In this document: one piece after another, positions 1-37,090 of the stretch
Numbering within the stretch: the first letter of the stretch is position 1
Layout: each line of letters begins with the position of its first letter
Assembly (NCBI GenBank): GCA_017652805.1
Contig: JAGCAH010000086.1
Location: 1 to 37,090, forward strand
Length of the DNA: 37,090 nucleotides
Direction of reading: 5' to 3'
Source: Thermoguttaceae bacterium
GTDB lineage: Bacteria; Planctomycetota; Planctomycetia; Pirellulales; Thermoguttaceae
Position numbers and translations under genes: made by a program
Notes under the pieces: generated by a model
Databases searched by the model: none
Told to the model about the DNA's origin: nothing
Seen by the model: the letters and a program-made list of their open reading frames with translations, nothing else

Positions 1-2359
1 CATCGTTGCCATTATAACCGGCATAATTGAGTGAAATAATGGTATTTGTTAGCGTAAGCGTGCCATAATCGTCGTTGCCAATCCCGCCGCCACTACCATC
101 AGAAGCGGTATTCCCAGAAATCGTCGAATTCGTAATGGTAAGCGTGCCGGAATCATTGAAAATCCCGCCGCCACCGCCAGAATTCCCCCCCGTAATCGTC
201 AGGCCGATCAGTTCAACCGGGTTCGCTTCGTCACCGCCGGAAACGTAAAAGACTCCGCTCTGCCCGTCGGCGTCAATCGTGATTCCGCCGATATCCGTCG
301 CGTCTATGGAAATCCCCTTATCAACCGTCAGTACTTCGCCAGAAAGAACGATCGTCTGACCGGAAAGCGAAGCGTCGAACGTGACCACCTCACCTTCGGC
401 GGCATAGGTAATCGCCTCGCGTAATGAAATCAGACCGTCCACTTCGTCAACAATGTCGAGTAAAATCGTCACAACGGTCGAGGGGGTCTCATGATACTCG
501 TACGCGCCGATATCGACGATCCCATTAACAATCCGCGGATTCCTGGCAATATCAAATTCGGCTGTGACGGCATCGTTCATCCCGGCGTCAATCGCCACGC
601 TCCCTTCGGTAAGCGAAAGATCAATCTCGTCGGCGTTAATCAGCAAACCGTCTTCATCAAAAACCGGAGCGACGACAAACCCGGGATCAAAGCCGATAAT
701 GTTATTGGTGCCGGAATCGGGATCGGAGGAGATATCTCCTTCAGAACAGTAGTCATAGTTGAGCGCGACGATACTGTTAGTGAGCGTCAGCGTGCCCTCA
801 CTGTAAATCCCGCTACAATACTCTTCCGCGGTATTCCCGGAAATGGTCGAGTTGATGACCGTCGACATTCCACCGTTGTAGATACCCGCGACCCATTCTG
901 CGGCATTCCCGAAAATGACCGAGTTGACGACCGACAGCGAACTACTATACCCTGTATAAATTCCGCCGCCGTCACGCCCGATATTCCCAGAGATGGTTGA
1001 ACCGGTAATCGTCAGCCAGCTATCATTGAAAATACCGCCACAACCGTTTTCTGATGTGTTTCCAGAGATGGTTGAACCGACAATCGTCAGAACGCCGTCG
1101 TTGAAAATTCCACCACCACAGTTGTAATCTAAACCTGTGTCTGCGTTCCCGGAAATCAACGAATTTATGACCGTCAGTTCTGTATGAACATAACTATTTC
1201 CATTATAGATCCCGCCGCCCGATTGTGCGGTATTTCCGGCGACCGTCGAATTCGTGACCGTCAGTAAACCTTCATTTAAGATCCCGCCGCCGTTGTGCCC
1301 ATTATCATCCGCATTCCCTCCTGTGATCGTCAGGCCAACAAGCTCTGTCGGTATTCTAATGTTGTTCAACACATCATCCTCGGAGGCGTTATGAACATAG
1401 AAGACCCGGCTCTTGCCGTCGGCGTTAATGGTCATCCCACCGATTGAAGTCGCGTCGATGATAATCCCCTTGGTGACTTCGATTTGAGAACCATTAAGTA
1501 TAATCGTTCCCCCCGCGAGATCTGAGGCAAACGTAATATTTTCACCCGTATTCGCCATACTGACCGCCTCTCGTAACGAGATGAGACCGTCAGTGTCATC
1601 AACAACGTCCTCCAGTGTGGTCACGACGATTGAAGACAGCTCCGTATGTCCTTGGTACTCATAAGCGCCAATGTCGACTGTGGGGATATCTCTCCATGAA
1701 GCAAAGATACGGGGTTCCCCGGCAAAATCGGTTTCTGTCTCGACGACAGAATTCGTTCCACGGTCGATAGCGATACTCTGTGCCGTAAGCGAAAGATCGA
1801 GTTCATCGGCGTTAATCAGAATCCCGTCTTCAAAAACCGGAGCGACGACAAAGCCGGGATCAAAACCGATGATGTTGTTGGTGCCGTGGATCCTCGCTCC
1901 ATTGGAATCATAAAAATCGCTCCCGTTTTCGGCGGAATTAAAAGTGATGATCGAATTGGTAATCGACACCCCTGCGTTAGATGAATAGGAAGAGGAGCCG
2001 TATAGATAAACCCCGCCGCCGGCGCTCCCCGCCCTCCCATCGAATCCCCTTCCTTCGCCTGACGCAACATTCCCCGAAATGGTCGTGCCGGTAATTGTCA
2101 GAGCACTACCACTATGGCAAATCCCGCCGCCGCAACCACCGTAGAAATCGCCGAGATAACCCGTAGGGAGTGCGGTATTCCCCGAAATGACCGAGTCGGT
2201 AACTGTCAGCGCGCCATCATTGTTGTTGAAAATCCCGGCGCCGAGTGTCGCGGTATTCCCCGAGATGGCTGTTCGTGCCACCGTCAACGCTCCGGAATTG
2301 AAGATTCCGCCACCTGATGAAGCAGTGTTCCCCGAAATAGTTGAGCCGATGATTGTCAT
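1..2359 (-). CDS. Beta-helix surface protein, continuation in the shifted frame (partial, runs off the left edge)
   Basis: Read from the ATG at 2359, this frame stays open to the window edge and continues the same modules: MTIIGSTISGNTAS, GGGIFN rungs, NNIIGFDPGFVVAPVFEDG, DIGAYEYQGH, then a new module near 1634 (ISLREAVSMA) and another near 482 (ISLREAITYA). It lacks its own signal peptide and is almost certainly the C-terminal part of the protein starting at 5511. The frames meet at ATGA (2356-2359), where the upstream stop overlaps this ATG, so coupled re-initiation is conceivable. One more G in the homopolymer (12 instead of 11) would fuse the two frames. The true C-terminus, and any anchor or sorting domain, lie outside the window. 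Confidence 0.8.
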   Translation of the reverse strand, partial: MTIIGSTISGNTASSGGGIFNSGALTVARTAISGNTATLGAGIFNNNDGALTVTDSVISGNTALPTGYLGDFYGGCGGGICHSGSALTITGTTISGNVASGEGRGFDGRAGSAGGGVYLYGSSSYSSNAGVSITNSIITFNSAENGSDFYDSNGARIHGTNNIIGFDPGFVVAPVFEDGILINADELDLSLTAQSIAIDRGTNSVVETETDFAGEPRIFASWRDIPTVDIGAYEYQGHTELSSIVVTTLEDVVDDTDGLISLREAVSMANTGENITFASDLAGGTIILNGSQIEVTKGIIIDATSIGGMTINADGKSRVFYVHNASEDDVLNNIRIPTELVGLTITGGNADDNGHNGGGILNEGLLTVTNSTVAGNTAQSGGGIYNGNSYVHTELTVINSLISGNADTGLDYNCGGGIFNDGVLTIVGSTISGNTSENGCGGIFNDSWLTITGSTISGNIGRDGGGIYTGYSSSLSVVNSVIFGNAAEWVAGIYNGGMSTVINSTISGNTAEEYCSGIYSEGTLTLTNSIVALNYDYCSEGDISSDPDSGTNNIIGFDPGFVVAPVFDEDGLLINADEIDLSLTEGSVAIDAGMNDAVTAEFDIARNPRIVNGIVDIGAYEYHETPSTVVTILLDIVDEVDGLISLREAITYAAEGEVVTFDASLSGQTIVLSGEVLTVDKGISIDATDIGGITIDADGQSGVFYVSGGDEANPVELIGLTITGGNSGGGGGIFNDSGTLTITNSTISGNTASDGSGGGIGNDDYGTLTLTNTIISLNYAGYNGND
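347..710. repeat. Long near-identical direct repeat, copy A (pairs with about 3091-3448)
   Basis: About 350 bases match the stretch starting at 3091 almost base for base, apart from scattered substitutions and two 3-base differences (near 482 and near 656). The copy covers the ISLREAI segment boundary and the DIGAYEY/IDAGMNDAV segment of adjacent modules. The indels keep the frame, as expected under selection for coding. Confidence 0.8.
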
Positions 2360-5300
2360 TGTGTCGCCGTTGGCAATCCCCCCCCCCCGCCGGAACCGCC
2401 GGAACCTGCGGCAGTATTCCCGGTGATTATCGAATCGATAATCGTCACCGTACTTTCACTACCAGTATAGAAATTATTCCAGTTGTTAATCCCTCCGCCG
2501 CGGCCTCCGTAACTATTTGAATTATTCCCCGAGATGGTTGAACCAATGATCGTCAGTGTGGCATGAATGTTAAAGATCCCGCCTCCACCTGCGCCACTTC
2601 CGCTGGTATTGGAATTGTTCCCCGAAACGGTCGAATTGGTGATCGTCATTACCCCCTCGTAATTGTAGATTCCACCACCTTCCCCTTCTGAAGTATTCTC
2701 GGAAATGGTTGAATCAATAACCGAAACCGTTCCGGAAAGGTTAATGATCCCGCCGCCGCCATAGCGGGAGTATCCCGAGCTGTTCCCGGAGATGGTCGAA
2801 CCGACAACCGTCAACATACCTTCGTTGTAAATCCCACCGCCTTCATAAGAAGCGGTATTCCCAGAAATCGTCGAATTCGTAATTGTAAGCGTGCCTTGAT
2901 TGAAAATCCCGCCACCAGAGGGGCAATTCCCCCCAGTAATCGTCAGGCCGATCAGTTCAACCGGGCTCGTCTCGTCGCCACCGATGATGTCGAACACCCA
3001 GCTCTGCCCGGCGGCGTCAATCGTAATCCCGCCGATATCCGTCGCGTCGATGGCCAGACTCTTGTTGACGGTTAATTCCGAACCGCCCAAAACGATCGTC
3101 TGACCGGAAAGCGAAGCGTCGAACGTGACCACCTCACCTTCGGCGGCATAGGCAATCGCCTCGCGTAATGAAATCAGACTATCCCATTCGTCAACAATAT
3201 CGAGTAAAGTCGTCACAACGGTCGAGGTCTCATGATACTCATAAGCGCCGATATCGACGATCCCATTAACAATCCGCGGATTCCCCGCAATATCAAATTC
3301 GGTTGTGACGGCATCGTTCATCCCGGCGTCAATCGCCACGCTCCCTTCGGTAAGCGAAAGATCAATCTCGTCGGCGTTAATCAGCACACCGTCTTCAAAG
3401 ACTGGAGCGACGGCAAAACCGGGATCAAAGCCAATGATGTTGTTGCTACCGTCGAAGGAAATGTCGATATCGTCAGAGTAGTCATAGGAATCATCGACCC
3501 AGCTGCGATTGAGAGCGACAATGCTGTTTGTAAGGGTCAGTTCATAACGACGTCCGCCACCGATTCCGCAGGAAATCCCGTTACAACCAGCGTATCTCGA
3601 GGTATTCCCGGCGATGGTTGAATTAACAATTGTCGCAGATCCAAAAGCAAGACATATTCCGCCGCAATCTGAGCCAGCACTGTTCCCATAGATGACTGAA
3701 TTAGTAATTGTAAGATCGCCGTCGTTCCAAACCCCACCGCCTTCGCCAGATTCTCCAGTATTATTCCCGGAAATCGTCGAATTCACAATCGTCAAATCAC
3801 AGTAGAAGGAGTTGAAGAATCCACCGCCATACCATGCTACAGTATTTCGGGTAACTGTCGAGTTGATAATCGTCAATGAAGCGTTGCGATGATCATAGTT
3901 AAAATTTACTCCGTTACTAATCCCGCCACCAAAGCTCCCCGACGTATTTTCCGTAATGAGCGTGTTCGTAACGGTGAGAGTCCCCTCATTGCAAATCCCG
4001 CCGCCTGAGACCATGGAACTGTAATCCCCAGTGTAATTGATGACATTCCCTGTAATGGTTGAATCGGTTATTGCCAGTACGCCGCGGTTAAAGATCCCGC
4101 CGCCGTGATCATTGGTCAACACACCCCCGGTAACGGTCAGGCCGATCAGTTCAACCGGGTTCATTTCGTCTCCGCCAGTAATGTAAAAGACCCGGCTTTT
4201 CCCGTCGGCGTCGATCGTGATCCCGCCGATACCTGTGGCGTCAACAGTTATCCCCTTGGTAATTTCAAGTTGTGAGCCGTCGAGCGTGATCGTTCCGTCG
4301 GCAAGAGTGCTGTCAAACGTGACCGTATCACCTTCAGAGGCATAAAAAACAGCTTCCCGAAGGGAAATCATGCCATCGGTTGTGTCAAAGATATCCAAAA
4401 GAGTTGTAACAACCGTCGAGGGAGATTCGGTATTTCCTTGATACTCATACGCGCCGATATCGACCGTCCCGCCGACAATCCGCGGATTTCCGGCAATGTC
4501 GAATTCCGTTTCGACCGCGTCGTTCGTACCGGTGTTGATCGCCGCACTTCCCGCGGCTAGCGAAAGATCAAGCGTGGCGGCATTGGTCAGTACGCCCGAT
4601 TCGTCAAAGACAGGGGCAACGACGAAACCCGGGTCATTACCGACGATATTGTTGCTCCCTGAGTAGGAACCGACGTTGTCAAGACTACCGGCATAATTGA
4701 GTGAAACAATGGTATTTGTCAGCGTAAGCATGTCAGAATAGTAGTTGCAAATCCCGCCGCCTTCATAAGAAGCGGTATTCCCAGAAATCGTCGAATTCGT
4801 AATGGTAAGTGTGCCAGATTCGTAGTGAATCCCGCCGCCATAAAAAGCGGTATTCCCAGAAATCGTCGAATTCGTAATGGTAAGCGTGCCTTCACCGTTG
4901 TAATTGTAAATCCCGCCGCCGCCACTAGAAGCGGTATTCCAGGAAATCGTCGAATTTGTAATGATAAGTGTGCCTTTACCGTTGTAATTGTAAATCCCGC
5001 CGCCATAAGAAGCGGTATTCCCAGAAATTGTCGAATTCGTAATGGTAAGCGTGCCATAATTGTAAATCCCGCCGCCGTAGCTGTTGTCCCCCCCCGTAAT
5101 CGTCAGGCCGATCAGTTCAACCGAGCTCGTCTCGTCGCCACCGATGATGTTGAACACCCGGCTCTGCCCGTCGGCGTCAATCGTGATCCCGCCGATACCC
5201 GTCGCATCTATGGAAATCCCCTTTTCAACCGTCAGCTCTTCACCAGAAAGAACGATCGTCTGACCGGAAAGCGAAGCGTCGAACAGAATCGTGTCGCCTT

Positions 5301-5511
5301 CCGTAGCGATGTCAATCGCTTCGCGCAGAGAAAGAATGTCATCGGACGTGTCCCAGCTTGTCGGGTCGTCCGTTGTGTTAACCAACCAGGTCGACGCCTC
5401 GGTCGGGGCGGCGTGCGCCGCCTGTGCCATTCCGCCAGCGACGACGGCTAAAAGGGTCCGTTCTTCAAGAGATTCAAGACGAAGTTTTCGGGATTTAAAG
5501 CTGGCATTCAT
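2356..5511 (-). CDS. Giant modular right-handed beta-helix surface protein, N-terminal part (ends at a frameshift)
   Basis: Secreted surface protein of the polymorphic-membrane-protein/parallel beta-helix type; its ligand is unknown. The N-terminus carries the planctomycete motif LESLEERTLLA (about residues 12-22), a hydrophobic stretch and a likely cleavage near AHA-AP (about residue 34). The body is built of modules. Each opens with an ISLREAI segment (CSLREA-type), continues through GGITIDADGQSRVF and VELIGLTITGG into many GGGIYN / LTITNSTISGNTA helix rungs, and closes with NNIIGFDPGF...IDIGAYEY-like text. Module borders lie near 4425 and 3226. The ATG at 5511 follows AAAGGAGA at a good distance. 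The frame ends abruptly after five Gly codons in an 11-G run (2378-2388). The following frame continues the same repeats, so this is the front half of one longer gene. Family assignment is firm; function is inferred. Confidence 0.88.
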   Translation of the reverse strand: MNASFKSRKLRLESLEERTLLAVVAGGMAQAAHAAPTEASTWLVNTTDDPTSWDTSDDILSLREAIDIATEGDTILFDASLSGQTIVLSGEELTVEKGISIDATGIGGITIDADGQSRVFNIIGGDETSSVELIGLTITGGDNSYGGGIYNYGTLTITNSTISGNTASYGGGIYNYNGKGTLIITNSTISWNTASSGGGGIYNYNGEGTLTITNSTISGNTAFYGGGIHYESGTLTITNSTISGNTASYEGGGICNYYSDMLTLTNTIVSLNYAGSLDNVGSYSGSNNIVGNDPGFVVAPVFDESGVLTNAATLDLSLAAGSAAINTGTNDAVETEFDIAGNPRIVGGTVDIGAYEYQGNTESPSTVVTTLLDIFDTTDGMISLREAVFYASEGDTVTFDSTLADGTITLDGSQLEITKGITVDATGIGGITIDADGKSRVFYITGGDEMNPVELIGLTVTGGVLTNDHGGGIFNRGVLAITDSTITGNVINYTGDYSSMVSGGGICNEGTLTVTNTLITENTSGSFGGGISNGVNFNYDHRNASLTIINSTVTRNTVAWYGGGFFNSFYCDLTIVNSTISGNNTGESGEGGGVWNDGDLTITNSVIYGNSAGSDCGGICLAFGSATIVNSTIAGNTSRYAGCNGISCGIGGGRRYELTLTNSIVALNRSWVDDSYDYSDDIDISFDGSNNIIGFDPGFAVAPVFEDGVLINADEIDLSLTEGSVAIDAGMNDAVTTEFDIAGNPRIVNGIVDIGAYEYHETSTVVTTLLDIVDEWDSLISLREAIAYAAEGEVVTFDASLSGQTIVLGGSELTVNKSLAIDATDIGGITIDAAGQSWVFDIIGGDETSPVELIGLTITGGNCPSGGGIFNQGTLTITNSTISGNTASYEGGGIYNEGMLTVVGSTISGNSSGYSRYGGGGIINLSGTVSVIDSTISENTSEGEGGGIYNYEGVMTITNSTVSGNNSNTSGSGAGGGGIFNIHATLTIIGSTISGNNSNSYGGRGGGINNWNNFYTGSESTVTIIDSIITGNTAAGSGGSGGGGGLPTATQ
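2378..2388. repeat. 11-base C homopolymer (G run on the coding strand) at the frameshift
   Basis: Eleven consecutive C on the plus strand, read as G11 in the gene. Equivalent points in the other rungs read as short Gly-Gly-Gly codons (typically GGCGGG), so this long pure run is local. G9 or G12 would keep the frame; G11 breaks it. It is either a slipped-strand phase-variation tract or a sequencing/assembly error. Confidence 0.85.
3091..3448. repeat. Long near-identical direct repeat, copy B (pairs with about 347-710)
   Basis: Second copy of the intragenic repeat, about 2.7 kb from copy A. A shorter similar pair lies at about 2936-3000 and 5096-5160 (the VELIGLTITGG segment). Nearly unchanged DNA between modules points to recent duplication or gene conversion. 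Confidence 0.8.
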
Positions 5512-5744
5512 ATCAATCTCCTTTATTTGAAACTAAGTAACTAAGAAATGACTTTTGCTTGGGTTTGGCAGAGTCCGCCCCATCGGGATTCGGTTCCGTC
5601 AGGGAACACCCCGAAAAGGCAAAAACAACACAGGGGAATGTTAAAATTCGTCTGTAAAACCTGCGGGTTAAACAAAACAGCGGGTTGCTCTATCAGTCCA
5701 AACGGGAGATCAAAACAACCGCACATTCAAAAGACTCCCTCCCG

Positions 5745-5772
5745 ATTCTATCCGCCCCATTCAGCTTGTCAA
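5745..5772 (-). promoter_or_regulatory. Sigma70-like promoter for the beta-helix gene, with a palindrome over the -35
   Basis: On the minus strand TTGACA (5772-5767) is followed after 16 bases by TAGAAT (5750-5745). Transcription would start near 5738, leaving a leader of roughly 225 bases. The -35 sits in a small inverted repeat, TTGTC-AATTC-GACAA (5766-5780), which could be an operator. The same TTGACA/TAGAAT pair recurs upstream of tatA. Confidence 0.5.
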
Positions 5773-5780
5773 TTCGACAA

Positions 5781-6260
5781 ACTCTTTTCCACACAAAAAA
5801 AGCTGAAATTTCAACATTTTCGAAATCAGAAAAGCAAATTCTGAAATTCCGGGTAATTTGCGCCAAGCAGTAAAACCAAAAGCGTCCGTTCCCCGATATT
5901 GAACGCCCCCTTGATATCCCCGGAACCGCCTTTCCTTTACAGGCGACTCTGAGGCTCTTGCTTCCCGTTTTCGCCCGCGTCACCCAGTGAGGCGCCGAAA
6001 TCCCGCCGAAACCGGAACGGAAAGAATCGTCCGCCGAAGTCGAGGCCTTGCCGTTGTTCGGCACAGGCAAGCCGCGGGGGGCTTCTAAAAATCAGCAACG
6101 GGGTCATAATGGAGCTTGAGTGAATCCGGCCCGATATCGGGAGTAGTTTCTTCCGCTTCGGCGGGTTCGCGCGCCTTGATTTGCGTTTAACGGTTCCTAC
6201 CGCGCAACCGACCGGCGGGGACCTTCGGACAACGTTTATTTCCAGAAAGGACGATTTTCA
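5781..6260. other. Intergenic region with no supported gene
   Basis: The first ~90 bases are AT-rich and the rest is GC-richer. Short open frames occur on both strands, but none has a recognisable domain, a convincing ribosome site or a conserved motif. No clear plus-strand promoter for the phosphofructokinase gene was found, though AGAAAGGA (6244-6251) is its likely ribosome site. Confidence 0.5.
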
Positions 6261-7619
6261 ATGTCGATTCCGCTTGCCAGTCCCAAGAAACCCGTTTCTG
6301 ATGTCAAAAAGGTCGCTATCCTTTTCTCCGGCGGACCCGCTCCCGCCGCCAACGCGGTGATCGGAAGCGCCGCCGCCTGTTTCCAGCAGGCGGGGGTCGA
6401 AGTCTACGGAATGAAGCATGGGTACACCTATCTGGCCGACTATAAAGACGGCGACGTCCTCAAAGAGGGTGAGGCTTATATCCGTCTCGACAAGGAAAAT
6501 CTCGAAGGGCTGCGAACCGAACAGGGAATCTGCATCGGCACCGCCCGCGTCAATCCCGGAAAACATCTCAAAACCCACGCCGACCTTCACGATCCCGAAA
6601 AGACCGCGCCCCTGATGACCGTCTATAAGGCGCTCTGCTCGATGGGAATCGACGCGCTCGTCTCGATCGGCGGCGACGATACCCTGACGACCGCCGCCAA
6701 GTTCAAGCTCTTCATGGACGACCTTCCGGCCGACCAGAAGCGGCTCAAGATCGTCCATCTGCCGAAAACGATCGACAACGACTACGAAGGGATCCCGTTC
6801 ACGTTCGGTTATTTCACCGCCGTCGAAATGCTCGCCAAGCAGATCCGCAACCTCCTGGCCGACTCGCAGGCCGCCGGCGGCGGGTATGTCTGCCAGCTGA
6901 TGGGACGGAAAGCCGCGTGGCTCGCCTACGGCGCCGCGGTCGCCGGAGAGGCGAGTCTGGTAATCGGGCTCGAAGATATGCCCGAAGAATGGCAGACAAA
7001 AGAAGAGACGATCGACCCCGAAACGGGAAAGGTAATCAACGACGCCGACGGCAAACCGCTCATGCGGACCGTCTTCGATATGCAGAAGGTCGTTAATCAC
7101 TGCGTCGACGTGATCCAGGCGCGTGAAAAGATGGGGAACGACAGCTTCGTCGCCATCATTTCCGAAGGGATCGCCGAATTCCTCCCGATCGCCGAGATCC
7201 GCAAGTGCATCTCCGACGACGAGTACCGTTCGCTCAAACCGGACTCGTTCGGGCACTTCCCCGTCTCGCAGCTGAAATACAGCAGCCGCCTGGGCCGCCT
7301 GATCGCCGAAGAGTACAAGAAACGAACCGGTAAACCGCGCAAGATGGTCGGACTCCAGTTCGGCTATGAGGTTCGCTGCAACGCCCCCACGGCGTACGAT
7401 GTGATTCTGGGAAGCCAGATCGGGGTCGGCTGCTACCGCGCCCTCTGCGAAAACAATATCAGCGGCGTGATGATCTCGGTTCAGGACACGATGAATCTCA
7501 GCTATCCCCGGTTCGAGGATCTGATCAACATGGAGAAACTCCGCGCCTATCAGCGTCCGGTCAAGGTCGGGAGTGACATTCACCAGATGGCCCGTTATCT
7601 GGAAGCCTGGACGGAGTGA
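6261..7619 (+). CDS. pfp: Pyrophosphate-dependent 6-phosphofructokinase (PPi-PFK)
   Basis: Cytoplasmic enzyme of the phosphofructokinase family, interconverting fructose 6-phosphate and fructose 1,6-bisphosphate. Donor-site residues point to pyrophosphate rather than ATP: GGDDT (residues 137-141), where ATP enzymes usually have GGDG, and PKTIDND (168-174), where ATP enzymes usually have PGTIDND. The catalytic TIDND core and the MGR motif (214-216) are present. At 452 residues it is longer than bacterial ATP-PFK (about 320), as expected for a PPi type. The ATG at 6261 follows AGAAAGGA. With PPi the step is reversible, so the enzyme could serve glycolysis and gluconeogenesis. Family is certain; PPi use is inferred from the two residues. 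Confidence 0.93.
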   Translation: MSIPLASPKKPVSDVKKVAILFSGGPAPAANAVIGSAAACFQQAGVEVYGMKHGYTYLADYKDGDVLKEGEAYIRLDKENLEGLRTEQGICIGTARVNPGKHLKTHADLHDPEKTAPLMTVYKALCSMGIDALVSIGGDDTLTTAAKFKLFMDDLPADQKRLKIVHLPKTIDNDYEGIPFTFGYFTAVEMLAKQIRNLLADSQAAGGGYVCQLMGRKAAWLAYGAAVAGEASLVIGLEDMPEEWQTKEETIDPETGKVINDADGKPLMRTVFDMQKVVNHCVDVIQAREKMGNDSFVAIISEGIAEFLPIAEIRKCISDDEYRSLKPDSFGHFPVSQLKYSSRLGRLIAEEYKKRTGKPRKMVGLQFGYEVRCNAPTAYDVILGSQIGVGCYRALCENNISGVMISVQDTMNLSYPRFEDLINMEKLRAYQRPVKVGSDIHQMARYLEAWTE

Positions 7620-7655
7620 TTTGTCATCTCTCCGTGGAAATTCAAAAAAGGGCTC

Positions 7656-7683
7656 TTTACTCCCGAAAAATTTCGAGTATAAT
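7656..7683 (+). promoter_or_regulatory. Promoter of the candidate small RNA/leader
   Basis: TTTACT (7656-7661), a 16-base spacer and a perfect TATAAT (7678-7683); start expected near 7690. The spacer holds a small palindrome, CGAAA-AA-TTTCG (7664-7675). Confidence 0.5.
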
Positions 7684-7689
7684 AGTGCT

Positions 7690-7802
7690 ATGAGTTGAGG
7701 CGGGGGAGTTGCCGCTCCCCCAATCCAAATGTCCTTACCGGGCAATTCTCCTGGACCACCCCCCCCTTCCCCTTTCCGGTCTGGTGATTGCCCGGTTTTT
7801 TT
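7690..7802 (+). ncRNA. Candidate structured small RNA, or attenuated leader of the GH38-like gene
   Basis: A roughly 113-base unit bounded by a promoter and an intrinsic terminator, with no good open frame. Its first hairpin is GGGGGAG-TTGCCG-CTCCCCC (7702-7721). A linker follows, then the long terminator stem-loop with a pyrimidine-rich loop. I do not recognise a known family: the conserved SRP RNA core is absent and the fold is not that of 6S RNA. The GH38-like gene begins 53 bases after the terminator, so the unit could instead be a leader that ends transcription early under some condition. Confidence 0.4.
7737..7802 (+). terminator. Rho-independent terminator with extended stem
   Basis: ACCGGGCAAT (7737-7746) pairs with ATTGCCCGGT (7787-7796), followed by a T run to 7802. 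Inside, CCTGGACC can pair with GGTCTGG through one bulge, closing a C/T-rich loop. It ends the candidate RNA and also read-through from the phosphofructokinase gene. Confidence 0.8.
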
Positions 7803-7855
7803 ATTTTTCAATTTTCTAAATTGCCTATTTTGACACATAAGCGAGGAGCGGCCGG

Positions 7856-10800
7856 TTGATTACGATTCTCCCCTGCTATAGCCTCGAGGATTTTTCGATC
7901 TATCGGACCGCGAAAGATGCCGATCAGATCTTCTCGGCGTGGACGGCCCTCTATCATCCGGCGCTCATTCGGCATTTCGGGTCACTCCCTTCGTGGGACC
8001 GCGCGTCGACCCCGTCTCCCGGCAAGAAACATGACCTGATTCTGATTCCCCCCTGCGCGATGGGACAGGTTCCCCGCGATTGGCTCCGCCGCGCCGAAGA
8101 GGGGGGATCGGTCATCATCAGCGATAAAAAGACCCGCGCCGAAATGACGCGCGCCGCGCTCGAAGCGCTCGAACTCGACCCCACCGACGCGCCGGACGAC
8201 GTCGAAACGTTCTACGCGCTCGGTTACAGCTATTTTGTCTCGGAACTCTTCTCGCGGAAACTCCGATACATGAGCAACCTCGATACCCAGGGGTTCCGGG
8301 AAAACGGCCTTGCCGCCGCCAGGGCGCTCGACGAGGGAAACCGCCCGGAATACGAAAAGCGCGTCCGGCGCGCGTTCGGGCTATTAACCGAGGCGAAAGA
8401 GTACTTCTTTCCGAAGGCGATGAATCTTCTCGACCTGACGGTCGCCTCGCGCGAGTCGCTCGCCGCGCTGGGCGAGACGCTTCGCCGCCGCGCTGTCCGC
8501 GACGAGTCGACGAACCTCCTCATTTCAACGCGGCATCTCGAACTTCTGCGCGACGGGTTCCCCGATATTCTGACCCTTCTGAAAGGGGAGATCGGCGCCG
8601 GGCGCGTCACGCTCGTCGGAGGGGATCTGAACGAATCCCCCCTGGGACTCCTCTCCCCCGCCGAAACCGCCGAGCGCCTCCTTTTGGGGTGGGAAAAGTA
8701 CTACGAAATCGTCGGCGCGGTTCCGCACGTCTTCGGACGGTGCGAAGCGGGTTATTCCCCGATCCTTCCTCAGATTCTGAACCTGGCCGGCTGCAAAAAC
8801 GCGCTCCTGTTCACCGACGACGGCTGGAAAGGAACCGATCAGGTTCAGAGCCGCGTCGACTGGACCGCTCCCGGCGGCGCAAAAGTCGGCTGCCTCTCCC
8901 GCCCGGCGTATGACGGCGGAAGCGCCAAAGACTACATGCTCCTCCCCGACCGGGTCGGCTACTCGTCGAGCGGCGACCGCGCCCTTTCGGCGATATACAA
9001 ACACCGGCCGGGAAAAGAATCGATCTGGTTCGGCGATATGGCGCGGATGACGAAGTTCGCGCCTGTTCTGGGAGAGGTCATCCCGCTTGCCGAATTCTTC
9101 AAAAAGACGGACGAGACCGGCGTCAGACTTTCGCTCGAAAAGGACGCGTTCCGGACGAACTTCCTGACCCGCGCCGCGCGGGACGGACGGCGGAATCCCG
9201 TCTCGGTCTGGCCGGTTCTGCGTGAACTTTCGGCGCGGATGAATCGGACCGCGGCGCTGGCCCTCTTCGCCGGACTTCTGCACGAGCGCCGCTCGATCCG
9301 AGCGCTGGATCGGTTCGACCGTCTGGTCGAGGACGCCGCGCCGCTGGACGAACTGAAAGACGATCTGACCGAGCAGATCTCGTTCCCCTGGCGGCTCACC
9401 CTGGAAGGGTTCGAGGACGGCGAGGAGAAAACGCGCGCCGAAGAGCCGCTCCGCCGCGAAGAGTCGCTCCGTCTGGAGCGGATCGCCCGCGCCGAGCGCG
9501 TCATGGCCGACGCTCAGGCGGTCGCGCGCGAGTTCGCCCGGCTTCTGGCGGGATCTCCCGCGCCGGGGGAAGGAGTTCTCCTGCTGAACATGGCGCCGAC
9601 GCCGGTCACCTACGAGGCCGACGGCGCCTATACGCCTTCGCCCGCGACCGATATGTATATCAGAACGATCGCCGCGCCGGGATACAGACGCGTGACGGTA
9701 ACCGTTCCCCCCTATTCGATCCTCGCTCTGCAAAAGACCGCCCCTCCCGCGCCGCCGCCGCTTGAACCCGCGCCGAAGAAGAGATTCTTCTCGCGCCTGG
9801 CCGAAAAGATCCGCGGCGGGGAAGAGACCAACCCAAACCGAATGGTCGAGCTTGAAACCGTCCGATTCAAGGACGGGGCGACGGAACGCTTCTATACCGT
9901 CCGCACAAACTACTTCGTGATGAAAATTGATGCCGATACCGGCGAGGTTCGGTCGGTCCGCACGCGGATCACCGCCCAGATCACCGGACGGCGCGGTCTG
10001 CTGAACCAGCCGGGAATGGGGAACCGGATCGCGTGGCAGGCGGTTATGAAACTTTCGGGGAAGCGCCTCAAAGAGGATCATCGAAGCGAACTGGCCGGCG
10101 GGTACGGCTACTCGATCATGACGGCGGAAAAGATTGAGGTGATTTCGGAAGGCCCATTCGAAGCGGTTCTCGAAATCACCGGCGCGCTCGTCGCTCCGAG
10201 CGGCGAGCGTCTTTCGGGGTACCGGCAGCGGATCGCCGCGCGCCGATCGAGCCGCGTGATCGGCGTCGAACTCGAATTTATCCCCGACGCGCTTCCTCAG
10301 GACGCCCCCTGGGACGAGTACTACGGGCTCCGTCTGGCGTGGAACGACAATCTGGCCGAGCTCCGTCCGGCGTGTCACGGTCTCTTCTGGGAGACGACCC
10401 GCGATTTCTTCCAGGCGCCCGACCTCCTTGATATACGAAGTGAAGATGAGCTTGGCATCTCGATCCTCGGTGATGGACTCCCCTTTTACCGACGTGTCGG
10501 CGCGCGAGGCGCCGACGCCGTCCTCCTCCCCCGCGGCGAAGAGGGGCGCGTCTTTCGGTTTGCGGTCGGCGTCGATCTGCCCGATCCCCTCGCCGAAGCG
10601 TCGCGCCGTGCCGCGCCCGAACCGATCGTGCTGGAAAACGTCGCGGTCGATGAGCCGCGCCTGACAAGGTTTCTGAACGTCTCTCCCGAATCGGCGGCGG
10701 TGATCGATCTCAAACCGGTCTACGAGACGGCGTCGGACGGGGCCGAGTCGGAACGCCTGACCGGATTCCGCCTCCTTCTGCAAGAGACGCGCCGAAAAAA

Positions 10801-10987
10801 GACGGCGGTCACGATCACCTCCCGCCTGCCGATCCGCGCGGCGGTGCCGGTCAATCTTTTCGATCAGCCGACGGGCGAGCCCTACGAACTTGTCGATCCC
10901 CACATACTCAGGGCGGAACTCGCCGCCGGAGCGATCCTCGCGGTACGCCTCGACGTCGACTTTGACGCGGTCGCCGCGGAAAAATGA
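7856..10987 (+). CDS. Glycoside hydrolase family 38-like protein (alpha-mannosidase related)
   Basis: Large (1043 residues) protein resembling GH38 enzymes, which remove alpha-mannose. The N-terminal half fits the GH38 barrel: a block near residues 290-325 reads HVFGRCEAGYSPILPQIL followed by FTDDGW, like the family's DxFGHSxxxPxIL region. The C-terminal half (about 640-1043) looks like the GH38 beta-sandwich, with MKIDADTGEVRSV and later EYYGLRLAWND. No signal peptide is seen, so it is probably cytoplasmic. The start is TTG at 7856, seven bases after GAGGAG. An oddity is that the usual nucleophile Asp of the DPFGHS motif is not evident at the matching place. Activity and substrate are therefore uncertain; it may act on another sugar or be non-catalytic. 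Confidence 0.65.
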   Translation: MITILPCYSLEDFSIYRTAKDADQIFSAWTALYHPALIRHFGSLPSWDRASTPSPGKKHDLILIPPCAMGQVPRDWLRRAEEGGSVIISDKKTRAEMTRAALEALELDPTDAPDDVETFYALGYSYFVSELFSRKLRYMSNLDTQGFRENGLAAARALDEGNRPEYEKRVRRAFGLLTEAKEYFFPKAMNLLDLTVASRESLAALGETLRRRAVRDESTNLLISTRHLELLRDGFPDILTLLKGEIGAGRVTLVGGDLNESPLGLLSPAETAERLLLGWEKYYEIVGAVPHVFGRCEAGYSPILPQILNLAGCKNALLFTDDGWKGTDQVQSRVDWTAPGGAKVGCLSRPAYDGGSAKDYMLLPDRVGYSSSGDRALSAIYKHRPGKESIWFGDMARMTKFAPVLGEVIPLAEFFKKTDETGVRLSLEKDAFRTNFLTRAARDGRRNPVSVWPVLRELSARMNRTAALALFAGLLHERRSIRALDRFDRLVEDAAPLDELKDDLTEQISFPWRLTLEGFEDGEEKTRAEEPLRREESLRLERIARAERVMADAQAVAREFARLLAGSPAPGEGVLLLNMAPTPVTYEADGAYTPSPATDMYIRTIAAPGYRRVTVTVPPYSILALQKTAPPAPPPLEPAPKKRFFSRLAEKIRGGEETNPNRMVELETVRFKDGATERFYTVRTNYFVMKIDADTGEVRSVRTRITAQITGRRGLLNQPGMGNRIAWQAVMKLSGKRLKEDHRSELAGGYGYSIMTAEKIEVISEGPFEAVLEITGALVAPSGERLSGYRQRIAARRSSRVIGVELEFIPDALPQDAPWDEYYGLRLAWNDNLAELRPACHGLFWETTRDFFQAPDLLDIRSEDELGISILGDGLPFYRRVGARGADAVLLPRGEEGRVFRFAVGVDLPDPLAEASRRAAPEPIVLENVAVDEPRLTRFLNVSPESAAVIDLKPVYETASDGAESERLTGFRLLLQETRRKKTAVTITSRLPIRAAVPVNLFDQPTGEPYELVDPHILRAELAAGAILAVRLDVDFDAVAAEK

Positions 10988-11008
10988 AAAGTCAGCGAAT
11001 GAGACAGA

Positions 11009-11947
11009 CTACCTGACCCCGGCGGCGCCTTCACGGGCGGCGATCTGGTCAACCCTCGCCGGTAGATCCGACATATCACGGCTGCCGGGAAACCGCTCGG
11101 CGGCGAGCGCGGCGACCTCGCGCGCCGCGTCGGCATTGTGGTTCTCAAGATGAAGTTCAGCCAGGATCCGATAGAGCGCCGGGTCGTCCGGGTTCCGCTC
11201 AATCGCCGCGGCGTAGCAGTCGGCCGCCTGCAGACCCCGCCCTAAATGCCGACACGCCTCGGCTTTTCCCAGAAGGACGTCCAAAGGCTGGTCGCGGCTC
11301 GGGTAGAGGCGGCCGAGTTCTTCCCAGACCGCCAGCGCGGCGCGGTCGTCTCCGAGTTCACCCTCTAAAACCGCCAGACTCCTGATCAGATCCTTATCTC
11401 CCGGCGCCAGCTGGAGTGCGCGATGGTAGTCGGTCAGCGCCTCGTCTTTCTTGCCGATTTCCTGACAGACCATCGCGCGGAGCTGCCACCCCTTGTGGCG
11501 GCGCGGAGTCAGTTCGATCATCTTGTCGGCATAGTGGAGTGCCGAGGCCGCCTGATCCGATTCAAGGAACTTCTCGGCGAGCGACTCACAGATCGCCGCG
11601 CGCTCTTCGGGGGAACCGTCCCGCCCCGCGGCGTCGGATAAGACATGAATAGCTTCGTTCTTCTTCCCGTCGCGCCAGAGGATCTCGCCGTAATAGCGGC
11701 GAGACAGGAGATCGTTTTCATCGCTTTTCATCGCCTGGGCGAACTTTTCGGCGGCCAGATCGTACTTCCCCTCCTCGAACGCCGCGACCCCTTCCCGCCC
11801 GAGTTCCGGACGGCGGTTGTCTTTCCGGCTCATTCCGCGAAACGGGAGTATCCCCTGACACCCCAGAATCAGGCAGAGCACCGCCGCTAGGAGCCCGGTC
11901 GGTACTCCAAACAGGTGACTCTGCCGACGAGTTTCGATTGGGCGCAT
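11009..11947 (-). CDS. TPR-repeat lipoprotein
   Basis: A 312-residue predicted lipoprotein. The lipobox LILGC puts the modified cysteine at residue 30 after a basic N-terminus and a hydrophobic helix. The rest is a series of TPR helix pairs from about residue 50 to the end (for example AAEKFAQAMKSDENDLLSRRYYGEILW and ALTDYHRALQLAPGDKD), a scaffold for protein contacts at the envelope. I chose the ATG at 11947. A TTG 66 bases upstream (12013) would put 22 charged residues before the signal peptide and is less likely. The gene converges on the GH38-like gene with only 21 bases between them. Its partner is unknown. Confidence 0.8.
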   Translation of the reverse strand: MRPIETRRQSHLFGVPTGLLAAVLCLILGCQGILPFRGMSRKDNRRPELGREGVAAFEEGKYDLAAEKFAQAMKSDENDLLSRRYYGEILWRDGKKNEAIHVLSDAAGRDGSPEERAAICESLAEKFLESDQAASALHYADKMIELTPRRHKGWQLRAMVCQEIGKKDEALTDYHRALQLAPGDKDLIRSLAVLEGELGDDRAALAVWEELGRLYPSRDQPLDVLLGKAEACRHLGRGLQAADCYAAAIERNPDDPALYRILAELHLENHNADAAREVAALAAERFPGSRDMSDLPARVDQIAAREGAAGVR

Positions 11948-12086
11948 ATGTTTCTTTCCCCTTTGACGACGGACGATCCGCGCAAGGTTACTCTTTTTTA
12001 CCGGTTCGTACAACCCCCAAAGCGGTTAAATTCGTTAAAATCGCGGAGAAAGAGGGAACTTTTTATCTCTTTGCCGATACCGATGG

Positions 12087-12115
12087 TTGACGGTCTAAAT
12101 TCCCTATTTTAATAT
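12087..12115 (+). promoter_or_regulatory. Promoter for the paralog pair/galK operon
   Basis: TTGACG (12087-12092), 17 bases, then TAATAT (12110-12115) inside an AT-rich run (TAATATATAAA). Transcription would start near 12122. Confidence 0.45.
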
Positions 12116-12131
12116 ATAAAGGGGGGAATTC

Positions 12132-12154
12132 TTCTTTCGGGGGTTCCGAAAGAA
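12132..12154 (+). repeat. 9-bp inverted repeat in the leader of the paralog operon
   Basis: TTCTTTCGG and CCGAAAGAA are perfect complements separated by GGGTT. There is no T run after it, so it is not an intrinsic terminator. It lies about 10 bases past the predicted start and 65 bases before the ATG, so it may be an operator or an mRNA hairpin. Confidence 0.55.
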
Positions 12155-12219
12155 AGGTTCGGCGGGGTGTCAAACGATCCGAAATCGGTTCCTTGCGCGG
12201 TGAACGGTGAGTACTTGAT

Positions 12220-13812
12220 ATGAGCAGTTCTGATAACAATACCTGGACGGTGATGGCAATCATCTTCATCGTCCTGACCTTGGGTCTCGGCGTTGGGGAA
12301 TACTTTACCGCGAAAGCCCTTCAGCAGGCGAAGGGCGATCTGGCATCGGCATCCAATAACTACAAAACCTCGCTCGATGCGAACGCGACCCTCCTCGAAT
12401 CGGACGCGCGGCTGAAAGAGACAATCGGCTATCCTCCCGATATGAAGACCGACGATCTCTCGAAAGACCTTGAAGGGCGGCTGAAAGAGCTCGGCGGGGT
12501 CGATTACGCCTCGTGCGCCGAAGCGATCCGCGGACTGATCGCCGCGATCAACGAACGGAACGCCGATATCCAGCAGGCGAACGCCGACCGGGATCAGCAT
12601 TTCCTGACCGCCGAGAGCGAGGACAAGCGCGCGTTTACCCAGAAGGCCGATTTCGACGACGAAATCGACAGAATCACCGCGGCCAATAAAGACGAAATGA
12701 CCAAAGCGACCGAAGAGTACGACGCCCTGTCGGGCGAGACGGTCGACGAGGTGCGCGAAGTCGAGCAGGCCAAACAGACCGCAGCAATCAACCGTGAGCA
12801 TCTGAAAAAACAGACCGTCGCCGCCGAAGAGTCGGTTAAGACGATCGCCGATATCAACGCCGCCCTTCGAACCAGAATCGAACAGCTGACCGATCCGTAT
12901 TTCGAAGAGCCGGACGGCAAAGTCGTCTACGTCGATCAGGACGCGCGGGTCGTCCGCCTGAATATCGGAAAGGAACAGGGGCTGCGTCTTCTGACCAAGT
13001 TCGCCATCTTCGACGACAACGCCCGCGACCGGGGAGAGATCAAACCGAAAGGGGCGGTGGAAGTGATCCGCTTCGTCGGGGAGGATCAGGCGGACGCGCG
13101 GATCATCGACGACGAAGAGACCCTCAAAAACGTGATCCACTCGATCGACCGGGAGGGAGAAGCCGCGAGCGTTCTGGATGACGAACTGACCGATCCGATC
13201 GCCGAGGGTGATCTGGTTTACACCCCGCTCTGGCAGAAGGGGGAAGAGGTCAGATATGCGCTTGACTACTTCCTCGATATTGACGGCGACGGCGCCGACG
13301 ACCTCGATCTGCTGGTCAACGTGATTAACGCGACCGGCGGTGCGGTCGACGCGTGGATCGATAAAAACGGCGAATTGCGCGGAGAGATCTCAACCGACAC
13401 GACCTACCTGCTCGTGAGCAACACACCGTTGGAAGAGGCGCTGGACGCCGCCGACGCCTCGGAAGATCTTCGCAAGGCGGTCGGCGAGGCACGGACGAAG
13501 CTCTTCGACGAGGCTCAGCTGGACGGTCTGCGCCAAATGAAACTGAACGAGTTCCTCCGCCGGAGCCATTTCCGCCAGACATCCGAAATCACGCGGTATC
13601 AGCAGCCGGGGGGGCTCGACGTCAAGCCCGACACCACGCGCGTGCCGGTGATCCCCAACAGCGTCGCACCCTCGACCTTTAACCTGAACCCCGATCAGGC
13701 GAAGATCGATCCGGAAAGCGCCCCCTCCCCCGCCGCTGACGCCGCGGAAGCGGGCGGGATGGACGACGATGCCGCGCCGGTCTTCCGGCGCCGCGAACCG
13801 AAAGACCCGTAA
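12220..13812 (+). CDS. Membrane-anchored coiled-coil protein, paralog 1 (function unknown)
   Basis: A 530-residue protein with one N-terminal transmembrane helix (about residues 10-30, IIFIVLTLGLGVGEYF). A long charged coiled coil follows (about 35-220), then a small beta-rich domain (about 228-330, KVVYVDQDARVVRLNIGKEQG). Next is an alpha/beta segment, ALDYFLDIDGDGADDLDLLVNVINATGG...TYLLVSNTP, and a Pro/Ala-rich tail. The alpha/beta segment resembles a BRCT core (helix, GG turn, then TxYLVxxxxP); that is my inference from pattern only. The tract before the helix has no positive charges, so its topology is unclear. The ATG follows GGTGAG. Its closest relative is the next gene, with the same order of parts. 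It is not a family I can name. Confidence 0.8.
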   Translation: MSSSDNNTWTVMAIIFIVLTLGLGVGEYFTAKALQQAKGDLASASNNYKTSLDANATLLESDARLKETIGYPPDMKTDDLSKDLEGRLKELGGVDYASCAEAIRGLIAAINERNADIQQANADRDQHFLTAESEDKRAFTQKADFDDEIDRITAANKDEMTKATEEYDALSGETVDEVREVEQAKQTAAINREHLKKQTVAAEESVKTIADINAALRTRIEQLTDPYFEEPDGKVVYVDQDARVVRLNIGKEQGLRLLTKFAIFDDNARDRGEIKPKGAVEVIRFVGEDQADARIIDDEETLKNVIHSIDREGEAASVLDDELTDPIAEGDLVYTPLWQKGEEVRYALDYFLDIDGDGADDLDLLVNVINATGGAVDAWIDKNGELRGEISTDTTYLLVSNTPLEEALDAADASEDLRKAVGEARTKLFDEAQLDGLRQMKLNEFLRRSHFRQTSEITRYQQPGGLDVKPDTTRVPVIPNSVAPSTFNLNPDQAKIDPESAPSPAADAAEAGGMDDDAAPVFRRREPKDP

Positions 13813-13882
13813 TCACACGGCTCTTTCGGACGGAGTCGAAGAAAGAAACCGAAGCTCTCAGCAGTAACAAAATGGTCATATC

Positions 13883-15424
13883 ATGAGTAATTCCGGCAGC
13901 AATACGTGGACGATCGTCGGACTCGTCTTCTTTGTCCTCGCCCTGGCTCTGGGAATCAGCGAGTATTTTACCGCAATGGCGCTTTACAGCGCCAAAGTGC
14001 AGACGCACGACTACGGCACACTTTCCAGCCAGCTCAATAGCGAAAACAACAGGCTGACAGGCGACGCCGATACGCTCAAGAACCTGATCGGCGTCGGCGG
14101 AGATTCTTCGGATGCGGTCGTCGCGGCCGCCAGTGAGACGCTGAAAAACGTCGCCGGTGATCAGTCCGAAACGCCGAAATCTTGTCTTATGGTCATCGAA
14201 GGACTGGTTCAAAACCTCACCGGAAAAGACCGCCAGCTCGAAAAGGCGACGAAAGACCGCGACTCGTACAAATTGATCGCCGATATGGAAACCGAAAAGG
14301 CCGACACGCAAAAAGAGACGTTCGACACCAAAACCGACGACCTGAACAACACCAACGACAAGCGCCAGGAAGACGCCGAGAACCGCTATAAGGATCTTCA
14401 GGCGCAGAAGGCCGAACTCGAGAAGACCGTCGCCGAGGTCAAGGCCGACGACAACGCGCTCATCGACAAACTTGAAACACAGACCGCCGACGCCGAAGAG
14501 TCGGTAAAGATGATCGCCGGAATCAACGCCTCGCTGCGCGACCGGATCGAACGGCTGACCGACCCGCTGACCGAAATTCCCGACGGAAAGATCGTCTACG
14601 TCGATCAGCTCAACCGTGTTGTGTGGCTCAATATCGGCGAGGCCGACGGCGTCCGCCTCCTGACCACGTTCGGCGTCTACTCGAAGGACGCGCTGGCCGA
14701 CGGCGCTCTCGAGTCGAAAGGCTCGCTCGAGGTGATCCGCATTGTCGACGCGCACGAGTGCGAGGCGCGCATCCTGAACGACGAGATGGAAGATCCGTTC
14801 GTTCCGGGCGACTACATCTTCACTCCGCTCTGGAAGTCGGGCGAACAGGTTAAAGTCGCGCTCGACTATTTCCTCGACGTCGACGGCGATAACAAAGACG
14901 ACCTCGACCTTTTGGTCAATCTGATTAACCAGAGCGGTTCATCGGTCAGCGCGTGGATTGACAAAGACGGCGAAATCCGCGGCAAAATCGAGCCGGACGT
15001 GAACTACATCATCATGAGCAATACGCCGATCATGACGATCATCGATTCGGATCCCGACATGTCGGACGAGATGAAAAACAAGATTCGGGACGCCCACATG
15101 CACCTGTTGGACGACGCCGACAAGAAGGGCGTCCCGCGCATTTCCCTGGCGCAGTTCCTTCACGAGACGCACTACAAACAGAGCGCCCGCGTCTCGCGCT
15201 ATCAGGAACCGGGCGGCGTGAAACAGACCGACCGAGGGGGCATCCCGATTGTCTCGCACGCGAATATCGCGCCGATCTACGATAAGAATACCAAAGACGC
15301 CAAAGTCAACTCGTTCGGCGTGACCGCCCCGATCTACAACCCCCGCCGGGTCGACAATCCCGGCCCCTCGTCGGGGAAGGTCAGCGACGCCTATTTCCAC
15401 CGCCGCAGCAATAAGAATCTCTGA
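13883..15424 (+). CDS. Membrane-anchored coiled-coil protein, paralog 2 (function unknown)
   Basis: A 513-residue tandem paralog of the preceding gene. It has an N-terminal transmembrane helix (about 10-30), a Lys/Glu/Asp-rich coiled coil (about 40-215), a beta-rich domain containing KIVYVDQLNRVVWLNIGEADG (about 235-255), and the shared BRCT-like block ALDYFLDVDGDNKDDLDLLV...YIIMSNTP. Its C-terminal tail differs. Shared short stretches (AEESVK, RIERLTDP, DPxxxGDxxxTPLW, FLDxDGD, SRYQxPGG) show common descent and divergence mainly in the coil. It lies 70 bases after paralog 1 with no terminator between them, and no strong ribosome site precedes the ATG. The pair may form a hetero-oligomer; that is inference. 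Confidence 0.8.
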   Translation: MSNSGSNTWTIVGLVFFVLALALGISEYFTAMALYSAKVQTHDYGTLSSQLNSENNRLTGDADTLKNLIGVGGDSSDAVVAAASETLKNVAGDQSETPKSCLMVIEGLVQNLTGKDRQLEKATKDRDSYKLIADMETEKADTQKETFDTKTDDLNNTNDKRQEDAENRYKDLQAQKAELEKTVAEVKADDNALIDKLETQTADAEESVKMIAGINASLRDRIERLTDPLTEIPDGKIVYVDQLNRVVWLNIGEADGVRLLTTFGVYSKDALADGALESKGSLEVIRIVDAHECEARILNDEMEDPFVPGDYIFTPLWKSGEQVKVALDYFLDVDGDNKDDLDLLVNLINQSGSSVSAWIDKDGEIRGKIEPDVNYIIMSNTPIMTIIDSDPDMSDEMKNKIRDAHMHLLDDADKKGVPRISLAQFLHETHYKQSARVSRYQEPGGVKQTDRGGIPIVSHANIAPIYDKNTKDAKVNSFGVTAPIYNPRRVDNPGPSSGKVSDAYFHRRSNKNL

Positions 15425-15429
15425 AAAAC

Positions 15430-16617
15430 ATGTCTTTCAAACAACTGACTGATAACGCGCGCCGTCTCTACGCCGCGCGTTTCGGCGGCTCGCCCCGTTG
15501 GCTTGCCTCCGCTCCCGGCCGCGTCAACCTGATCGGCGAACATACCGACTACAACGGCGGATTCGTCTTCCCGATGGCGATCGAACGATACACCGTGATC
15601 GCCGCCGCGCCGGGCGGGACGTCCGGAAAGGCCGCGCTCTATTCCGAAATCTTCGACAGGACAAGCGAGTTCAACCTCCTCGAAAAAGAGCCTCCCGCTG
15701 AAACGGTCGACTGGGAAAGCTATGTCGGCGGGACGATCGCCTGCACCCTCGAAAAGGGGCTCCGTCCCGAACCGTTTCAGGGGGTAATCGTCTCGGACGT
15801 TCCTCTGGGAGGCGGACTGTCGAGCAGCGCCTCGCTGGAAGTCGCCGTCGCCTCGCTCGTCGAAGCGGCGTCGAATCGGAAAATCGATCCGGTCGAAAAA
15901 GCGCTCCTCTGCCAGAAGGCCGAACATGAATACGCCTTCATGCCGTGCGGGATCATGGATCAGTTCATCTCGGCTATGGGCGAGGAAGGCTGCGCGATGC
16001 TCCTGGACTGCCGCAGCTTCGAGCGGCAGTCGGTTCCGCTCGACAATCCGGATGTCGTGGTACTCGTGATCAACAGCAACGTGAAACACACTCTTTCGGG
16101 GAGCGAGTACCCCGAACGGCGGAGCGACTGCGCCCGCGCGGCCGAACTGCTGGGAGTGGAACTGCTGCGCGACACGAACCTCTCCGCGCTCGCCGCCGCA
16201 CGCGAGACGATCGAGGCCGAACCGAACGGCGCGCGGATCTTCCGCCGCGCGCGGCACTTCCTGACCGAAGAGGAACGTACCGCCCGCTTTGCCGAAGCGC
16301 TCCGCCGGGGCGACTACGCCGCCGCCGGGCGCGAGATGTACGCCGGGCACGGCTCGCTGAAAGATGATTACGAAGTCACCTGTCCCGAAACTGATTTACT
16401 TGTCGACCTGGCCGCGCGGCTCGGACTCGGAAACGGGATCTACGGCGCACGGATGACCGGCGGCGGGTTCGGCGGCTCGGTCGTCGCCCTCGCCGACAGA
16501 GAAAAGGCGTCCGCCGCGGCGGAGCGGATTGCCGCCGAATACGAGACGAAGACCGGGATCAAACCGTCCTGGTTTGTCACACGCCCCGCCGCGGGCGCGC
16601 GCCTGACGGAGGAATGA
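15430..16617 (+). CDS. galK: Galactokinase
   Basis: GHMP-family kinase that phosphorylates galactose to galactose 1-phosphate with ATP, the entry step of the Leloir pathway in the cytoplasm. The family signature PGRVNLIGEHTDYNGG (29-44) is intact. The ATP loop is GGGLSSSAS (127-135). CGIMDQF (173-179) holds the expected catalytic Asp at residue 177. The third GHMP motif, MTGGGFGG, starts near residue 342. At 395 residues it has normal length. It starts five bases after the stop of paralog 2 with no strong ribosome site, so translation is probably coupled. No galT or galE lies in the window. An alpha-galactosidase-like gene about 18 kb downstream could supply galactose. Confidence 0.95.
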   Translation: MSFKQLTDNARRLYAARFGGSPRWLASAPGRVNLIGEHTDYNGGFVFPMAIERYTVIAAAPGGTSGKAALYSEIFDRTSEFNLLEKEPPAETVDWESYVGGTIACTLEKGLRPEPFQGVIVSDVPLGGGLSSSASLEVAVASLVEAASNRKIDPVEKALLCQKAEHEYAFMPCGIMDQFISAMGEEGCAMLLDCRSFERQSVPLDNPDVVVLVINSNVKHTLSGSEYPERRSDCARAAELLGVELLRDTNLSALAAARETIEAEPNGARIFRRARHFLTEEERTARFAEALRRGDYAAAGREMYAGHGSLKDDYEVTCPETDLLVDLAARLGLGNGIYGARMTGGGFGGSVVALADREKASAAAERIAAEYETKTGIKPSWFVTRPAAGARLTEE

Positions 16618-16620
16618 GCC

Positions 16621-17670
16621 ATGAACCTGGTTGTCTGTTTCCGAGAAACCCCGGTCGATGAAAAGCATATCGCGCGAATCGCCGAAGCGTGGCCGGAAGC
16701 GCGCATCATCAATACCGACCAGAAAGGAATCGCCGAAGCGCTCTTCGACGCCGACTACTTCTGCGGCCACGCCAAGGTTCCGGTTCCGTGGGACGAGATC
16801 GTCGCGAAAGGGCGTCTTCGCTGGGTTCAGTCGTCGGCGGCGGGAATGGACTGGCTCCTCGTCCCCTCGGTGATCGACTCGGATATCACCATCACAACCG
16901 CCTCGGGAGTTCTGGCCGATCAGGTCTCCGAACACGGTCTGGCGCTGACCCTCGCGTGGCATCGGAATCTCCGCTCGTTTATCCTCGATCAGGCGGTCCG
17001 CTCCGAAAACCCCGATTGGCGCAAATTTAAACGGAAGCCGACCCGCGATCTGACCGAAAAGACGGTCGGGATCGTCGGTCTGGGGGGTGTCGGCCGCCGC
17101 TTCTCGGAAGTCGTCCGCCCCTTCGCGCGGAAGATTTACGCCGTCGACCTCTATCCGGAAAACAAGCCCGCCGCGGTCGACGAGCTCTGGCCGGCCGACC
17201 GGCTCGACGACCTTCTGACGGCGTGCGACGTCGTCTTCCTTTCGCTCCCCCTGTGCGAGGCGACCCGCGGGATCTTCGACCGCGCGCGTCTGTCGCGCAT
17301 GAAGAAAGACGCGCTTCTGGTCAACATGGCGCGCGGGCCGCTGGTCGATTCCGACGCCCTGGCCGAACGGATCGCCGCCGGAGATCTGGCCGGCGCGGTA
17401 ATGGACGTGACTTCTCCCGAACCGCTCCCGCCAGACCACCCCCTCTGGAATCTCCCCCAGGTGCTGATCACCCCGCACGTCGGAGGACAGATCCGCTGGC
17501 GGTTCGACGACGTCTGCGACATCTTCTGCGAAAACGTCCGACGCTACCTTGCCGACGAGCCGCTGATCAACCGCCTCTCCCCCGAGGGGAAACGCCTCGG
17601 ATTCCCCCTGCGCAATGGCGAGACCCCGCTCTGGATCGACCTGAAACAGCGGTATTCGACCCGAACCTGA
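16621..17670 (+). CDS. D-isomer-specific 2-hydroxyacid dehydrogenase family protein
   Basis: NAD(P)-dependent oxidoreductase of the D-2-hydroxyacid dehydrogenase family (349 residues). The nucleotide-binding GLGGVG lies at 153-158. The catalytic set is present: Arg238 in NMARGPLVD, Glu267 in SPEPLP and His286 in TPHVGG. The ATG at 16621 is three bases after the galK stop and is served by GGAGG inside the end of galK, so the two genes are co-transcribed. The substrate cannot be read from the sequence; glyoxylate/hydroxypyruvate or a sugar-derived acid are possibilities. Confidence 0.87.
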   Translation: MNLVVCFRETPVDEKHIARIAEAWPEARIINTDQKGIAEALFDADYFCGHAKVPVPWDEIVAKGRLRWVQSSAAGMDWLLVPSVIDSDITITTASGVLADQVSEHGLALTLAWHRNLRSFILDQAVRSENPDWRKFKRKPTRDLTEKTVGIVGLGGVGRRFSEVVRPFARKIYAVDLYPENKPAAVDELWPADRLDDLLTACDVVFLSLPLCEATRGIFDRARLSRMKKDALLVNMARGPLVDSDALAERIAAGDLAGAVMDVTSPEPLPPDHPLWNLPQVLITPHVGGQIRWRFDDVCDIFCENVRRYLADEPLINRLSPEGKRLGFPLRNGETPLWIDLKQRYSTRT

Positions 17671-17715
17671 CCCCTGCGTTCCCTTCCGGTTTTCCGATTC
17701 CGCGCCGCTCGGGAC

Positions 17716-17744
17716 TTGTTTTGCGGCGCGCCCCTTCGTAAAAT
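17716..17744 (+). promoter_or_regulatory. Promoter of the exported hydrolase gene, with its -35 inside a palindrome loop
   Basis: TTGTTT (17716-17721), 17 bases, TAAAAT (17739-17744). The inverted repeat CGCGCCGC (17701-17708)/GCGGCGCG (17723-17730) encloses the -35 in its loop, with its right arm in the spacer. The promoter at 29886-29914 has the same layout. Confidence 0.5.
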
Positions 17745-17828
17745 AAAGAAGCGATTCGAGCAACATTCTTTCGGCGCGCATTCCGCCCGCTCGGCGCGGC
17801 GCGCCCTTTCACGCGTTAGGAGAAAACC

Positions 17829-19832
17829 ATGCGCCAATTCCTCTCTGTTCTTTTCCCCATCCTGGCGGCTGTTCTTTATTGCGGCGTTCCCGCCTCGGCC
17901 GACGACGCCGAAACCGCTGACTCGATCCTCGCCGCCAACGGCTTGGTGAGCGACCCGACGTTCATGGTTCACGAAGAGCTGATCCGACAGATCGACGCCG
18001 CCTCGGCGGCGTGGCGTGAGACGTACGAAAACGTGAAGTCGACCGCCGATATCGAAAATTACCAAGAGGCGCACAAAGCGTATTTCCTGAAAAACCTCGG
18101 CCGTCTCTGGGAAAAGACCCCGCTCAATCCCCAGGTGACCGGCGCGATCAGCCTGCCGGAATACCGGGTCGAAAAGATCGTTCTTGAAACACTGCCGAAC
18201 TTCTACGCCACCGGGACGATGTTCCTGCCGAAAGTCGAAAAGTTCGCGCCCCCCTATCCGGGTCTTTTGATCGTCTGCGGGCACTGGCAAAGCGGAAAAG
18301 CCGCCTACGACCATCAAACGCTCGCCGCGCTGGGCGCGATGAACGGGTTGGCCGTCTTCGTTTTCGACCCGATCGAACAGGGGGAGCGGTTCCAGAACTA
18401 CGACGACGAAGGAAAGATGACCTTTTGGGGAACGGCGGCGCACAATATGCTCGGCACGACCTCGATGCTCCTGGGACGGAACACCGCCACGTTTGAGTTC
18501 TGGGACAATTCCCGCGCGCTCGACTACCTTCAGTCGCGCGACGACGTGATCGCCGACAAACTCGGCGTGGCGGGGAACAGCGGCGGCGGAACACAGACCT
18601 CCTACCTGATGGCGCTCGACGACCGCGTGGCGTGCGCCGCCCCCTGCTGCTTCCTGACCGGGTTCTACGGTTATCTGACCCACACTCTGAACCCGCAGGA
18701 CGCCGAACAGAATGTCTTCGGCCAGGTGGCGTTCGGAATGGATCATCAGGATTACCCGATCATGCGCGCCCCGAAACCGACCCTGATGTGCTGTAAGACA
18801 AACGATTTCTTCTGCACCGACGACACCTGGACCAGTTTCCGGTTCGCCAATCGGATCTACTCGCGCCTCAACGCGCCCGAAAAGCTCTCGATCGTCGAAA
18901 TCGAGGGGGGGCACGGCTATTCCCCCGAAGTCTACAACGCCACGATCCGCTGGATGGTTCGCTGGCTGACCGACCGGACGGAACTGACCTACACGATCCA
19001 TCCCGACGCGATGGTTCCGATCTTCCCGGAAGAGAAACTTAACTCGATCGACGATCCGAAGGGGGTGATGTCCCTTCCCAACGCGCGTACGACGTACGAC
19101 CTGAACCGTGATCTGGCCGAGGAACTGACGGCCGAACGCGCCGAAAAGCTCGCCAATCTTTCGGCGGACGAGTTCGCCGCGCTGGTCCGCAAGACCGCGG
19201 TGATCGCCGAGCCGGACGCGATCGCGCCCGCCGAAGAGATCGCCGACGGGACCGGCTCGGGAGACTTCATCTATAAAACCGCGCCCGGGATTTTCTGCCC
19301 CGTCCGCTCGGCGTTCGCCGACTCGCAGGGGGAAACACTCCGCCTGATCGTCACCTCGCGGGGGCGCGCGGGCGACGAGGTCAAGAACCTGATCGACTCC
19401 CTGGACGCCGCCGACGGTCCGGCCTGCGCGATTGATCTGCGCGGCTGGGGCGAAACCCAGAATATCAGCAAAGAGTATTTCCGCTACGACCATTTCGGCA
19501 CCGACGGGATCGACTTCTACTGCGCCTATCTCCTCGGGAAGAGCTACGTCGGAATGCGCGCCGAAGACCTGATCGCCGCGGCGAAATCGCTCAAGGAGAA
19601 GTTCGGCAATAAGAAGATTGAACTGGTGGCCGACACCGCGTCGGCGGGGATCGTCGCGCTGCACGCCGCGGCCGCCGCGCCCGGCCTTTTCGAAAAGGTC
19701 ACCCTGAGCGAACCGATTCCGACCTGGACCGAACGGGTCAACGCCGCCCCGCAGCCGATCCCGATGACCGACCTGATCCACGGCGTCCTGACCGAGTATG
19801 ACATTGACGACCTCATCCGGTTCACGGAGTAA
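17829..19832 (+). CDS. Exported tandem alpha/beta-hydrolase (acetyl-xylan esterase-like)
   Basis: A 667-residue secreted hydrolase with a Sec signal peptide (likely cut after PASA, residue 24). Domain 1 is an alpha/beta-hydrolase of the dienelactone/acetyl-xylan-esterase type: nucleophile Ser251 in GNSGGGT, probable acid Asp326 in KTNDFF and His362 in GGHGYSPE. Domain 2 (about 480-667) repeats the fold (LRLIVTSRG, AIDLRGWGE, then a nucleophile-elbow position near 600-606). There the sequence reads ADTASAG instead of GxSxG, so it is probably not catalytic. An Ala/Glu/Asp-rich linker with a helical look joins them. It likely removes ester groups from a polysaccharide; substrate unproven. The ATG follows TTAGGAG. 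Confidence 0.78.
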   Translation: MRQFLSVLFPILAAVLYCGVPASADDAETADSILAANGLVSDPTFMVHEELIRQIDAASAAWRETYENVKSTADIENYQEAHKAYFLKNLGRLWEKTPLNPQVTGAISLPEYRVEKIVLETLPNFYATGTMFLPKVEKFAPPYPGLLIVCGHWQSGKAAYDHQTLAALGAMNGLAVFVFDPIEQGERFQNYDDEGKMTFWGTAAHNMLGTTSMLLGRNTATFEFWDNSRALDYLQSRDDVIADKLGVAGNSGGGTQTSYLMALDDRVACAAPCCFLTGFYGYLTHTLNPQDAEQNVFGQVAFGMDHQDYPIMRAPKPTLMCCKTNDFFCTDDTWTSFRFANRIYSRLNAPEKLSIVEIEGGHGYSPEVYNATIRWMVRWLTDRTELTYTIHPDAMVPIFPEEKLNSIDDPKGVMSLPNARTTYDLNRDLAEELTAERAEKLANLSADEFAALVRKTAVIAEPDAIAPAEEIADGTGSGDFIYKTAPGIFCPVRSAFADSQGETLRLIVTSRGRAGDEVKNLIDSLDAADGPACAIDLRGWGETQNISKEYFRYDHFGTDGIDFYCAYLLGKSYVGMRAEDLIAAAKSLKEKFGNKKIELVADTASAGIVALHAAAAAPGLFEKVTLSEPIPTWTERVNAAPQPIPMTDLIHGVLTEYDIDDLIRFTE

Positions 19833-19840
19833 ACCGCCTC

Positions 19841-19892
19841 GGTCACAAAAAAGCGGAATCACCTTTTTGTTGATTCCGCTTTTTTTGTGACC
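19841..19892. terminator. Bidirectional intrinsic terminator between convergent genes
   Basis: A near-perfect inverted repeat: GGTCACAAAAAAGCGGAATCA pairs with its complement ending at 19892, differing by one A/T in the run. The GC core is GCGGAATCA/TGATTCCGC, with A runs on the left and T runs on the right. It therefore ends transcription from both the hydrolase gene (plus) and the HIT gene (minus). Confidence 0.9.
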
Positions 19893-19906
19893 GCCCGTCG
19901 AGCCCG

Positions 19907-20458
19907 TCACCCCTCTTTGGCAATTTCCTCTTTGAGAAGATCCCAGAGGGCGTCCATCGACTGCGGAATCACTTTCAGACTTCCGCACGTTGTAACGTAG
20001 TTGGTGTCGCCGTTCCACCGGGGAATGATATGCCAATGAAGATGGCCGGGGAGTCCCGCCCCGGCGACCCTTCCCAGGTTCAGGCCGACATTGAACCCCT
20101 CGGCGTTCATCGCCTTCTCTAATCGGACGACCCAGCGCGTGACCGTTTCGAGGAGCTCGGCGCGCTCGTCGGGGGTTAAGAGGTCAAGTCGGCCGACATG
20201 GCGCTTCGGGGCGACCAGAAGATGCCCGTTGTTATACGGATAGCGGTTGAAGAGGGTGATGCTCGAGGCAGTCCGTTCGAGAATGTAGCGTTCTCTGTCC
20301 GACGCCGGTTCGGAAACCGCTCCCTGACAGATGAAACATTTCGGATCGCCGCCGGGAAGAATATCTAGAACTTCCTCTTTCGGCTTTTCGGCCCCGCCGA
20401 TGTACGCCATCCGCCACGGAGCCCAGATCACGTCAAGACGATTTTCGCGCTCGTTCAT
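19907..20458 (-). CDS. HIT-family nucleotide hydrolase/transferase (Ap4A phosphorylase-like)
   Basis: A 183-residue HIT protein. The active-site motif HLHWHII (139-145) has all three histidines. The N-terminal WAPWRMAYI (12-20) and a CFIC pair (Cys41, Cys44) match the subgroup described from actinobacteria as diadenosine tetraphosphate phosphorylases; the cysteines may bind zinc. It probably splits dinucleoside polyphosphates in the cytoplasm. Its ATG overlaps the stop of tatA (ATGA at 20455-20458), so it is translated from the tatA message. The exact substrate is inferred by subgroup. Confidence 0.88.
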   Translation of the reverse strand: MNERENRLDVIWAPWRMAYIGGAEKPKEEVLDILPGGDPKCFICQGAVSEPASDRERYILERTASSITLFNRYPYNNGHLLVAPKRHVGRLDLLTPDERAELLETVTRWVVRLEKAMNAEGFNVGLNLGRVAGAGLPGHLHWHIIPRWNGDTNYVTTCGSLKVIPQSMDALWDLLKEEIAKEG

Positions 20459-20661
20459 TCTTCGGAGGAATCGGACTTCTTCGCTTTGTCGTCGGCGTCT
20501 TTCAGCGCGCCTTTGACTTCATTGTCAACATCGTTGACCCCCTTTTTGAACTCAACAACGCTCTTGCCGAGCGAACGCATCACGCTCGGAAGACGGTTGC
20601 CGAACAGAAGCAGGGCGATCAACAGGACAATGATCAGCTGCATAGGGCCGGGTGAAAACAT
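20455..20661 (-). CDS. tatA: Sec-independent protein translocase subunit TatA/TatE
   Basis: A 68-residue small membrane protein of the twin-arginine translocase. It has a short periplasmic N-end, one transmembrane helix (about 6-20, MQLIIVLLIALLLFG), the FGxxxLP hinge (FGNRLPSV, 20-27), an amphipathic helix (RSLGKSVVEFKKG) and an acidic/basic tail. I chose the ATG at 20661, preceded by AAAGG at 8 bases. A longer reading up to 21003 adds about 114 residues of low-quality sequence that crosses the promoter, so I reject it. No tatB or tatC is next to it. It overlaps the HIT gene by four bases. Confidence 0.9.
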   Translation of the reverse strand: MFSPGPMQLIIVLLIALLLFGNRLPSVMRSLGKSVVEFKKGVNDVDNEVKGALKDADDKAKKSDSSEE

Positions 20662-20782
20662 GGCATAAACCTTTCTTATTGCATTTACGGACCCCCGGCG
20701 GGGAGCCCGAAAGTCGAAATCGGGAAAAACGCGTCCGCCCGGAAAGGGCGAAAAAATGCCCCCGGAGAAGAGACACCCCCTA

Positions 20783-20811
20783 ATTCTACACGGAGACCGC
20801 CCGATTGTCAA
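20783..20811 (-). promoter_or_regulatory. Sigma70-like promoter for tatA-HIT
   Basis: On the minus strand TTGACA (20811-20806), 17 bases, TAGAAT (20788-20783). This is the best -35/-10 pair in the window. The start would be near 20776, giving a leader of about 115 bases. Confidence 0.65.
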
Positions 20812-20908
20812 ATACCCCGCGCCGGAAAAAAGGGGGAAAGGGGGGGAATTCGCCCGTTCCCCCGAGTCGGAAAGCGGATATTCCCTCCGGCGGCGGCCCC
20901 CGAATGTA

Positions 20909-20937
20909 TAGAACTCCCCGCATTTTTGTGGTAGAAT
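20909..20937 (+). promoter_or_regulatory. Weak promoter candidate for panC
   Basis: TAGAAT (20932-20937) with a poor -35, TAGAAC (20909-20914), at 17 bases. Supported mainly by the -10 and by its place 68 bases before the start codon. Confidence 0.3.
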
Positions 20938-21005
20938 GTTATCGTTTCGAAAAGGAATTGATTCTACCTGACCCTTTTGGAAAAAACAAGGAGTCCGTCT
21001 CAATC

Positions 21006-21866
21006 ATGACAACCATTAAACCTGAAGTGATAAGCGATCCCCGCGTCCTTTCCGAGCGGCTGGCGGCGCTCCGCCGGGAGGGGAAAACGATCGGCCTGGT
21101 TCCGACGATGGGTGCTCTGCACGAAGGGCACCTGAGTCTGGTTCGTCAGAGCAAAAGCCTCTGCGACGTCACGGTCGTCTCGATCTTCGTCAATCCGACC
21201 CAGTTCGCCCCGGGCGAAGATTACGAAAAGTACCCCCGCGTTCTGGACGCCGACCTGGCCAGGCTCGACTCGGTCGGCGGGGTCGAGTTCGTTCTGGCCC
21301 CCGCGCCGAAAGACATGTACCCCGAAGGGTTCGATGCGCACGTCCATATCGGGGGGGTGACCCGGCGGCTCGAAGGAGAGTTCCGCCCCACCCATTTCGA
21401 CGGCGTGGCGGTGGTCGTTCTGAAACTCTTCAACATCAGCGGCGCCGATATCGCCTTCTTCGGTCAGAAAGATTATCAGCAGGCGGCGGTCATTCAAAAG
21501 ATGGTCCGCGACCTGAACCTGTCGGTCAAAATCCGCGTCTGCCCCATCGTTCGCGAGGAGGACGGTCTGGCGATGAGCAGCCGGAACAAGTACCTCTCTC
21601 CCGGTGAGCGAAAAGAGGCGCCGGTGCTCAAACGCGCACTCGACCTGGCGCGGAAGATGATCGCCGACGGGGCAACCGATCCCGCTCAGGTCAAACACGA
21701 AATGCGCACGCTGATCGGCTCGGCGCCGTCGGCGGCGATCGACTACATTTCGATCGCCGACCCCGACACGCTCGACGAACTCGACCGCATCGACGGAAAG
21801 GCGGTGGTTCTGCTGGCGGTGAAGATCGGCGCGACGCGCCTGATCGACAACATGATTGTACCGTAA
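21006..21866 (+). CDS. panC: Pantothenate synthetase
   Basis: Joins pantoate and beta-alanine with ATP to make pantothenate (coenzyme A pathway, cytoplasm). Its 286 residues match the family length. The nucleotidyltransferase HEGH (39-42) follows PTMGAL; FVNPTQF (61-67), FGQKDYQQ (152-159) and the DGLAMSSRN loop (186-194) are all present. I chose the ATG at 21006 because homology begins there (TIKPEV); AAGGAG lies 12 bases upstream. The open frame extends 67 codons further upstream, but that stretch is low-complexity and contains promoter sequence. lgt follows after 24 bases. Confidence 0.95.
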   Translation: MTTIKPEVISDPRVLSERLAALRREGKTIGLVPTMGALHEGHLSLVRQSKSLCDVTVVSIFVNPTQFAPGEDYEKYPRVLDADLARLDSVGGVEFVLAPAPKDMYPEGFDAHVHIGGVTRRLEGEFRPTHFDGVAVVVLKLFNISGADIAFFGQKDYQQAAVIQKMVRDLNLSVKIRVCPIVREEDGLAMSSRNKYLSPGERKEAPVLKRALDLARKMIADGATDPAQVKHEMRTLIGSAPSAAIDYISIADPDTLDELDRIDGKAVVLLAVKIGATRLIDNMIVP

Positions 21867-21890
21867 ACCTGTAATACGGAGATTCCCGTT

Positions 21891-23447
21891 ATGCGGCAGA
21901 CCCTCTTTTTCATTCCGACCGAACTTTTCGGCGTTCCCCTCTTCGGGGTCGGGATCCTCTTCTGGCTGGTCGTCGTTTACTTTTTGTGGCGTATCGTCCG
22001 AAACATGCTGACCGAGCGGAATACCGGCGAACTGGTCAGCGATATTCTGATCGGCGCGGTCGCCCTTGCCATCGTCGTGTGGATCGCCCCGTCGCTCAAT
22101 TTCGGACGGGGACTGCCGATACGCGGGTACGGCGTCTTTCTGATGCTCGGAATCGTGGTCGCCTCCCTTTTCACAATTCACCGCGCGAAGAAAAAATGGA
22201 ATATTCCCCCCGAGCTGATCGTCTCGATCATCCTGGTCGAGGTGGTCTCGGGAATCATCGGCGCGCGCATCTTCTATGTGGCGGAATACTGGCAGTCGTT
22301 CGTTGTGCATGATCCCGGCCGGGCGGTCGATCTCGGCGCAACGATCCGCGGAATTCTGAATTTAACACAGGGAGGGCTCGTCGTCTTCGGTTCGATCATC
22401 GGCGGGATCGTAACGACCCTCGTCTATCTTCGGATAAAAAAACTGCCCCTCCTGGCGACGATGGACATCTTCTCGCCCGCGCTGATGATCGGAATCGCGA
22501 TCGGGCGGCTCGGCTGTTTCATGAACGGCTGCTGTTTCGGCGCGATCTGCGACGTCACCCCTCCGGGCGTCGTCTTTCCGGTTGCGAGTCCGGCGCACTA
22601 CTACCAGATGGAACACGGTCAGGCGTCCCTCGGCGGGTACAACGTCTTTTTGCCGACCGAGACGCCCGATGAACAGAGCGAAACGCTCTTTCACCTGAAA
22701 AAGAGAGATGAAGGTTTAATGGCGGCCTCCGCCGAGCCGGTGATGGTCGAGTCGGTCGACGCCGACAGCGCTCCCGAAGAGGCCGGACTCCGGCCCGGAA
22801 TGACGATCCTCCGGGTCGGCGCGCTCACCCCGCTCAAGGGGGAACCGACCCCGGATGAGGTCAAAAAGACGGCGATGGTCACGCCGGTCGGCACGCGCGG
22901 TTTTCTGGAATACCTCTACAACACCGGATTTCCGGTCCGCGCGCTCTATTTGGTTCTCGACGTGACCGACCCACCCGGCGCTGAAGAGGAAAACGCCCAG
23001 ACCGACGACAAAGGGGAAAGTGCCGGCGCCGACGCTGAGAAAAACGCCGCGGACAACGCGCCGGAAAAGCCGGACCCGCCGAAACCGCGCCGGCTTGTTT
23101 TCCGGCCCGGTCCGTTCGACGTGCGCGCGGTACACCCCACACAGTTATACAGTTCTGCGCTGGCATTCCTTCTGGCGGCGTTTCTCTGCTTCGCCGATCG
23201 GCTGGTCAGGAAAGACGGGTTCGTCTTTGCGCTGATGCTGATCTGTTATCCGGTCTGCCGATTCCTGATCGAAATGGTTCGAACCGACGAACCCTCGTTT
23301 ATGGGAACGGGGCTTTCGGTCTCGCAGTGCGTCAGTCTCCTGACTCTTCTGGCCGGCGCGGCGCTGATGATCTACTCCCTTTCGCGACACGGCGCCCCCG
23401 CCTTTGAAGGGATGTTCCCCCCGGTCGACGATGAGGCGAAATCGTGA
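21891..23447 (+). CDS. lgt: Prolipoprotein diacylglyceryl transferase with a PDZ-like insertion
   Basis: Inner-membrane enzyme that attaches diacylglycerol to lipoprotein cysteines. Lgt landmarks are present: several membrane helices, RGYGVFLMLG (78-87), GRLGCFMNGCCFG (205-217), HPTQLYSS (415-422) and RFLIEMVRTDE (457-467). At 518 residues it is far longer than the usual 260-300. The extra length lies between GCCFG and HPTQLY, about 232-410. It contains a PDZ-like core (VESVDADSAPEEAGLRPGMT, 286-305) and an acidic Ala/Glu/Asp linker. By the position of flanking motifs the insert should be outside the membrane helices, but the side is not proven. The ATG follows ACGGAG. Its last four bases overlap the next gene. 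Lipoproteins in this window (11009 and 28929 genes) are plausible clients. Confidence 0.92.
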   Translation: MRQTLFFIPTELFGVPLFGVGILFWLVVVYFLWRIVRNMLTERNTGELVSDILIGAVALAIVVWIAPSLNFGRGLPIRGYGVFLMLGIVVASLFTIHRAKKKWNIPPELIVSIILVEVVSGIIGARIFYVAEYWQSFVVHDPGRAVDLGATIRGILNLTQGGLVVFGSIIGGIVTTLVYLRIKKLPLLATMDIFSPALMIGIAIGRLGCFMNGCCFGAICDVTPPGVVFPVASPAHYYQMEHGQASLGGYNVFLPTETPDEQSETLFHLKKRDEGLMAASAEPVMVESVDADSAPEEAGLRPGMTILRVGALTPLKGEPTPDEVKKTAMVTPVGTRGFLEYLYNTGFPVRALYLVLDVTDPPGAEEENAQTDDKGESAGADAEKNAADNAPEKPDPPKPRRLVFRPGPFDVRAVHPTQLYSSALAFLLAAFLCFADRLVRKDGFVFALMLICYPVCRFLIEMVRTDEPSFMGTGLSVSQCVSLLTLLAGAALMIYSLSRHGAPAFEGMFPPVDDEAKS

Positions 23448-25198
23448 GACGGTTTCCCCTCCGGTCCCGGCCGCGCCGATTCCCCCCCCGTCGACGTCAG
23501 GGGATTATCCTCTTCGTCGTCACGGTGGTGATCGCCGCGCTGGCGCTCGGCGGGATGTCCCTCCTGGCGCTGATGCGGGTCGAACTCGAAGCGACGCAGC
23601 ATCGGCTCGACGACCTCGACCTGACGAACACGTCCCGGTCGGCCGCGGCGCTGACCGTCGCGATCAGCGGAATGACCCCCGACGAGCGGGCGCGCCTCGG
23701 GGGAATCTACGACAACCGCGCTCTCTTCTGTAACCGCGTGGTTCTTCCGATGGCCGACGGAGGAACGGGAGCGGCATTTTCGATTCTCTCTCCCCGGCTC
23801 GAAGCCGAAAGAGGGGGCGTCCGATACGGACTTGTCAACGAGTCGACCCGGCTGAACCTGGCCGCGCTCCTCGAATGGGATAAAGAGGCTCCCGGAACGG
23901 CAAAAGAAACGCTGATGCGTCTTCCCGGAATGACCTCGGTGATGGCCGACTCCCTTCTGGACTGGATCGACCTGGACGAGGCGACCCGCCCCGACGGCGC
24001 CGAGGCTTCGTATTACGCGTCGCACCGGCTCACCTATTCCCCCCGCAACGCGATCCCCATCTCGCTCGACGAGATTCTCCTGGTTCGCGGAATCACGCGG
24101 TATCAGATTTACGGAACCGATACCGAGTATAACTATTCCGGCGGCGCGCGCGATCGCTCGACCGCCGCGGCGGCCGAGCGCGAAAGCGGGCCGATCGGCT
24201 CACTCGGCACCTCGGCCGCCAACGCGCGCGGAATGCGCGGCGGGGTCGTCGGCGTCCCGGACGGGGACGTCGACACCGAAGTCACCATTCCCTGGTCGCG
24301 TCTTCTGACCGTCTTCAGCGCCGAGCGGGACGTCGACCCGCAGGGACGGACGAAGATCGACCTGAACGAAAAAGACCTGCGGTTCCTCTACGACGAGCTC
24401 GACGCCGCGCTCGGCCGACAGACCGCCGCGTTTGTGATACTCTGCCGGCAGTACGGGCCGGTCCCCGCCGCCGGCGGGGGAACTCCTGCCGAACCGAAAG
24501 AGGACGCGATCGACTTCGGTCTTCCCGCCCGTTGGACGTTCGAAACCCCGCTCGATATCGCCGGGGTCTTTGTCCGCGCGGGGGGGAAGGTTTACGCCTC
24601 GCCGATTTCGGATCGGCGCGAAAGCGTGACCGCGCTCTTTGAGTTCCTCGACTACGCCTCGGTCGGCCCGTCGGCGGTGATCGCCGGACGCGTCAACGTG
24701 AACGAAGCGCCCCGCGCGGTCCTCGACCTTGTTCCGGGGCTCGACAGCACCGCAGTAACCCGAATCCTCGATTCCCGGCCGACCCCGGGCCGACCCGTTC
24801 CGAAAGCGAACCGCCACGCCGCGTGGCTCTTTGCCGACGGGATCGTCGATCTCGAACAGATGAAGCGCCTTTGGGGAAAACTGACGACCGGCGGCGACGT
24901 CTTTCGCGCGCAGATCGTCTCGTTCTCCGAAACATCGGGAGCCGCCCGCCGTGCCGAAATTGTGGTCGACGCCTCGGTCATCCCGCCGCGGCAGGTTTTC
25001 TACAAAGACCTGACGATGCTCGGACGCGGTTTCTCGGACGACGTTCTCCTCGGCCGGGGAACCGCCGGATCGGGCTTCGCGCCAACCCAAATCGGAACGC
25101 TCCGGCAGGACGCCCTCCCCGCGGGCGCGCCGAACGAGGATTATCGGCTCCCGAGCGACGATCCGTTTCAATCGATTGAGGAACTGACCCCGCGTTAG
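23444..25198 (+). CDS. GspK-like minor pseudopilin
   Basis: A 584-residue protein of the type II secretion GspK type. A basic N-end precedes a prepilin-like cleavage site, RQG|IILFVVTVV (about residue 20), and a hydrophobic helix; the usual Glu at +5 is missing, as known for GspK. The diagnostic block RLNLAALL...ADSLLDWIDLDEATRPDGAE...YY (about 133-190) is clear. A helix-hairpin-helix stretch, GRVNVNEAPRAVLDLVPGL, begins near 414. Start is GTG at 23444, overlapping the lgt stop as GTGA, so translation is coupled. No other gsp genes are in the window. It may cap a pseudopilus encoded elsewhere or act alone; both are inference. Confidence 0.85.
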   Translation: MRRFPLRSRPRRFPPRRRQGIILFVVTVVIAALALGGMSLLALMRVELEATQHRLDDLDLTNTSRSAAALTVAISGMTPDERARLGGIYDNRALFCNRVVLPMADGGTGAAFSILSPRLEAERGGVRYGLVNESTRLNLAALLEWDKEAPGTAKETLMRLPGMTSVMADSLLDWIDLDEATRPDGAEASYYASHRLTYSPRNAIPISLDEILLVRGITRYQIYGTDTEYNYSGGARDRSTAAAAERESGPIGSLGTSAANARGMRGGVVGVPDGDVDTEVTIPWSRLLTVFSAERDVDPQGRTKIDLNEKDLRFLYDELDAALGRQTAAFVILCRQYGPVPAAGGGTPAEPKEDAIDFGLPARWTFETPLDIAGVFVRAGGKVYASPISDRRESVTALFEFLDYASVGPSAVIAGRVNVNEAPRAVLDLVPGLDSTAVTRILDSRPTPGRPVPKANRHAAWLFADGIVDLEQMKRLWGKLTTGGDVFRAQIVSFSETSGAARRAEIVVDASVIPPRQVFYKDLTMLGRGFSDDVLLGRGTAGSGFAPTQIGTLRQDALPAGAPNEDYRLPSDDPFQSIEELTPR

Positions 25199-25212
25199 AA
25201 AGACCAAAAGAG

Positions 25213-26292
25213 ATGAGCGATGCGAAAAAGAATACTCCCGACGATGAACAGCTCCGTCTGAAATACGGCGCCGCGCTTGAAAAGGCGGAAGGCGGAGATC
25301 CCGCCGCCCAGCTCGAAGTCGGTCGCCTTCTCTTTGAAGGGGTCGGCGTGAAACGGAACCGCGGCGAGGCGGCCGCGTGGTTCGAGAAGGGATTCCGAGC
25401 CTACCGAAAACTCGCCGAAACAGGGGACGCCGACGCCCTCTTCGCCCTGGCCGAATGCTACGACGACGGAACCGGCGTCTTTCGCGATGACGAAAAGGCG
25501 ACCGGGCTCTACCGCGCGGCCGCCGACGCCGGCCACACGGGCGCCGCGTATCGGCTCGGAACGCGCCTGGCGCTCGGACTCGGTGCGCCGCGCGATCCCG
25601 CCGCCTCGTTTTCGTGGTACAAGACCGGCGCCGAAAGAGGAGATGCCGATTCGTGCCGCGCGCTGGCACTCGCCCTTTCGCGCGGCGAGGGGTGCGAACC
25701 CGACCCGGCCGCGGCGTTTCGCTGGCATAAGAAGGCCGCCGACGGGGGAAGCGCGCTTTCGTGCCTCGACCTGGCTCGCGCCCTTCTGACCGGCGGCGGA
25801 ATCGACCGGGATATCCCCGGCGCGGTTTCGTATTTCACTCAGGCGTACGATCTCGGCGTCGTTTCCGCCGCCGCCGATCTGGGGCTTTTCTATTACAGCG
25901 CCAAGGGGAAAGACGCCGACGACGAGAAAGCCTCCCTCTGGCTCGCCCGCGCGGTTGACGCGGGAGAGACCGCCGCGTATCTCGCCAGCGCCGATCTCCT
26001 GCGGAACGGGCGGGGCGTCGCGCGGGACGTGAGGCGCGCCAACTATCTGGTTCACGAGGCGGCGCTCGACGGAAACGCCGAGGCGCAGTTCGAACTCGGG
26101 CGACTCTACTACGAGGGGATCGACATTCCCGCGGATCGCGAAAGGGGGATTCGATGGTGGAAAGAGTCGGCGTATAACGGATTTCCCCCCGCGCGGCGGC
26201 GGCTCGTCGAGCTGGGGTTTACCGAGGCGGACTGGACCGATCCGGACGAATTGTATGACGACGACAATCAGTTTTCTCTCGACGAGGATTAA
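25213..26292 (+). CDS. SEL1-like repeat protein
   Basis: A 359-residue protein made almost wholly of SEL1/TPR-like repeats of about 36 residues (for example AAQLEVGRLLFEGVGVKRN and AEAQFELGRLYYEGIDIP). Such repeats form a curved helical scaffold for protein binding. There is no signal peptide or membrane helix; the C-terminus is acidic (DELYDDDNQFSLDED). It starts 14 bases after the GspK-like gene and ends four bases before the next gene, so it sits inside an operon. A specific role cannot be read from the sequence. Confidence 0.88.
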   Translation: MSDAKKNTPDDEQLRLKYGAALEKAEGGDPAAQLEVGRLLFEGVGVKRNRGEAAAWFEKGFRAYRKLAETGDADALFALAECYDDGTGVFRDDEKATGLYRAAADAGHTGAAYRLGTRLALGLGAPRDPAASFSWYKTGAERGDADSCRALALALSRGEGCEPDPAAAFRWHKKAADGGSALSCLDLARALLTGGGIDRDIPGAVSYFTQAYDLGVVSAAADLGLFYYSAKGKDADDEKASLWLARAVDAGETAAYLASADLLRNGRGVARDVRRANYLVHEAALDGNAEAQFELGRLYYEGIDIPADRERGIRWWKESAYNGFPPARRRLVELGFTEADWTDPDELYDDDNQFSLDED

Positions 26293-26296
26293 AACG

Positions 26297-28282
26297 GTGC
26301 GTTATTTTCAACTTTCGATCGTTCCGGCGGCGCTTCTTTTCGCTCTCCTCTGTCTCATCGGCGCAGCGGGCGCCGACGAGCCCCTCTCCCTCTGCGACAT
26401 CACGGTCGACCGCGCAGGGAAGACGCTTTACATTCTCGAAAGCGGGCCGCGCCGTCTGGCGGCGGCCGACGCCGAAGGGAACGCGCCGGTTTTACGCGTG
26501 AACCTTCCGTTTACGCCGGTCAGGATGCGCTTCCTTCCGGGGGAGGAATTCCTTGCCGTCGTCGGCGGTCTGCCGACCGGAAAGGTTGCGCTCGTTCGAG
26601 TGAAAGACACGCTCGGCGCCGATCTCCCCCCGACGGTCGAAAAGGTCTTTGACGCCGGACATTCCCCCTCGGACGTTGCGGCATACCGAGAGGGGGATTG
26701 TCTCCTCCTCTACGTGGCCGACCGGTTCGCCGGACTCGTTCGCGAGCTGGACGGAACGACAGGAGAAGTCCTCCGCGCCTTCGACGTCGGACGGGAGCCG
26801 ACCGCGCTTCGCGTCACCCCCGACGGCCGATACCTGGCGGTCGGCGGCCTCCTGCCGGAAGACCCCGCCGACGTGGCACAGACCTCGTCCCGCGTGCGGA
26901 TTATCGATCGGACGACCGGCGAGGTGACCCCGGTCTCTCTTGAAAACGGAATCAGCAACCTCTACGACCTGGAACTCTCCCCCGACGGCCGCCTGGCGAT
27001 CGTGACCGCCACACGCGGGAACTACCGCACGATCACCAGCCAGGTCGAAGGGGGCTGGATCGTCGACAACGTCATCGTCGTGGTCGATATCGAACGGAAG
27101 AAGTACATCGAGACGTTCGCGCTCGACAACCAGTACCGCGGCGCGCCGAATCCCTGGGAGATCCGTCTGGGAAGCGACGGCGCGTTCCTGGCGGTCGGGA
27201 TCTCCGGCAGCGGCGAGGTCGAATTGATTTCGGTTCCCCGTCTCTACGAGATGATCAACTACCGTCTCCCGGAAGAGATTCAGCGAACGGCGACCCCTTC
27301 CGAACACCTCCTTCCGTTTAAGACGCGCTTTACGTTCGGATTGGCGGGGACGCGGTCGGTCGCGATGCACGGCGCCACCGTCTGGACCGCGTCGTATTTC
27401 GACGACGCGGTCGGGCGGGCGGAAATCCGAATCGACTCCGCGAAACTGACCGGTGAAGACGGCGACCGCGGGTATCCCCGCAAACCGAAAGCGGTCGGCG
27501 GCGACGACACGCCCCCCGCCCCCGGCGCTCCCCTGCGCTGGATCGAACTGGAGAGTGCCTCCCCCGCCGAAGGGATTACAGTGGAGCGCGCGCTGACCCG
27601 TCTGGCTCCCGCGCCGGTCGAGACCGCCGTCCGGCGCGGCGAGCGTCTTTTCTACAACGCGCTGATCTGCCGCGAGCATTGGCAGAGTTGTATCACATGC
27701 CATCCCGACGCGCGCGCCGACGCGCTGAGCTGGGACCTGATGAACGACGGAACGAATAATCCGAAGAACACAAAGAGCCTCCTCTTTTCACACGAAACGC
27801 CCCCTTCAATGATCACCGGCGTCCGCCCCGACGCCGAGACCGCTGTCCGCGCCGGAGTGATCCACATCCTCTTCAGCCATATTCCCGAAGAGGACTATTG
27901 CGCAATGGACGAGTATCTCAAATCGCTCCGTCCCGTGCCGAGTCCGCGCCTGACCGGCGGCGGACTGAGCGAGTCGGCCGACCGGGGCCGGCGTCTTTTT
28001 GAGAGTTCACGCACCGGGTGCGCCGACTGCCACAACGGCGAGTATTTCACCGATATGCTCCTTCACGTCTCGACGAGTCAGGACCCGTTCGAGCCGCGCC
28101 GCGAGTTCGACACTCCCACCCTGCGCGAGGTCTGGCGAACCGCCCCTTATCTGAGCACCGGACACTGGCTCACGCTCCGCGAGACGCTCAAAGAGGGGGG
28201 GCACGGGAACGGAGACGGACGGCTCGACCGGCTGACCGACGAGGAATTCGACGACCTAATCGAATACGTTCTTTCCCTTTAG
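26297..28282 (+). CDS. Exported beta-propeller/dihaem cytochrome c protein (MauG/peroxidase-like C-terminus)
   Basis: A 661-residue periplasmic protein. The N-terminal signal peptide ends near GAAGA-DEP (about residue 27). Residues about 30-330 form a YVTN/surface-type beta-propeller (repeats such as LRVTPDGRYLAVGG and LELSPDGRLAIVTAT). The C-terminal part carries two haem-c motifs, CITCH (465-469) and CADCH (575-579), with the spacing and text (PPSMITGVRPD, LREVWRTAPYLSTG) of dihaem peroxidase-like proteins. I chose the GTG at 26297, eight bases after GAGGA. An ATG at 26255 would overlap the SEL1 gene and misplace the signal peptide. Likely role: periplasmic electron transfer or peroxide reduction; inference. 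Confidence 0.85.
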   Translation: MRYFQLSIVPAALLFALLCLIGAAGADEPLSLCDITVDRAGKTLYILESGPRRLAAADAEGNAPVLRVNLPFTPVRMRFLPGEEFLAVVGGLPTGKVALVRVKDTLGADLPPTVEKVFDAGHSPSDVAAYREGDCLLLYVADRFAGLVRELDGTTGEVLRAFDVGREPTALRVTPDGRYLAVGGLLPEDPADVAQTSSRVRIIDRTTGEVTPVSLENGISNLYDLELSPDGRLAIVTATRGNYRTITSQVEGGWIVDNVIVVVDIERKKYIETFALDNQYRGAPNPWEIRLGSDGAFLAVGISGSGEVELISVPRLYEMINYRLPEEIQRTATPSEHLLPFKTRFTFGLAGTRSVAMHGATVWTASYFDDAVGRAEIRIDSAKLTGEDGDRGYPRKPKAVGGDDTPPAPGAPLRWIELESASPAEGITVERALTRLAPAPVETAVRRGERLFYNALICREHWQSCITCHPDARADALSWDLMNDGTNNPKNTKSLLFSHETPPSMITGVRPDAETAVRAGVIHILFSHIPEEDYCAMDEYLKSLRPVPSPRLTGGGLSESADRGRRLFESSRTGCADCHNGEYFTDMLLHVSTSQDPFEPRREFDTPTLREVWRTAPYLSTGHWLTLRETLKEGGHGNGDGRLDRLTDEEFDDLIEYVLSL

Positions 28283-28306
28283 ATTCTCCGGCGGCTCGGG
28301 TATAAT
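28278..28306 (+). promoter_or_regulatory. Promoter for the flavoprotein cluster
   Basis: TTTAGA (28278-28283), 17 bases, perfect TATAAT (28301-28306). The -35 lies over the stop codon region of the cytochrome gene. A 5-bp repeat, CCGGC/GCCGG, flanks the -10. Confidence 0.5.
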
Positions 28307-28353
28307 GCCGGTGGGAAAAAGATGTTGAAAGAAGCGATAAGGAGAACCGTTTT

Positions 28354-28883
28354 GTGACGAAGAACCTGATCATCTACTATTCCCGCAAGGGGACAAACTA
28401 TGTGAGCGGATCGATTCAGAACCTGTCGAAGGGGAACACCGAAACTTGCGCCGAACTGATTCAAAAGACAGTTGGCGGTGACCTTTTCGAGGTCGAGACG
28501 CTCAAGTCGTATTCCGACGATTACGAAACCTGCACGCGGGAGGCAAAAGCCGAAAAGGCCGCCGACGCGCGCCCGGAACTGAAAGCACGGCTCAACGACG
28601 TCGCCGCGTATGACAACATCTTCGTCTGCGGTCCCTGCTGGTGGGGCACCTACCCTATCCAATCTTTTCGCTCCTGGAAAAGATCGATTTCACGGGGAAG
28701 CGCGTCTATGGTCTCATGACGCATGAGGGGAGCGGTTTGGGGAGAAGTCAGAGCGACCTGGCCCGTTTCTGTCCCGGCGCCGAGATCGGAAAGGGGATCG
28801 CCGTTTTCGGTTCGGAAGTTCTGCGCGCTCCCGAGTCGGTTGAAACCAAAATCAAAACCTGGCTTGCCGGGTTGAAGCTATAA
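28354..28883 (+). pseudogene. Flavodoxin, interrupted by a one-base deletion
   Basis: Cytoplasmic flavodoxin-fold protein (FMN electron carrier). The GTG at 28354 follows AAGGAGA. The first part, LIIYYSRKGTNYVSG...KGNTE...DLFEVE...CGPCWWGTYP, is a standard flavodoxin core. After CCT ATC near 28658 the frame shifts and ends at 28719. The +1 frame picks up at once with PIFSLLEKIDFTGKRVYGLMTHEGSGLG and runs to 28883. A single inserted base (restoring PMPIF-like text) would give one intact protein of about 176 residues. Either the gene is inactivated or the base is a sequencing error. The rest of the coding sequence shows no decay, which favours an error or a very recent event. It is paralogous to the next two genes. 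Confidence 0.85.
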
Positions 28884-28884
28884 T
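28879..28884 (+). promoter_or_regulatory. Possible -10 for the lipoprotein flavodoxin
   Basis: Perfect TATAAT across the stop codon of the preceding gene; no acceptable -35 at 16-18 bases. A small CCCGC/GCGGG hairpin follows. Weak evidence for a separate promoter. Confidence 0.25.
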
Positions 28885-28928
28885 TTATCTTTCCCGCCTT
28901 TCGCGCGGGATCGGAAAGGAAGTGACCT

Positions 28929-29798
28929 ATGACACGTTTTTCACTGACACGCGCGGCGGTTCTCTGTTTCGCGTTTCTTTTAGGACTGAGTCTTGCCACC
29001 GGATGCCGAAACTCGCAAAAACCGTCGGCCGCGGGGACGGAGAACAAACCCGCCGCCGAAACGCCCGCCGGGAGTACGCCGTCGGTTTCCGGACCGGCGC
29101 TGATCGTTTTCTTTTCCCGGGCGGGGGAACAGAGCGGCGTCGGAGTGGTCGAAAAGGGGAACACCGCGATCATGGCCGAAATTCTCGCGGTAAAGACCGG
29201 AGCGGATCTCTTTGAGGTCGTTCCGAAAGAGGATCACTATCCGACGGACAGCTTCAACAAGCTGACCGATGTCGGGAAACAGGAACAGACCGAAAAGGCG
29301 CGTCCCGAATATGTCGAGCCTGCTCCCGACCTGTCGAAATACAAAACCGTCTTTTTCGGTTCTCCGGTCTGGTGGGGTGACTGGCCGATGATCATGTACA
29401 CATTCTTCGAAAAGAACGCCAATGCCCTCGCCGGAAAGACGCTCGTCCCCTTCACCACGCACGAAGGTTCGGGACTTTCCGGATTCGATCAGAAGCTGGC
29501 CGCGGTCTGTCCGGGAGCGACAGTCGTCAAGGGACTGGCGGTAACCGGAACGGAGTGCCAGAAGAATCAGGAAAACGTCCGCCTTAAGATCGACGGGTGG
29601 CTCGCCGACCTCGGGGTTCGGGAAAGCCTGGCTCCCGCCAAGGCGCCGGAGGTCGGTGCGGCCGCCGCGTCAACCTCCGGAGAAACCGCCGCCGAGACCG
29701 CTGCATCCGATAGTACGGAGTATTCCTTCGGCGACGACGACGATGACGACGATGCCCATGATGACGACGCCGACGACGACACGGACGATGACGACTGA
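28929..29798 (+). CDS. Exported lipoprotein flavodoxin with a poly-aspartate tail
   Basis: A 289-residue predicted lipoprotein. The signal peptide ends in the lipobox LATGC (Cys26); it is Sec-type, not twin-arginine. A Ser/Pro/Ala linker precedes the flavodoxin domain (about 50-215): ALIVFFSRAGEQ, KTGADLFEVVP, VFFGSPVWWGDWP and TLVPFTTHEGSGLSG match flavodoxins, including the two neighbours. The end is unusual: an Ala/Thr/Glu linker, then a tail of 17 Asp in the last 21 residues (269-289). Flavodoxins normally work in the cytoplasm, so an exported one would need FMN outside. The tail could bind metal ions or mineral surfaces; that is speculation. The ribosome site AAGGAAGTG precedes the ATG. 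Confidence 0.87.
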   Translation: MTRFSLTRAAVLCFAFLLGLSLATGCRNSQKPSAAGTENKPAAETPAGSTPSVSGPALIVFFSRAGEQSGVGVVEKGNTAIMAEILAVKTGADLFEVVPKEDHYPTDSFNKLTDVGKQEQTEKARPEYVEPAPDLSKYKTVFFGSPVWWGDWPMIMYTFFEKNANALAGKTLVPFTTHEGSGLSGFDQKLAAVCPGATVVKGLAVTGTECQKNQENVRLKIDGWLADLGVRESLAPAKAPEVGAAAASTSGETAAETAASDSTEYSFGDDDDDDDAHDDDADDDTDDDD

Positions 29799-29885
29799 GG
29801 GGACGGCGCGGAATTAAAGGCGTCGGACGGTCTGAAATCCGAAAAGGAATCGAAAAGTCCCGTACGGAAAGAGGAACCGCGGCGG

Positions 29886-29914
29886 TTGTTTTTCGCCGCG
29901 GTTCCCCTTATAAT
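29886..29914 (+). promoter_or_regulatory. Promoter of the third flavodoxin, with its -35 inside a 12-bp palindrome loop
   Basis: TTGTTT (29886-29891), 17 bases, perfect TATAAT (29909-29914). GGAACCGCGGCG (29873-29884) and CGCCGCGGTTCC (29894-29905) are perfect complements around it. There is no T run after the right arm, so I read it as an operator or promoter hairpin rather than a terminator. The layout matches 17701-17744. Confidence 0.6.
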
Positions 29915-30009
29915 GAGGCGATCAGCGGCCGCCCCGGTTCCTTCCGGGATCGAAGGGCGGACTTTAACACTGTCGAATCGGAAAAACAACTTTTAAGGAG
30001 CAGTTCAGA

Positions 30010-30486
30010 ATGACTAAAGCTTTGGTGGCGTATTTCAGCGCGAGCGGAGTGACGGCGGCGGTGGCCAAACGGCTGGCCGAGTCGATTGAGTCGGATCTTT
30101 TCGAGATCAAGCCGGAGACCCCCTATACGAACGCCGACTTAAACTGGATGAATAGATCAAGCCGCAGTTCGGTCGAAATGGCCGACCGCGCCTCGCGTCC
30201 GGCGATCGCTACGAAGGTAAACGATATGGCCTCCTACAATGTCGTCTTTATCGGATTCCCCGTCTGGTGGTATCGCGAACCGTCGATCATCGACACCTTC
30301 GTCGAAGCGTACGACTTCGCCGGAAAGACGATTGTACCGTTCGCGACCAGCGGCGGTTCGGGACTCGGCGACACGTCGAAGAACCTAAAAGAACTTGCCC
30401 CCGGCGCCGACGTCCCCGAAGGAAAACGCTTCTCGGGAAGCATTTCGGGAAACGATCTGGGCGCCTGGGCGGCGAAGTGGCTCTGA
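30010..30486 (+). CDS. Flavodoxin family protein
   Basis: A 158-residue cytoplasmic flavodoxin. VAYFSASGVTAAVAKRLAE (near the N-terminus) is the phosphate-binding loop, although the usual SxTGNT is altered to SASGVT. FIGFPVWWYREP is the second FMN loop and FATSGGSGLGD the third. It carries no signal peptide. AAGGAG lies nine bases before the ATG. It is related to the two upstream flavodoxins but more distant, and it has its own promoter. Likely an electron carrier or NAD(P)H:quinone/FMN reductase; the partner is unknown. Confidence 0.88.
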   Translation: MTKALVAYFSASGVTAAVAKRLAESIESDLFEIKPETPYTNADLNWMNRSSRSSVEMADRASRPAIATKVNDMASYNVVFIGFPVWWYREPSIIDTFVEAYDFAGKTIVPFATSGGSGLGDTSKNLKELAPGADVPEGKRFSGSISGNDLGAWAAKWL

Positions 30487-30570
30487 GTTCGTTTTTCGTT
30501 CGTGCCGTCGGAGGAGGCAGACGGCGGCACGCCTAAAATCACTCCATTTATCCCTGAACAGAAAAAGCCG

Positions 30571-31206
30571 ATGCAAGTCCTCCTCGTAAACGGAAGCCCC
30601 CATCAGAACGGATGTACCGCCGCCGCGCTTTCCGAAATCGCCTCGTCTCTTCAGAACGAAGGCGTGGCGTCGGACTTCTTCTGGATCGGAACCAAGCCGA
30701 TCGGCGGATGTGTCGGTTGCTATCAGTGCCGGACGAAACAGCGGTGCGTTTTCGACGATAAGGTGAATGAGTTCGTGGAACTCGCCGCCCGCCACGATGG
30801 GTTTATCTTCGGTTCTCCGGTCTACTTCGCCGGAATGAACGGCTCGATGATGAGTTTCCTGGACCGAGTTTTCTGTTCGGCGATGACGCTCGACCCGCAT
30901 CCGTTCCGATTCAAGCCCGCCGCGTCGATTGTCTCGGCACGGCGCGCCGGAACGACGTCGGCGCTCGATCAGATGAACAAGTATCTTCTCTATCAGCAGA
31001 TGCCGGTGGTCCCTTCCCACTACTGGGCAATGGTGCACGGCAATTCGCCCGAAGAGGTTCGACTCGACGCCGAAGGGCTCCAGATTATGCGCGTTCTCGG
31101 CCGGAATATGGCGTGGCTTCTGAAACTGAAAGAGGCGGGCGCGAAGGCGGGAGTTCCCCTGCCGCGCCAGGATGAAATCCGTAAGTGGACGAATTTCATC
31201 CGCTGA
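30571..31206 (+). CDS. Iron-sulfur flavoprotein/NADPH-dependent FMN reductase family protein
   Basis: A 211-residue flavodoxin-fold protein starting MQVLLVNGSPHQNG, the family's FMN loop. The compact cysteine motif CxxCxxCxxxxxC in GGCVGCYQCRTKQRCVF matches the CX2CX2CX4-7C pattern of iron-sulfur flavoproteins, which bind a 4Fe-4S cluster. FGSPVYFAGMNGSMMSFLDR is the second FMN loop. I chose the ATG at 30571 because the fold begins there; a GTG at 30502 would add 23 unrelated residues. The 84-base gap after the third flavodoxin holds a bulged hairpin (30501-30531) and no clear promoter, so it is probably co-transcribed. It could pass electrons between flavodoxin and another protein. Confidence 0.87.
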   Translation: MQVLLVNGSPHQNGCTAAALSEIASSLQNEGVASDFFWIGTKPIGGCVGCYQCRTKQRCVFDDKVNEFVELAARHDGFIFGSPVYFAGMNGSMMSFLDRVFCSAMTLDPHPFRFKPAASIVSARRAGTTSALDQMNKYLLYQQMPVVPSHYWAMVHGNSPEEVRLDAEGLQIMRVLGRNMAWLLKLKEAGAKAGVPLPRQDEIRKWTNFIR

Positions 31207-31381
31207 GCCCGAGGCCGCGTCGGACGGTTTCTCCGGTCGTCATTTCGGCGGGGCCGACGCGTCGGGGGCGGCCTAGTCGCGGGTGGCCTCTTTCCTTCTC
31301 GTTCTCTTTTGCCCGTCCGATTTTCCCTCTTTTCGGCGCGCGCGGGCGTCTTGTACCAAGGGGGTAAAAAGCGATTGACGC

Positions 31382-31410
31382 TTGCAGAGGCGCTCTGTTT
31401 ACGCTATATT
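31382..31410 (+). promoter_or_regulatory. Promoter for the nucleotidyltransferase gene
   Basis: TTGCAG (31382-31387), 17 bases, TATATT (31405-31410). A short palindrome, CAGAG-GCG-CTCTG (31385-31397), overlaps the -35. The rest of the 264-base gap shows no gene. Confidence 0.45.
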
Positions 31411-31470
31411 ATACGGTTGTCCGCTGGCGGATTCGCGGCGGTTTTCTGTTCTCCGAAAGAAGAAAGGCGT

Positions 31471-32922
31471 ATGATTCCCGAGATCTTTACTCCCACCATC
31501 CTAAGGATCATCTCCCTTCTCGAAGAGGGGGGCGCGACCGACGTTCTGGCGGTCGGCGGGGTTGTGCGCGACTATCTCCTGGGTCAAAGGAAGGACGGGG
31601 AGAAACTCCCCGAACGGGATGTCGACCTGGAAGTTTACGGCCTTTCTTACGCTCGGATTGCCGAAATTCTCCGCCCTCACTTCCGGGTCGGCCTGGTCGG
31701 TCAGGCGTTCGGCGTTCTCAAGGCGAGCGGCCGCGACTCCGGCAGACGGTTCGAAATCGACATCTCTCTCCCCCGACGCGAGTCGAAGAACGGGGTTGGG
31801 CATAAAGGGTTCGATATCAACGCCGAACCGGAACTCGGTTACGACGAGGCGTTCGCTCGGCGTGATTTCACCGTCAACGCAATCGGAATGCGCCGGGACG
31901 GCACCCTGATCGACCCCTATCACGGAGAGGCCGACCTGGAAAAGAAAATCCTTCGCGCGCCAAGCGCGCGGTTCAAGGATGACCCCTTGCGCGTCCTACG
32001 CGGAATGCAGTTCGCCGCGCGGTTCGGCTTTACGATGGACGACGTCACAATCGGGTATTGTCGGGAGGTCTTGGATGAGTTCCCGACCCTCTCGAAGGAG
32101 CGGGTCTACGACGAGTGGCGCAAGTGGGCGCTTCGGGGAAAGTTTCCCTCGATGGGACTCGATATTCTGGAAAAAACGGGGTGGGTCGGCGCGTTCCCCG
32201 AGTTGGCCGCGTTGATCGGCACCCCTCAGAACCCGAAATGGCATCCCGAAGGGGACGTCTGGAAACACACCTCCCTGGTCTGCAACGAGGCGCGCGGGGC
32301 GGTCGAAAAGGGGATCGACGACGGAAAGCCGTTCTCGGAGACCGAACAGACCGTCTTAATGTTCGCCGCGCTGACCCACGATTTCGGCAAGCCGCTTACC
32401 ACGCGCCGCGACGCCGAAGGGGTGATCCGCTCGCACGGACACGCCGAACAGGGGGTCGAGCCGACGCGCAGATTCCTCGAGTCGATAAAAGCGCCGAACC
32501 TGGTGGTCGATATGGTCCTCCCTCTGGTTCGGGAACACATGGTTGTGATACACCACATGCTGGGCGCGCCGACCCCGCGGGCGGTACGCCGCCTGGCGTG
32601 CAAGCTGGAACCGGCGACGCTCCGTCTCTGGGTGGCGCTCTGTCAGAGCGACGCGCTCGGCTGTTTCCCGCCGGCGGCGGAAGTGCGGAATATCCGTTTC
32701 CGCGCCGACGACTGGCTCCGAACCGCTCAGGAGGCGAACGTCGTCGACGAAAAGCCGGTCCGGCTTGTTCTCGGGCGCGACCTGATCCCCCTCGGCGTTC
32801 GACCGGGACCGGAAATGGGGCGTATCCTCCTTGCGGCGTATAACGCGCAGATCGACGGCGCGTTCTCGACGGCCGACGAGGGAATCGCGTGGCTCAAATC
32901 GCACGGATGGCTGAAACAGTAA
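31471..32922 (+). CDS. CCA-adding enzyme/poly(A) polymerase family nucleotidyltransferase with HD domain
   Basis: A 483-residue class II nucleotidyltransferase. The N-terminal head has VGGVVRDYLLG (28-38), the metal-binding pair in RDVDLEVYG (Asp50, Asp52) and RRDFTVNAIG (130-139). The neck has DDPLRVLRGMQFAARFGF (170-187). A C-terminal HD domain follows (HPEGDVWKHTS, then LTHDFGKP and HGHAEQG), as in enzymes that also hydrolyse 2',3'-cyclic phosphate. It most likely repairs tRNA 3' CCA ends, though poly(A) polymerase activity cannot be excluded from sequence alone. I chose the ATG at 31471, after GAAAGG; a start at 31309 would add a non-homologous stretch covering the promoter. Confidence 0.88.
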   Translation: MIPEIFTPTILRIISLLEEGGATDVLAVGGVVRDYLLGQRKDGEKLPERDVDLEVYGLSYARIAEILRPHFRVGLVGQAFGVLKASGRDSGRRFEIDISLPRRESKNGVGHKGFDINAEPELGYDEAFARRDFTVNAIGMRRDGTLIDPYHGEADLEKKILRAPSARFKDDPLRVLRGMQFAARFGFTMDDVTIGYCREVLDEFPTLSKERVYDEWRKWALRGKFPSMGLDILEKTGWVGAFPELAALIGTPQNPKWHPEGDVWKHTSLVCNEARGAVEKGIDDGKPFSETEQTVLMFAALTHDFGKPLTTRRDAEGVIRSHGHAEQGVEPTRRFLESIKAPNLVVDMVLPLVREHMVVIHHMLGAPTPRAVRRLACKLEPATLRLWVALCQSDALGCFPPAAEVRNIRFRADDWLRTAQEANVVDEKPVRLVLGRDLIPLGVRPGPEMGRILLAAYNAQIDGAFSTADEGIAWLKSHGWLKQ

Positions 32923-32945
32923 TAACAGGGAGTCAGAAACGGACG

Positions 32946-33932
32946 ATGCGCACAATCGCGATCATGAATCAAAAAGGGGGAGTCGGTAAGACGACCACCT
33001 CGGTCAACCTGGCCGCCGCGCTCGCACGCCGGGGAAAGCGTGTTCTTCTGATCGATATGGATCCGCAAGCTCACGCCTCGCTCTATCTGGGAATCGAGCC
33101 GAACGCCGGCGCGCCGTCGATCTACGACGTGATGACCGGCGACGAGTCGATCGCTTCGGTCTGCCGAAAGGCGGCCGAGCGTCTCTGGGTCGTCCCCTCA
33201 CACCTCGACCTGGCGGGAGCCGAAGTCGAGCTGGCGGGCGAAATCGGGCGGGAACGAATCCTCCGCGGGAAACTCGCCCTCGAACAGACCGCCCCCGACG
33301 GCGCGCCGTATGACTACAGGATCATCGACTGTCCCCCCTCGCTCGGCGTACTGACGATCAACGCGCTGACCGCCGCCGAGGAGATCATCATTCCCCTTCA
33401 GCCGCACTTCCTGGCGCTGCATGGACTCGGAAAACTTTTACAGACGATCAAATTGGTCGTCACGCGGCTCGACCATCCCACCCTGCGTCTTTCGGGGGTC
33501 GTTTTCTGCCTGTACGACGCGGGGACGACGTTGGCACGCGAAGTCTCAAACGATATACGGAACTTCTTTTCCGAAGAAAAAGAACGCAATCCCCGCTCGC
33601 CGTGGGCGGAAGCGGAGATCTACCGAACCAAAATCCGCCGGAACATCCGTCTGGCCGAGGCACCGAGTTTCGGCCAGTCGATCTTCGACTACGACCCGAA
33701 ATCGAACGGCGCCGACGACTACGCCGATCTGGCCGCCGAGGTCGACGGGTGTAAACGGGAGTTCGCCTCCCGAAACAAAACCAAGAGCGCGTCCCGTCCG
33801 AAACGCGCGACCGAGCCCGCCTCGCCGGAAAAGACGGAACCCTCCGCCGGATCGGCGGCCGATCGGTCCGGACCCGACGGATCGAATGTCACTTACTTCG
33901 CCCCGAACCCGCTTTCCATGGAAATCGACTGA
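32946..33932 (+). CDS. ParA-family ATPase (Soj/MinD-like)
   Basis: A 328-residue P-loop ATPase of the chromosome/plasmid partition type. MRTIAIMNQKGGVGKTTTSV gives the deviant Walker A with signature lysine (Lys10 and Lys15). LLIDMDPQAHAS and DYRIIDCPPSLG are the following ATPase motifs. The final ~45 residues are a Lys/Arg/Pro/Ser-rich unstructured tail. I chose the ATG at 32946 since the fold starts there. No parB, parS-like repeat or terminus/origin signature was seen nearby, so it is an orphan ParA that may position something other than DNA. The gene lies 23 bases after the nucleotidyltransferase stop. Confidence 0.88.
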   Translation: MRTIAIMNQKGGVGKTTTSVNLAAALARRGKRVLLIDMDPQAHASLYLGIEPNAGAPSIYDVMTGDESIASVCRKAAERLWVVPSHLDLAGAEVELAGEIGRERILRGKLALEQTAPDGAPYDYRIIDCPPSLGVLTINALTAAEEIIIPLQPHFLALHGLGKLLQTIKLVVTRLDHPTLRLSGVVFCLYDAGTTLAREVSNDIRNFFSEEKERNPRSPWAEAEIYRTKIRRNIRLAEAPSFGQSIFDYDPKSNGADDYADLAAEVDGCKREFASRNKTKSASRPKRATEPASPEKTEPSAGSAADRSGPDGSNVTYFAPNPLSMEID

Positions 33933-33941
33933 GGTCAGACA

Positions 33942-36098
33942 ATGGCTCCCGTAATCACTCTCTTAACCTTTATCCTCGGCCCCTGGATGGTCGCCTACGA
34001 CGAGGCCGCCTCTCTTCTGACGCTCAATAACACGCAGAATCGCGTCGTCGTAAAAGGAACCCTTTCGTTTGAGAATGAAGAGGGCCTCTGGCAGATCGCT
34101 CCCGCGCGTGACGGCGTCCGCGACCGTCTGGCGCTGATCAACCCGTGGGGATCGGCGCAGGGGTATGTCACCTTTCAGCAAAACGGCGGGCGTCTCTCCT
34201 TTCTGGTCCATCACCGCACCCGTCAGTTCTACGAGGGAAAACTCACCTTCGACGGCCAGGTTGAGTTCCGCCGCGAGAGTTTCGCCTGCCAGACCGCGCC
34301 GACCCCGGGAGGCCGAGTCCTCTCGCTCGGAAGCGGCCCGGCCGACTCGGCTCTCTGCGACACGCTCTTTGCCCGGGAAGAAGACCTGGCGTTTCAGGTC
34401 TCGGGGGGGACGGAAATACGCCTGACCGATCAGGGAGACGGCGTCTATCATCTCAGCGCGGTCTGTGATATCGCCAGAAGCGAAAAGGCGTCCCTGACGC
34501 TGGACGTCGAGCGCGACTATTACAAGTCGCGCTACGTTCCATACTACAAACCGATCGATCGGAAGCGCTGTCCCGTCCCGCCGACCGGCTGGATGTCGTG
34601 GAACGTCTATTTCGACAAGGCGACCGCCGAAGACAATCTCGCCGAGGCGCGTCTGGGGAAAAAATACTTCCAGCCGTTCGGCATGGAGTTCTGGTCGATC
34701 GAATCGTGGCAGGCGAACTCCGACTCCCTCCCTGTCAGTAAGTTCCACAACCTCGACCTGGAGCCGAACGCCGAGCAGTTCCCCGATGGGATGAAAAAAC
34801 TCGCCGACGATATCCGCGCGCTCGGATTCCGTCCCGGACTCTGGACCGTTCCCTACGGGACGGGGGACGAGGCGTTCTATAACGCCCACAAAGACTGGTT
34901 CCTCCATCACGAAGACGGCACTCCGGTCGACACCTGGGCGGGACGCTACACAATCGACCCAACCGTTCCCGAGGCGCTCGACAATATCCGCCGAATCCAC
35001 AAAGTCGCCGCCGAAGAGTGGGGCTACGAGTTCTTTAAAGTCGACGGAATGTCGGGGGGCGGTTCGGGATATATGGCGCACCTTTACGAAAAACCGGAAA
35101 TCCGCGCGCAGATGCGCGACCCGTATTGCTCCAATCCGTTCGAGCAGACCGTCGCGGCCATCCGTGAGGGGATCGGCCCGAAGAGCGTCTTTCTGGCCTG
35201 CCAGGGGCATTACACCGGTCCGGAAGCCGCCTATTCCGACGCCGCGCGGATCGGCGCGGACATCGTCGACTGCAACGAGCCGGTGAAATGGGAAAACGTC
35301 CTCAACCAGGGGGGACGGACGCTGAACCAGATCTTCGTCAACAACATCGTTTTCTACACCGACCCCGACACCCTTCTGGTCGGTGATCTCGAAACGGAAC
35401 AGGCGCGCGTCTCGGCCACGGTCGTCTCGCTTCCGGGGCAGGTGACGTTTAACGGCGACCGCCTGGCGACGCTCCCCCCCGAAAAGATTGCGCTGATCCA
35501 GCAGACCCTCCCCCCCGCCGACGTCCATCCGATGAACCTCTATCCCTTCTTCGAACAGCTGCCGATTTGGAACCTGCGCGTCGCTCGGCCGTTCGGCGCG
35601 TGGAACGCAACGGCGCTCTTCAATTGGGACGACGAGGCGAAAGAAATTCCTTTTACGTTCGCCGAACTCGGACTCGACCCGGCTCAGGACTACCTCCTCT
35701 ATGAGTTCTGGACGGGGGAATTCTTCGGTGCCGCGCGGGAAGCGTTTTCGATGGAAGTCCCCCCGCGCGCGGTTCGGCTTCTGTGTATCGCCGCCGCCGA
35801 TCCGCATCGACCGGTCTTCATTTCAAGCAGCCGTCATATCGCCCAGGGGGCGGTCGATCTTACCGACCTGACCTGGGACGGCAGAGAGGGGCTCCTCACG
35901 GGAAAGGCGCGCGTCGTCGCGGGGCATAAGACAACCCTCCGCTTCGTCCTCCCCGCCGGACTGGTTCCGGCCGACGGCGAAGTTCCCCCCGAGACGGGCG
36001 GATACCGCCTTTGGGAAAAAGAACTCCTCTCCGATAAATCGGGGATAGTGACTTTCACGCAGAAGTTTCAGGACGCCGAGCTGTCCGACTGGCTCTGA
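33942..36098 (+). CDS. Alpha-galactosidase-like glycoside hydrolase (GH36/GH27 clan)
   Basis: A 718-residue protein with a beta-sandwich N-terminal region (about 1-200) and a (beta/alpha)8 barrel. GWMSWNVYF (216-224) resembles the melibiase GWNSW signature. FFKVDG (364-369) has the expected nucleophile Asp368. Later DIVDCNEP... and the C-terminal beta domain fit the GH36/GH27 clan. The N-terminus is hydrophobic (VITLLTFILGPWMV) but lacks basic residues and a clear cleavage site, so export is doubtful. It starts nine bases after parA. With galK in the window, release of galactose from oligosaccharides is plausible; the linkage specificity is inferred. Confidence 0.82.
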   Translation: MAPVITLLTFILGPWMVAYDEAASLLTLNNTQNRVVVKGTLSFENEEGLWQIAPARDGVRDRLALINPWGSAQGYVTFQQNGGRLSFLVHHRTRQFYEGKLTFDGQVEFRRESFACQTAPTPGGRVLSLGSGPADSALCDTLFAREEDLAFQVSGGTEIRLTDQGDGVYHLSAVCDIARSEKASLTLDVERDYYKSRYVPYYKPIDRKRCPVPPTGWMSWNVYFDKATAEDNLAEARLGKKYFQPFGMEFWSIESWQANSDSLPVSKFHNLDLEPNAEQFPDGMKKLADDIRALGFRPGLWTVPYGTGDEAFYNAHKDWFLHHEDGTPVDTWAGRYTIDPTVPEALDNIRRIHKVAAEEWGYEFFKVDGMSGGGSGYMAHLYEKPEIRAQMRDPYCSNPFEQTVAAIREGIGPKSVFLACQGHYTGPEAAYSDAARIGADIVDCNEPVKWENVLNQGGRTLNQIFVNNIVFYTDPDTLLVGDLETEQARVSATVVSLPGQVTFNGDRLATLPPEKIALIQQTLPPADVHPMNLYPFFEQLPIWNLRVARPFGAWNATALFNWDDEAKEIPFTFAELGLDPAQDYLLYEFWTGEFFGAAREAFSMEVPPRAVRLLCIAAADPHRPVFISSSRHIAQGAVDLTDLTWDGREGLLTGKARVVAGHKTTLRFVLPAGLVPADGEVPPETGGYRLWEKELLSDKSGIVTFTQKFQDAELSDWL

Positions 36099-36173
36099 CG
36101 CGGTTCGGGCATTTCGGACGTGCGCCGTAACATTTTTTGCAAGCGGTTCGGATCATTCAGGAAGAGTGTGACT

Positions 36174-37090
36174 ATGAAACAAAATGTTCTTTCACGCGCG
36201 TCGGCCGCGGCGGCGCTCGTTCTGACCCTCGCCTTTTCCCTTTCGGCGCAGACGACGACGGTTGACTCGGTCGTCGGGTCGGACGGACGCCTTGTTCCCT
36301 CGGCATCGGGGATTCTGAACCCGCACGTCACCGAAGGACGATTCGGCACGTCGATTCAGGGGGGGTATTTCGGACCGAGTCCGAACCGTCCCGAAAGCCG
36401 TTTCTCCTCAAACGCGCTCTTTGACTACAGCGGCCGGTTCATCGGGATCGTCGGGGACGCCGACGCCGAACGCGCCGACCTTGCCGAACGCGCTTCGCAG
36501 GATGAAGATCTTTCGGATATCGATAAACTGATGATCATGCGTTACATGCGCCGTCAGGCCATGGCGCAGCAGGAGGGGGAAACGCCTCCTCTCCTCCAGC
36601 GGAGTGCCGGGCCTCCCGCCGAGCAGCTCCCCTCCCCCGCCGGTCCCGCGACCGAAACGGCCGCCGTGCCGACCGAACCCGCCCCCGCGGCTCCGCAGCC
36701 GAACGAACCGGCGCCCGCCGAAGAGACTCCGCCCGCCCCGCCGGCCGAGCAGATCTGGATGAGGGGAAGTTCTCGCTACACAAATACAGCGCCGCCTCAG
36801 GGGATGATTCCCCCCGTGCCGAACGACTCCCCGATGATCGACCCGCGCTGGTATGAGTTCGGCGCCGACGCCCCCGCTCCGAGCGGACCGACAGCTCAGA
36901 ATCCTCCCGCTCCGCAAGACGTTCCCGCCGACGTTCCGTTCGAAGAGGGGATGGTGATCGGCGGCCGGCTCCCCGATGCCGAACCGGCACGAATCAATCC
37001 CTCCGAAGCGCTGGCGCGGAACGGCCGACAGGAACAGACGCGGTCGGCCGCGGCGGCTCAGCAGCTTGAAACACGTCTTCTGCAAAGCCC
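36174..37090 (+). CDS. Secreted Pro/Ala-rich protein of unknown function (partial, cut by the right edge)
   Basis: An open frame of at least 305 codons without a stop before the window ends. The ATG at 36174 follows AGGAAG. A Sec signal peptide ends near LSAQ (about residue 26). After a short ordered part (GYFGPSPNRPE, FDYSGRFIGIVGD) the sequence becomes Pro/Ala/Glu-rich and low in complexity (about 120-240). Codon use and GC-rich third positions match the neighbours. No domain is recognised; it could be a wall-associated or surface linker protein. The C-terminus is outside the window. Confidence 0.75.
   Translation, partial: MKQNVLSRASAAAALVLTLAFSLSAQTTTVDSVVGSDGRLVPSASGILNPHVTEGRFGTSIQGGYFGPSPNRPESRFSSNALFDYSGRFIGIVGDADAERADLAERASQDEDLSDIDKLMIMRYMRRQAMAQQEGETPPLLQRSAGPPAEQLPSPAGPATETAAVPTEPAPAAPQPNEPAPAEETPPAPPAEQIWMRGSSRYTNTAPPQGMIPPVPNDSPMIDPRWYEFGADAPAPSGPTAQNPPAPQDVPADVPFEEGMVIGGRLPDAEPARINPSEALARNGRQEQTRSAAAAQQLETRLLQS

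Follow-up and report, generated by a model that had tools for sequence, protein, structure and literature searches.

A giant beta-helix gene is split at a G11 tract

The window, by which we mean the whole 37,090-nucleotide stretch that was analysed, corresponds to contig C10 in a metagenome-assembled genome of 2.68 Mb (286 contigs, 87% complete) from a Thermoguttaceae bacterium, probably a gut-dwelling planctomycete. The contig ends at window position 1, and the minus-strand gene that lies there lacks its 3′ end. The features of this gene are as follows:

5745-5772, minus strand: predicted promoter, TTGACA-(AGCTGAATGGGGCGGA, 16 nt)-TAGAAT (sequence)
5518-5523, minus strand: AAGGAG ribosome-binding site before the ATG at 5511 (sequence)
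2356-5511, minus strand: 5′ frame of 1051 aa with N-terminus MNASFKSRKLRLESLEERTLLA, beta-helix repeats and choice-of-anchor Q and CSLREA domains (open reading frame, domain matches)
2378-2388, minus strand: G11 homopolymer, site of the frame break (sequence and frame reading)
2356-2359, minus strand: ATGA, overlap of the stop of frame 1 with a possible start of frame 2 (sequence)
2-2359, minus strand: continuation of the same gene in the other frame, 786 aa from the ATG, beta-helix (PF13229), running off the contig (open reading frame, domain matches)

The plus strand at the tract reads ggcaatCCCCCCCCCCCgccgg, and its C-run occupies exactly 2378-2388, which gives G11 on the coding strand of a beta-helix protein as the first-pass annotation had described; the interval given there, 2356-2388, is the tract plus the stop. 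The 5′ frame terminates shortly past the tract at a TGA (2358-2356). The downstream frame is already open from about 2455, ahead of the tract, has its first ATG at 2359-2357 and stays open to the contig end. The earlier reading of the same repeat text in different frames was also borne out: GGGI..LTI..STISGN repeats and the NCBIfam domains choice_anch_Q and CSLREA are common to both sides. We thus confirmed that G11 separates two frames of one beta-helix surface-protein gene. An intact frame requires a tract length divisible by 3, so that one more G restores the long frame, as had been noted. From this frame arithmetic and the domains shared across the tract, a change of one unit would decide between a truncated and a long product, the end of the latter lying beyond the contig.

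The product resembles planctomycete extracellular proteins

Frame 2 passes the cut-off for PF13229 (Beta_helix). An AlphaFold model of frame 2 with ten paralogues gave beta-helices (mean pLDDT 70), with beta-helix neighbours at Z 22-27 over residues 240-616, and fits a right-handed beta-helix fold. The nearest solved structure to the frame 2 model was rhombotarget A (PDB 9cdu/9cdv; VIA-align Z 27.4, 301 residues, 3.4 Å). A match to TIGR04212, far under its cut-off, goes with this structural likeness. The two differ in that no rhombosortase anchor was seen in the window protein, whose C-terminus is missing from the contig. A sequence search with frame 1 returned no solved-structure match, and NCBIfam returned no match to the first 40 residues. 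At the N-terminus, PF07595 (Planc_extracel, LEPR-XLL-like) scored 18.5 bits at residues 7-23 against a cut-off of 25.5, and a KLRLESLEERTLLA-like motif occurs in 25 genes in the examined genome stretches; MNASFKSRKLRLESLEERTLLA looks like an N-terminus of the planctomycete extracellular type. Together with the rhombotarget A match, this N-terminus upholds the proposal of a planctomycete surface-type beta-helix protein.

A likeness to the rungs of chlamydial polymorphic membrane proteins had also been proposed. The resemblance stands, and paralogue L038 exceeds the Chlam_PMP (PF02415) cut-off of 20.6 bits with 29.9 bits, but the window protein itself stays under it at 14.0 bits. A further difference from the chlamydial proteins lies at the C-terminal end: complete paralogues carry fn3 and then Dockerin_1 close to this end, and no autotransporter domain was reported for them. 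The two paralogues with an fn3-like and type I dockerin end are:

L054, 6072-8612 (aa 758-807)
L057, 8620-11829 (aa 979-1030)

These ends suggest cohesin-type attachment in planctomycetes of the window's genus.

Long coding G-runs are avoided across the protein family

As many G9 words as in the window were reached in 7 of 100 dinucleotide shuffles of its sequence, so the length of the tract alone is not compelling. Its position is more specific: within its own genome, where the gene has dozens of paralogous matches, no run of ten or more Gs other than G11 falls within a clear coding frame, and it is precisely at G11 that the frame is lost.

We compared coding G-runs in 65 paralogous frames with a null that shuffles synonymous codons, within amino acids only and gene by gene. 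Runs of at least eight Gs numbered 17 against 50.9 expected and runs of at least nine Gs 8 against 20.3; because the window tract, being scored in each of its two frames, enters the observed number two times, this depletion is conservative. Long coding G-runs are avoided family-wide, coding tracts are not kept above chance, and there is no sign of selection for the coding tract. This avoidance favours an incidental rather than an evolved coding switch.

Among these 65 open frames, from five congeneric genomes, only two are broken. One break is at the window's G11, the longest coding G-run in the family. The other is at a G8 in a beta-helix gene of G002 (L092 about 8103, reverse strand; G002:C75), of which the orthologue and four close homologues are intact. 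The remaining coding G9-G10 tracts of the family are all in frame, and in the examined sequence of the genus 25 other tracts of at least nine Gs (G9-G14) are spanned by long open frames. Loss of mutS was rejected as a cause of the tracts, since the gene is present in each of the seven genomes from this genus.

The 25-mers flanking G11 are unique in the examined sequence of the window's genome (G000), and a collapsed repeat at the tract was rejected on this ground. A flank-anchored pattern search of genome and viral contig collections recovered no other copy of the tract region. The beta-helix gene adjoins a conserved PFK-GH57-like pair (window 5511-6261). Its phosphofructokinase neighbour shares 91-97% identity with those of G002, G003, G004 and G006 and 79% with that of G001. 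By synteny, five congeners lack the beta-helix gene at the PFK/GH57 locus, which leaves no positional orthologue and no orthologous tract and suggests recent insertion or loss. The comparison with relatives that the first-pass annotation had called for hence neither confirms nor refutes its reading.

Poly-G tracts form promoter spacers in the window's genus

When the tracts of ten or more Gs were listed for seven genomes of the genus, a recurrent layout emerged, TTGACA-(3 to 6 nt)-G10-G16-TATAAT-like. An exact TTGACA lies 3-6 nt before the tract in 10 of the 42 distinct tracts, compared with none in the other-strand control and a chance expectation of about 0.1 (42 tracts, 9 offsets, 1 in 4096). 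Both the -35 and -10 elements, with at most one mismatch in the first, accompany 10/42 tracts. The genes behind the spacer tracts are mostly LEPR-XLL-like and mostly beta-helix, the same type as the window gene, so that paralogues in the genus do have a homopolymer between -35 and -10 ahead of surface genes. Spacer tracts of G11-G16 running from TTGACA or TTTACA to a TATAAT-like box are found at:

G003, L062 4929-4944 (C18:20928-20943)
G003, L054 5989-5999 (C23:43988)
G003, L129 704-714 (C5)
G003, L134 (C14:479115)
G004, L079 1488-1498 (C125)
G004, L080 2864-2874 (C152)
G006, L150 (C114:56677)

A further promoter tract lies at G006:C170:16884. The window's own genome holds two more sites:

L012 964-991 (G000:C213): TTGACA-CGCGTT-G10-TATACT, upstream of a protein of unknown family
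L004 8730-8744 and 9543-9556 (G000:C52): tandem poly-C (15 and 14) just before TATAAT, at genes for small membrane-type proteins

Two promoter copies within G003 are 96% identical over 765 bp and carry tracts of G16 and G11, which indicates that such tracts do change length. The flanks of the tandem pair on G000:C52 are 95% identical over 198 bp, and this pair is likely a duplicated variable promoter.

The layout appears porA-like. In Neisseria meningitidis, a poly-G tract separates the -35 and -10 elements of the porA promoter, with 11G in strain 8047 and 9G or 10G in variants (PMC3639595). The TTGACA-N3-6-G10-16-TATAAT-like promoters of the genus also precede surface-type genes, and their tract lengths overlap those of porA. 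The window gene differs from porA in that its tract is in coding sequence and its own promoter spacer is interrupted: AGCTGAATGGGGCGGA is G-rich and not a homopolymer, unlike a porA-type spacer. In the window's genome, three beta-helix genes (at L036, L043 and window 5745-5772) have a TTGACA followed by a G-rich interrupted spacer. Such spacers are perhaps stabilised remnants of poly-G spacers. The idea of poly-G variation of giant surface genes has better support from the spacer tracts in relatives than from the window's coding tract. The lineage's evolved device, if one exists, is the promoter-spacer tract.

Similar promoters occur beyond the genus

With tracts of G9 or more, the pattern was present in 12 of 396 genomes of the order and the reversed-pattern control in none of the 396. 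The matches were concentrated in the window's genus and in a second genus of the family, g18, where they fall at eight places in G066, four in G247 and one each in G290 and G023:

G066: L159, L164, L166, L169-L173
G247: L181, L184-L186
G023: L158
G290: L180

The g18 consensus spacers are 14-17 nt long, with as many as eight of these promoters in a genome, and the genes downstream include secreted PEP-CTERM or autotransporter-type beta-strand-repeat proteins and a DUF1559 pseudopilin-like gene.

A scan of genomes from all bacteria gave at least 120 stretches with the layout, mostly from gut Clostridia, Bacilli and Candidatus Ancillula among the matches listed. As the layout is common across bacteria, it represents a familiar and widely distributed kind; the novelty lies in where planctomycetes carry it and which genes it targets there. 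TTGACA-G10+-TAWAAT was common in gut bacteria (L187, L191, L199, L203, L214, L222, L253 and others), and the Candidatus Ancillula genome Gsp477_bin129 carried such promoters on at least seven contigs. Our search of the open-access literature brought up no account of phase variation in planctomycetes; the term "phase-variable" in one planctomycete paper refers to microscopy.

Origin of the frame break

With a confidence that we would put at about even, we interpret G11 as a site of slipped-strand mispairing in a giant beta-helix surface gene, of which the assembled consensus captures the OFF length. Mispairing would add or drop one G at G11, and this one-G change would toggle the protein between an N-terminal fragment of 1051 aa and its long form, presumably often and reversibly. 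By analogy with the complete paralogues, the OFF form would be without the C-terminal fn3 and dockerin end. G11 would then be a contingency tract of the ORF type in a lineage that otherwise puts such tracts in promoter spacers. The proposed mechanism, in which gain or loss of a G shifts the frame, is that of lgtG in meningococci (named in PMC3639595); for lgtG, experiments have demonstrated the switching, whereas the window gene is known at one tract length.

Since the break falls at the longest coding G-run of the family, slippage is its simplest cause, in the cell or in sequencing, and the second family break, at the G8 in G002, indicates that slippage-type breaks recur. We think it probable that the break itself is present in the cell population and, if it is real, very probable that it reverses at high frequency. 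That the coding tract is an evolved switch is doubtful. The phase-variable surface protein envisaged by the first-pass annotation is partly supported, being favoured by the tract lying at the frame break and disfavoured by the family's avoidance of long coding G-runs. Other observations that count against slipped-strand switching are the single assembly for the window's species and the missing positional orthologue. In addition, freely toggling tracts would be expected often out of frame, yet the other G9 and G10 tracts are in frame. Moreover, the contig breaks off within the gene, among repeats, which is where an assembly can be trusted least.

An error in the consensus is an unlikely but serious alternative. 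The true tract would be in frame, the metagenome assembly would have lost or gained a G, and the locus would hold one unbroken giant gene. That the sequence comes from one metagenome assembly in many contigs, incomplete as a whole, and that the tract sits in a gene full of repeats with the contig end 2.4 kb away both speak for it. There is also a precedent: coding poly-G tracts in the pmp genes of Chlamydia psittaci 6BC kept the frame in one assembly and broke it in a second, and the study left artefact versus slippage undecided (PMC3323650). The window gene is alike in that poly-G within the coding sequence of a beta-helix-type surface protein leaves the gene out of frame in an assembly, as was reported of three pmp genes in C. 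psittaci (PMC3323650). An error is countered by the unique flanking 25-mers and by the 25 tracts of the genus that open frames span, which indicate that the consensus is not usually wrong at tracts of this kind.

We regard it as improbable that the frameshift is recent and fixed, in a copy decaying among redundant paralogues and with no useful reversible switching. The many paralogous matches in the genome would fit such decay, as would the interrupted promoter spacer of the window gene and its lack of a counterpart in five congeners, which may point to a recent acquisition that the cell can spare; against it, neither the 786 codons after the tract nor the 1051 before it contain a further stop or break. 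Programmed slippage of RNA polymerase or of the ribosome, yielding some full-length product, is very improbable: G11 is a possible slippery stretch and the frame downstream is open for 786 codons, but no homologue conserves a frame transition at the tract.

Still less credible is a pair of genes coupled by stop-restart, for although the frames do meet at ATGA (2359-2356) as first annotated, the overlap arises incidentally from the rung codons ACA ATG ACA, which read one base off give TGA, and it was rejected on that account; both frames form one repeat array with rung phase kept across the tract, the ATG is an in-frame rung codon (T-M-T-I), and the second start has no secretion signal and no Shine-Dalgarno sequence seen before the ATGA at 2356-2359.

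Implications

Taking slipped-strand switching at G11 together with the spacer tracts of its relatives, we consider it possible, at slightly less than even confidence, that gut planctomycetes of the Thermoguttaceae and their kin run poly-G contingency loci that vary giant surface beta-proteins, mostly through -35/-10 spacers and occasionally through coding tracts. Simple-repeat phase variation has been studied chiefly in pathogens. If our proposal is true, this would be the first such variation described in Planctomycetota, and some "broken" giant genes in metagenome assemblies would be switches and not errors. Commensal planctomycetes would then vary giant surface proteins stochastically, which would bear on their persistence in the gut in the face of phage, host immunity and neighbours.
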